Shown: positions 1 to 64,000 of the stretch, in pieces
Numbering within the stretch: the stretch's first letter is position 1
Layout: every line of letters starts with the position of its first letter
Assembly: GCA_030248135.1 (NCBI GenBank)
Contig: JASANC010000992.1
Coordinates: forward strand, 24,244 to 88,243
DNA length: 64,000 nt
Direction of reading: 5' to 3'
From: Theristus sp. LFF4_11
Taxonomy: Eukaryota > Nematoda > Chromadorea > Monhysterida > Xyalidae
Notes under the pieces: generated by a model
The model's database searches: none
Seen by the model: only the letters and a program-made list of their open reading frames with translations
Told to the model about the DNA's origin: nothing
Program-made: the position numbers and the translations under genes

Positions 1-187
1 CAGCGGACGGTATCAGCTTGATTCATCTTCGTTTTCGTCGTCCGTGAACGAGCCAGATGAACGCTTGCAACATCGAACGGCCGAGATTGAGCTGGCGACG
101 GACGCCATGATGCACACCGTCGAGGGATTCGGTGTTTTTCAGGTTCGTGCGTTCTCGTTTGCATTGTTCACTCGGTGTGAAACGCAA

Positions 188-553
188 CGAATGAACGGTG
201 ATTTTCGGCGATGTTCGTAGCCAGGCTAACCTAGGAAAGCGCCTATATACACCCGTCGGTGGGGGCTCGATCCCGAACTCGTAGTGAACAGTAACCACGA
301 AGACTTTGACCGAGAGTGACAATCTTTTTTGGGAATCGTTGTCTTCCTACTTCTTGGAGTATCATGCCACCGCTCATGGCCTGAGTGGTGGCGTGTTAGA
401 CTGTTGCCTTCCGTTCGGGGGATCGAGCCCCGCCGAGGTGTGTATAGGCATTTATGACACAGAAAACTCGATGGTCGTCCTCTTTGACGGCGTTCTGTGC
501 TGTTTTCTGGGTTAGCCCTGGCTGAAAAACATCGTCGAAAACCACCGTTCGAT
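188..553. repeat. Inverted pair of tRNA-like short interspersed repeats
   Basis: Two copies of one short repeat face each other: a plus-strand copy at about 365-553 and a minus-strand copy at about 188-300. The plus copy has a tRNA-like A-box region (TGGCCTGAGTGGT, from about 379) and a T-arm-like hairpin (CGGGG, loop GATCGAG, CCCCG, near 416-432). It is followed by a conserved body containing GTTAGCCCTGGCT and ACATCGTCGAAAACCACCG. The minus copy keeps the hairpin region and the body but has a weaker A box. A fragment of the body (GGGTTAGCCCTGGCT on the minus strand) recurs at about 57608-57645. This arrangement suggests a tRNA-derived SINE; no target duplication was established. Confidence 0.5.
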
Positions 554-599
554 CGCACGTCGAAACCGACCGAACGCGACGGAAACCAGTTATCTGGCG

Positions 600-775
600 A
601 GGTGAGCGAGAAAGAAGTTTCAATTTAGAAAAAAGCAGAAAAAACTTTCATTTCAGGCCGTATCCGTGATACAAAAGAAAACTTTCGCTGGCCTATCTCG
701 GGAGTGAGCGAGAACTATAAATTCAGAAAATTTAAAAAAACGTTCATTTCAGGCAGTATCCGTGACACAGATGAG
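600..775 (+). repeat. Tandem duplication of a splice acceptor and exon start
   Basis: Two adjacent segments about 100 bp apart share the order GTGAGCGAGAA, then TTCATTTCAG, then GC(C/A)GTATCCGTGA(T/C)AC, then CGCTGGCCT. The first acceptor is followed by a reading that begins AVSVIQKKTFAGLS. The second gives AVSVTQMRTIAGLA, which is the start of the downstream membrane-protein gene. The first copy ends in a possible donor (GGGA|GTGAGC), so it could be a duplicated mini-exon or a decoy. Confidence 0.5.
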
Positions 776-3700
776 AACGATCGCTGGCCTCGCGCATTCG
801 TTCTCACTTGGCGTGGCCGTCGGCGCCGCTGCCGGCTGGTGGCTGACGGAACTGCCAGCACTCGAACGACGCCTTCCGTGGCCTCCGCGCGCATTTCTGG
901 CGAAACTCAAGTTCAACATGCGAAAAGCGACCGCTTATCGACTGTTCGGTGCGGCAATTGGGGCGAAGTTCGTTTTTATTTGGAGTGATTTTTGTTTTGG
1001 AACTGCGTTGGAGGCGATGGTGTAAAAATCGGGATTGTGTTTGTTGTAATTGTTAGCATTGTAAAAGTTTTTTTCATCATTGTTGGAAGAACTGGCATTG
1101 TATCGAGTTCGTTTCGTTTGTGTAGTGTTCAGTTTCAGTCGATCTGCTTTGTTCGCTTTTCACTGAATAATCGCAATGAGTTTTCATGATATTTTCAGTC
1201 TTTTCACGTGCGCCGCTATGCTGCGATTCCAAAAGGAACTGAAACCAACACGGCAGAAAGCGACCGAGCTGCTCGATCAGCAAATACGTGAACAATCGGT
1301 GTGTCGTGTTTTCGACGTTGCTTTTGAACAGCAAGCAAACGCGTTCAATTCAGTTGGAAAGTTTCGTTTATCATTTAAGAATGGACGAACAAAAGGTACA
1401 CACAAAATTGCCCGAGAACTAACGAGGGAACATCGAAGAAAATGGCTTATAATAGTGTGCAGTATGGCCGAATAAATTGGCCAGTCCTTGTCTTTTCAAG
1501 CAAGGCGAGATTAGTCGTAGACTAGCAGTTGGTTTTCTAAAAAAACGCCAGGATATTTGCCAATCGTGTGTGCAATAGACAGAGAACGAACTGAATCTCA
1601 CAAACAAATCAAGTAATTTAAAAAAAACACGATCAATTTGATAAACGACATTCTGAAAGCCTTTTTTCTTTCATTCCAATTTCGCGCGCTCCTTGCACCC
1701 TGAGCAAAAATGTCATGTCTACTCGGCCACTACCGCATCAGTATCAACGATTTCAACGTGAAAAAAAGTCGCAGCTCCATGCGTTCGAATGAATGTTTCG
1801 TTTTCTCCAATTCTCCATTTCTTCTGTTTTCACTATTCTCACCCAACTGCAAAAAACACTACGACACTGTCGTTTGTGTCGCAGGCCCAGCAGTCTCACC
1901 TGAATCTAGCAGACACGTCCAGCGTGTCGAGCGTGTTCCGCGCAATGCAGACGCACGTGCACGCGAACGCGCACTACGCCGACGCGCTGGCCGAGTCCGT
2001 GCGTGTCCGCTCGCCCGTCGACTGCTTGGTGCTCGCTACCACCGTGTCGATGGCGATTCTCGGTATCTTTCTTGGTGTTATTCTCGTTTGGTTGTTCTGG
2101 GTGAATGATATGTACAGTGGCGGCCAAAACTGTTGGAACGCTGCGCGCACGTGAGTGCTGTGTATTGCGCGCGTGTTGCATCAGCCGTACAAACGCTATT
2201 ATAAGAATTTATGGGCAACGTTGGCTTCGCGGGACACTTTTCGACCGTCTGACAGTCGATATACGGTCTGCAGTATACGGTGTGACAGTCGATATACGGT
2301 CTGACAGTCGATATACGGTCTGACAGTCGATATACGGTCTGACAATCATGTCGGTCCGACAAATTGAGCAACGCCGGATTGTGTGCTCGGTACGGCTGAT
2401 GTTTCGTTTCAATCTCATATGGCCGCATCAGTGGTGGTTGTATTGTTGTTGTCTGTTGCCCGGATGGGCGTAGCCAAATTATTTTTCGTTTTTTGGGCAA
2501 CGTCAATATTAGTGGCGTTGAGAAATTTTCATTCAAGTGGAAGTTTTTCTCATATGTTGCAAAAACTGGAAGTCAGGCAATCGGCCAGTGGCCAGGAAAC
2601 GTGAAGGTTTGTACGGTTGATGTTTCACGTCAGATATGAGCCAGTTGCGCACGTGTAACACAATACCAGATTGAGACGGGCCTGATTTTGGCCGAAATCG
2701 ATTATCATTTTTTAGGTGACGTCACGTTTTGTGGCGTTCACTGTGCAACAAACAGCAGAGTTTTACCGGTTGAAAAAATACAGTGTCCATTTCTGGGTTC
2801 TGCGCCTGTTTGTGTTTGCTGCAGACGTGGAAAGAAAAGCTCCAATAGCTTTAAGGGGCATTCATGAAACAGTATTTTCAGTGACCGCGTAGCTATGTTT
2901 TAACACAGCTACGCGTCACTAAATACTGTTTCATGAATGCCGCTTAATGCTTGATGCGGCAAAGATGTTCAAGGTTCCGTTATTCGTATTCGATGCAAAC
3001 ACTCGGCCAGTTCCCCACAGACGTTATTTTTGGGTTGATGTTTCGCTTCGAGTATGAGATCGTTGTGCAAGTGCGACAGCGAATAACCGGAATCAACCGA
3101 ACCGGCCTAATTTGACCGAAATCGATTACCGTTTTTTTAGATGACGTCACTTTTTTTCGTGACGTTCACTGTTCACTGAGCTCATTAGACCCCCTTGTAC
3201 GGTCTGTCTGTTTGAACCTGTAAAGGCCCGTTTATGCCTGACGTATGCAGACATACGTCGACGTACGTCAGGTATGAACGATAGTATGCAATAACACGAG
3301 ACCTGAAGTGACGTGACGTGCTGTACATGCATACGTCTATATGAACGGCAGCATGGGATAACACGGCACCTAAAGTGACGTGACGTGCCGTGCCGTATAC
3401 GCATACGTCAGGTATAAACGGGCCTTAACTTTTTTCATAGAATAGAATACAGAGCTAGCGAAAGAATAAAAGAGGTCGGAATTACAAGAAAAAAACATAT
3501 TCAGCCACAAATCGGGCGTTTGGTTTGATTTCGGCCAAACCCGATGCATTCGTCCGTCTTACTATTCCAAGTATCGCACGCCTCTTAAGTCCACGAAAAC
3601 AGTGACGAGTTTGAACAAACTGACTGTAGCAATCAGCGGATCGCCTATAATTTATGGAGTTCAACTGCATAACATTCTCTCTGCAGTGTCACTAATAGCG

Positions 3701-4963
3701 AACGCGTATCGCGTCGCGTCACGTGCCAACAAGAAACGCGCCACATTGGATGAGACAGCGAAAGTGTTCGCACGGCACTCACGGTACGCCCGTCTGCCGC
3801 AACTGTGCGCGATCGCTACGGGAGGCCTTGTGGCGCATTGGTGGTGTTTAGCGAAACGCATTCAGGTGAGCGAATACATGGCGAAACACCGGAGAAGTCT
3901 TTTCCGACTGTTGTTGTTGTTGAGTAGCCTGCGTACAGCGTGTTTGTTTGAACCGGTCACTTTTTCAACAGAATACAGCTTGCGAGAGAAGTAAGAACGG
4001 CGTATCGGAGTTGCAAGAACACATGTTTGCCAACAAATGAGATCTGTTTCATTTCAACCGAATCCGACACATTCCTTCTTTTAACTCAAAGTTTCGCGCG
4101 CTTTGCATTTTGCGAAAAAGAGACATGTTTAAACAAACATACCATAATAGCGTATCACACCCAGTCACCGTTGTTTGGTCTCGGTTAGCCTGGCTGACAC
4201 AATGTTTAGAGCGGTAATAACGTCCCAACGTTTGATTTAAGATATCAACGTGCAGTCAAACTGGTAAAAGTTATGGAACTTGCACATTCAACCTGAATAC
4301 GCTGATTGGCCGTATAGAGTACTCAATTCAAAACTAGCCAATCAGCGAGTCTCACATTGAATTCGAAATTTGAGCCGCAGCATTGCAAATTTCATTTAGT
4401 TCATTGGAGTCCCTGCACGCTCAACAAAGCTGAAAAACTGATTGGCGAATAGCACTGTTTGTGAATATTTGAATCTAGTTTTGCCGCAAAGTCAAAATCT
4501 GTATTTTGATTTACTTCAGGCGCAGCCAAATTTTCGTCCGCCTTGGATGGTAACGGATGAGGATGATGAAGATGAAACAGTCGACTCGGACAAGGAGGAG
4601 GTTGGCTGGTTTTAAATCAGTATATCATTGTATTCAAGGCTTGGCTAAGGTACTACCTTTGCTGACATTTGTGCGAGACACGGTTTACTTTTGATAATCT
4701 ACAGTGGAACTCAAATTATAGGCAGTCCGCTGATTGGTTGGCGGGTGATCACGTGATGCATGCTTTCTGTGCAGGCATATTGCTGTGGAGGCGGAGTCTG
4801 GACTGCACAGATTGCATGGATCACGTGATCACCAACCTTATTTTATTAGGTATAGAGTTGAAATGTACGTTTGAGAATCTAGCAAACTCTGTTGAAGCAA
4901 TTGTTCGTTTTTCAGCTTTTACCCGTGCCTGTCCGACGATCGATGTTCCACATGTTGAAGTGA
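771..4963 (+). CDS. Unrecognised multi-pass membrane protein, 260 aa, six exons
   Basis: I do not recognise this protein. Proposed exons are 771-967, 1199-1298, 1885-2062, 3687-3865, 4520-4600 and 4916-4963, and phase is kept throughout. The start is an ATG 16 bases after the acceptor TTTCAG at 754, so trans-splicing could supply the 5' end. Hydrophobic, Gly/Ala-rich segments lie near residues 3-22, 56-74, 147-165 and 198-212. Between them are basic, helical stretches, and an acidic run (DEDDEDETVDSDKEE) follows near residue 235. If the donor GTTGGC at 4601 is not used, the frame stops at 4614 with VGWF. Intron 3 holds a 19-bp minisatellite and two foldback elements, and a miniature transposon sits in intron 5. 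A polyadenylation-type AATAAA lies near 5292. The glycine-rich helices suggest an organelle membrane, but that is inference. Confidence 0.6.
2251..2343 (+). repeat. 19-bp minisatellite (GACAGTCGATATACGGTCT)n
   Basis: About five tandem or near-tandem copies of a 19-bp unit lie in intron 3 of the first membrane-protein gene. The second copy is interrupted by GCAGTATACGGTGT. Each unit contains the near-palindrome CGATATACGG. Confidence 0.8.
2851..2947. mobile_element. 97-bp foldback element bounded by TTAA
   Basis: The sequence is an almost perfect palindrome: TTAAGGGGCATTCATGAAAC at the left is mirrored by GTTTCATGAATGCCGCTTAA at the right, and inner arms AGCTA(T/C)G pair too. The TTAA ends fit a piggyBac-type target. 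Relatives carrying GCGGCATTCATGAA arms lie at about 9398-9534, 14372-14470 and 17632-17703. It sits in intron 3 of the first membrane-protein gene. Confidence 0.7.
3221..3427. mobile_element. About 207-bp MITE with TAAAGGCCCGTTTATxCCTGACG ends
   Basis: The left end TAAAGGCCCGTTTATGCCTG is mirrored at the right by CAGGTATAAACGGGCCTTA. The interior has repeated ACGT-rich palindromes (GTCGACGTACGTC). A second copy, in the opposite orientation, occupies 6601-6807. A more distant relative, with TAAAGACCCGTTCATACTGACG at one end, spans about 27720-28118. It lies in intron 3 of the first membrane-protein gene. Confidence 0.75.
4702..4865. mobile_element. 164-bp MITE flanked by TA (Tc1/mariner-type), copy 1
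   Basis: The element is bounded by TA at 4700-4701 and 4866-4867. Its ends pair imperfectly (CAGTGGAACTC with GAGTTGAAATG), and an inner GGTGATCACGTG is mirrored by CACGTGATCACC. It shares the CTGATTGGTTGG block with the copies at 6815-6983 and 12794-12953. It lies in intron 5 of the first membrane-protein gene. Confidence 0.65.
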
Positions 4964-5031
4964 CTCAATCCGGATAGCACCAGCTTCATCGTGTCATGTT
5001 CTGTTTGATTTATAATCTTTTCATTTTGGTT

Positions 5032-5209
5032 CTGCGATTCAATGCACGCATAGGTAGGAAAGCAGTTTCATGCTTGACGCGGGAATTCTAAATTTGTGAA
5101 GTGGCCCGAGCCCCTAAGACGCGGCTGATTCACAGGGTTCACAAATTTTACCGCATTAAGCATGTGAAACAAATGTCCTTTTCACGTCTGCAAACGCATT
5201 GAGTCGCAG
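5032..5209. mobile_element. 178-bp MITE with CTGCGACTCAATGC-type ends
   Basis: The left end CTGCGATTCAATGCACGCA is mirrored by TGCAAACGCATTGAGTCGCAG at the right. Just inside, TTTCATGCTTGACGCGG pairs with CCGCATTAAGCATGTGAAA. Full or partial relatives lie near 10525-10605 (half), 30960-31201, 46597-46770, 51410-51567 and 61832-62047. This copy is downstream of the first membrane-protein gene, probably in its 3' untranslated region. Confidence 0.7.
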
Positions 5210-5483
5210 TTGAGTTTGCTGGAATCCGCTGAGTTTTGTGATCACTTGTGTGGTGCTACAATATCGACGCTTTGAAGCTTTTTCAGCGACAGAATAAATA
5301 TATATACAAAACCCGTGTGGGAATCATGAAACGTTATTCAACGCAATGTTCTGGTGAACAATGAAATCTTCTAAAAAATACTTCTCAGTTGTTTGCTGCC
5401 GTTTATTTTGATTGTATTTTTAATGTTTTAGTTTTCCGAGAAAAAAATCACACAAAACTTCATTGTGAACGTTGCCCCGAATC

Positions 5484-8400
5484 ATGAGCTGGAGCGGGAA
5501 CGACGGTGCTCAACAGACGTACCCGGACGGTAACGGCCCGCTCGGGTACGCCGGTTCGTCATCGCAAACCGCGGGCAGTCTGCCGCATCAGCAACCGCCA
5601 CCGCTGCCTCCATTTGCGCAGAATGTGCTCAATGCTCCCGGCCAAGAGCACGGGTCACCGCAAGCGTGGCACGGCACTCAGCAGCAGCAACAACGGGGCT
5701 CAGTGGCACTTGATGAGCGCGCGCGCATCATTCGTGCCGCGGAGCGCGTCATGAAAACGCCGGATGGGTTCAAAGCTATTCAGGTGGGTTGCCATTTGCG
5801 CAAGAGACGATGTTTCTGCTGTTAGCCAGGTGAAAGAATGTCGCGATGTCGTGTTTTGTGTTCTCCAATCTGGTTAATGATGCGGGGAAATGATGTGAGT
5901 GAATGGATTTTATAATAATGCTGCGGGAACGGATTAGGAGGCCGATTTCATGCGGATGCGTCGAAGATCAGAGAGGCCAACCGGTCGAATTTGTCGTTCG
6001 ATTTCGTACACTCACAGCAATGTTACGGAGGCACACAAACAAACACACAGGCATACACGTGGGTACCATGTTGCATCCGTTCACGTGTCATATCACACGT
6101 GTCCGGACTAAAATGATGTCATTTGCTGGAAAAACGCCCGTTTGTCAAAGTACAGGCACTAAAATGTCAGTTTTGTGTGACTGATTCGACATTCACCATT
6201 TGTTTACGGGCAGAAATCGGTTAAACGGAAAGTCTGGTTTGCTGTGAACGGCAAGCGCATGTTTTGCGGCACATGACGTCATTTCAGTGGGACACGTTTA
6301 AAAAATAGGTCATACATGTCTGCTACCGTGCTTATTTGTGTCACACTCCAAAGTGCGCTGTCTTCCAGCGGGGAACTTCAGATATGTGGAAGGAAGGCGT
6401 TGCCACTGTTCTCCAGGACATCCTCGTCTCGGGCATCTCGTGTCAGAACACGGCGCTGACGTTGGGTGCGTGGCCGTTTGGCACTGTCGGCTATTTTTTA
6501 CCGAAATATCTGATGCGTCGAGCCGGCAAAACGCCCGGCGTCGCGTTGCCCCTGTGCGGCATGGCGTCCGGCGCGGTGTTCGGATTCAGGTTGGTGCAGT
6601 TAAGGCCCGTTTATACCTGACGTATGCGCGTACGGCACGGCACGGCACGTCACTTTAGGTCCTGTGTTATTGCATACTGCCGTTCGTACAGACGTAGGCA
6701 TGTACGGCACGTCACGTCACTTTAGGTCTCGTGTTATTGCGCACTGCCGTTCGTACCTGACGTACGTCGACGTACGTCTGCATACGTCAGGTATAAACGG
6801 GCCTTTACAGTGTACAGTCTAACTCTATGGACATATCCGACTGGCTGATTGGTTTGTGATCGTGATGCGTCCGTTCTATGCAAAAACTAAACTCCGCCTC
6901 CCTACTGCACACGATGCACGCATCAGCTGCACGTGTGTGCATCCAGCTAATTAGCTAGTTGGATATATTGGCCAGGTGGACTGTATTTTATTGATTCGCC
7001 ACTTGAATTTTTTGTCATTCATGTATTGCTTGCCTTACGAGAACTATTTTTATTTGATGTTGATTTTAATGTATTAAACGTGTTTTTAGCCTAGTTGGCT
7101 TGAACTGCACACGCACACTGATCAAACCAATGAATGAACGCGTCGCCGGCTTAGTGGCGCAGCAGATGCAACAAGAACCGGTAATGGACAAAAATTAAAA
7201 AACGATTTTTTAATTGTACCGTATTTGTAAAGTAAAGTCCAATCAACGCAAAAAGTAGTGTGCGTCCACGGAGTACGGTATCTACCGTATTTGGTCTCGA
7301 TACGATTTTACTGAGACGGGCGTGCGTTCATTTGCGTCCCGTTATTTCCGGCCCACGCATTTCCGGCCCAACATTTCCGGCCCACTCATTTCCGGCCCAC
7401 TCATTTCCGGCCCGCCCATTACCGGCCCCGTTCATTTGCGTCCCACGCATTTCCGGCCCACTCATTTCCGGCCCACCCATTACCGGCCCAGCCCAATAAT
7501 TCGCTTCAGTGACTTCAACTACCACCCACTGCTATATTTCATTAGGAAACTCACCTTGATCAGGCGGTTACACTTTGAACTAGGGTTCGATTTTTTTAAA
7601 TTCTTTTTTCAATCGGATTTTTTCGTGATGCATCATTATTAAGAGATGTGCATGTGCTGTAGCGGTGCCCCTGCCCTATAACACAGGAAAGAAAAAATGC
7701 AAAAACTAAATTGATCATTTTCACCTTATCAAAAAGGCTTGGCTTAGGATTAGGATTAGGTTTAGGATTAGGAATGATTAGGATTAGGAAACACAACCTG
7801 GTTGTGGATCCACTGATCCACATGTCCAAATTTGGTTAGAGGGGCAATTTTCATAAAAGTTTTTGCTAATTTTAAGGATTAAAATGATTGAATTTGGCTC
7901 TGTGTTCAATGCAAAATTCAAACTCAGCGCGTCAGCGCGGTTCTAAAGCTCTTATTTTTGTCGACCCATGTGTTGTTGTCATTGAAATTGAAAGTGCTAA
8001 ATCAATCGCAACAAAGCAATAAATAAAAACACAACTGATTCATCGACGAAATTCAAACTGAGACATTTGTTCCAATGTCAGGAACAAATCGGAGCGAAAT
8101 GAAAACTAAAACCGAAATGAAAAATTAAATATTTTTGTTAAAAGCATGTCGGTGAGCAGGTAGTACAGTTTAGAGTGCAGTTTCAGTTTATTTTCGTTGT
8201 CCGTGGCGAAATACAGCGAAGGAAGAACTGATTATTGGGCTGGGCCGGTAATGGGCGGGCCGGAAATAAGTGGGCCGGAAATGAGTGGGCCGGAAATGTC
8301 GGGCCGGTAATGGGTGGGACGGTAATGGGTGGGCCGGAAATGTCGGGACGCTAATGCGTGGGCCGGAAATGCGTGGGCCGGAGTTGACCCCGCACCACTG

Positions 8401-10334
8401 AGACGTCCTTCAGAAAGAGCATTTATTGCAACAACATTGTTCTGTTGTTGTCTCATGTTCTGTTGTGGTCACAAGTGACTTTCTTCGTGTGTTTGAGGAT
8501 TGTGAGATTTCGTGCCGGGACCAAATACGGAAGATAAGGTGATCCGGAGATTTCGTATTAACTGGGAGGGAACTCATTTTTCGGCGTTTCACTGTCAAAA
8601 ATCAAAATTTTGTCTTTCTGCGCTGACCAACTTTGTTGGAAAAGAGAGTCTCACACGGTTGATGTTACACGTTTCTTACAAGTAGCCATGTGCTGAGACA
8701 AGCCGTCTGTCGCTGTGTCCTTGACTGGCACACGTGACGAAGCATATTTATGGTAGTTTGTCGAGAAGGCTGGTTGCGGCTGGCCGCGAAGAAAAAGAAA
8801 AAAATGAATGCTTGTTTTCGTTGGCGATCGTGTTCGTTCGTTTGTGACACGATTCATTCCTTTTGAAAGCAATATTTCATCTACCTGCTCCGGACAAAAA
8901 AGCGTAGAATTACGCACACCTTTTACATTCACCACACTTCTGCGGATGTCATGAGCTTTGACCACCGAAGTAGCGCCCAGAGATCATCTGTAGTTGTTGC
9001 TCCACTAATGTCGGGAACGTTTCGACGCACCTGATGGTAAACACTCCACTCTCGCTAAAACCCACCAAAGCACGAACGTTGCGGTTCCAACACTTCGTGG
9101 CAATCGTGTTGCTCAAATGACAATTGACAACAAAAAAACGGTCTGTTTTTCGCGTCCGCTATTTTCTCGAGTCTCTCCAGGGCGGCCTCGACGTGAACGC
9201 CCGCGAGTCGCACACGGTCAATCGACTGGCGAACACGGTGCTCGACTTCATCCATCAGAACACGCTGCTGCAGGACGAACTGAATCGGCGCACGACGCAC
9301 ATCTTCCAGGGGTGCTCGGCGAAAGGCATCGGCGTCGGACTCTGTGTCGGCGGTCGGTGTCAGGGTAGAGATTTTGTATTGCTTTGCTACAGTCGAAAGC
9401 GGCATTCATGAAGCAGCATCTAGTGACGCGTAGTTGTATCAAAACTTGGGGACATTCATGTTGTGACCGCACAGCTATGTTAAAACACAGCTGCGCGGGC
9501 ACTAAATACTGCAACATGAATGCGCCTTTAGCTACGTGTGCAGTGTCACTGCAAATACTGCGCCATGGTTGGCGCCTTAAAATTTAGACACCATAATGGC
9601 GCAACTGTTTTCAAGGTATATCTTACTCCGCACTCGAACCAGACATAATGCATCTATTTAGCTAGTCACGTGGTCTGGTTTCTAAGTTGGCTTGGCATGG
9701 ACAGGAAGATCTGACTCCTCCTACAAACTCAACTTCGTCACACCCTCCTGTCAAACTCCGCTCAAACGTACACCAAACAAACCAGTAGCAAAACTCACTT
9801 TCAATCACACACACGCAGGCGCCTCAATGGGCGCCACATACGCGTACGCACTCAGCCGGGGCAACGCGTCGCTGTTCCTGGCGACCGTCTGGCGTGTCGT
9901 GCTGCCTCGGGCGCTGTTCATCTCGCTGTGCGCCGCCGTGCTGACGCAGTACTGGTGCATGGACGGACGTGCGAACCAGTTTCTGCAGCGTCGCAGCTTC
10001 GACGAATCGCCGTCGTCGTCGTCGGAGTTCCAGCGCGGTTCTACGGCTCCACCTCCGTCTTCGTCGACGTTTCCACCACCGTCGCCGCAGTCGGCTGACC
10101 TACAATCGTCTGATGTGTATTCGGCGGTCAGTTGGGACGACTTTTTTCTCTCAACTTGCTCGCTGGCTTTACTTGCGGTGTCGCAAGTCCTGTACGTGCA
10201 GCCACGGTGTACGTTTGTTTTTGTGCTTCCAGGACCTTCAATCCCCGCCAGCCATTGGTGCGTCTGAGTTCTACCAGCCGCCTCCGGCCGAGGCGTCGCT
10301 CTCAGCAGAAAGCATCGATTTTCGTCGACTTTGA
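5484..10334 (+). CDS. Unrecognised membrane protein, 401 aa, six exons
   Basis: I do not recognise the family. Exons are 5484-5783, 6369-6589, 7090-7180, 9181-9364, 9819-10126 and 10233-10334; phases agree at all five junctions and give 1206 coding bases. An acceptor (TTTTAG at about 5432) precedes the ATG by 51 bases with no upstream exon seen, as expected for trans-splicing. Residues 1-70 are Pro/Gln/Gly-rich and probably disordered. Hydrophobic glycine-rich segments follow near 128-142, 153-176, 248-266 and 285-303. The tail (from about 325) is Ser/Pro-rich and ends SIDFRRL. The two halves have a similar pattern (loop, Gly-rich helix pair), so an internal repeat is possible but unproven. 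An alternative model would end at 7195, where exon 3 reads through to a stop, making two genes. Five mobile elements or satellites lie in its introns. Confidence 0.65.
6095..6300 (+). mobile_element. About 205-bp MITE with AAACGTGTCC ends, copy 1
   Basis: The ends are ACACGTGTCCGGACTAAAAT and ATTTCAGTGGGACACGTTT, with inner TGA(T/C)GTCA blocks. Near-identical copies are at 28490-28694 (PIAS intron) and 37710-39196 (minus, interrupted by other elements). All share the interior GACTGATTCGACATTCACC. It lies in intron 1 of the 401-aa gene. Confidence 0.75.
6601..6807. mobile_element. MITE of the TAAAGGCCCGTTTAT family, copy 2
   Basis: The ends TAAGGCCCGTTTATACCTGA and TCAGGTATAAACGGGCCTTTA form a near-perfect inverted repeat. 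It is the reverse orientation of the copy at 3221-3427. It starts only 11 bases after the exon 2 boundary of the 401-aa gene, just beyond the donor GTTGGT. Confidence 0.75.
6815..6983. mobile_element. 169-bp MITE flanked by TA, copy 2
   Basis: The ends CAGTCTAACTC and GTGGACTG lie inside TA dinucleotides at 6813-6814 and 6984-6985. Inner GGCTGATTGG pairs loosely with CTAATTAGCTAG. It lies immediately next to the MITE at 6601-6807, in intron 2 of the 401-aa gene. Confidence 0.65.
7260..8405. repeat. Inverted pair of (ATTTCCGGCCCACTC)n minisatellites around a telomere-like tract
   Basis: A GC-rich minisatellite with a unit near 15 bp runs through 7335-7495, and its reverse complement runs through 8237-8385. 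Between them is a telomere-like tract, (GGATTA)n and (GGTTTA)n, at 7731-7790. The left side opens with the palindromic block TACGGTATCTACCGTA (about 7273). Everything lies in intron 3 of the 401-aa gene, so the block is probably one composite mobile element. No transposase reading frame was seen. Confidence 0.65.
9398..9534. mobile_element. Foldback element with GCGGCATTCATGAA arms
   Basis: AAAGCGGCATTCATGAAGCA at the left is mirrored by TGCAACATGAATGCGCCTTT at the right. The centre holds two further palindromic stretches (GCGTAGTTGT and ACAGCTATG...ACAGCTGCG). Same family as 2851-2947. It lies in intron 4 of the 401-aa gene. Confidence 0.6.
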
Positions 10335-12793
10335 GTTTCCTTTTCAATAGTGATCGACGGCGATATTTGTTGTTCCGTAAATGGTGCATTTTTGGTTTTT
10401 GATTGATATGTTCACATATTGCCAAAGAACATGCACTGGCAATTGATTTTTTTCTTATTCCTCCCTCACACCCGGTATAGTTTTCATTTTCGACACATGC
10501 GGTGTGGTCGTTTTTCTGGTTCAGCGACTCAGTGTACGCCTGTAGACCGTAAATTAGTTTCGAGCTTGACGCGGCGATTCAAAATCGCCGCTCAGTGACC
10601 TTGAGATGTTTCGGTTTTCTTCGCCATACTAGTGCTGTTTCATAACCAAACATTGGTGTTTCGTTCGTTTCATTGTTTCATTGCTTCATTTTCTGTATAT
10701 GTAGTTAGTTTGCCAATTTTTCTGGCAATCTGTGAAGTATTAAAAGTATCTTACCCACAATTAAAATAAAAGCCCAGGTCAAAAAATTTGCTCATTCTAG
10801 AGATCGGACCGAGATCACACACTGCGTCTTTGCTGTTCGCATTTGCTTCAGACAATATCATAATCAAATTCTCCAGGTATCAGCCTTGGCATCTCTAACT
10901 CAGCAGTTTGACAGAGTTTGTTGCTCCCAATTTGATTTCTGACTGTGCAACAAAATCCCTCACCATTTTCCGAGATTTACGTTGATCGCGTGGTCGTTGT
11001 TATTAGAGCGGCTTCAGAAGTCGCTGTGGTAAAGACACCAACTGTATGACAGGACAGGTGACCCGGGCAAACGCCGCGACAAGTCGATGCCGCGCGGTCA
11101 AGCGGGTGCCGTGTGGCGGGAGGTCGCAATGAGCAGTTGCGCAACCACCTGTACCCATAATTCCCAGCAGGTGCGCGCACCATGTTACCGCAATGCGTTC
11201 GCCAGTCCAAAACCGGCACATTCTGAGAGCGCGCAAGCATGCAACGTTTCTTGCATGTTTTCATCAGCGATACAAACTATGCACGATCGCAGTAACAAAA
11301 TCACGTGCCGGTCCTTGGTTGATATATTAGTTGGAAACCTCCTCACTTTCGAATGGGTTCGGTCGTGTACTTAGAATATTCGGGGCTGGGCCAGCACATA
11401 ACATTCGCATGTGTGTGTATGTGTACGGTTCCCGAGAGGCGCTTTTCGCTCTCTGCTTACACGCTGGACCTTCAACTTACTTATACTTTCATTCTCATAT
11501 GTTTCTCCCCGCTCACATATGTTTTTTATAGCTTTCAGTAAGTCCGCAACGTTGTGCGATGTCACAGTGACTCTGCCATTTTTTTGCTTTTTGGTGTCCA
11601 AAGTTAGCCGTGTATTGAAAATGTGCATGAGCACATACAGTATGTATGCAACTGCTCTTTCATCTCTGTATGCTGCTCTGCTCTTGCATATATTGCATTT
11701 CAGTGGGTTCGGGCGGGTATTATCGGGTTCCAAAAGATGCATCGCGCGCAAAAGCATATGGAAATTCATAACCTCGCATCCTTTTGTTGGGAAACTGTGT
11801 GGACTGAAAAAGCGAGATGTTTTGAGAACATGATGGATATACACCACAGAAAAAACCAGTCGGATTGAATCTTTTATTCACGACACTTGAACCGACAGAA
11901 TATGCCCTTGTAACCTCTGTATTTGCTCCATGAAATAAACAGAATTGTGTTTTAGTGCAGAATAAAAGAGCCAAATGCTGTGTGTGTTTTTTGTTAGGCG
12001 TGCTCAAGTAGTGGCAATGGTCGTTAAAGTTGTTTTTCCGAATGTTTGAGTTTGAGCAAAAAATCTGCGCCAGAGCAGCAGATACCGCAAACTGGAGTTT
12101 TTTGCAACACCCTGTGACGTCTCTGAATAATACAGAGCACTCTTGGTTTTCAACCTGAATCTGCAAAGGTCTAATCTGCGCAAATTTCAACTGTGTACAA
12201 AATCAACCCAAACACCACAAAACGCACAGAATTTCCCATTCCGGAACAACTCAGTGCCCTCAGAACGACCATGGTCGTCAGAAGCGAAATTCAGAGCTGT
12301 AATTTGAGTTTGAATTGCGATTTTTTATTACCGCCCACGGTGATGGTGTGTATGTGTGGTGTTTCAAAAATGTGTCCAGTCTAGAAGCGAAAAGCCACTG
12401 AATAAAATGCTGGTGCAGTTTCAAAACGACTGCTTCACCGTTAGATCTTCATGCTATTTCGAAAATGTTGAAACAACATGCATATTGAAGAAAACATTCA
12501 TGTACAGTATGATAGTGGATTTTTCAAACAAACCATTATTTTTTCCATTCAACCGAACTCGGTATATGTTCACATTTGGTGTTTGATCGAATCTCATAAA
12601 TTTCTCTCGCAACAGAAGAAATTTACTGGGCGGAAGAAACAGCGAAAAATAATTTGCATTCGTGCTAGTCTAAAAAACACCATTTTTTAGTACTTTTTTA
12701 TTAGTGTCGATTCATTGTGTTCCTGCCTGTGCTACTGCCGCAAGTCGAGCATGAAATTCAACATATCATTCGATTATTTTCCGCCTGGATATA

Positions 12794-12953
12794 CAGTCTG
12801 TCTGTAAATTATATGCAGCTAGCTGATTGGTTGGTTGCACACATGCACCATGTGATGCGTGCATTCTGCACAGGCATAATGGGGGAGGCAGAGTCTGACT
12901 TGCACGTTCAATCAATCAGCTAAGTTGTATATATAAATTTTACAAATGGACTG
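12794..12953. mobile_element. 160-bp MITE flanked by TA, copy 3
   Basis: TA at 12792-12793 and 12954-12955 flanks ends CAGTCTGTCTGTAAATT and AAATTTTACAAATGGACTG. An inner AGCTAGCTGATTG pairs with CAATCAGCTAAGTT. Similar to 4702-4865 and 6815-6983. Confidence 0.7.
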
Positions 12954-15110
12954 TATTTACACACACTAAACACCATACAACGTTGAAACGAACTACAAGC
13001 GCGCGCGCTTCCTGCTTGTTTTTCCGGCGCCCGGTGTTTCGGCACACCAGTAGATAGAGTTTTGGAGTTCAGAGGCACAACTGAAAATAGTGGTTTGTAG
13101 TGTGTGGCGCATTGTTTGTTTGTTTGTTTGTTTGTTTGTACAAGTGCAACTCGTTCTACTACTGACTGTTCAATAGTGCGCGCTCCCGCATTTTCGTCTT
13201 GTCAGCGCGCTCCAGCGCTAAGTTGGCCGCACCAATCAGCCTAGCAGCCATATGCAGAGTGGCATTTGGGCAGCTGCTCTCACACAGTGCTGCCGTATGA
13301 TCGGTCGACAAATGGGTTGAGTTGATATTGTCGTTTTCGCCATTGGTTAATTTGGTAGTACAGTTTGGCAAATAAACATTTTTTTGCTGATAAAAGAGCG
13401 TTTGAAACTCCGATGACTAATCACTCGCTCACAATAACGTACACTGCATAATGTTGCACAGCCAGAAACAAAACAAGTGCGTGGTCTTCAAACTGAGACT
13501 TCACCATTACGACTTGTTGAGTGCGTGGCATGTGTTGTGCTACATATTATATAAATTACGTTGTTCGACAAACATGTGCAAATTATAGCAAATTATAAAG
13601 CGCGTTTGCCAATTTTCAAGACCAAACAAAATCCAAAGCTTGCTGTGTGGCATGAGCGATACCTGCCATCCCCTCAAAGTACATACATGCCCGTTCACAA
13701 TACAAATCGTGCATATATAACACTTACATGGTTCACTGGGCGCACACACTTTCTCAGCAACATGAAAGAGCAATGCAAAATATATATTGAAATGCACACA
13801 CACAGACACACGCACAGTGTACACACACAGACATTGCAGATGCACACAATGCTTTCGCGCAAAAGCAAAGCAAAAGCTTGAAAGCACTTTTCAGTTGAAA
13901 TCTGGAGTAGTGTGCATTCTTCGTGGCATATGCCTGCTAGTTTCGGCGCAGCCACTCTCTGCCCGGTTTTTCTATGGTTTATTTCCCTCAGTACGCGCGA
14001 TCTTTTGGTGCTCTGGGCTTGTTTGCCGGACGCTGACACATGCACGCGTTTGCGCGCATTTATGCCGCAACAGCAACAACAACAACAGTTGTCATTGTAT
14101 TTTGTAGTTTTGTGTGTTTCTGTTTGTTAGCTAGCCACTGTTGTTGTTGCATTGTCTGGACACTTGCTCTGTTTGTTTTGGAGTCCTTCGGAGTTGTGTC
14201 TGTGTGTGTATGGTTGTTTTTTGTGCACATGTTTTCTGGGGCGCATCATCATGCGTTCTCGATGAGAACATCCGGTGAACAAACAAATCACTTGACAAAT
14301 TTGTTCAGCAGCCACGGGGCAGCTGAACAAAATCGTGAAAAAATGTCGAAATTTGTTCAGTAGACGTTCTCAACAATGCTTAATGCAGTTTTTTTGCTTC
14401 ATGAATGTGAACACTGAAGTGCCGCTGCATGAACTGATGCTGACGCTTCATGCTACATGAATGGCGCTTTAGCATTCTGATGTGGTGACTCTGAGCGTGG
14501 TAGACCGCTCCGCTTTTTTTCTTGCACGGTCATTTTTTTGGTTGCAAAAATAAGATTCTGGACATCACATCATTTTTTGCGTGAATGCTTTTAGTTTTTT
14601 TGTGTCCACATTCTTTTATCAGGAGAATAAAGTATCCGTGTTTTTTTGCACGATCTTCGCCAAATTCAATTTCCATTTTTACCGCGCATATAAAAGACTG
14701 TTGCATTTTTCCACACATAATGTGCACGCATGAATTTGTGTGAGTGTATACCCTTGTGCCTTCATAATGTAAGTTTGTAAAAATGGTACACAAACAATAA
14801 TTTCCTGAATATGCTACCATACAATGGTCTCTTTCCTGAAGTTCAAAACCGTACAATACGTGCGGTGCTTGCCTGTCAGAGGAAAAAAGCGCTGTTTGAA
14901 CATATCATTATAACAAGTAAAAAAACGAGTTATAACTCACTGTTATTTTTTATCACTTTCAGGGGTACAGGAGAGCTTCAGTTATCCCCGCTGGCTGCTT
15001 TTTTCTGAACTGAGTGACCGAGAAAAAAACTTTCTTTGCACTTGAAAAAAACAAATTTTCGTGTTGAGCAGCACAAAATTAGCAGTCATGTAACGAGCGT
15101 TGATTAGTCA

Positions 15111-15285
15111 GTGTCACGCAGACCCCGCCCGATGTTGTGGTGTACCACGGAGCGCGGCCCGCAAACCGGGCGCTGCAATTGAAGCCCCGTGGAAAGTGTA
15201 CAATAGTGTGGAGCTAGTATGTAAAAAAAATGCTGTCATTGCCCGCGCGTGGTACACCACGGCATTGCGCGGGTCTGGGTGTCAC
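15111..15285. mobile_element. 175-bp GC-rich MITE
   Basis: GTGTCACGCAGACCCCGCCC at the left is mirrored by GCGCGGGTCTGGGTGTCAC at the right. Inside, GTGGTGTACCACG pairs with CGTGGTACACCACGGC. No second copy is present in the window and no coding capacity was seen. Confidence 0.65.
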
Positions 15286-15914
15286 ACACACGCAGCTTCG
15301 TAATATGTTATCATTTTCTTTTGTTGTTGCACTTGCGAGTTTCCAGTTCCAACTGAAGTTGCCAGCACGTGTTTTTTATTAGTCGTCTTCGGCTTGTTTC
15401 CGCTTTTGTAGCATAACATTTCCGGTGCCTAATTTCAGGCGTAATTGATAGCGTCATGCTCATGCTCACTTGGAGTATGTAGTTTGTCTGAATAATTCTC
15501 TCAGCATCGGAATCGAAATACGGACTTTATTGGCAGTGGAAATTAAAAGCATAACGGGCAATTGGTGAAAATAAATTTACTTACTTGTTGAAATCAACTG
15601 CATCGATTGACAACACTGAAAATGCGGTAGTAAATTGGCAACACGTGAACAATCGTGTGCGTGTGTCCGTGTGTGTCTGCTTGACATTCCACTCCAACCG
15701 CAGTTTGGTTGGGCAACTTGAGGCAATTCCGCTCGCCGACCCGTCGCCAGCCAGTTTCCTGCCAATTCCTAAAATTCCGATAGACATTATATTGACTGAA
15801 CTAATATAACATGGTGTCAAAGAGCATATACGACGGCGACGCAACGAAATAACTGGCAGGAAAACTGAAATCTGAAATACCCAAAAACAAACAAAGACAA
15901 AACGCGCTTTGTGA

Positions 15915-17539
15915 ATGGGTAAATTCCGGGACGCCGTTCAGGTGGTCATTCGATTGATTCGTCGGAAAAAGGAGCAACCGGACCTGAACGATGCCAGCTA
16001 TCGCGAGGCGCCCTTCCTGGATGAAGTCTGGTGGAGTCCGAATGAGGACGAGGTATAGGTGTTTGTTTGGAACCTGTCACTTTTGTTTCGCAGAATACAG
16101 GGCTCGCGAGAAAAAGAACTCGGCAAGACAACATACATACTCAGCGACAAATGGGATGCTTGACTTTTACCAATAAACCGATACAATTGTTTTTAAGCAG
16201 CGTTCATATTTCGTGACGCCTAACTGCGGATGTTTCAACATGGCTACGCGTCACTACAGTCCAACTTTTTCGATACTCTTTCTTGAAGATTCCGGTCTTC
16301 TCGAGCCCATTTACGTCCAATAAAGATCCAATATGTCCGTTTCACCGCATATTGCGCACAGGTGGCATTGATCCGGCACACATGGCCGGCCGACGAAGAC
16401 GTCCAGGTACGTCTCGGTCAGGAGATACTCGGCTACATCCTCGAACGCTCAAAAACACACAAACTCTTATTCGGCGAGATCGCCAAGCACGGCAAAAAGT
16501 GGCGTCAATCGGTGGCGTTCCACCGGCAAGCGACCAAATTCAACGAGACGATCGACTTCGCCGTCGAGAATCTGTCGAGGCCTCGTAAGGTCGAGCGATT
16601 CCTGTTTGACATCGGTGCTGCACACTGCCGACTGTTGCCGATCGGATTCAAGGTTGGCGTTTTTTTGCTGGTGGTGGGCGACGCTTTTCAACTAACGTAA
16701 CGCGTGGCGTCAATATGGCGTAACGTGCGTCGTTATGTGTGGCGTAATGTGTGGCGCAATATGTGGCGTAATGTGTGGCGTAACGTGTGGCATAACGGGT
16801 GGCATAACGTGTGGCATAACGTGTGGCATAACGTGTGGCATAACGTGTGGCGTAACGTGTGGCGTAACGTGTGACGTAACGTGTGGCGTAGCGTGTGGCG
16901 TAGTGTGTGACGTAATGTGTGGCGTAATTGTGTGGCGTAATGTGTGGCGTGCCGTAATTGTGTGGCATAACGTGTGGCATAACGTGTGGCGTAACGTGTG
17001 GCATAACGTGTGGCATAACGTGTGGCGTAACGTGTGGCGTAACGTGTGACGTAACGTGTGGCGTAACGTGTGGCATAACGTGTGGCATAGCGTATGGCGT
17101 AATGTGTGACGTAACGTGTGGCGTAACGCGCGATGTAAATCTTGGCGCAACGTGTGGTGCTCTGTATGATGTGAAAGACGTGACAAACACTCTGTGTACA
17201 CACACACACACACACACAGAGTGTTTGTCACGTCTTTCATTTCATATTCATTTCAACAAAAAAAACGCAACCGCCAAAATCCATGCATCGCATGAGACGC
17301 AGGTGATTCACTGGGAACTCTGGAAGCCGGCCGTGATGCACTCGATGCAGCGCTACGTGACCGGCTCGCGGTTTCCGGAGATGTCCGACGAGGATCGCCG
17401 GTTCGTGTTGACTTTATGGGGCCACGTGGCCGTCTATATCACGCGCAAGATGTTCCTCGGCTTCTGCGACGCGTTTGCTGTGCTGGACTCGTATCTCGAG
17501 CGGACTGGCTATGACGTCAGCGCGATACACAACTCGTGA
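15915..17539 (+). CDS. Globin, 221 aa, three exons
   Basis: This encodes a haem-binding globin of the diverse nematode type; the likely role is oxygen or redox sensing or binding. Exons are 15915-16052, 16362-16652 and 17303-17539, all phase 0. After a basic N-terminal extension of about 45 residues comes helix A (VALIRHTWP), then KLLFGEIAKHG (B-C-CD region). Helix E follows (FHRQATKFNETIDFAVENL). The F helix contains the probable proximal histidine in IGAAHCRLLPIGFK, and exon 3 supplies helices G and H (VIHWELWKPAVM, then VLTLWGHVAVYITRKM). The distal E7 position looks like Gln rather than His. The intron after the F-G boundary carries a large minisatellite and a perfect hairpin. I cannot assign an ortholog. 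Confidence 0.9.
16688..17165 (+). repeat. 12-bp minisatellite (GTGTGGCGTAAC)n in globin intron 2
   Basis: About forty degenerate units alternating GTGTGGCGTAAC and GTGTGGCATAAC fill roughly 480 bp. Divergence is mostly at one position (G/A), with some TGACGT variants. Long open frames across this stretch (His/Thr-rich on minus, Cys/Gly-rich on plus) come from the 12-bp periodicity and are not genes. Confidence 0.9.
17172..17239. repeat. Perfect 26-bp inverted repeat around a (CA)n loop
   Basis: The arms 17172-17197 (TGAAAGACGTGACAAACA...) and 17214-17239 are exact reverse complements, separated by a 16-base CA-repeat loop. The hairpin closes the minisatellite in globin intron 2. Confidence 0.9.
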
Positions 17540-20500
17540 TGCATGTACATAATGATGATGAGCTTGCAGAGCGATCGTGTCTGTCCTGTAGTCGTGCTGA
17601 AGACGGAGCACTCGGTCTATTCAACACAGTAAAGCGGCATTCATGAAGTAAGTAACAGCACAGCGACGCGTCACCAACTAGTGCTTCATGAATGCCGCTT
17701 AATTTTACACAGTAAATACGGGAGACAATTCTCAATTATTCTCATTTTTGTTTCAACTAGTTTTAGAGTCTGTCAACGGCTGGAATTGTTCAGAGTGACA
17801 AAGAAATTTGGAAAAAAGAGAAACTTCAGTTTGTGCTCGTTTGCGTTTTATTTTTGCAGTGTCACCAACAAACACGCACGCACGCTGCTAGAAAACAGCA
17901 CTGTACACATTCGATAGTCAAATAGCGTGCCTGTGTGTTTGCTTGTGTATTGTGCGATATTACTGTGTTATAAAGCGGGTGCTCGGTCTTCACACTAGGA
18001 CTTCATCACTGAAAAAAATAAGTCAACAAATCAGTGCAATACTGAGAAAACAACGCACCAGCCAACCTTTTCACTTTCACGTAACGTGCTGAGAGAAAGA
18101 TTCGACAAACTGTTGAGTGACCACTGGCTTCGAAACATACCGTAAAGTCTTGCATATAAGGTCTCCTTATATAAATTTTAAAATCAAAAACATATGTGAT
18201 TGTTCTTATGAAAGTAGCTTCTGGATATTTGTTTGTTGAATAAGAAGCAGTGCACGCTGCTTCCACAAAAAAAACTGTTTTTTTTTCACCTAACACGTGA
18301 AACGTTGCGTAAATCGTCATTGTATTGTCATTGCAGCGTATTGCATTCGTATCGAACATAAGATACCCAGGAGCTCACGGTGGAACCTCGTTTTGCATTT
18401 TGTTGACTTCTTTTCTCAGCGATTGTTTTCAAGGATGCTGCTTTTGATGTCTTTTACTCCTGCTGTTTTTCTCCCGAGGTTTCTGAACAAGACTGATTAC
18501 TGATGACAGTGCAAGAGTCAAATCAAGCATGGTTCTTATCCAGTTCTCACAAAAACAACACTAACGATGTCCAAACTCAACTGATTTTTTGCTGTGAATA
18601 ATGCGAAAAAGTGTGCGATTCATGAATCATAATGCAGTTTCGTTTTTTTCTGTTATCGGTTCCGCAGTCCGCACACATGTTTGCCTGATCTTCCGCATGC
18701 AATATCTTGATTTTGCTCCGAAAGAATGTTTTTTTCGCTGTCGACTGATTTTCGACTTCTTTTTGGTGTTTTAGTAATGTTTCATACACACAGCTGTTGT
18801 AAATTTCCTGATTTTTTTCTTTTAAACTAGTGTTATTTTTTTACGTTTTTCTGGATCTTCGCAATTTTGTTTTGCAGTCAGGTCACGCCAAGTTTACAGT
18901 TTGATTTGCCTCAATTTTTTGATTTCCATTTGTGTCAATCATTTCGAAATTCGAACGGTTGGTTAGTCCAACACTTTATTGTGAGCCCGTCATGATTGGA
19001 TTACTGAATATCATTTTAAAAGTTGTAAGACGCATGTTGATGCGTTTTCTGGCGGTACACATTTTTTTGTTCTTGGTGGATTATAATAGCCTGTTTCTTA
19101 GTATCAAAAGAAGTTTCAGTAATTCAGATGAGAAATTTCAACCAATCAGGGATATTTGTTTGATATCAATAACATGGAACTAGTTATTTGATTGAAATAT
19201 TCTGCGGTCTAAAAAACAGGTTTCACCAAGAGCATTGAAAAGGTGTCCTTATGTTGCTAAATTGTCATTTTAATTTGGGTATCATATGCGTGGAAACAAT
19301 TCGCTGCAAGAAAATAATAAAAAATAGCCAAATTTTCGAAACGGTAAAGAATTTTATGTTCGAATGCGGTTAGAAAACAAATTCTTTTCAAAGTCATACT
19401 TTTCATTCTTTTTTGTCTCAGTGAAAGAACAAAGCTGCTTCTAGTTTCGGGGTAGTTTCCGTCATAATTGAATTTGCAATGGATTTCATTTTCATTCACG
19501 CGAAAAAAACTTGTCTCAGCGTCCGTTTAAGGCGATTTTGAAATCACCATCACAGAAAATTTCAGCTCTAAAATCACTCGTTTTATTTTTCACGAAACTT
19601 GGGGACCAAAATCAAATCAATCCTGAATAAAAATCAATCAAAACTAAAATCGACGCGACACTGAATCAGACATATACGCATTTGAAATCAGCAATCTGCA
19701 AAAAAGCAGAACAACGAAAGAAGATTTCACACAACATCGCGTAAAACTGAAAGTTCAGAGTTGCAAAAATCCACGTTTTTCCTCTCACGAAAAAATGTGA
19801 CGGTTCGTAAAATTCGATTCAGGTTCAACCTAAACTTCCATATCGTTACAAGCATGAAAAAAGCTAAAAGTCCACCAACCAAGCGCAAATAGGTTTTTGT
19901 TTCATTTTCAACAACAGAAACAAGCTAGATCCTTCAACATGGTTAACCATATGAATTAACAAAATAGATAACTTTTCGGACTGAAAACGAAACTGTTCAA
20001 CTTGTTTCTAAGAAACACAACAGTGGTGAAGAAACAACAAAGATACATTGTGCAAACCAGAAAATCACAATTCACAAATACAGGAAAAAAACATAGCACG
20101 GTGCTTGGATCATAGCTTTAAAATGCGAGAAACAATAAGTTAAAAAAAGCAACCAACCCCCACAGAAAACGTCTTGTAGGAAATCAGCAATAAAAACAAA
20201 CAACAGTTTGAGAACACGCAAAATCCGGTAAAAAACCATTCAAACAGAAAAAATGCGAAAACACGGGGGACTCAATCCGCATATCAAAAAAACGGAGGTG
20301 AAAACGACTAATTACTTTTCAACAAAACCAAGCCTTTTCTAAAACTCGAGCACAATTCAAGTCATTTGATTTCACCGGCGGTGGTGCAACAACAACAAAA
20401 ACAAATACACCGAACCAAACAACTATAGAACATCAACAGCCATCAGGCATAAAGTCACATTGATGCGAGAGACGTAGACACGTTGATGATGACATGAATG

Positions 20501-20740
20501 CGCGATTGTGCGAAACGTGACGCACTATTTTTTAAGCACACCACCGTTCATGCCGACGTCACTGATCGTACGCAGACGTTTTGTTTACATGAACGGCCGC
20601 TTTACAACATCAACACCTACAAAAGTATGCAATCTTCTCGAATCCAGCACCGTTTCAAACCGATTCATCATCGTCATTCCAATCAATCACTCAATGATCA
20701 AGCGTTTTTCACACAGAGCCCCATCCACGCGACCACCCAA
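17540..20740. other. Intergenic region between globin and PIAS genes
   Basis: The stretch is AT-rich. It holds a 72-bp foldback element at 17632-17703 (GCGGCATTCATGAAG mirrored by CTTCATGAATGCCGC). From about 19500 the plus strand becomes A-rich, as expected for the T-rich downstream region of the minus-strand PIAS gene. I see no supported gene. Confidence 0.55.
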
Positions 20741-20979
20741 TTACTGCTGATGCAGTCTGAACGCCGTCTGCGGCAGGTTACAGCGGTTCAACAGCTCCTC
20801 CATGTTCTTCTGTATCTGTCCGTTCCAGGAGGCCTGCACGCGAGCGGCCTGCGCGCGCGCCTGTCTGATCTGATCGGAACGGCTGAGCGACGAGCACGGC
20901 GACGACGTTGAACTGGTCACTGATGGCTGCTGCTGATGATGGGGCTGATGGGCGTAGTTGGCTGATGAGGTTGATGTGA

Positions 20980-21027
<48 letters not shown>

Positions 21028-24000
21028 GCTGTTGCTGTTGTTGTTGTTGTTGGCGCCGCGCGGCCTCCTGTCGCTCGCGATGCGTTTGGTAGACCTGCGT
21101 GTGCGCAACGGGAGAATGGTTGCACTGGTGCCTAGGGGGGAGGGTTAACTGGAGGTTGTGTCCCCCATAGTGACACGAGATCAATGACTCACTGGATGGG
21201 ATAATCGTGAACAGCGCCCATACGCGAAACCAATAAAACCCACCACTTTTTTGGCCCTTTTGATTGCTGAAAGTTGCCCGGGCGGAGGGAGAGCAATAAA
21301 CTGCAACATCGCAGAAAGTGACTTCACAACGAACCCATAGAGTGGCTGGTCTTCAGTCTTGTGGCGGTGACTCCAATATAGATCGTGGGCGACAACTATG
21401 GAGCGGGCCGCTGCAACGACCGGCAACCAATCAGCAAGCTACACTCGAACAGTTCGAAATTTCCACCGAAACAACCGTTTACCGGCTGCCGCTGTGTGCC
21501 ATAGACAATCGACGGCTCACTGTAGCCGCCACCCGCATAACCGTACAGCGTGCTGTCGTAGTCTCCGGTGAGCCGCCTGTCCGGCCAGCCATTGCTGACA
21601 GCCGCTGACGGGATCGCGTGATAGACGGTCGACTGTGGACTGCTGGCGCACTGCGGCTGCTCGAGCGGCATCGTGAAGCCGAGACCGGCCGTGGAATGAT
21701 CGCTGTAGAATGACGGCGACAGCTGGCTGGTGCTGGTTGTCTGGAAATGGTAGATCGCGTTTGGGCGCTGGCGTTTTTTTGGTTTGAAACGTCGCTTTGC
21801 TTATTTTTGGCCGTTCGTTAAGGTGACAGAGGATTCTCATTCTTTGTCAACGGAACTTTTCAGGGTTTCTCGCATTTGAATTCTGGAGACGTCGAAAACG
21901 ATTCAGTTTCAAGTTTTGCTCCGATACTTTCCGCCATTAAACACATCATATGGGCAACATCAAGCACGTCGTATGCAGGTTACATTTTCTGCCATCTGCA
22001 CATTTTTATATCAACAAAACGTTTCAGTTATCGCTAATATTGCGCTAAATGGTTGCACTTTTTCAGAAACCACAGTTCACAAAATGCAACATCTGAAACT
22101 TTTTTCATCATCAATATAGCGCTCTGTTTGCAGTTTCGCCAAGTAGACGCATACCGCGATGTCCCGCTCGTGTGTAGTCAGCGTGCGACAGACACCAGGC
22201 AGACTACAGTCCTGCCGCCCGTCACCGAAATCTCGTGTTTTAAAGAAACTCATAACTATGAGAAGCATCTTTCATTCTGCGTGCGACACCAGCAAACCAT
22301 GGAAGCAGAATCACGCAAAACGCAAATCACGATCACATGCACTCACCGGTTGCTGCTGCTGGTAAGTGTACCGAGTGGAGCACGCAGAGCTGGCCGCCAC
22401 CGTCAACAGGTCCTGAGTTGTTGAATTTCGTTTTTTGAAAATTATTCATTTACTCCGATTTTCACTGTTTTACAATAACAGAATCAAATGCCAAAAACTG
22501 TGGGTGTCGACAAAATACGACATCTACCGTAATCGGCATATCGGTCTCGACACGAACCTTTGTAATCGTCAGATGGGAAATTATCGGATGGTAAAAAGAA
22601 TAATAATATTTATCTAAACGAAGTTACTGAGATATCGTTCTTAACGACCAAGAAAGCAGACTGCAGCGAGATCGTGCCAAGACCGGATGCAGTAAATACC
22701 CGTAATCCGTGCGCGGCTACAACTTTGACAATAATACCAATTCAGAAAACCCGTGTTTTGTTTAGAATTTGGTGTGAATTTAAAATTTGCAAGCAGATAA
22801 TGTGGACAGAAAAGATGACTGACAAACGTAATGCAGAACATGCCAAGTCGTCAAACAGTTGCTTGAATTGAAAAGCGGAAAATCTTTTTTCCCCAACAAA
22901 TCAGAAACAAATGAAGAAGTTCGTGGCATATGATTAACGGACAGGATAAAGGCACTTCTCACTAGAAACAAAGTTTTTGTTTCCCAAGTTATAATAACCC
23001 AAAGTTTATCACAGAGCGACAATAGAAAAAATGCTGTTTTTGCAGCAGCAGATGTTTTTTCTATGGAACAGAACAAACAATAGGGTCATTGAGCTTACGT
23101 TGTAAAGTCGAACGAATTCATCAGCGTTGGTTTGCTGTACAAAATCAAACAAAAACCTTGTTGAGTAGAAAACCCCCTGTAGATTTAGCAAAAAACGGTT
23201 TCCTCTTCATAAGATAAACTGATAAATTCGATCCTTCACCACCATCTACTCTTAGCGACCATTGAAGCACTTGTGTTTCAAATTTCGAAAAAAAAAACTG
23301 ACGCAGATATTGCGCGGGCGTTTCATCAATTCATTCAGGGGCACCAGTGGTGGTGTAGCACTATTGGACTGCTAAGCGTTTATGAAACTGGCCCCTGGAG
23401 TAGCAAGCGTTGACAAAAACTTACTCCAGGGGTCAGCAGCAGACGCACCACAGCAGCCGCAAATCATCGAACGGGTACGATGCTCGGCACCCAAACGCAA
23501 GCAACAAAGTTAACCCCGCCCCGCGAACCTGCAACTGCTGCTGTGAGACGCTGGCGAGTGTGGCGCCCGTCAGTCCGTACGACTGCATTGCTCTGTTCAG
23601 GAGTTCGTGCGCTCGCGCGTCCAGTGAACTCGAGGCGGTCGACGACACGTCGGGCGACGCCGCGACGACGAGGTTGCTGTTGAGCTGGTCGAGGTGCTGC
23701 TGCAGCTGCTGGCGGCGCTCGTGCAGCGAGACGCGCTCGGATGCCTGCGCAAACGTGCAAGTTATCGCTGGCGATGGCATTCGATGGGTTCAAACTACGA
23801 AGACTTTCTCAAAAAGGGGACTACAGTGCAGCGCACACTTGCTGAGGGCTGTTTCGAGGCGGAGCACTATGAAAACTATTAGATCGCTATTTCCCAGACA
23901 TCTTCCAGTGTTGGACAAAAGCAGATTATCCGATTGCCCAAACAGAAACTAAAAAAACAACAACAAACGCTAGATCGAGCAAAACGTTCCGAATGCATGA

Positions 24001-27000
24001 AACTGATAGCTCAAATGATTGTTTATGGACAAATACGCGGTGGTCCGGTCACCACCACAAAACGGATCAAAACCAAAATAACCACAGAGAAAACACCGAA
24101 AAAACCAAAACAACAAGCGCACCAATTGATGCGCGGGCCGCGGCGGAATGGACAACGGTGCGCCCGGCTGCACCTGGACGGTCGCGGTCGCAGTGGCGCC
24201 CGTTACGCCCGGCGATCGTGACCGCGACGACCGTCGATTCAGCAACCGACGGTCGTCGTCGTCGCCGCTGTCCGACCGATGTTGCCGTTTCGCCGAAGGC
24301 GCTCGATGCTCCGACCCGGTTGAGCTCGTCGTTCGCTCCGACGACCTCCGCACGGAGAAGCCCACCGCGGACAACTCCGTCTCGGTCACACTCGACACGG
24401 GCCGCTTTTGACCGGCAGCCGCGCTCGTCGGTTTTATCGTGAAACTGGCGACTGTCGGCGACTGTGCACTGCTGGTCAGTCCTGCATTGAAGTGGAGGAA
24501 ATTTTGGAGATTTTTCTCGTGTCAATAATCGGAAGCATCGTGAATTGTATGCGGTTTTGGACTAGACCGGGCTTGGAGAGTAATACGGCTATAACAAAAA
24601 CGTAATATGTCTGACCTCAACATTCGTTAAAATTGAGGTCAGAAACGGTGAAAACATGCAAAATCAACTGTCAATTTGGCCAACAACTGAGTTTGAAAAA
24701 AGAACAGATAAATTACGCGTTCCTTCATTGTTTTTGTTTCATGTCAACATTTTGAAACCCCCGTACAAATACGGTTCTAAAACCGTTTTCACCATGAAAA
24801 CAGCTAAGCACCGCAACACACAGCACAGCAAAACGTGTCCCACTGCGAATCGAAAGTGATCCATCCATTCTGCACCGCATCCCATCCGCATACCAGTGTC
24901 AGCATCGCGCTGCGACTGCGGCGGTGAGTCGTCGTCGAGTAGTATGATGGACGATGGGCTCGCGGCCGAACTGGCAGCCGCTGCTGCTGCCGCTGTCGCA
25001 CCAGGCGGCGACGGCTCCGGTGACGCGGGCGCCGGTCTCCGGCTCCGGCTAGCCGCAGTCGGTGGACTCGGCGTGTCGCGCGATGCCGTCTGCGGAACAA
25101 ACAACGATGAAAAGTTGGTGATGTAGTTGATGATGGGCGATCATTGTAATTATCTACGTGTAATTATGTGTAATTATGCGTGATTTCCTATATAATGTGA
25201 TCCGTTTTCCTGTAATATTCGTTGTTCTCCAGTCCACTAAATCGCCACTCTCTCGCTACTTGGAAGTATAAGATCTCAAAATTGACACACATTGTGACAG
25301 AGAAGTCACAGTCGGAGTAAAGTATTACTGAGTTTTTTTTTAAATGGGAGTGCACTGTTTTCACTGCAGACAGTGCACTCCATTTATAACTCAGTACTGT
25401 TGCAGAATCACAAGGAAACACACAGGCGCACACACAGGCCCTGTGTTCGCATATGTGTACCAGTGTACGTGTGTTTGTTATAGTGACTGTGCAACAGCGT
25501 GTTCAGAAGATGACTTCAACTGAGTAATCATTTGAGAGATCATTTCATCACATCTGAGTTGAAGATGTGCACCGACTGATAGAAAAAGAGAATTCAGATT
25601 TATTGTTCGTTGTTACTATGTTCACAGAGAAAACATTAATTCCAGTGCACTGATTGGCGACATTGCGCCGTTAATGCAGCACGCCAAAAACTCAGATTTC
25701 AACCTGCGCTGCAGACGGCGGCCCAGACAACGACGACTCGTTTGACTGACGCACGGCGCCGTTCTTGCTCGCGGCGCTCTTGCGCGTGGCGTCATTCTCA
25801 TCCTCACTGTCGCTCAATTCGATTATCTGATGGTATGAAAAAGTTTGTACCTAAAAGTTTTAGTGTCAAAAGAAATCCCAGTTTTAAAATCACCTGTCTC
25901 ACCACTATGGTGGCACTCATTCACCTGAATGTCACTGTCATTTCCATCATCATGATTATCGTTCGACGTCGTCAATTCACCCTCGCTTCTCAGTTCACTG
26001 GTCACTTTCACGGCTGTTTGGTCGTCATTGCTTGCTGAGCTTGGCACTGCTGTCGATTGGTCGGGCGGAGCAACTGGTGCTGCTGTAAAAAGAATCAGTC
26101 AATCAATCAACCAATCAATCAATCAACCAATCAACCAGTGCATCAATCAATCAATCAATCAACCAATCAATCAGTGCATCAATCAATCTTCACACGCGAC
26201 CTGTTAAACTTCTACACAGGCGTTCTGTCATACGTCATCACTCATGTTGACACATTTGCCTGAACAGAGCGACATAAAAAAGCGAAAAAACCAAGAAATT
26301 GTAAACACCAAACCAAACAACAAAAAAACGACCAACGTTTCTGCGGCTGCCTCGGCGGCGTCGTGCCCGGCTCGTCATCATCCTGCACCGGTTGCCAGGA
26401 GCCGTCGCGGAACAACTCGATGTCGGTCACTTGCGTTTGGTTGCCGAGACTTTTCAGTACGTCGACGAAGTAGCTGAAAAACGTGAAGCTCAATTCAGTT
26501 TTTTTGCGTTTCATTCGTCTCTTCAGCGGTGGAGTTCTCGAGATGCACATTTGAGTTTTTTTACTGATTTTGGTCAAGTTTCTTCTAGTTCCGTTGATTG
26601 AACGCCTGCTTCGCCACAAAATCAACCCGGCCGAATTCTGTTACGTGAATGTAATCTACATGAATGGCCAAAAAAACTCCCAAAACTACAATCCACCAAA
26701 ATTACACGTCTCCCACCAGGACGGCGAAACAAATTTGTCCAACAAAACTAATGCGCTCACCCAAACAGTAGTGCACATTGTTACTCCACATCACACAACA
26801 CAGTAAAGTTGCGCAGTCACAAACACGAACACCACACACACACACACATACGATATCACCGCAGCGTGCCATCTTATGTGTGCCGATGTGTTTCTTCCGC
26901 CACTGTACAGCATTGCTGGTGTTGTGCTATGTAACAGAGTGCACTGTTTCCATACAAGACCGTTCACCACCGATCAATAAACCTCCGGCCAGCCAGCGCC

Positions 27001-30000
27001 ATACCCCTCAATGAGCAGCTGATCGTACGGCAGCGCACTGTCGCGATCCGGGCACACGGGGCACTTCCACGTTGGCCGACGTTCGTTCATCTTCAGGAAC
27101 AGGTCGACGTCGAAACACTGCAGATGACGACACTTGATGCCTTTGCCTGGTGTCTGCATTCGCACCATGCCAAGCTGAAGTTGAGAAACATGATGGACAC
27201 CTGAGGTTAGAGACGAAACTTGAATGTGCGTTTCAAGCAGGCTGCATCCATACAGCCACATTCAACTTGAGAAACACACAATTCAATTCTTATTCATCAC
27301 TGCAAGTTCGAAAGAGGGGGAGGGACTGACACCAAAGATATAATCCTGCTGAGGATAACGTATGTGTAAGTAATGTAACAAGAGAACGATCAACACAGCG
27401 GGCACTTGATTGTTTGAGCAAAAACAAGAATGTCGGCTAGCACAAAAAAACAGTTTTTTTGTTGCTGGAAAAAGAAATTCTTCATTCTACTCAGTTGCGC
27501 TCGCACCATTCGAAAACGGTGTGCGCCGCAAAAACTCGTGCAGCTGGCAATCAACAACAACGAAAGTGTTGTGGCACCAGCGTCCGAGCGAGTTATACAG
27601 GGTGGCGCATGCAGTGCGCACATTTATGAGACACGTGAAACATCACCAGACCATTGGTGTGAAACAGCCAAGGTTTCGCAACATCAGCGCACAACTGATT
27701 GTTTTGTTTTATTGAAACAGTAAAGACCCGTTCATACTGACGCTGACGCATGCGCGTGTAATGGTATGGTCGATTGGATCTTTTTTCAAGGTACAAGGAG
27801 TGCGCAAAATTTGCAAGAAAAGGGGTGCAAACCTTTTGTAATTGTATGCCAAATTTCGGGTGTTTTTCAAAATTAATTGGTTTTTGTGCCATTCTGTTCA
27901 TTTTTTTGCCTCTCGAACACGCGATTGAGAAGAAATCCGGCATTTAAAAAAACACAACTCCTAGTCTGCAACTGGTATCGCCTTGATTGAGCATTTAAGG
28001 AGTGCCTCATTTAATCGGCCATACTGCCCGTCTTGTGTTTTAGTATACTACCAGTGTACCACCGTCCATGGAGATGTGCCCTTGACGTACGTCAGCGGAC
28101 GCCAGTATGAACAGGTCCAACAAAGTGGCACATTATTTTCAGTTTTTTTCACTTCAGCGCCGTTTAAATACGACGCACTTCAAAAAATGTCACGACACGT
28201 CACATGACGATTTTCACCCACGAAATCTGTAAGAGACGTGAAACATCGGCCGACCCGTGAGACAGTTTCACAAGCAGACACAGAACCACTGTTTTTTCTG
28301 TTTTTTTGATAACTCCATTGTCCACAAAACCATGTGTTGCTGCCTTGTTGCTGTGATTTAGTGAATTGAAGTCATGCAAAGCTCATCTCGGTTCACTTCA
28401 AACGAGCCTCCAAATTGCATAAGTTTTTGGCGACGTTGACAGACGACCGACGCCCAGTCATTAAGCACACTGCTATTGTGGATTTATTCAAACGTGTCCG
28501 GGCTAAAACGACGTCATTTGCTTGACAATGCCCGTTTGTCAAAGTACAGGCACTAAAATGTCAGTTTGATGTGACTGATTCGACATTCACCATTTGTTTA
28601 TGGGAAGAAATCGGCTAAACGGAAAGTCTGGTTTGCTGTGAACGACAAGCGCATGTTTGGCGGCACATGACGTCATTTCAGTGGGACACGTTTGAAAAAA
28701 TAGCTCATACATTAATACCGCATTACTTACCGGGCACTTCAGTGAGACTCGCAAGCTCTCGGTTGCCACCACATCGTCAGCGTCCATCTTTAGCCGTTTG
28801 ATAACTGGGAAAGAAGGTGAAATGAAAACTGAGATTCAAGAAAAAGTCAACCAAAAACATCAAGCAAACGCACTGTCATTTCGAATGTACTGCGCGTTGC
28901 GTTGCTCCTTGCCGTGCAGGCGCCGCGAGAGAATGTCAGAGTTTAGCCGACGCACCAGGCGCACGGCGAAAAACCAGTTCTGGAAAAGAAACACAAAATT
29001 TAGAAAAAATTGTTTCAGTGGAGCGACAGAAACAACCCGTTAAATAAAATCGCAGAAATTTAACATTGCCAGATTGATATCAACCCGTTGTTGATAACAC
29101 AATCACAAAACAAACACACTGGCAGTGGCAGCGCGTGTTGTCTGCCAGTGTGTTTGATTCTGGTCTGACTGTGCAACAATGGACGAAAAAACGCGTGTTC
29201 AAGAAACCGCACACACGGAATTCGTTCAGACAACACAACTAATAACACCGCGATTTCAGTGTGATAGTATCTCACAAAAAACGGAAACCACCAAATCACG
29301 CAAGAAACAACAAAACTTGAATGCAACAGGCACTTTTGTACGTTTTTAAAGAACGTTGAATAGAACTAAAACAGCTCGTCTCGTCTCGATGAAAGGAATT
29401 TATTCTGGTTCGGCCGGCCAAACGAATTGCCAAAAGACGTGTGCCTCATGCATCGTCGATTTTAGCCAATCAGCTTTTGTGACAAGCCAATGAAAAAAAA
29501 CAGTCACGCAATCTCTCACCCGCTTATCTGGCGTCCACGTCAAATTCAATCGATATCGATAATGAGAGCCCCGGACCGGCTGACAATAGGACGTCAAGTC
29601 AACGGGACGACTGTAGCGCTTCTGTTCGGCGTTCGGCTTGTTCGTCGGTATGATCGGCTGGAAAGAAAACAGTTTGCTGGAGAAATGGGGTGCAAGGATA
29701 GACCGGTTATGTAACCGTCGTTTATCATTTCCGTCGGAGTTTCCTGCAACGCAACTTTGGAACAGGGTTTTTTACACCTGAAACTCAGAGACACCTAAAA
29801 CGTTGGATTTACGTGTCAAGAAGACACTTAAAAATCCTAACGGGAAATGCGTTTTCACAACCCTAAAGCAAAACTCAAGCAAAACCAACCAACCAACAAA
29901 AGGCCACGTTCACCGGGGCTTTGAAATTAAAAAAAACAAAATAAAGAAGAGAAAACGTCTACAAAAAGCAGCAATTCACCGGCAACGCGACCAGTTTCTG

Positions 30001-33000
30001 ATTGCAGCGCAACGTGAACTGCGGCGGGAAATCGTCTTTCTGTTCAGTGGTTGGATCGAGCAGAAACGAGCGAAACTGAATCTCAGTGCGCGGCAGCGGA
30101 TGCTTCTCCGAGTCGTAACTAAAAAAAACAAGCGCAAAATAAGATTGTTCAGTGGAATAAAAAATGATGCTTGGTTGAAAAAAAACTTGCATTCCGTGAC
30201 AAAATGTTGTTCATTACACAAAAGCTGCATGGTAAAAATATGTTGTTCGCCACAAAAATGTCGCTGGTAAAACATGGGAAGAAAACAAAACAACCTGAAT
30301 ATTCAGTCAGGACAGGACATCAATATTTTGAAAAAATCGGTGGCGTTTTGTTTGAAAATTGTTCGAAATCAAAAATATCATGAATTGGTATTCGCCGCAA
30401 CACCAGATCCGTAATCCACGTGCCCCACTGAAAAAACCAATCCAAGCAAACCACCCCGACGATCCAAAGTCATTGCGGACGCACTTCAACTGATTCACCA
30501 CATTCGACGGAATCGTGAACTCGGCGATGTTCTCCACCATTTTCTGCGGCCCGCTCGGCACGAGCATCGTCGGCCCAATCACCGTTGCTATCGGATCGAA
30601 GAACGGCAGCGTCACCATTCGCACCGTCGGCAGATCGGAGCGACCGAACGTCGGCGTTGCGGCGTCGTTTGGCTGTGCGCCGCCGCCGCCGCCGCTGATC
30701 GATCCGGAGGAGTGAGTTGACTGTGACATCTGTGACGGTGAGTGTGGCGATTGGTGTTTTAAGATTGTAGAAGATGCGGCAACACAAACGTTTGTCTGTT
30801 CTTTTGGTTCTGCGATTGCAGATGCAGACAATCGAATTATGTTGCATGCTCGTAGCGGCGCAATCCAAAATTGTGCCAAAGTAACTCTCGCGACATTCGA
30901 GCGGATCCCATGGACTCACTCGGGTCGCTTTAAGAATTTTTTTGAATTGCCGCGTTCCGCATGGATATCTATGCGCGCGCATTGAGTCGCAGAACCAAAT
31001 GTCTATCTCTTGGTTCTACCACTCACTGTGGTTGCAGATGTTCAAAAGGAAATTATTTCACGCTTGATGCGGAAAGTTGCCAATGTTGACAAAGTAGCCC
31101 GGTCGTATCTCAAGGGCTCCGGTCTCGTCAGCAATTGAGAATTTCCGCGTCAAGCACGAAAGTCACTTGCTATTCTACACTACACGCACATTAGGTCGCA
31201 GATAGGGATGGATCCCGCAAATTTGCCGGAATCCGGGCCGGATCCGGCAAAAGCCCATTCCGGCCGGGCCGGATCCGGCAAAAATTGCCGGAATGCGGAC
31301 CGGAATGGCCTTTTTATGTCTAAAAAACATCTACGCACATTTCGTCGCTTCTTCATCACATTTTCAGCATAAAACAGCACAGACACAGAAACAAAATCAG
31401 CAAGAAACAGCACGTGAACCAACCAAAAATTACAACAACAACAATTGACAAAATTCACATCGCATAGGGATAATCAAGTGCTGGCAACACTCCATTCAGA
31501 AACATGACCTTTTCGGCGTTCTGAGTTGACAGACGAGATCGGCTGTACACAAACACCTGCCTGGCTTCAGAGAACATTCGTTCGCTTGCCACGCTTGTTG
31601 GTAGCGGTGCCAGGTATCTGCGCGCGATTGTCGATAGTTTGGGGTATTTAGACGAGTTCAGCCGCCAAAAGTCTAGCATTCGATCACTTTTGTCCGGTTC
31701 GTCGATAAAATCATCCGACTCGTACATATTCATTTCGCCGCGCAGTTCGTCTTCGAGACTGGATTCGCCTGACGGGTTGCGCGGTCGCGCAGCGTGAAAC
31801 TCGATGCCTCCGTAGAAGCCAGTCGATTTCTTTTTTGGTTCGGGCTCGCGTTCACTTTCGTCATCGTCGTTGTTTGCAATCTCGGATGTATCGTCGCAGT
31901 TTGTGGGCGTCTCCGGTCGTTTCAAGATTTTCTTTGCAATGTGAAGTAGTTCACAACGAATCGCGCCTTCATTTTCGAAGACGACTGCAGTATTCTTGAA
32001 TCGCGGATCAACGTACGTGGCCATGATGTTGGATTCGTTGTGGAAAAGCGCACGGAAGCGTGTGTCGATGCTGGTCAGCAGCGTTTCTTTCGTCGTACCA
32101 ATGCCACTCGCATCGACTTGTTCAATGCGCTGCTTCAGTGCGCAAACGGCGGGCAACACCATTGAAAAGGATTCGTCGTCTCGTGGATTCGTCGTTGGGA
32201 AGGGGGGTTATCGGGTTTTAGGGGGTCACGGCACCCCGCACACCCACGGTAACACACGTCGCTAAAATCGCTGGTGTTCTGGAGCTCACAAAAAAGCAAC
32301 TGTTTGACAGCTAACTGAATATGACCAACGAAAATGGCTGATTTCAAAAAAAAAACCTGCTATTGTTCATCAACAACGTCGGCCAAAAGCTGGCAGCCAC
32401 GTTTTTTAAAGTGGACGATGCTGCACATAAGTTTACCACTCAAGACAAAAGCAGTGAACCATTTACGCGTACCATTGAACAGAACACTAAACTAAAGCAA
32501 CGCTCACTGATCACATGTCAAATGCACAACAACAAAACCAACAAAGCACCGAAACAAATTTGTCAAACCATTGAACAGCTCTGAAACGGAGGAATCAACT
32601 TGTTAATTCGCGGGTCTCGGCCATTCCGGCCGGATCCGGCAAAATTGCGCCGGAATCCGGACCGGATCCGGATCCAATTTTAGGCGCCGGAATCCGGAAT
32701 CCGGACCGGAACCGGCTCCATCCCTAGTCGCAGACTAGAAAAATTTTGATCTCAAGCAACCCAAATCTAAAACAATAATAATCCAAAATAAACCAAACCA
32801 AAAACAATCCAAAACCTGAACCACTCACATGTCGCGACACCGGCTGCTGTATGACATTGCGGCCGTAGCTGGAGCTGCTCGTCGATGGTGCCGTCGTTGA
32901 CATCGAGTTCGTGAAGGCGGACGCAATGACGGCACGGCCGCCGGACGCAGATTGGCTGCCGTACGACTGCGCGTTGTTGTTGTTGTTGTTGACGTGAGCA

Positions 33001-34069
33001 CGTGATGACGACGATGATGAGTATTGGTACTGTTGCACGGTGTACGCAGACTGCTGCACATGACAGTTGTGGGTTGTCAGTTTTGCTTGCGGCATTTCGT
33101 CTGGTTCGTGCGGCACAGAAATATTCATGTCGCATGTTGCACTATGTTTCTTTAAACCTGTCATCTTTTTTTATCAAAATACGGAAGCCCGCTAAAGACG
33201 AAAGAACGGCACCGGGTGCGAAGAGGACACATTTCGCCTCAAAGGAGTTTCTTGATTCCCCGACCATTCCGATTCATTCTTCTTCAATGCGAAATTTCTC
33301 GCGCTTTGTATTCTGCCAAAAAGTGACAGGTTTGAAGAAATATACTGTAGCAGCATACGACGTTGAACTGTATGCGACGACAAGGACAATTTCCAATTCA
33401 ACTTAATGCCAGTAACCCCAACAATAAACTTCGATTGTTTCATGGGCGAACACACAACGGAATGTCAATTCTCCTGACTCTCTCGGTGTTTTCACTTCTT
33501 GAAAGTACTGAGAAAAAACCACAAAACAGAAAACAACGGAACAAACCTGCGTTGAGTGAGCACCGCCGGATGAACTGGATGCGTGATGGCCGCTGCTGGT
33601 GCCGTACATCCGAGAACGGGGCATGTTGCTGGGCGCTGGCAAGCTGCGACCTCCGCGAAGACTGAAACATTGAGAAACAGCACTAAACATCATCGAACCT
33701 GGACATCAGCAGAATCTTGCAAAATCAACCACCCTGGGCATAAAGCCACAAACGACCGGGATCGTTAACCACACCCTGACCGGTGTTTAGCGAGCGTACA
33801 TGAAATTCGAAAATTGGCCTCAAGCAATACAATAACCAACCAGCTGGAACTGTGAGACGCGTCAGAATAAAAAGATCGGAGAACAACAAAGAGCATTTCG
33901 ACGACGGACGGACTAACACGTATAAATCCTTGATTTTTCGGTGTAACTCGAGACTCTTGTCGACGTTACTCAAGATACGATTCAGCAACTCGGATTTCTT
34001 GCCGATTCGCGATAAATTAACGGCGGTCAAAATGTCTTGCAGTTCGTGCACTCGTAACGGCGTTAGCAT
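20741..34069 (-). CDS. PIAS: PIAS-family SUMO E3 ligase, about 1070 aa, at least 16 exons
   Basis: A nuclear SUMO-protein ligase like human PIAS1 and C. elegans GEI-17. Exons (plus coordinates, 5' first): 34069-33920 SAP (LRVHELQDIL...KIKDLY); 33661-33547; 33053-32829; 30729-30455 and 30118-29980 and 29657-29520 PINIT (LPFFDPIATVI, DFPPQFTLRCN, SRPVDLTSY); 28979-28874 and 28804-28731 (ESLRVSLKCP); 27174-27005 SP-RING with zinc ligands in KCRHLQC and CPVC; 26473-26337; 26082-25925; 25826-25704; 25089-24894; 24451-24123; 23744-23529; 21740-21483; 21148-20741. Phases agree from 33661 onward. The SAP exon ends in phase 0 while the next needs phase 2, so a small exon is missing. The acceptor TTTCAG lies three bases before the ATG, fitting SL trans-splicing. 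Two candidate SUMO-interacting motifs (IIELSDSEDEND, SIILLDDDS) and a polyQ run lie in the tail. Assignment of the last exons to this gene rests on phase continuity. Confidence 0.93.
20985..21054 (-). repeat. CAA/CAG trinucleotide run coding polyglutamine in PIAS
   Basis: The minus strand reads about 22 consecutive Gln codons, mostly CAA with a few CAG, in the final PIAS exon. The run lies between an Arg-rich stretch (ERQEAARR) and PPVTSTSSA. CAA predominance makes it less prone to hairpin slippage than a pure CAG tract. Confidence 0.85.
22510..22700. repeat. Two copies of the TACxGTATxTACxG-type palindromic repeat
   Basis: A copy at about 22508-22560 reads AAATACGACATCTACCGTAATC then TCGGTCTCGACACGA. 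An inverted copy at about 22645-22700 reads TCGTGCCAAGACCGGATGCA then GTAAATACCCGTAATCCGTG. Relatives at about 7266-7312, 48297-48345 and 56930-56975 have the fuller core GTACGGTATCTACCG followed by (T/A)TxGGTCTxGxxACGA. They lie in a PIAS intron and look like ends of one inverted-repeat element of about 190 bp. Confidence 0.5.
26098..26190 (+). repeat. (CAAT)n microsatellite
   Basis: Roughly 23 tetranucleotide units of CAAT/CAAC with two GTGCAT interruptions lie in a PIAS intron, just upstream (transcript sense) of the exon ending at 26082. Confidence 0.9.
27720..28118. mobile_element. About 400-bp inverted-repeat element in a PIAS intron
   Basis: The left end TAAAGACCCGTTCATACTGA is mirrored by CCAGTATGAACAGGTC at the right, with inner GACGTACGTCAGCGG. 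The ends resemble the TAAAGGCCCGTTTAT MITEs. The interior carries a 72-bp block (27958-28029, CTCCTAGTCTGCAACTGG...GGCCATACTG) that recurs at 61826-61897. Confidence 0.5.
28490..28694 (+). mobile_element. About 205-bp MITE with AAACGTGTCC ends, copy 2
   Basis: The copy closely matches 6095-6300 along its whole length, with ends AAACGTGTCCGGGCTAAAA and TTTCAGTGGGACACGTTT. It lies within 40 bases of a PIAS exon boundary (28731). Confidence 0.75.
31195..32734 (-). mobile_element. hAT-family DNA transposon remnant with 8-bp target duplication
   Basis: The element proper is 31203-32726. It is flanked by the exact 8-bp duplication GTCGCAGA (31195-31202 and 32727-32734), the hAT hallmark. The terminal inverted repeats begin TAGGGATGGA on both sides. 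Subterminal regions are packed with GGATCCGGCAAAA and CCGGAAT motifs, which are likely transposase-binding repeats. It sits in the PIAS intron between exons 33053-32829 and 30729-30455. At about 1.5 kb it is shorter than autonomous hATs, so it is probably internally deleted. Confidence 0.92.
31455..32162 (-). pseudogene. hAT transposase C-terminal fragment, 235 codons
   Basis: The frame carries the hAT C-terminal dimerisation region. Key blocks are DFWRLNSSKYPKLSTIARRYL, then the family signature PTSVASERMFSEA, then LSTQNAEKVMFLNG, close to the C-terminal end. The N-terminal zinc finger (BED) and the first catalytic part are not visible upstream within the element, so the enzyme is truncated. 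The first codon listed (32162) is GTG-like and may not be a real start. Confidence 0.85.
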
Positions 34070-36263
34070 GTACTGAAATACACGGGTAACAACATCAGCG
34101 AAACACTTTGATATCGAGTCGAAGCTCCGTGCAGTCAAGAAGCTGTAAAACATTTGCAATTTGTGAATTCATGCGTATTCTGCTGCATGTATTTTGAATT
34201 TGGCGATGCTGGCTGATTGGTTTTGTGGAGCTGGACAAACCGATCAGTGAGTGAGGTGATCACCGGCGATTTACAGTTGCGACTCCACATTTCGGCTATT
34301 TGGGCACCCAAAATAAAAAACTTCAGCTGGCAGCTCAGCTGATAGGTACTTTCAACATTCAACATTTATCGTGGAAAAATGCAAAAATTTTTTTTGAGTT
34401 ATCCTAATTTTTGATCACCAGTACCACGCTCAGGCTCAACCAGTCCAAACAGCTACAGGAAGGACTGGTTTCATTTCACTGCTTCACCCAACTACAACAA
34501 CAATGTGAACAAGCGCACATTTATTTCGTCTCTGGTGTACGGCGGCTCGTGAATGGGAATGGACATAATGATGTGGTGCGCCCGTCGTCGTCAGAAGGGT
34601 TGCCGTCGATGATGGACCGCAAGAACATTGGCTTTTGAAGAAAGGACGTCGTAAAAATGATGTCAAAAAGAACGAATGCGAATCGTGACGGTGAGCTGAG
34701 CAATCTGAAAGAAAAGGGTAAATTATCGTGATGATTGGTGAGGTGATTCCTCCAGATGGACCACAGACGCTCAGCTCATCATTTCATGCATGCTTCTCAA
34801 ATAATGGTGTTCAAGAGATTCAGCAGATTTTTGAACCGTGAATTAAGCAATGAAACTGATCTGTCAAATTTTTTTTCTTTTTCTCAGTATTCAAAAAGAA
34901 AGAAGCACAAATCGACCGACATTGCTGTGTCAAAACTCAAAACCAAAATTCAGACTCGAAGAGGGCGAATCTCCTTGCGCGACCGTCGATTCGACATCGT
35001 GATCTTTGAGATTCAGACAGAAACCAAATCAAAACAGATGAATTCAATAATTTCATCACCGACAGAAACAAACACGCCACCTCTTGCACGACACGCCAAA
35101 TGACACAAGCCATACCCATTTCCGTACGCATGTGTTGCGTTTGTGTTTTTGTGTATTTGCGTTATGTGTAATAGCGAAACGTGAAAACCCGCCCACTAAA
35201 AACGCGTGTTCAATAATATATGCATCCATTCAGCATATAACACACACGCGTACAGAGAATGAGCAGAAACGTGCTGCATATAACATCGCGAAGGTTTCTC
35301 GTGTATTTCCATTGCCGCGCATAGTTTTTGAATAAAAATCAATAAACTAACACGTGATTTGCATGCAAGTGGGCGGAGCCAATGAAACATCAAAAAAACC
35401 TGATTTATGAAAGAAAGAAATCAGTGTCACCAACTGTAGACCAGGAGTACCTGCTCGCAGTTTCAACTAGAGATGTCAAGAAAAAAAAAATTTCTGTTTT
35501 TTTTCTTTTTAAAAAAAATTTTTTTTAATTTTTTTTTAAATGAAAGTTGTTCAGAATTTTTCAGGGAGTCCGAATATCACTATCTGAGGAGCCACCGACT
35601 TACCATATGACCCCCACTCATATGGGAGGAGGGTGAAAATTTCAGACTTGGTTTCGGCGACCCCATTTTCCCACCGACGACATCACGTCTCGTGTTTTGC
35701 CTCTCAATTCACCTCAAATAACATGGAAACAAGTTCCACAACAAACCGGTGTGATCATGCTGACGACACGAGACGAAACAGCAACGAGCAACCAACGAAG
35801 CTACGCTTGCAGTGGCAGACAGTGCAATTTCCACCTTTCGAGATCCTGAAAAACGATGCGTAAATGTGAGTTCTCTGCTTCTATCTCACCTTAGCGACAT
35901 CGGAATTTGTTGAACTAGCCTTTGCGACGCTCAAGTACTTCAATGCGCGAGTCGATCATCACTCACCAAGGCTGAAAACAGTCGATAAATCAATCCAGAA
36001 TACCACCTGCAGCGTTGAAGACTAAGTGACAAGGTAAAGTCAAAGAAAATTTTTGTTGAACTTTCGAAAAATTATGCCAAAAACGGCATTTTCAGGGCAC
36101 ATTAGAGAAAAAATTTCAAAAATTTTTAATAAAAAAATGCTCATTTTTTTTTACTTTTTTTTTAAATTAAAAAAAAATTTTTTTTGACCCTTACATCTCT
36201 AGTTTCACCGTGACCTGGTGAAAAATCAAAAAGTGTGTAATTTATTTGACTGACGCGGAAGCA
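34070..36263. other. Region between PIAS and UPF0598 genes
   Basis: Divergent promoters of the two genes should lie here. I see no supported gene. A short minus-strand frame at about 34632-34521 (PMFLRSIIDGN...) has an acceptor-like CAAAAG before it and stops after about 35 codons; it cannot be tied to anything. A hAT-like AT-rich element occupies 35468-36201. Confidence 0.5.
35468..36201. mobile_element. AT-rich hAT-like non-autonomous element, 734 bp
   Basis: The ends are TAGAGATGTCAAG and, reversed, TAGAGATGTAAGGG. They are flanked by GTTTCAAC (35460-35467) and GTTTCACC (36202-36209), a 7 of 8 match. Long A and T runs border each end. The interior shares AGGGAGTCCGAA and the CATATGAC...CATATG block with the element at 42713-43442. 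Confidence 0.7.
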
Positions 36264-37448
36264 ATGCGGCACTGTTCAATTCGCCGACTAATCGATGTAA
36301 ACTGCTGCTTATGCGCCAGAAAAACCGTGAACTTCAGCAAAGTGTTGCAATTTTGCGTCAAGCAACCGTTTTCGAACGAAGCCAACACGGAGCAGCAACC
36401 GTTTTCCTCGGCCAGCCTTCGCGACGTCGTTGGTTATGTGCAGGGCAACGAGCCGGAACCGGGTATTCGCGAGTATTTTTACTACATCGATCACCATGGT
36501 CAGGTGAGCTTTCCTTTGTGTGTCTGAATCATTTCGTTTTTCTCTCAAATTGTCAAATGTTTACTTTTTCAAAGCAATTTTTCTTTTGTTTGCAACTGTT
36601 TCTCGACGACGCTCGGATGAAAAACTTCACGTCGTGCTTCAAAGGTTGGTCAGCGGAGCGGAGCGGCCGGTGGGTGACATTGCGCCAGATCGAATAACTC
36701 ACATGACAAAAAAATTTCAGACAAGGACTTCTTGGCGTTCTTCTTCAAACGCCTGCGGTGCAACACAACCGGCAAATATGATCGATGGTTTCCGTACTTG
36801 AGTTTGTGCGGCCGTGAGCAGAACTTTGTTCGCTGCGACGACGTTCCAATTGTTTACACACACGTGCTGAAAGGCGTGAAACGGGTTGCAAAAAAGTCAA
36901 GAAAACGAACCGCGACTCGGGCTGATGACACCACGTCTGCTGGTGACGGTTGTTTTTCATTTCGTTCAGGCGGTCAAACCACACCTGGCAAACCAGATGA
37001 AAGGCTCGGCTTATATACACTTTATGTACTGCGGGCGGGTATGGGTTGGCTTGACCGGATTACAATTAAGTCCACAACAGTTTTCCGTTCGAATTCAAAC
37101 TTCTTCTCTGTTCTCTCTCCAGCGTCGCCCGAACAACAACAGCGTCCAATCGCGAAAACAGACGACGACGACGTTGAGCTGTTCTCGTTCAATCACGCCG
37201 GCGACCAGTTGACGGTGCCGTTCGATCCGGCCTCGCTGTGCATGCTGCCGAGCACCGGTCGCGTCTACTATCCGACGAGCTCGCAATACGGCGACGTTGC
37301 GCTCGTGCGCTCCGCGCTGGCGCTCGAGTTTGCGAAGCTGTTCGATTTTGAAAATGGCGCCGAGAATCCGCCGACTCACATTCGATGGAACAACGTGCGA
37401 ATCGAACTGAATAATCGACTGCTTGACCGCGTCCGTGACCGAACGTGA
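36264..37448 (+). CDS. C8orf82: UPF0598 protein (C8orf82 family), mitochondrial, four exons
   Basis: A conserved animal protein of unknown biochemical role, annotated as mitochondrial in mammals. Exons are 36264-36503, 36596-36644 (or from 36575), 36721-36942 and 37123-37448. Diagnostic blocks follow the human protein closely: YVQGNEPEPGIREYFYYID, then LFLDDARMKNFTSCFKD, then FFFKRLR and FPYLSLCGREQNFVRC, then VPFDPASL, GRVYYP and ALVRSALALEF. The N-terminal 60 residues are basic and Cys-rich, with no acidic residues before about residue 46, as expected for a targeting sequence. The linker after exon 3 is longer than in vertebrates. The second exon has no AG at the position homology demands (see findings). 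The first ATG is at 36264. Confidence 0.93.
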
Positions 37449-37859
37449 ACACATTGCTGATATTGATTTCTTTATTGACTGTGATGAATGATAAGCGTCC
37501 GCAATTTTTTGCTGATTTCGCACCGATGTTTTTGCAAAAGACTTATGGCAAACTGTTGCCATACACTATGACTTTTATGTTTTAAAACTAAAATAACAAT
37601 ATTTAAACAACAAGATTTAAAAGTTTTAGAAGACAACAAGTTTTAAAATAAGTTTGGTCTTTCAAAATAAAATCGCCGCAATGCCTATTAAGGTATGACC
37701 TATTTTTTTCAAACGTGTCCCACTGAAATGACGTCATGTGCCGCAAAACATGCGCTTGTCGTTCACAGCAAACCAGACTTTACGTTCAGCCGATTTCTTC
37801 CCGTAAACAAATGGTGAATGTCGAATCAGTCACATCAAACTGACACTTTAGTGCCTGTA

Positions 37860-39137
37860 CAGTCGAACTCAATATAATGTGGAATCAGCTGATTAGTCGG
37901 CCGAGGGGAGGCTGCTCACACTCCGCACCCTTCTTTTTTTGGATCTGGATTCTATTGAAACGGGTTTCTTTTGAATGAGTGTGAATTTCCAGCACCCTTT
38001 TAATGATAAAAATAAACTGAAAGGGTTGGAGAACTGCGAAATTCAGATTTTCTTTTCAACAGCTCAAAATGCATTTTTTTGTTGACGACGACGACGACGA
38101 CGTCGTCGCTTAATTTTTGCGTGTGAACTGAAAGACAAAAGCCTGAAATGAGTGCGCTGTGTAGCCAACTAAAGGGGGTTTCATTCCTAGCTGACCGATC
38201 GACATGCGTCCGCAATTTAAAAAAATGCGTTCCGACTTCGCGGACGACGACGACACGACGTCGACTTTGCTTTCATCTTTCATTTTCACCGTTTTCAAGT
38301 TGTTTTTGGTAAGCCGCTGTGTTTATTTACTTGGTGCACGCACGCAGCAAAGCATGCACAGCGCACTCCTTTCAGGCTTTTGTCTTTCAGTTCACACGCA
38401 AAAATTAAGTGACGACGCCGTCGTCGTCATCATAGTTGTTCTAGGGGGGGCCTGGGGGGGGGGCCGGGCCCCCCCCAAAAAAATTTTCGAATCTATCTCT
38501 ATCAAACAGGTTTTTTCGGCTCAGCTATTATCTATCTAAAAAAATTTCTCAGCCAGCTATCTATCTGAAAATTTTTGTCTTCGAAGACATAAAATGAGCC
38601 AATTTTTGACGAAAATTGACCATTTTTGCTCGTAATTCTTGAAAATTTCGCTAATTTTAGGTAAAATACGCGTTTATACTTGATTTTTAGTGTATTTTTA
38701 GCATTATTTTGCTTTTTTATAGCTTTTTAGCGTTTCAGCTATCTATCTATCAAATTTCAAAATTTTGACCGGCCCCCCCCCAAAGTCACATGGCCCCCCC
38801 GCGGCCCCCCCCAAAATTTTCCAGCTATCTATCTATCTAGAAAAATTGCTCCAGCTATCTATATCGCCCCCCCCAACCCCTCGGCTCTGGAACAACTATG
38901 GTCGTCATCAAACAAAAAATACATTTTGAGCTGTTGATTTAAAAAATTCTGAATTTTGCAGTCTCTAACATTTTCAGTTTATTTTTTAGCGTGAAAAGGG
39001 TGCTGGAAACTCACACTCATTCAAAAGAAAAACGTTTCAATGGAATCCAGATCTACGAAAAAAGAAGGGTGCGGAGTGTGAGCAGCTTACCCTCGGCCGA
39101 CCAATCAGCTGATTCCACATTTTATTCAGTTCGACCG
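37860..39137. mobile_element. Long-armed foldback element inserted at TA
   Basis: TA at 37858-37859 and 39138-39139 flanks ends CAGTCGAACTCAATATAATG and CATTTTATTCAGTTCGACCG. The arms (about 37860-38170 on the left; 38357-38431 plus 38909-39137 on the right) pair over about 300 bp. They include GACGAC repeats and TTTTTGCGTGTGAACTGAAA. The ends resemble the TA-flanked MITEs at 4702, 6815 and 12794, so a Tc1/mariner-type relative is likely. Short copies of the CTGATTGGT(C/T)GG block are shared. Confidence 0.85.
38432..38900. mobile_element. 469-bp hAT-type MITE with CATAGTTGTTC ends
   Basis: The ends CATAGTTGTTC and GAACAACTATG are exact inverted repeats, flanked by the exact 8-bp duplication GTCGTCAT (38424-38431 and 38901-38908). 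The interior has G and C homopolymers and CAGCTATCTATCTA motifs. A shorter relative lies at 43491-43669. This copy interrupts the right arm of the foldback element. Confidence 0.88.
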
Positions 39138-39270
39138 TACTTTGACAAACGGGCGTTTTTAAAGCAACTGACGTCATTTTAGTCCAGACACGTTTGAATA
39201 TGAGATACATCCACAATACGATACTTTAATTACCGGTTTTTTCACCATGTCATCCAAAAACCACGTGTGA

Positions 39271-39345
39271 ACGTAGATAATGTTGCTCACTGTTTGAATA
39301 TTGCCCAAGTGCGCAGTTCATGTTGTTCTCATAAGTGCCGCCCTC
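39271..39345. pseudogene. Flank of a decayed 5S/SL unit lacking its 5S gene
   Basis: GTAGATAATGTTGCTCACTG...TTGCCCAAGTGCGCAGTTCA matches the spacer that follows each 5S copy (GTAGACAAGGTTGCTCACTTTG...). No 5S sequence lies to its left, so this is the eroded left edge of the array. Confidence 0.65.
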
Positions 39346-39620
39346 AGGTTTTTTAAACCAAAAGATTATCAAGATTACCCAGACTATCCAAGTTATACTA
39401 AAAGTGAGCAAGCAGTCAACAAAATTTGGAAAAGTTCGGTCTTTTAATAAGGGAAAATGTCAAAAAGCCTACGACATAATAAATGCCCTTTAATAAATGC
39501 CCTCACGTTTTTCACGACTATTCGTTGGTTCTTTGTTTTTTAAACGTTTGTATCTACAGGCACCAATATTAATCGTGTTTCACAACAGAGAGACACCACT
39601 GAACTGAAGCACTTATCGTT

Positions 39621-39727
39621 GGTTTTTATCCAGATACCCAACCAAGGTAAACAAAAACACCCCCAATCTGTCACGATTCGTGGTTGTTTGTGTTATTTTT
39701 GGAACATCTGCTCACTTTTAGAGCGGC
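39621..39727 (+). ncRNA. Spliced-leader RNA gene, divergent copy 1
   Basis: The leader begins GGTTTTTATCCAG at 39621 and the donor GTAAAC follows at 39647, so the exon would be 26 nt rather than 22. The Sm-binding site ATTTTTGGAAC is at 39695-39705. It is followed by a terminal stem CTGCTC, loop ACTTTTA, GAGCGG. The mid-molecule hairpin is AATC-TGTCAC-GATT, where the other two copies have GGTT opposite AACC or ACC. The copy could be a variant leader or a pseudogene. The 3' end is estimated. Confidence 0.75.
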
Positions 39728-39813
39728 AATTGCTGATTTTATCCAACAAGGCTATTGCAAAAATGTGCAACAAGTGAACCAAATGCATTTTTTTAAATGG
39801 AAAATGTCAAAAA

Positions 39814-39931
39814 GTCTACGACACCTGGGGTTCCCAGGCCGTCTGCGATCCAAGTACTAACCAGGCCCGACGCTGCTTAACTTGCCAGATCGGACGGGAT
39901 GGCGTGCGTTCAGCGTGGTATGGTCGTAGAC
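39814..39931 (-). rRNA. 5S ribosomal RNA, copy 1
   Basis: The 118-nt gene reads, on the minus strand, GTCTACGACCATACCACGCT at the 5' end and ...GGTGTCGTAGAC at the 3' end; the termini pair. Internal blocks GCACGCCATCCCGTCCGATC, AAGTTAAGCAGCGTCGGGCC and TAGTACTTGGATCG are standard 5S, and the first is typical of nematodes. It includes the box A and C regions of the internal promoter. This copy has GCAGAC where the other two have GGAGAC. Confidence 0.97.
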
Positions 39932-40118
39932 AAGGTTGCTCACTTTGAATTTTACCCAAGTGCGGTGTGCGCAATTCATGTTTATGTTTATAAATGCCCT
40001 CACGTTTTTTCTCAACGACTATTCGTTGCTTTTTCTTTTTAAACGTTTGTATTTACAGGCACCAATATTAATCGTGTTTCACAACAGAGAGACACCACTG
40101 ACTGAAGCACTTATCGTT

Positions 40119-40225
40119 GGTTTTTACCCAGATACACGAGGTAAAGAAAAACAACCCCAACCTGTCACGGTTCGTGGTTGTTTGTGTTATTTTTGGAACA
40201 GCTGCTCACTTTTAGGGTGGCAATT
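40119..40225 (+). ncRNA. Spliced-leader RNA gene, copy 2
   Basis: The 22-nt leader (40119-40140) starts GGTTTTTACCC and ends AGATACACGAG, directly followed by the donor GTAAAG. Stem I pairs TTTTTACC with GGTAAAGA across the splice site, as in known SL RNAs. A second hairpin (AACAACC...GGTTGTT, enclosing AACC-TGTCAC-GGTT) follows. Then come the Sm site ATTTTTGGAAC (40189-40199) and a 3' stem GCTGCTC-ACTTTTA-GGGTGGC. The leader resembles C. elegans SL2, and the Sm site resembles that of SL1 RNA. The gene is divergent from the 5S at 39814-39931, whose 5' end is 187 bases upstream. Confidence 0.92.
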
Positions 40226-40346
40226 GCTTATTTTATCCAACAAAGCTACTGCAAAATGAGCAACAAGTGAACCAAATGTATTTTTTTAAATGGAAAATGT
40301 CAAAAAGTCTAAAGTCTACGACATTTAAAATTGAAAATGTCAAAAA

Positions 40347-40464
40347 GCCTACGACACCTGGGGTTCCCAGGCCGTCTCCGATCCAAGTACTAACCAGGCC
40401 CGACGCTGCTTAACTTGCCAGATCGGACGGGATGGCGTGCGTTCAGCGTGGTATGGTCGTAGAC
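40347..40464 (-). rRNA. 5S ribosomal RNA, copy 2
   Basis: The 118-nt copy is nearly identical to copy 1, with the same termini apart from GGC for GAC at the 3' end. It lies 533 bp from copy 1, matching the array period. Confidence 0.97.
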
Positions 40465-40651
40465 AAGGTTGCTCACTTTGAATTTTACCCAAGTGCGGTG
40501 TGCGCAATTCATGTTTATGTTTATAAATGCCCTCACGTTTTTTCTCAACGACTATTCGTTGCTTTTTCGTTTTAAAAGTTTGTATTTACAGGCACCAATA
40601 TCAATCGTATTTCACAACAGAGAGACACCACTGACTGAAGCACTTATCGTT

Positions 40652-40757
40652 GGTTTTTACCCAGATACACGAGGTAAAGAAAAACCACCCCACCTGTCAC
40701 GGTTCGTGGTTGTTTGTGTTATTTTTGGAACAGCTGCTCACTTTTAGGGTGGCAATT
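40652..40757 (+). ncRNA. Spliced-leader RNA gene, copy 3
   Basis: The leader (40652-40673) is identical to copy 2 and is followed by GTAAAG. The Sm site is at 40721-40731 and the 3' stem matches copy 2. The middle hairpin carries AACCACC instead of AACAACC, creating one mismatch. The unit lies 533 bp from copy 2. Confidence 0.92.
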
Positions 40758-40878
40758 GCTTATTTTATCCAACAAAGCTATTGCAAAATGAGCAACAAGT
40801 GAACCAAATGTATTTTTTTAAATGGAAAATGTCAAAAAGTCTAAAGTCTACGACATTTAAAATTGAAAATGTCAAAAA

Positions 40879-40996
40879 GCCTACGACACCTGGGGTTCCC
40901 AGGCCGTCTCCGATCCAAGTACTAACCAGGCCCGACGCTGCTTAACTTGCGAGATCGGACGGGATGGCGTGCGTTCAGCGTGGTATGGTCGTAGAC
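40879..40996 (-). rRNA. 5S ribosomal RNA, copy 3
   Basis: A 118-nt copy with one change against the others in the block CTTGCGAGATCGG (plus strand; the others read CTTGCCAGATCGG). After it the shared spacer continues only to about 41040, which marks the right edge of the array. Confidence 0.96.
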
Positions 40997-41173
40997 AAAG
41001 TTACTGACTTTGAATTTTACCCAAGTGCGGTGTGCGCACTTATTGTTGATGTTTCTACGCACGCACACGTGGCATCAGCATGCTCATGCTCATGATCCAC
41101 TAGCGCGCGTGCACACGCTCCGGCCCCAACAAAAACATGTTCAAAACGCAGTTTTTCTGACATCTTCCTTCTT

Positions 41174-41232
41174 GAAAAGGCTTGGCTTAGGTTAGGATTA
41201 GGTTAGGATCAGGTTTGGCATAGGATTAGGCT
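41174..41232 (+). repeat. Telomere-like TTAGG-rich tract
   Basis: AAAAGGCTTGGCTTAGG opens this tract and also the one at 7731-7790, followed by degenerate GGATTA/GGTTA repeats. The common opening shows the two tracts are copies of one element rather than independent telomere additions. Confidence 0.6.
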
Positions 41233-41540
41233 TCAGTTTTGTTGTTTATGATTAAGATTAGGATCTTTGTTGGTGCACGATATTTTGAACAAAGCATTCT
41301 GAAAGTTGTTTTCACAAATCCTGGTTCAAGTTTAAGTCGGCTGTGAAAAATATGTGAGTTTTTACAAGTTTTTGGCTTTCGTTTTTTTCCGGTAAAATTA
41401 CCGTAATTTTACCGGTAAAAATACAGGGTTTTTACCACGGTTTGAAAAAAACGGTATTTTGCCAACCCTAGGTACACGGGTATCTGCCCGTGCACGGGCA
41501 GGATTTTCGGCTGAGGGGGGGGGGGGTGGACCCCCCCACC

Positions 41541-42557
41541 TAGGGTTAGGGAAAAAAAAATCCGGATTTTTTTTTAAATTAAAAAAAAATTAAAAAAAAA
41601 TTTTTTTTTACAAGTTAGGTTTGTTCGAAGCGTCTCGTCGAGCTGAGTTCATCTAGACTATTTTCAGAACGATCCGGAAAACTATAAGAGCGAAAATCGT
41701 GTTTTATTGAAATTATGTCCATTTCATAGAGGGAAAGTTGCATTTTCAACAGTAAAACAGGACAATTTTCGACGTGTACTTGAATATTGAACCGTTCTTA
41801 GTTGTTCCTCTTTAGAAAATTACCAAAATTTGACTGTGTTCAAAAATTCCTGTTTGCTGTAGCTAAGTCGGCAACCCCTGTCGACCCGGTCGCCCCCCCA
41901 AGACACTTACTTTCAGGTTCAACCAGCTATGCTATCTGCCATGGCGAGAGCCCACTCTTCAAATCATCGTATCGAAAACACGTACCATGATTTCGCGATC
42001 ACGTTGCGGGCAACTGACAGACGCAAGTTTAACACGTTAGTTTAGCTCAGCACGCAAGTTTTAACATGTGGCCATGTTATCGGGTATCTGAAAAACGGTC
42101 GTGTGATGTGGTATTAACCAACATCTCCGCTCCAATTGTTTAACAATATATCGCACAACTCCATTGTAGACCTATAACATACGCCAATCAACAAGATATC
42201 ATGTTCATCTCATGGCCTACCGACTGAAAAACATGTTCTAAGTTGCAAGAAAACGATTTCTGAAACGATATTTCAATTCAGTTAAGTCATTTCAACGCTA
42301 AAAATTGACTCTGGAAGTCATCCAAATCAAAAAAACATAGAGTACGTCGGTCAAAATGACCAAATAATGACATTTACCTAAGCACACAAAGAAGTTGGGA
42401 AGAAAATTTGGTTTGAACTTTCAAAAAATTATGCCATAAATCGAATTTTCAGAGCAAAGTAGAAGAAAAATTTTTCAAAATTTTTTTGAAGTTTGAAAAA
42501 AAATCCAAATTAAAAAAAAAACGAAAAAAAAATTTTTTTTCAAAGCCCTAACCCTAC
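41541..42557. mobile_element. AT-rich hAT-like element with TAGGGTTAGGG ends
   Basis: The left TAGGGTTAGGGAAAAAAA is mirrored by AAAGCCCTAACCCTA at the right. Poly-A/T blocks border both ends, as in the elements at 35468-36201 and 42713-43442. No clear target duplication was found. No transposase frame is visible. Confidence 0.5.
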
Positions 42558-42712
42558 CTTCCCACTGAAAAATTTTCGGCACCCCCCCCCTCGCCCACGG
42601 TATTGGCCCCACGTGGACGACACCCCCCTCGGAAATTTGCTTTCGCCTTCGGTACTGATCTATCTGGAAAATTTGCTCCACCTCTCCAACTATACATCGG
42701 TCCCCCTAGGCC

Positions 42713-43442
42713 TAGGGTTGTTAAAAAAAACAAAAATCGTCATTTTTTTTTTTTTTAATTTTTTTTTTAAAAAAAAAATTTCAAAAATCAAAGTTGTGCT
42801 AAATCAATCAGGGAGTCCGAAGAACCACATATGATATGCAAGCGCCTCCCGAATGACTCCCATATGACGGAACTTTGCAGATTTTGTTTTGGTGACCTCA
42901 ATTACCCCTTTTCCAAACCGTCACCATGCCTCTTCTTGTGTTTTGACCTCCAAAACGTCACTAATTGTCCCCAGCTAAACTAATGCTGAAGTGAAGACAA
43001 ACATACCGCCTTGAAATTCGATCAATTCTTCTGATGGTGTTGCGACGACACGACACGAAGCAGCAAGCAACCAGACAACGTAGCGCTGGCAAACGGAGCA
43101 GCGAGCACAATCGGACGCTCTGCGAGGCGAATCGTCACCTTATCTGCATCGGAAATGGTAGGCCAAGCTTTGGGACGCTCAAAAACTTCATCGCAGATGT
43201 TGTCGTAGCCTAAAATCAGTCGGTAAAACGGCCCAAAATCGACTGCTAAAGGTTTTACGAGGTATAATCAAAGAAAATTTTTGTTGAACTTTCGAAAAAT
43301 TTTGCCAAAATTGAGGTTTTCAGAGCATATTAGAGGAAAATTTTTCGAATTTTTAAAAAAAAAAAAAAATCGGCATTTTTGTTTTTTTTTAATCACTTTT
43401 TTTTTTAAAAAAAAAAAATTTCATTTTTGTTTAACAACCCTA
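42713..43442. mobile_element. AT-rich hAT-like element, 730 bp, exact 8-bp duplication
   Basis: The ends TAGGGTTGTTAAA and TTTAACAACCCTA are exact inverted repeats. They are flanked by CCTAGGCC on both sides (42705-42712 and 43443-43450). The interior shares AGGGAGTCCGAA and a CATATGA...CCCATATGA block with 35468-36201. Confidence 0.85.
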
Positions 43443-43490
43443 CCTAGGCCTAACCCCCAGCTCTCGAACTCGAACAACTATGACTTCTTT

Positions 43491-43669
43491 CATAGTTGTT
43501 CTAGGGGGGGCCTGGGGGGCCGACCGCCGACCCCACCCCACCCCCCCCCAAAGTCACATGCCCCCCCCGCGGCCCCCCCCCAAAATTTTCCAGCTATCTA
43601 TCTGTCTAGAAAATTTGCTCCAGCTATCTATATCGGCCCCCCCAACCCCTCGGCTCTGGAACAACTATG
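43491..43669. mobile_element. 179-bp hAT-type MITE with CATAGTTGTTC ends
   Basis: The ends are the same as the 469-bp element at 38432-38900, with flanks ACTTCTTT and ACTTCATT (7 of 8). A solitary right end (GAACAACTATG) ends at 43482, just outside the left flank, so two elements were joined here. C-rich and CAGCTATCTAT motifs fill the interior. Confidence 0.75.
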
Positions 43670-43821
43670 ACTTCATTCATCCCAGAAGTTGTTCAATTCA
43701 ATCGACCAAGCCGACAATTTTTCGATTTTTTTAAATCGGCATTTTTATTTTTTTCATGAAGTTTTTTAAACAAAAATTTTGATTTTTGTTCAACAACGCT
43801 ACGTTTCAGCGTTCGTGCAAC

Positions 43822-44674
43822 ATGGGTAAAAAACGGGCCGCGACAAGCGGCACAGCTGGCGGCGGCGGCGGCACACAGCAGTTCAATGAGTCGTCATTGA
43901 GAAACAATGTCAGCATTCTGGAATACAGGTGAGTTGAGTGAGATGACGAAAAGAGAACCTGGTGCTGTTGGCGGCGAGGCACGGAAACCGAGAGAGGAAA
44001 CGCAGGCTAGGCGGGAGAGAGCCAAAGCATTGATTTGCACACTGCGGGGCATAGCGATAGCATAAGCTAGTTTTTTTGCATCCAAATTTGTGTTTTTTTG
44101 GCTATTTGCATGTGCATTCAGTTCTTTTCTGCATCAGCATCATCACCGATCAGCATCAGCTCAGCAGCAATTTTCAAACCTTTTCTTCCAAACAAACTTC
44201 ACCACAAGCGCAGGTTGTTCCCACCCAGTTCTAAGAATGCTCCGACTTTGATAAATTTTGAAACTGCGAACATCGAAGCCAAGTTCTGGGCAGAACCAGC
44301 ACACACAGGCAGATGTGTATTATGGTATGGGTGCCTTCGAGTCTGAGTTTGTTGATCTCGGCTGAAAGCGAACGATTTTGAGAATGAGAAATCAAAATAT
44401 AAAATTGCGGATTCGTTTCAGTCGTACGTGCCAGGCAGCAGCGAGCGGCTGCGCAGCGGGCATCATCGGTCTCACGGGCGTCTACGGATTCGTGTTCTAC
44501 TTTGTCAGCTGTCTAGTGCAGTCGGCCATTTGGTATTGGAAGGCGCTGCAAGCCGGCGACGTTTCAGTGTCGTTTCCGGACAAAACCATCCTGGTGACGC
44601 ACAGTCTCGTTGGCGGCCTCTTCACGTACATTCTGTTCTGGGTGTTCCTGTATGGCATGGTGCACGTGTATTGA
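43822..44674 (+). CDS. EMC6: ER membrane protein complex subunit 6, 119 aa, two exons
   Basis: A subunit of the EMC insertase, which inserts tail-anchored and multi-pass membrane proteins in the endoplasmic reticulum. Exons 43822-43928 and 44422-44674 join in phase 2. After a Gly-rich N terminus (GGGGG at residues 13-17) comes SLRNNVSILEYSRTCQAAASG. The membrane segments follow: IIGLTGVYGFVFYFVSCLV, then a short loop, then GGLFTYILFWVFLYGMVHVY at the C-terminal end. That closing block is nearly identical to human EMC6. An acceptor TTTCAG lies 13 bases before the ATG, so SL trans-splicing is likely. Length is close to the 110 aa of the human protein. Confidence 0.96.
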
Positions 44675-45283
44675 GCTGATATTATGACAGTTATTTATTA
44701 CTGTGACACTCGCTGATTCGCTGCGCTTTTCACGTTGGTGTGTTGTGCTCGATGCGCCCGATCAGCTGGTCGGATGGGAAGCTGTTGTTCCGCTGCTGCA
44801 GTGATTGTTTTGGATTTCTGTGCAACTTCGTGATGATTTGCCTGTTTTTTTATTGTTCACAGTTGAACACACACATTTTGTGTGTGCAAAATCCAGCTGA
44901 TTGGCCGCGTCTGCCGTGCCTCTGGCTTCTTCAATCAGCTAGCAGGAATTTTGCTTGTTTGTGGTTGTGTGACAAGCGGAAACTGATGTGTGTTCGACAG
45001 TGTGCGTGCATATTTCGGTTGCCGTTTCGTTTTTTTCAGTATTGTGTATTGTCTTTTCCCGACTTTTTCGACTTGTGCTTGACTAGTCAAAATGCGTTTT
45101 CATTTTTGATTTGAATAAAAACGGCCAAATAAAAATTGCGGATTGTTTGTTTCGACTGTGTGTTGGCGTTCGGAGAAAAACGCTCTGAATTGTCCAGATC
45201 ACTGAATTCAGATTCAAGTCTCTTCACCATTGATGTTCGTTTATCGCCAGTCTGGTATTCAATTTGCGAAGGTTTTTTCGATC

Positions 45284-47643
45284 ATGGCGACGACACCGAT
45301 TCGGTTCATTGGATTCTTTGATCCGACGTACGAAGGGAAATTTTTGTTGGAGGTTCGCGAAGTTCGAGTTAATTTAAGATTTCTACTGTATGAATGACCG
45401 CCTTAAGACCAATTCGTGGGAACAAAATTTATCCGGCAAAGTCACGTCGCGTCTCATGGAATAAAAAAGCAATCCAGCACGTCCCGATATCTTCAGAACA
45501 CGTGCTCGTTGAAACAAGCATTCATACGTGACGTGCCGGATAATATGCGTCGTGCATGAATTCGCCTTTATATAAGCACCTTTCACGACTTTACATTTCT
45601 GCAACTGTTCACATTCCACGTTTTTTGCTCAGATTCTCGCGCAACTGAGAAACTTCGGCGTCGGCCGTTTGGTGCGGCGTGGCGAATGGCAGCGCAGGTG
45701 GCCGCAGCAGCCTTCGTTCGTGCGTGTGCTGCAGGTGACACCGAAAATGGACAGGGTACGGTCGCTTTTTTAATTTTATGGCTCTTTTTCTTGTTGCCAA
45801 TTGTTTGGTTGAGCATTGCGACAAGCATTATCAGAGCATGCCTCAATTTACGGAATTTCACAAAAATCTGTTCTAACCGTCGACTTCCCGAAACCGGTGC
45901 GTTCTGAATCTAATTGTCCTGGTTGTGAGGAAAGCGACAGTCTGAGGCGCAAGTTTTGTTGCGCATTGCCAGTGTTTGGATTTTCCTTGCATTTCGCAAG
46001 TCGAAAACGCACGGAATCTTTGATTTGGCTGCAACCGACTAATGTTGAAAGCGAGCATCCTTTTCTCCTTGCAACCTCTGTGAAACAACCTCCAACTCTT
46101 CTGAATTCTCAGTGGCTTCGCCATGGCGCCGTCATCGGCGACTGGGTGCTACGCGGGCAGTCGGTCGGTGTCTACGAGTTTGCCGGTTGGTTGTTGCGGT
46201 TGACGCTTCTGCTCTCCGCTGTTTGAGTTGATTTTCAGTTTGTGTGAAATATTTGCAGTGACTGGACTTCTCTTGTTTCGAGGAACACAAACTGTAAACG
46301 GCTACCTCCAACTGATTATTTGATCATCCGGAATTTTGAGATGGTACTACCGGGAGGAACATTCAGGACTGGTTTTCTGGTCCGTTTTGACCGGTGTCTC
46401 GAAACTAAGGAGACCCTGGATCACACAACTAGTTCTTTGGCAAATGTTCTTGGTTTTTATTCGTAGCCCGCCGCAGTGCAAAATTGTTAAAAAATCAAAT
46501 CAACGACTGTCAAACATTTCACGTAACTTCGTAAATTATAATACCTCGTGATTGACCGAGAACGGTCTGAAAGTAGGTATTATCTTTAGTTTTGGTTCAG
46601 CGACTCATTGAATTGTAAACAATTTCAGTTTCATGCTTGATGCAGTAATTCAAAAATGTTGAGTAACCAGTGTCCGTGAGATACGGGTGAGTCATTTGAG
46701 TCACCACTGCTAGGGTCATTCATCATCCATGAAACTGATTTCTTTTCGACGCCTGCAAAAGCACTGAGTCCAAAAAAGACAATACTAAAACTTTTGATTC
46801 ACTTTTTTGCAAGATAGAACAATAAGAGAAAAAAACTGCAGAAGAGCTCGATCGCGCCGATTGGCATCTAATCCATCGTCACGAAGAGTCAAAACTGCTG
46901 AAAACTGTGCACGAAACACAACCGCTCGAACTGAAACGACCCGCCAACATTCCGGTGCCTCCGCTGCTCAGTTATCTGCATAAAGTTGGCGATGTTTTTA
47001 TCAGCTTATATGCGATGATTTCAGTCAAATCAGTTTCTAATAGTTTTTTGCAGTTTTATTGAGCTTGACGTTACTTAGGTCATTCGAGCAGAGATCTCAG
47101 CTCAGAATGGAGTTTGCCAGTCGGCAGTTCAAATGCAACTACTCAGTCACCCAAGCATTTTCTGGAGCGGTACATAATTGCACTGGTACTGTGGTACCCT
47201 AACACATTCGGTCTGATAGGGATGGCAAGGAAAAACGTGGTTTGGAAATTTCCTTTTATTTTTTTTGGAAAAAAACCGGCCGTGTTCCAAACCATCATAC
47301 TGACTATCAAAATCTTCAGCATACCCTTTTCGATGTACGTATCACTCAAAGTGATTCCACTGCATGTTCGCAGGCCTACGGCGACAAGCAACCAAGCGTG
47401 ATTCCAGCGAAATGCGACTTTGACCAAGAACACCAAGTTTATGAGTCGATGGTGAAAAGGGCTCCGCTGAAATCCGATTCGTCCAGCATTTATGACGGCA
47501 TAGATCCCGAACAATATCTGGAAATGTTATACGGCAAAGAGCTGCCGGTTGCACTCGACAAATGGGAGGACAACTTTGCGCCCAGTGACATTTTTCGTGA
47601 TCTGCCGCCGGAATTGGAGTCGTATCCGAGTGAAGACGAGTGA
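45284..47643 (+). CDS. MRPS34: Mitochondrial small-subunit ribosomal protein mS34, 225 aa, five exons
   Basis: A structural protein of the mitochondrial small ribosomal subunit. Exons 45284-45352, 45633-45755, 46113-46185, 46842-46984 and 47374-47643 keep phase throughout. Family blocks: ILAQLRNFGVGRLVRRGEW (human LFGLGRLVTRKSW), a central GDWVLRGQSVG, DWHLIHRHEE (human DWRLVPKHEE) and PVPPLLSYL (human PYPPLLRAM). The last exon is acidic and diverged and ends YPSEDE. The N terminus is shorter than in vertebrates. It lies 610 bp downstream of EMC6 on the same strand, with an acceptor-like CGCCAG at 45250. AATAAA lies at 47757. Confidence 0.88.
46597..46770. mobile_element. CTGCGACTC-type MITE in an mS34 intron
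   Basis: CAGCGACTCATTGAATTG and TTTCATGCTTGATGCAG at the left are mirrored by CATGAAACTGATTTC and GCACTGAGTC at the right. It sits in intron 3 of the mS34 gene (46186-46841). Confidence 0.55.
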
Positions 47644-47779
47644 CGACTCGGTGGGTTTCGTTCATTGGTTTTTGTTTCTGGATTGTCTCCAAATGTTTGC
47701 AATTGTTGAGTCATCAGTTTCGATCAGATGTCAGATGTCTACTCATTGTAAGAACAAATAAAAGTTTATTTAACATTAT

Positions 47780-49022
47780 TTAACAGTCGGTTATCCTCTG
47801 ATAGCGCACAATTTGAGTAAACTCTGCGTAGTATCGGTGAATAATCCGTAACAGAAACACTTCCTTTGCTAAAATCGACAGCAGAATCAATAAAATGACA
47901 ATCGCTGTAATCAGTTCTCTTCTGGCGTTGTGGCAAATCGATAAAGTTCTGTCGAAAATTCCGTTGCACAGCATTAGTCGGAACGCTTCGGTCAGACAAT
48001 CCGGTTTGAAGATGATATAAATCAGAGAGATCATGCTGCTTGAACTGAGCAGCACAATTAGCGCGATCTGCAAGATGAAATGAACTGGCGGTTTTTCATT
48101 TTGAAAGTAACCGTCAAAGGCTTCAAAACTAGATCCACTGAGTACGGTAACTAATTATTCGGTACGTTATTCGGTCTTGGCACAATCCTGATTTGATCAG
48201 ATCACCAAGGATAATTGTTGGAAAACGGAGTAACACGGTGGAAATCGGAGAAGAATTCGTTGTGTTAGTCTTTCTTTAACGATAAAAAATGTCTGCAGTG
48301 AGATCGCGTTGAGACCCAATGCGGTAGATACCGTACTCCGTGGGCCCTCAGTTCTGGCTTTCGTTCGACTGTACACTTGTCTCAGGAAAACAATGCGAAA
48401 TGCTTGACACATCAACAAACGCTGATTGACTACATCTGCATCATATCATGTCACTCAGTATCAGTCAACATGCTCTTGTCCAGCCAATCAGCTACAACTT
48501 GGAATTACAACTTGCAAATTGTTTTCACTTTCAATTTCCAAAATTCGAACCTGAAATCCCGCATGCGGTACGAGCAGCTCCGAGATTTTTTTGCGCACTC
48601 CAATCCAGAAACCGTAGGCGACAGCCGATTGCGTGACGACCACTGAGAACTCAAACAGTGCACTCAGCCAGCTGTGTTGTGTCAGTTCGTAGATCGACCG
48701 ATACAACGCGAATGAAGCTAAGATGCAGTCGAATAGCAGCACACAGCGGTAGGGGTGCTGAACAAAGATTGTTTGGTTGAAAGAAATTCTTTCAAACTAG
48801 CTTATTGACTGGTTGCATTTGAATTGCGCGATTTAGAGCGGTGCAATCAGTGTGATGAGGTCTTAAAAATGCGCAATTTCTTGGAATTATGAATGTTCAT
48901 TTCTTCTTGAAAATCGTTTTTCTTTTGCTTAATTGCCGTGGTGGACAACCAGAACTCGAAAAAGGGTGAATTGGGGGAATAACTGAATTCCAATCCAAAC
49001 GGCTAACCTTCACGCATCCCAT
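47780..49022 (-). CDS. Four-helix membrane protein, 169 aa, three exons
   Basis: I do not recognise the family with certainty; the layout recalls LAPTM-like or other small tetraspan proteins. Exons (5' first) are 49022-49008 (five codons, MGCVK), 48757-48551 and 48067-47780, all phase 0. Hydrophobic helices lie near residues 10-27 (CVLLFDCILASFALY), 37-58 (FEFSVVVTQSAVAYGFWIGV), 75-93 (IALIVLLSSSSMISLIYIIF) and 124-145 (ELITAIVILLILLSILAKEVF). Between helices 3 and 4 is a loop with two cysteines (LCNGIFDRTLSICHNA). The C terminus is short and ends RITDC. The gene converges on mS34, sharing about 135 bp of 3' sequence with TTTATT signals on both strands. Confidence 0.7.
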
Positions 49023-50279
49023 GAAACTTGAAGCACGATTTGAATACAGTTCAAATTCGAGAATCGATTTCACATCAACAAAAATCCAAATTGAACTTAT
49101 TCAAACAATGTAAAAACGCTGTCTAAACAAAAATACCGTCACCACCCGAACTGTGTAACGCTGTGTTTTATTTTGAACGTCACAATGTTCAGTGCCTGTT
49201 AAAACTGAAAAACTTTATTCTTTACACACCCAAACAAACCCAGCCAACAGCATACAGCACACTTAAAGTTAATCAAATTGTTGGTGTCATGTATTATTCT
49301 GTTTTTGTCGAATCACACGACTTTGCGTCATTTCTTCTCAATGTGAAGTTTTATTTACTCTTGCACTAAAAACAAAACAAACGAAATGAAAAATGGTAAC
49401 AGAAGCTAACTAGTAATAATATTCAGTCAACAAACCATATGTGCTCAATGAAAGTGTCCACTTTTTCGGTGTTTTCAAGTGCTTCATTTTTTTGGTTTTA
49501 AATCCAATCGTTCGGTCCCGGTGTTAACTCAGAAAACTCTGCCATGAAATAACACCAGTGCTGAAATTATACGCCATATTTTTCAAAAAACTTTACAACA
49601 GCAAAGCGTTGCGAATATCCAAATTTCAATATTCTACTGTTTTTTATTGTTCTTCTCTTTATAACTCATTTGGTTTTCGGCAGTTTTTTGTAATAAAAAA
49701 GCGCAAACCAGCTGATGTGCAAAAAAACAACCAAAATGCGCCTTGAAAACTTTTGAAAGAATCGCGATACTGTGACGCGTTTAAAAAAATTGAAATTGAC
49801 GTTTTGATGCATTTGGTCGTCCGGAACCACTGTGTTCTGTGGAAAGATAAATTTCAGCACTGAAATTTCTCATTTCGACCACCGCGTTTGTTTTCTTCGT
49901 TCCTTTAAATGAAGTGATTCTGGTTCTCTGAAAAATCCCAAAAACGGACAGAAAAAGTATCACCTTTCAAACGTAGCCAAGCTTTCAGTTCGCAAAAAAA
50001 CTATCACAGTTGCGGTAATAATTTTTCAATGTTTTTTTTACAAATGGTGATTTTAGACGTAAACAAAATGATGAACATGTGTTCTCGCGTGTACCGTGTA
50101 CCTGCAAGTTTGACACAGCGGAAAACAACGCAAAAAGCAAGCAAAACAGATGTTTCTTTGGATCGTAAGCTAGGAGTGCGGTCAACTTGAAAATGCAAAG
50201 AACTGCAGTGATGTTGGAGGAATGCCCAGGTTTTTGAATTTGGAAACTCCGATGTAAAAACATAAAATGCTGCGTGAAC
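49023..50279. other. Intergenic region between divergent genes
   Basis: AT-rich sequence between the minus-strand four-helix gene and the plus-strand Ly6-like gene. Short open frames have no splice or similarity support. I see no gene or clear repeat. Confidence 0.55.
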
Positions 50280-52287
50280 ATGTCATCGAGAAAATTAATC
50301 ACAACTAAACTGCTGTGGTCATTACTGATCGCGGCAGTCGGCCATTCAACAGCAGCCGTCATGTCAGCCGAAATAAACACTCAAAACATCAGTTCGCCTG
50401 CGAAGTTTATTCATGACGGTAATGGAAATGTTACCACCAAATCCAAGGAGACTGATTATGAGTTGGAAGCAAACGACGTCGAGTTGATCGAGATTTTTCA
50501 ACCAGGTAGGCTGTTTTTCTTGAACGGATAATTCTTTCGGTCGTGTCGTTTGCCTTCACCAGTGCGAAACAAGCGCATTAGGCGCTCAAAACTGTGTAAG
50601 ACGTTTATGAGACTCAAAGGACATCGTTCACTGAGGAAGTTATGTTTATTGTTACGGCGTGTCTGCCAGTGTGTTTGTTAGCTTGAGAGAGAAAATAGTC
50701 CACAAAAAACTTGCATGTTGGAGAAAATCGCCTTCAGACGTTTTCAGCAGTCATGCCAACGCCGAGAAATTGAAGCTAAATTGGTCATTTTAGAGCCAAA
50801 ATTTTTTCTCATTTTTAAAAGCTTTGAAATCTCGATTAAGTTTTGTCAACTCATTCAAACGTGTCGAACAGGGAAAGCCTAAGCCTAAGTCTACGCCCAA
50901 GCCCAAGCCTAAGCCTAATCCCAAGCCTAAGCCCAAGCCTAAGCCCAAGGCTAAGCCCAAGCCCAAGCCTAAGCCCAAGCCTAATCCTAAGCCTAAGCCC
51001 AAGTCTAAGCCTGAGCCTAAGCCTAAGCTTAAGCCTAAGCCCAAGCCTAAGCCCGAGTCTAAGCCCAAGCCTAAGCCTAAGCCCAAACCTAAGCCGTTCA
51101 GTTTCAAAACGTTCGTTTTCTCATTGAATCGCTAAACTGAAAAAAAATTGATAACAGAAAGTTCTGTGCTGTGTTTCCGTCAGACGCAATCGTCTGCTAT
51201 TCATGCATGTCTACCGTTGATCACGATGATTCAACGTCGAATTGGTTCACACACGTTCACCGGCTGGTCACCGCGCAACGCCAACGCACCGGCGCCTGTG
51301 CGATGCCGGATCGTAATCGTGTCGAGTCGAAAGTGTGCCACCGAAGATGCATGCGTCTCGTTGTGCCGTATTACGACGGTATGGTACTAATGTACTATCA
51401 AGATTTTTTTGGTTCTGCGACTGAATGCGTGGGCAGACGTGGTAAGGAAACTCGTTTCAAGCTTTATGTGGCAATTTAAATTTGTTTAAGTGACTCGGCC
51501 ATATTTCGGGGACTCGGATCATTTTGCCAATTTTGAATCCACGCATCATGCATGCACACTGAGTCTTGGGATCAAAAGAAAAGATAACATCGCACCCGTG
51601 TCGTTACTATGGTGAAAATGGGGCCCAATGAACTCACCACTGAAGCGCCATTTATGGAACTTGAAGCGTTGGCGTTCGCTACACACACATTCATGAAGCA
51701 AAAGCATCGCAGCTTTCCGTTGTGCTTCAACACGCACGACTGCAGGAATGGGCCTTGAAGCGGCTCGGCTATCGCTGATAATGATCAACTGAGCTCTTAG
51801 GAACAGCAAAACGCTATCTTATGACAGCGAACTCAATTTAGTAGCACCTTTAGCAGCAAACCAACATGCACTCTCGAAAGCAACCGCAATATATTCCCTG
51901 TTGCTTCCACAGTCAACAACTCACATCATTCACGAACATTTTCTGCTCTCAGACAATCGCAACGCCGCCTACGCCCACATTCGCGGCTGTTTCGCGGACG
52001 TGCACATCCGGGAGCCGCAGCTGCTGAAGGCCTACGATACGTGGTCGCCGCTCTGTTTGTACGTGCCGGTCGATTTGCTCTTAACTGGCAAAGCGTCCTC
52101 ATCAGGAACGACGGAATATTCGCGAAAGAGCACAGCCATCGATTTATCGGACACCATCCAACTGTGCGCCTGCAATGAGACGCGCCACTGTAACGGTGAA
52201 ACGTCGAGTTCCGTGTCACGTTGGAAATGTCCTTCGTTGTTCCCGACGGAGCTGTTTATTATTGTCGGACTTTTCGTGTTTCGTTAG
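50280..52287 (+). CDS. Ly6/Quiver-like, probably GPI-anchored surface protein, 251 aa, three exons
   Basis: Exons 50280-50505, 51184-51378 and 51953-52287 join in phase 1 both times. Residues 1-26 form a signal peptide ([16 protein letters not shown]). A short acidic region follows, then a cysteine pattern typical of three-finger Ly6/Quiver proteins: VCYSC, then GACAM, KVCHRRC, RGCFAD, LCLY, and a closing [12 protein letters not shown] hydrophobic C-terminal tail ([10 protein letters not shown]) without a cytoplasmic part fits GPI attachment. N-glycosylation sites include NIS and NVT in the N-terminal part and NET near the end. Quiver/Sleepless relatives modulate ion channels, but I cannot assign a partner. 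Intron 1 contains a telomere-like array. Confidence 0.8.
50875..51095 (+). repeat. Interstitial telomere-like array, (AAGCCT)n
   Basis: About 37 hexamers of AAGCCT and AAGCCC, with a few AATCCT, AAGTCT and GAGCCT variants, run without gaps. AAGCCT is the complement of TTAGGC, the nematode telomere unit. The array lies in intron 1 of the Ly6-like gene (50506-51183). Its long open frames (KPKPKP, LGLGLG) are periodic artefacts. Confidence 0.85.
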
Positions 52288-53313
52288 GCAGTATTGAAGT
52301 AAATATCCTAATAAAAGAGTACTACAAAATTCAAACTTTTATTCAAGGAGGGCTGCTGAGAACAACGCACGCAAATACAGTAATTCGCGGAGAGCACAGC
52401 ACAAACTAACCCCAGATTCGACTTGGAATCGGGGTGATCTTTTTCTTGCGCTAACGACATTCCAATCAGAGACGACATACGAGTCAATATGCACTTATCA
52501 GTGTTTACATGGGCTTGCGTTGGCGTATGCCCACCTTGCTCGTCAACGTCGCCACTGATTCTGTTTTGTCCGGGGTGACCAAGTTCTGGCAATGGTTAGG
52601 CCACAGATTAGAGAGCGAGAGAGCCGGCATAGCAAAAACGGCAATTTTTCACAGGAAACCACGCGTTATTCAGTGTTATGTGTTATACATTGCCATGTTA
52701 ATGAAAATACAGGGACATGGTGATACAAGTTCGGTAAAACAAGGAATAACTCCGAATAATTAGTCAATAATCAGTATCCAAAAGCAACCAAATAGACAAT
52801 CACCAAAAAAGTCATCGGTTAATCAAAACCTGTCACACAAACATGATGTCATTCAACACATTTTATTCGACACATTGTTGCACTGAAAAACGTTTTGCAC
52901 ACCCAGAGAATCCCTGTTCCTCATTTCAACACAGTCGCACAAACAAACACACAGGCACATAATTTTACTACTGTGTTTTGATAGTTCATGACTGTGCAAC
53001 ATTCGCATCAAAGCAAATGTTGAAAAAACGGTTGTCAAGTCTGCAAAACTGTTTTTGAGTGTGTGACGTCATTTTTCTACGACAGGTACAAGTACAGCCA
53101 AACCGACAAAATCATGTACAAATCATGCATTCAAAAAATGGGCAGATTGGCTGCGTGGTAAAAACCAATCAGTGTGATCAAGAGAAATACAGGCAATCGC
53201 AGCTAATATCGATTGTCTACAAATTTGAGTTCGATTCGACTGTATACTGCAAATATAACGGATATTTGAAGCAAGTTTGTATTTTGTATTTTAAAATTTC
53301 GTTTCTTTGCTGT
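52288..53313. other. Intergenic, convergent 3' ends
   Basis: AATAAA at 52309 probably ends the Ly6-like transcript. The rest is AT-rich; I see no supported gene. The minus-strand paralog below terminates at 53314. Confidence 0.55.
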
Positions 53314-55434
53314 CTAGTTTTTCTTTTTAGAATCGGCGACAATCAGTACGATCACCGATACAACGGTCAGCACGCAGGCGATGAACGAAAACACAAGATT
53401 GACGATGCTGATTACGAGAATCTGAACGAGCAGGTTTACTGATTGAACAAAAAATGATCAGCAGCTTTCTTGTTGACTTCTTTTCAGAACTGTGTTGATC
53501 CACATACGGTTGCAACCAAAAAGTTCTGTTGTAACCAATAAAACAGGGCCAACACAACAAGTCGATGTGTTTCACCACACTCAGAAAGGAAGGTCAACAC
53601 AAAACGTTCAGAAATTTCAACAGTTTTTGGTGAAATGTGAAGACAACAAAATTGGTTTAGAAATTGTATACAAGCTAATCCCACAAATCGGATCACAAAA
53701 AAATGAAAGCGTGATGAATTAACTTTACCGTGGTTGCCTTTGTTCTGTGCGTTTTCAACATGTCAAATCGGGCCACCGCGTGTAGTCGGTTGCAGTGATG
53801 ACCCTTGCAGCAACAACTGGACACGACAAAAAAGTTTGCGTGAGAAAACATTACACTTGACGCGGGAATGAAAGATAAAGCGTGGAATATTATTGACTGC
53901 ATTGAAGTTTTTCTCTGGGACATCGGCTGGAACAGACAGACTGCACCAGACAAGATTGTTGTTCTTTAAAAACGACGTATTCTCATTTTCTCTCAACCGG
54001 GGATCGAACTACATCACACACAGCGCTCTGCACCACTGCGCTATCGGCGCGCGAACTAACGTGTATCGTCCGCCATCACTCTTGCAATACTCCGTGTTTT
54101 TCTCCCACACGTCATCAGTGCACTCGACGGCGGTGGTTTGATTTGACTCCAACGACCATCTGGGGCACGGCCTTTGAAGAAGACAAATACCGTATTACTC
54201 CCATTAACCCCCCCATTAATCCCCCACCAATAAACCCCCACCCCCACAAGTTTCCGAATAATCCCCCCCCACAAATAATCCCCCATGGGGGTTAATTGGA
54301 AACCTGTTTGAAACACATACCCAGCGAATTCAGTGGCTGAATGCAGTGACATTGGTGAAATTGTGCTACCAAAGGCCCCAAAGGGATGAGTTAATGGTAA
54401 TTTCATTACAAAAGGCTGTTACAAAAGGAAATCTCTGTGAAAAGTAGAAGTTTCTGCGACTTTCTTGCCTGCCATGCAAGGTATTTTTGCCATTTTTCAA
54501 CAAACCCCCACCCCTAGAATTTTTTGTAAATAAACCCCCCCCACCAATAATCCCCCCCTCCCCACCAATAAACCCCCACCCCTAAAAGTCGCTGACGTAT
54601 TAATCCCCCATGGGGGTTTATTGGGGGTAATACGGTAATTGTCAAAACGAGACCAAAAACTGAGGACTTCAGTGTTTGAACTAATTACACGACAATGGGA
54701 AGAGAATTAGAAACACAAGTTCGCAGACAATTTAGCTCCTAAATTTGTGCATATTCCTTCTCACTTTCTAATTTCATGGGGCGATCATGGAGTGTACTTG
54801 AAATTGATCGTTGAACGCTGAAAATCCAAATAAAAACTTACTCGTCATAAGGACCATCTAGCAGACCGCCACCAAAGGTGAGGTTGCCCACTGGCTCACG
54901 CGCCACACACCAGTTGCAATTCTGCGCGGGCTCCGGTTGCACAACCATCTCGCAGTTTGGTTTTGGTTGTTGTTGTTTTGGCTGCGGCGGTTTTTTATTA
55001 TTGCGTGGAATTTGTCATCATATTCATTTCAAAATAGACTTCTCAGTTGTTATTCCTTTTGAATGTGTTGAAAAGCAATACTCGAGAACGAGAAGTTTTT
55101 TTGCCCGGTATAGTTTTTAAGCCAACCTTTACCAAACGGTTGTTGTACCAAAACGCGACGTGAACTAACTTTGTGATAGCAACAATAGTACGGTGGACCT
55201 TTCGGTGGTTGTTCTGGTGGTTCTGTCGGTGTTGGTGTTGATTCTTGTTCTTGTTCTTGTTCTTGTTCTTCTGTTCGTTGTTGTTGTTGTTGTTGTTTGT
55301 TGTTTTTTTTGGTTTTTTGTCCACCACATGGGCTCGACGTTGGAGAGTTCTTCTGTTCGTTCGTCATCTGCAGCGTCGGCCACGTTCGTGACGACCAGCA
55401 GAATCACGAGCGCAAACGTGCTGATTGGCAGCAT
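53314..55434 (-). CDS. Cysteine-rich single-pass membrane protein, paralog 1
   Basis: Exons (5' first): a signal-peptide exon from ATG 55434 (MLPISTFALVILLVVTNVADA), then 54981-54842, 54171-54061, 53816-53729 and 53421-53314. The last four join with consistent phases (148 aa). Blocks are NCNWCVAREP, then NQTTAVECTDDVWEKNTEYCK, then CCCKGHHCN. Next is a basic stretch (MLKTHRTKATT), and then one transmembrane helix (VNLVFSFIACVLTVVSVIVLIV) with a short basic tail. The closing CC-x-x-HHCN resembles the end of Ly6/activin-receptor-type three-finger folds. The junction between the signal exon and 54981 is unresolved, because the signal-peptide frame and the Cys-rich frame differ across a CAAGAA-type repeat. 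Function unknown. Confidence 0.75.
53998..54052 (-). repeat. tRNA-like sequence in an intron of paralog 1
   Basis: The minus strand reads GCGCCGATAGCGCAGTGGTG...GCAGAGCGC, then GTTCGATCCCCGG. These match tRNA D-arm (A box) and T-arm (B box) regions, but the anticodon arm is too short for a working tRNA. It starts about nine bases after the donor of exon 54171-54061. Confidence 0.6.
54188..54637. mobile_element. 450-bp C-rich inverted-repeat element
   Basis: TACCGTATTACTCCCATTAA at the left is mirrored by TTTATTGGGGGTAATACGGTA at the right. The interior holds many CCCCC runs spaced by AATAA. It lies between exons 54981-54842 and 54171-54061 of the first cysteine-rich paralog. Confidence 0.7.
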
Positions 55435-55942
55435 GATGACTTCTTCGGTTGGACTTGATGGTGTTTGATTTGAATGAAACAGGGTGTTCGCTATTTTTGG
55501 GGCGGGTTGTGTGAAGTGAGATGTGAAGCGATTGAGTGAAAAAATGCGATAAGACAGAGTTCGACACGGTTTGACAGTGGGATTTTATAGGCTTTCTGTA
55601 ATGAATTTGTCCTGAGGGCAATTCACAGCTGTCTTCGGTCTGCAACCTTGTGTCACTTATTTGGTGATCTCATATTGTCCCTCGCACATGAGTACTCATT
55701 TGAGTCTCTCAAACTGTAGATTTATTCGTGTGAGCTTGCAATTTACTGTATGTATACATGATCCTCTTATAACGTTCAGGTTGACCGTGTATCACCAAAC
55801 GAATTTTCAAACAAGTTATACGGTGTGTAGTATATTCGATATTCAAAAATCAAAATGGCGACATTGTGGTTAGGAATAAGATGAACACATTTTTTGTCTG
55901 TATTTCTGCATTTCGCTGCCCTGCCCTCTGATTCGTTTCCGT

Positions 55943-56797
55943 TCACAGTGTGTCGGTCATGATGAGCACAATCACGGCAAGGACTGTCACGATACACGCG
56001 AGGAACGCAAACACGACGTTGAAGACACTGAGCACGAGGATCTGAACGAGATGGATTTGGAAGAAAACAGGGATTTTTTTCGTCGAGTATGTCGACTTTG
56101 AGTGTGTTGAAAAAAGTAAAACCAACAAAAAAAAGATCAACAAATTATAGTTAGCTAGTGTAGCCGATTCGATGGCTGTAGTTAATAAAACAAACGACAG
56201 GAATCAATACAGGGGGCACCAATCAACAAGCCGGACCGCAAACATTGGAACTTGAATAGCACTACCGTGGTTGCCTTTGTTCTGTGCGTTTTCAACATTC
56301 GGTATCGAGCCGTCGCGTGCATTCGGTTGCAGTGATGTCCCTGACAGCAGCAACTGTGTACGAAAAAAAACGAGAATTTACATGAAAAACGAAAATGGTG
56401 GCAAGAGGTGAGCAGAGGATGCGTGGAAAATAAGAAGTGGAATATATTGCGTTCAATACTTATTATTTGGTTCACGGACGATTTCTTTTTCTTCACGCAT
56501 CTGAAGTTCCATCATCGAAAATTGAATATGCAGCACAACATGACCAGGTTTCCTATTCCCTGTGAGTGAAGTCATCCCCACTTTCCCCGAAAGCCAAGGG
56601 TCGAACTAACGACCTTTCATTACACACAGCGCTCTGCACAACTGCGCTATCGGCATCAAAATTCAACTGACGTGTAATATCCGCCATCTTTCTTGCAGTA
56701 CTCCGTGTTCTTCTCCGCCACTTCATCGGTGCATTCATAGACGGTTTGATTTTCACCCACCTCCCATCTGACGGTGCACGGCCTTGAAAAAGCAACA

Positions 56798-56841
<44 letters not shown>

Positions 56842-57313
56842 TTGTACATTGTGATTATACTGCTGAGTTTTTATGCGGTCATTTTATTGCGTTTTTTTGG
56901 TTACACATGTGGTCGATATAAAACTGTGCGGCGGAATACGGTATCTACCGCAATCGATCTTGGCACGAATTGCAGGACAACGCAGACCATAACAAACAAG
57001 TGGACGATTTTGTTGCTCGTTTTTTTCATGTCACGCATTTGCCATTTCATTTACGAATAAATCTCCATGACAGATTAACGAAGGTTCGCATTCTTGCGTT
57101 TTCTCCGTTATAGAAATTTCAACGGTGTTTTTGGAATGCTGAACGTTCGAAATCTTCGTTTGAAATTGCGAAAACTCACTGTTCATACGGGCCACCAGCT
57201 AGATGAACGTCTAACTGCTCAAACGGCTCACGCGCCACACACCAGTCGCAATTCGCCGTCGGTCGGGGCACGCTAGGCAAGTTGCAGTTTGCTTCGTGCG
57301 CGGTTTGGTTTGG
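55943..57313 (-). CDS. Cysteine-rich single-pass membrane protein, paralog 2 (5' incomplete)
   Basis: Exons 57313-57180, 56782-56672, 56353-56266 and 56041-55943 join with phases identical to paralog 1. Exons two and three have exactly the same lengths as in paralog 1 (111 and 88). Blocks: NCDWCVAREP, then NQTVYECTDEVAEKNTEYCK, CCCQGHHCN, MLKTHRTKATT, and the helix VVFAFLACIVTVLAVIVLIM, ending TDTL. Both share the CVAREP and EKNTEYC signatures, so they arose by tandem duplication. No signal-peptide exon was found upstream; a 2.1-kb inverted-arm element begins 344 bp upstream. The missing exon may lie beyond it or be lost. Confidence 0.75.
56583..56658 (-). repeat. tRNA-like sequence in the matching intron of paralog 2
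   Basis: The minus strand reads TGCCGATAGCGCAGTTGTGC...AGAGCGC, then TGTGTGTAATGAAAGGTC and GTTCGACCC. The A and B boxes are clear, but the anticodon and T stems do not pair properly, so it is a pseudogene or a SINE head. It lies about 13 bases after the donor of exon 56782-56672, the same place as in paralog 1. Confidence 0.6.
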
Positions 57314-57656
57314 CTGAGCGTTTTTCTTTCTTTCAACGCGTGAAAATAATCGCCTTTCAGGCCATCATAAGGAAAATTGAATGACTTTTCTGGACAAAAT
57401 CTCATGTTGCGCGAAGAGAAGGGCTGTCATGAATATTGTTGTCAGTCTGTTATTTGGACCAACTTTTTATGACCGAATCAATCCGACAAAATCTTTCCTT
57501 GAAGCGGCAAACATACGATTGAACCGGAACAAACAAACGGAAATAATAGATGGGACAACAGCTATAGGCCAAGAGAACGTTTTGTTGTTGTTGTTGTTGT
57601 GATTTTTAGGCGATGTTTTTAGCCAGGGCTAACCCAGAGAAGCGTACAGAACGCCA

Positions 57657-59739
57657 TTTAAGATAGGCTTTTTGAGTCGACCGACCCGGCCTCCACACCT
57701 CTAGGCACAATTTCAAAAAAGTTCTCAAATTCAGTCAAATTTAGGACCAATCGAACCGCCTTGATGCCCTGAGTTCGAAAATCATATTTTTATCTTAATC
57801 CAAGCCTTATTTAATGTTTTAAAATTAGGAAAAACCTAGTTTTCGACCCCCTTGTAGTAAAACAGCTTTAGCTCGCTTCTGCTTAAAGCTATTAACAAAA
57901 ATCAAACTCCAATCGATTCCCCTTGTGTTCGCGCACATTTTTCGTTTTTATACTATAAGTTGAAAACGTTTTTTCATGTTATGTATTTATAAAAAACTGC
58001 TGAGGTTGGTGGTTTTTTGCGTTTTTTAGTACTTTAGAAACGTTTGTGGGGTATAGTTTCTAGGTAATTCTGAAAGATCTGCGAAAAATGTATATCCGTG
58101 TAAAATTTCAGCTTCATAAAGCGTCGCCGGGAGTCACACGATACAAAACAAAATGGCTTGTCGCATGCGTTTTTGGTCAATATGTGTCACTGTAACTTAA
58201 GGTCCACGTGAGGGGGGGGTGTCAAGCAAATTTCGAAAGGGGTGTGGATGGTCCAGTGTCAGGTTTTAGGGGGTTGGTGTCGCGTGACCCCCACCCCCCC
58301 CCACGCGGAGGTCTCGGGTGCTCTAGGGGGGGTGTACGTACCCCACCCACCCCCACGTCTTCGGTACTGAACCCGTGGGCCCTACTTTCAGACGTATGAC
58401 TGTGTGACGTATGGCTGCGATATGCGTTGCAACGAGACGCTACATCGTGATTGTGCAAAGCGAACAACAAACAACTTGCAAGCGCAGTTTACGCGCTACA
58501 TCGTGTTTGTGCAAAGCGCACAGCAGACAACTTGCAAGCGCAGTTTACGCGCTACATCGTGATTGTGCAAAGCGAACAACAAACAACTTGAAAGCGCAGT
58601 TTACGCGCTACATCGTGATTGTGCAAAGCGAACAACAAACAACTTCCAAGCGCAGTTTACGCGCCACCAACTGATTGTTTCATGCAATCATGTGAACGGT
58701 ATCCATTAAAAATATCCATCAAGCACATAAATACAGTAATTCAGTGCACTGTACACGCTTACCAAAGACGCATTCAATCGAAAATTTCAAATTCAAATAA
58801 CTTCTTCAAAATTTTGAATTTCAAAAAACCCTCACACAGGATTACTCAGCAGAGCGAGGGCTTTCATTTGAGCGCGCTGCGATAAAATTTGAACGGACCC
58901 ATATTTTTAAGGAGTATCCCAGAATGTTCTACCAAAATTTCCGCCCTCAGAAAACCGATTCAAAACTCAACCAACCAGCATGAAACTTACATCCTTCGAT
59001 CGGCTTTTTCTAGAGAATATTTTGCAATCGAAAAAAGTAGTATTTATTAATATTTTATTGAAGTTATTCCCTATAAAGTTGCCTAATTTCTATTTTTATT
59101 TAATGGGTAATATTTTTAGGTGTATTGCATAACAGCAGGGTGAATGGGGTGAGCAGCAGCGCACACACTGCTTGCGTGCACTGTGACTGTGAATGTACAT
59201 TATGCATGCGGCATATTGACCAAAAACGCATGCGACAAGCCATTTTGTTTTGTATCGTGTGACTCCCGGCGACGCTTTATGAAGCTGAAATTTTACACGG
59301 ATATACATTTTTCGCAGATCTTTCAGAATTACCTAGAAACTATACCCCACAAACGTTTCTAAAGTACTAAAAAACGCAAAAAACCACCAACCTCAGCAGT
59401 TTTTTATAAATACATAACATGAAAAAACGTTTTCAACTTATAGTATAAAAACGAAAAATGTGCGCGAACACAAGGGGAATCGATTGGAGTTTGATTTTTG
59501 TTAATAGCTTTAAGCAGAAGCGAGCTAAAGCTGTTTTACTACAAGGGGGTCGAAAACTAGGTTTTTCCTAATTTTAAAACATTAAATAAGGCTTGGATTA
59601 AGATAAAAATATGATTTTCGAACTCAGGGCATCAAGGCGGTTCGATTGGTCCTAAATTTGACTGAATTTGAGAACTTTTTTGAAATTGTGCCTAGAGGTG
59701 TGGAGGCCGGGTCGGTCGACTCAAAAAGCCTATCTTAAA
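57657..59739. mobile_element. 2.1-kb element with 528-bp inverted arms and TTAA ends
   Basis: The arms 57657-58184 and 59212-59739 are inverted copies of exactly equal length, with no difference noticed by eye. The outer ends read TTAAGATAGGC and GCCTATCTTAA, so a TTAA target is possible. The interior of about 1.03 kb holds G/C homopolymers and a four-copy 56-bp tandem repeat, but no transposase frame. Near identity of the arms points to a recent insertion or to gene conversion. Confidence 0.88.
58437..58668 (+). repeat. 56-bp tandem repeat, four copies
   Basis: Units starting CGCTACATCGTGATTGTGCA recur at 58441, 58497, 58553 and 58609 (position of TACATCG). Copy 2 differs at several positions. 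The array sits in the interior of the inverted-arm element. Confidence 0.9.
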
Positions 59740-60904
59740 AACGGCCAAAACGATTGACACAACAGTATAACCGTGGTTTTTCGGTAGGAATTTACCGAAT
59801 ACAGTAGTAATGTAGTGTAGTGTCCCAATCAAAGTTTGTGTCCGAATATGTGTCAGGGTTTGGGGAATTTAGAACAATATAGCCGTATATAGTTGCGTAT
59901 AAAATATTTCTTCAGGGCGATTTTCAACGTGGAAAAATCTTATTTTTTCGGATTTTTCAACGAAAAACTCCGATTTTATTCCAAATGCAAATATCGCCTC
60001 CAAATAGAGAGAAACAGAATATATTAAGGGTGGAGAAAATGTTCAAAGTGAAATTGTGTAACAAAACGACCGGAGAAACCCGTCGGCTATAGTCCAGTCA
60101 TAACGGAATTCAAGGCAATAAAAACGCAACTTTTCAGGACAACAAACGCTTTATGTGTGTTGTTGATGATGATATGGCAGACGCTGTTGAACCAAAAGTG
60201 CTCGTATATGCTCGTATATTTCAGCGGTTCTGCCGGTGAAAACGCAGAACAAACGAAACCAAAAACGGTGCAGATGTGAGCGCAGTTGAGCTGTGACGTT
60301 ATGGACGCTGTATGGATACGAAAAGTCAGCGAGTCATTCTTCTTTCTCGGCTCTTGTTTCGAAAAATATTGTTTGTGAATTTATAGGTTTTCAAAAGGTC
60401 GTCTTTTGTTGAAAATATCTACATATAATGAAGGTAAACAGTTTTCGACGATATTTTTTCGAAGACAACCACGACAATGCGGTTGAATTTTCGGATTTCG
60501 ACGCCTTTGAAGTTACAGTGTAGCTGCGTTTCCTTGACCCTTTCCGGCGACGCAACTTGTTGAGGAGTTAGAAAAGTGTAATTTGATCTAATATCGCCAG
60601 AAACACTTTCCTGAAATGGATAAGAGCAACTTTATACTTTTAAAATTTTGTTGAGTAAAAAAACGCTTTTTCGTGTGGATTTGCACTTCTGACATCAAGC
60701 CGATTTGAAACCAATTAGCCCTGATGGTTCAAAATTTCTGGACACCAATAGTGTCAAAGTCTCCAATTCAACATCCAGCTATGCAGTCAGATTTCGGCAA
60801 AATGTTTGAATCCAAAGACGATAGTCAAAGTGTTTCGGTGTCATTTTTCTTTCAAGGCGCAAAAAATGCAACTGTCACTAAATTTGATTGCTCTGCTGCA
60901 AGTT

Positions 60905-61250
60905 TGCGGTGTGGCTTCAATGTGTGCTGTGTTGTTTGTTGCGCTGTTATGTTTTGCGTGTCGTGTTGTATGTGTGTGTTGTGTGCTGTGTGTTGTGTGT
61001 TGTGTGTTGTGTGCTGCTGTGTGTTGTGTGTTGTGTGTTGTGTGTTGTGTGTTCTGTGTGTGTTGTTTGTTGGACTGTTATATTTTGTGTGCCATGTGTT
61101 GTGTGCTGCGTGTTTTGTGTTGTGTAATGTGTGTTTTGTGCTTTGTGTTGCGTTTAGCGCTGTTTTTTGTGTTGCGCTCTGTGTGTTGTGTGTTGTGTGT
61201 TGTGTGTTGTCTGCTGTGTGCTGCGTGTTGTGTTGTATGTGTGTGTGTGT
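60905..61250 (+). repeat. TGTGTTG/TGTGCTG low-complexity tract
   Basis: Degenerate TGTGTTGTG and TGTGCTG units run for about 350 bp, with the later part ending in (TG)n. Overlapping Cys/Val-rich frames in all three phases come from the repeat. Confidence 0.85.
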
Positions 61251-61831
61251 GCCTGTGCATGCGTGCGTTTGTGTGTTTATCTGGATTTTTATGCTTTAAC
61301 ATCTTCTGCTTCTCAAAACACCGAAAGCGATAGGTTTCAAATAAAAGTGCTGTTATTGTCAGCAGCTTCAACGTTTTAAAGTAAGCTTGGTTGTCATCAT
61401 CAACCATACAGAAGACTTTTTCCGTTCGTATATAGTAGTTTAGAAAGCTCTTGTAAAACAAGACTACAGCGAAAGGTTCGGCGTGTAAAACGGCAGTAAC
61501 TCAGTTTAGTGCACAACTGCATTCAATCACTACACGAGAAGTCAGAACACTATGGAAACGCAATTTTACACAACACTGCACACATACGCTGAAGTTCAGC
61601 ACAGCAGCATTTCTTGCGGTGGTTAAGATTTCTGCTGACATGGTGAAACCGGCTTTTTCATCAGAAGAGGTTTTCAGCTTTTTTTCAGCGTGGATGGAAT
61701 TAGGCGTTTTTTCCAGGTGGAGTTTGGCTAGTAAACGTGTCAGTCACAGGGTACACCACTGTAACGTAAAGTGTCTCTATAATCGCATTGCTTGCGGGCT
61801 GCAGACTGACACCGCGAAAGAGAACTCCTAG

Positions 61832-62047
61832 TCTGCGACTGATCCCGCCTTGATAGAGAATACAAGGACTGTCTTATTCATTCGGCCATACTGTAAACAG
61901 TTTCGTGCAAGACGCGGGAATTCAAAATTAGCAAAGTGACCCGAGTCCCATTAGTTGTAGGACCGAGTCAATTTCGGAATTTTGAATTGCCACATAAAGA
62001 TGGAAACTAATTTCTTTTCTACGTCTGCACACGTATATTCATTCGCA
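61832..62047. mobile_element. CTGCGACTC-type MITE, right-end copy
   Basis: TCTGCGACTG and TTTCGTGCAAGACGCGGGAATTC at the left are mirrored by GAATTGCCACATAAAGATGGAAA and CATTCGCAGA at the right. Same family as 5032-5209. Confidence 0.55.
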
Positions 62048-64000
62048 GAAGCTAAAAATTTATAATAAGCGAATTGTTGTCTTTTTTTCGCTTTTTTCGG
62101 AAAAAACAACAACAACAGCATGGACAGGGGGGACACACACAAACGGCGACATAAAAGCAATAAGACGAAGTTTCGCAGAAGTTCTGCAGCTCTTCCACGC
62201 ATTGTTGACAGCTGAGCTGACACAAAAAACACACACACACACACAGAGTCGAGAACGCGCATAATAACAGTAGGCAAGCACAGAACACACTGCACCAATA
62301 TAATTCCAAGCCTCAGGCAAACAACACTGGCCGTTTCGATGCAAAATGCGCAATACAACACGTAAAAGTAATAATAATAAAACGTTTCAGCTTTGCCCGC
62401 TCTCTGGAACTTTCGTGCAGCTTTTTCTTCTGCTTCAGTCTTGAAGCTTGGTGATCCTGAATGTTACATAAAACTGGGGAAGCTGTTTCTGTGTTGGACA
62501 GTGTTGAATGCCAGACGGGAGACGCTTTCAGTTTTTACACACCACTTGCTTGCGGCACACACAAGGCTACAGAGCACCAAAAAACAGCACACTGATTGGT
62601 TGCATTTGTATGGTGTAGCCAATCAGCGGCTTGCAACATCAAACTCAGCAAATCAGTATTATTTGCGCATTGTGTTTTGCACTGCAAGACAAAAACCTAA
62701 AAGAAACTTCTTCCAACTTTTTATCGAGGTGGCATTCGACGAAGACAGTTTTCAAACTGAATCTCACATTATGTGTTGTGTGTTGAGAGGTGAGGTTCAA
62801 ATTTTTGAAAGTGAGGGAGTTTTTCTGATTCTTTCGTGTGTGACTCAGAATAGTTTTCGTGCGTTAAAATGTCAAGAATGATAAAAAACCAAATATTGTT
62901 TGAAAAATTTGCAATGTGATCTGTTGCCAATGAAAGCACGACTAAAGTCCTAGGCAAAGACTTGAAGTGGAATGCGTCGGACACAAAAAAACGACAAATT
63001 CGCAAAATTGCCAAAGCGGTTGTCTGTGACTGTGTTTAATGTGCTTGTGTGTTTGTGCGTGACCCTGCAACATGTTGTGTTTTATACATTTCAGGCAAGG
63101 ACTTATTTTCTGGAATGTTACCAAAGGACATGTGTATATACTTTGTTGTTTTTCTGCCTTCGGCAACGGAATTGGAATGGGAACGACAACGGAAACATTA
63201 TTGTAAACACAGTATTGTATAGTGATTTTCAGAACATTTTTAGTTCAGCTTCTTCACACCGAGGCATGCAGCCAATTGCAGCCCCACGGTCATTGTGGAG
63301 TCCCGGAGGTTAGCGATTCAGTTGTTTGCGTCCCCGGTTGATTGCGACCCAGTAATTCCAGTCGCTTGAAGCTGCGCCAGTCTCGCATGGTTTCAGGTAT
63401 TTCTTCACACTTTCCCGATTTTTTTCAGTATTTAATCACAATAATTGACAAAAAAACTCCGATTGAGAAAATTGAGACAAAAATAGAGAAAAATAAATCC
63501 GATATCAGTTTTAGAAAGATTCGGTAAAAAAATATTCGGTGTCCGGTGAATCTTTCTCTCGCCTGTTTTGTTACCAGAATTAATAACTTTGCAGAACAGT
63601 AACATGATTACTTTGCTTGTTAGCGTTGTGACATTGCTCAACATACGCATTGTAAGATAATGAGAAAGATTAGTTTCAAATTGCAAAATCATATGCAAAC
63701 TGCAGTGAAAAGGACTGCAATCTGCACATTTTTTGTATTGAAATAATTTGCTTTGTTTTCCCATATCCCGCCATTCACGTGTTACCGCAACTGTTGGCAA
63801 TAACGTTGCCACTACAGTAGAAAAAGTTACTCAGGAGGTTCTCCCTTGAATCTGGCATTTTACGTACAGTTTAAAAAAGCAAGTTTGGAACTGAACCTAT
63901 GTAAAGATTTGTAACCAATCAGTTAGGTAACCTTGTTCAGTGCGCACATATGTATCAAGTCATTAAAATTCTCGTTTCCATAAACATAAACATTAAAACG

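Follow-up and report, generated by a model that had tools for sequence, protein, structure and literature searches.

A small, partly decayed array of divergent 5S rRNA and SL2-like spliced-leader RNA genes in the nematode Theristus sp.

We analysed a stretch of 64,000 nucleotides of Theristus sp. LFF4_11 (hereafter the window), located on contig C640 of an assembly of 159.4 Mb in 3744 contigs. The nematode cuticle-collagen N-terminal domain (Col_cuticle_N, Pfam PF01484) has 84 matches in this assembly and none in 14 control genomes, all of them prokaryotes. A search of the assembly for COX1 had no match. The window contains three 5S rRNA genes on the minus strand (108.7-114.4 bits with Rfam RF00001; cut-off 38 bits) in alternation with three plus-strand genes for spliced-leader (SL) RNA. 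The initial annotation had described this alternation, which stands, together with a 533-bp period; the latter holds for the 5S genes, whose starts are spaced by 533 and 532, but not for the SL-like gene starts (39621, 40119 and 40652), spaced by 498 and 533. The features of the array are as follows.

39263..39280 (approximate), minus strand: remnant of a 5S 5' end, then its upstream element; partner of SL gene a (direct repeat D8; compared with the corresponding part of the first complete 5S gene)
39574..39594, plus strand: promoter element of SL gene a, PSE-like, CGTGTTTCA N9 GAC, 47 nt ahead of the leader
39621..39731 (3' end approximate), plus strand: SL RNA gene a, diverged
39621-39646, plus strand: leader of gene a (26 nt), followed by donor GTAAAC; Sm-like site ATTTTTGG at 39695-39702
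39813..39931, minus strand: 5S rRNA gene, then T-run; partner of SL gene b at a distance of 188 bp (RF00001, 111.8 bits)
40073..40093, plus strand: promoter element of SL gene b, 46 nt ahead of the leader (pattern match C640:64316)
40119..40225, plus strand: SL RNA gene b (Rfam SL2, 24.2 bits, below cut-off)
40119-40140, plus strand: leader of gene b (22 nt), followed by donor GTAAAG; Sm-like site at 40189-40196
40201-40207 paired with 40215-40221, plus strand: 3' stem of gene b
40346..40464, minus strand: 5S rRNA gene, then T-run; partner of SL gene c at a distance of 188 bp (RF00001, 114.4 bits)
40606..40626, plus strand: promoter element of SL gene c, with one change, CGTATTTCA
40652..40757, plus strand: SL RNA gene c (Rfam SL2, 19.8 bits, below cut-off)
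40652-40673, plus strand: leader of gene c (22 nt), followed by donor GTAAAG; Sm-like site at 40721-40728
40878..40996, minus strand: third 5S rRNA gene, at the array edge, no SL partner (RF00001, 108.7 bits)

The array is imperfect. Gene a faces only the 5S remnant, and the third 5S gene, which stands without an SL partner, carries one change that breaks one pair (a non-standard pair is marked on both sides). A T-run follows each of the three 5S copies, and the 114.4-bit score of the copy beside gene c is common to 10 of the 23 5S matches scored in the genome. Genes b and c share the leader GGTTTTTACCCAGATACACGAG before GTAAAG, and gene a carries GGTTTTTATCCAGATACCCAACCAAG before GTAAAC; the single leader at first assigned to all three genes is therefore right for b and c only, and the set is really two genes and one diverged 26-nt variant. 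The donor, the Sm-like site and the 3' stem that had been annotated can all be seen in the sequence, genes a, b and c each having ATTTTTGG and then a stem. Further support comes from a promoter element that U2 genes have as well (below). In a DNA search of the assembly these three are the only copies of the window SL type. Signs of decay in gene a and in the third 5S gene suggest that the array may be dying.

Genome-wide, the pattern CGTGTTTCA N9 GAC followed by GGTNTTTACCC occurs at 42 places, against 0 for the reversed control, and the window leader at up to 3 mismatches has 15 matches, against 0 for its control. The SL/5S observation is far beyond chance. A slightly looser pattern, after identical sequences were merged, gave a set of 36 SL gene sequences, 33 of which differ over the stretch used for the tree; this set leaves out 8 of the 42 places (contig C3624) and a gene on contig C2955, whose element differs (CGTGTTTCG). 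Three classes were distinguished. Class A (14 of 36) has the leader GGTATTTACCCATACACAACCCAAG and close variants, 25 nt long, and adjoins 5S genes on contigs C3564, C71, C230, C1143 and C288. Class B (3 of 36) consists of the window genes. Class C (19 of 36) is unlinked, with leaders of 22-23 nt such as GGTTTTTACCCATAAACTTGAG and GGTTTTTACCCAGATTCTTGAG on C1508, C1048, C3233 and other contigs, none of which has a match among the 5S matches scored. The GGTNTTTACCC start is common to the linked and unlinked classes. A maximum-likelihood tree of the 36 gene sequences, with a bootstrap that had not fully settled, separates A and B from C with support values of 100/100 and groups B with 99/96 and A with 93/89. 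There are two deep SL classes, one linked to 5S genes and one in other clusters. Within the 5S-linked class, the window represents a side array (B) that is small, divergent and in part decayed. The window leader had been taken for the 5S-linked leader of the species, a reading that is not supported: the commoner one in the assembly is the 25-nt GGTATTTACCC form on other contigs.

The divergent pairing itself is borne out well beyond the window. We found at least 23 5S matches in the genome, a lower bound since 47 of 4078 candidates were scored, and in 17 of these 23 an SL start lies on the opposite strand 172-204 bp away (both window instances at 188 bp). The six 5S matches with no SL start comprise one at the beginning of contig C3564, the outermost copy of the window array, two on C230 and single matches on C1855 and C3478. 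In the main 5S/SL array (L042, C3564:1-10000), short units of ~490-500 bp, measured between 5S starts, are mixed with long ones of ~1.1-1.26 kb. On the 12-kb contig C2955 (L037, L081), an SL gene of the unlinked type (8349) and a U2 snRNA match (10079-10270) occur together.

Known SL families were searched for in the same assembly. The SL1 leader at up to 3 mismatches has 0 genome matches (reversed control, 1), and the Rfam SL1 model (RF00198) has no match among 50 candidates scored. The Rfam SL2 model (RF00199; cut-off 41 bits) gave none among 48 candidates scored genome-wide, and six loci of classes A and C, searched with E values of up to 5, likewise had no match; the genome-wide SL2 negative is soft because the window genes score weakly when searched directly. 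The covariance-model check proposed for gene b gave a match to Rfam SL2 at 24.2 bits, which falls short of the cut-off. The SL2-like start reported for the window leader is confirmed, 18 of its 22 positions agreeing with the C. elegans SL2 sequence. This agreement, and the fact that SL2 is the only Rfam SL family with even a weak match, would suit a functional SL2 for downstream operon genes that had moved beside the 5S genes. We nevertheless consider such a relocation very unlikely, as the agreement with SL2 is almost as good in two unlinked leaders taken for comparison (16 and 17 of 22), the score lies below the SL2 cut-off, and the 100/100 split of the tree places B with the 5S-linked class A, apart from the unlinked SL2-like clusters.

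The promoter element of the SL genes was compared with that of U2 genes, of which the genome has seven matches (103.5-175.6 bits). In six of the seven, CGAGTTTCA, CGAGTTACG or CGAGTTACA followed by N9 GAC is found exactly 47 nt before the RNA; in the seventh and weakest match (C1330) the element was not found. The SL genes have CGTGTTTCA N9 GAC at 46-47 nt; gene c and the C288 gene each depart from it by one change. Because both the element and its distance are shared with six of seven U2 genes, the SL genes are probably of snRNA type; the element resembles an snRNA-type Pol II promoter, which suggests that Pol II probably transcribes the SL genes.

A GT donor is present in every one of the 36 SL gene sequences and can pair with the leader at 5-6 of 6 positions. 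Between donor and 3' stem, ATTTTTGG in genes a, b and c agrees with the Sm-type pattern A-T4-6-G, as given in a table in PMC7986045; in 8 of 11 aligned class A genes the pattern is not matched to the letter, because ATTTTTA stands there. Single-sequence folds of the three window SL genes (z -1.3, -1.3 and -0.9) have no unusual stability. Fold energy alone, at z about -1.3, was rejected as evidence, and the case for SL RNA rests on comparison instead. When 14 of the 17 A and B genes were aligned, 96.3% of cells pair in a three-stem structure, compared with 24-51% in slid versions. Both partners have changed in two pairs: pair 40/71 differs between A and B, and pair 50/59 only in genes b and c. 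The changes in stem II between A and B are partly compensatory at these columns. Two of five shuffle measures gave no support: 'pairs with a change on both sides' was as high in 82 of 500 shuffles and 'further pair types' in 500 of 500. RNAalifold found one pair changed on both sides in the same A/B alignment and, in 18 of the 19 class C genes, stem I and an inner stem with 3 such pairs. It missed the 3' hairpin of class C through misalignment; folding the 3' part gene by gene recovers this hairpin in 18 of 19 genes (class C only, without the L062 gene).

Every complete unit comprises a 5S gene, transcribed by Pol III, and, with its start ~190 bp off on the opposite strand, an SL RNA gene. Pol II probably transcribes the latter, using an snRNA-type proximal element (CGTGTTTCA N9 GAC) like that of the U2 genes. 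In the SL RNA, the leader pairs with its own 5' splice site, Sm proteins would bind ATTTTTGG, and a stem-loop forms the end. We consider it very probable that the window holds such an array, a divergent 5S-linked SL array (B) with a probable snRNA-type promoter, in a nematode in which SL1 was not found. On sequence grounds the window loci appear to be real SL RNA genes; we infer the activity and targets of leader B by kinship only.

Leaders were also found outside SL genes. At 23 other places a leader stands without a promoter, 14 times leader A (up to 3 mismatches) and 9 times a leader of the unlinked type (loci L087-L100, L029-L036 and L041, on contigs such as C1163, C980, C651, C3550 and C1318). 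These relic leaders run from at or near the first base to the donor, and the first six bases are kept in 18 of 23 (10 of 14 for A, 8 of 9 for the unlinked type). After the leader, 22 of the 23 pass into one of five shared repeats; the exception, L099, has its own continuation. Leader A and unlinked-type leaders are both carried by four of the five repeat families, or by three if the L032 leader is left out, as no exactly matching SL gene was read for it. TTTCAG, a typical splice acceptor, is kept at 8 of the 23 junctions, as if an upstream AG had been used. At L092 (C3106:44195-44242, minus strand) two leaders stand in tandem, the second lacking its first bases, lost at an AG, which looks as if a tagged copy, once inserted, had gone through another round of trans-splicing. 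The class C leader occurs at 50 places within one mismatch, more than the known SL genes. We take two of the repeat families to be LINE-like, with an ORF1 and an ORF2 start that resembles a LINE endonuclease. A Pfam search of the leader-tagged elements gave nothing over the curated cut-off, the one fragment compared with solved structures matches none, and a search with the LINE-like ORF1 had no match.

The simplest reading is that the relics look like inserted cDNAs of trans-spliced RNAs. Transcripts of the repeats would have been trans-spliced with leaders of both classes, then reverse-transcribed and inserted, and trans-splicing of the class A and unlinked-class leaders is strongly inferred from these DNA insertions. 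The tagged repeats could instead be SL pseudogenes, or repeats that inserted by chance into SL genes at the donor. Non-LTR elements that target SL genes are known, such as NeSL-1 of C. elegans, and L034 and L035, on different contigs, share ~17 bases just before the leader, a likeness below the threshold used that clean insertion does not explain, with the rest of the flanks differing. We judge this origin very unlikely. Insertion of elements into SL genes should have left SL promoter sequence upstream, and the promoter element is absent from the 60 bp upstream in all 23 relics. L093/L094 is the single pair whose 60-bp upstream flanks match at the threshold used; each relic leader begins at or near its first base and stops at the donor, and the repeat families carry both classes. 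Read as inserted cDNAs, the relics suggest that the two SL classes served the same repeat transcripts, and they offer a way to see which leaders were trans-spliced in a species for which RNA data are lacking.

Related observations have been published in other animals. In flatworms, 597 loci of mobile elements that have partial leaders but lack the other features of an SL RNA are mentioned in PMC12582326 as possible inserts of trans-spliced retrotransposons, and PMC5832876 contains a similar proposal for SL-tagged retrotransposon insertions. In the nematode described here, by contrast, the leaders are complete and those of two SL types occur on the same elements, with one tandem double leader. 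In Heterodera glycines, according to a passage of PMC6362198, many trans-spliced genes overlap repeats, among them a LINE/CR1.

Leader B itself has no relic within 2 mismatches genome-wide; the relic at C1634:123146 differs from it at 3 positions, and the donor gene of this relic was not found. The lack of a relic within that distance is one of several observations that would fit pseudogene units in a B array that has been separated from the active A array and is neither transcribed nor used any more. Only three SL copies of the window type are present in the assembly, gene a is diverged and its 5S partner truncated, and the third 5S gene has its pair-breaking change and no SL partner. Against decay of the whole array, genes b and c keep the promoter (with the one change in c), the donor, the Sm-like site, stem I and the 3' stem. 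The stem II changes between A and B are partly compensatory (40/71, 50/59), and the 5S partner of gene c has the score found in 10 of the 23 5S matches scored. We regard pseudogene status as a serious possibility that is, on balance, not the probable one.

The arrangement is known in kind; what stands out here is the combination of 5S genes linked to leaders other than SL1, another class without that link, and no SL1 found. PMC11822377 describes C. elegans 5S units that are each paired with an oppositely oriented SL1 gene, the SL being transcribed by Pol II and the 5S by Pol III. The opposite orientation of 5S and SL is the same as in Theristus. The C. elegans cluster contains SL1 in >100 units of ~1 kb; in Theristus the search for SL1 found none, 5S genes adjoin leader GGTATTTACCC (A, 25 nt) or GGTTTTTACCC (B), and assembled copies are few. 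The C. briggsae SL1 is likewise 5S-linked, according to part of PMC7986045, and SL genes near 5S are said in a passage of PMC7346339 to be common. In the literature searched, seen in part, there is no report of a 5S link to a nematode leader other than SL1; Harrison 2010 and Pettitt 2008 lay outside its scope, so this is not proof of absence.

SL2-like leaders are, judging by the title of Harrison et al. 2010, said to occur in a basal nematode. That species appears in the excerpted text of PMC7986045 as Prionchulus punctatus, with SL2-like leaders and, at the time, no genome, its gene organisation being unknown in 2021; Theristus has SL2-like leaders too, and here their genomic layout and 5S link are seen. 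The same excerpts list many polymorphic SLs in Trichinella spiralis and Trichuris muris, some of them of SL2 type, as in Theristus.

An SL2-like leader in the 5S-linked position had been proposed to bear on which leader type is ancestral in nematodes. The array by itself does not decide which type came first, because the GGTNTTTACCC start is common to both classes and the 22-nt length is probably a deletion. A longer CAAC-CAAG tail is common to gene a and class A; four of its bases are absent from b and c. With class C as outgroup, length alone gives a tie (one gain and one loss vs two gains); loss in b and c is favoured because gene a and class A have the tail sequence in common. Leader B thus probably reached its 22 nt by a later deletion, and its SL2-like 22-nt form is more likely derived than ancestral. 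A broader scenario, which we put forward as doubtful, would make the split between 5S-linked and unlinked SL genes older than SL1, with an SL2-like ancestral leader in both classes and SL1 as a later change of the 5S-linked copy. The SL2-like ancestor in this scenario follows from the 5S-linked class, in the position of SL1, bearing GGTWTTTACCC leaders like the unlinked class. A 5S link to non-SL1 leaders, together with an unlinked SL2-like class and no SL1 found, makes the age of the 5S link relative to that of the leader testable.

Several features elsewhere in the window were also recorded. A UPF0598 gene lies at 36254-37448 (plus strand); a search with it returned 28 proteins, and the 15 that are named come from molluscs, insects, a crinoid and a fish, with no nematode among those named. 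A hAT transposase C-terminal dimerisation domain (Pfam PF05699, E 1e-14) is located at 31455-32207 (minus strand), and a weak SAP-domain exon (21.1 bits vs a cut-off of 23.9), which may belong to a PIAS-like gene, at 33725-34168 (minus strand). Tandem arrays of one GGCCGGAAAT-type 15-mer occur at 7344-7490 and 8236-8382, in opposite orientation and ~0.75 kb apart. Finally, an imperfect AAGCCT/AAGCCC tandem array lies inside the contig at 50875-51095 and corresponds on the other strand to TTAGGC, the telomere unit of many nematodes.
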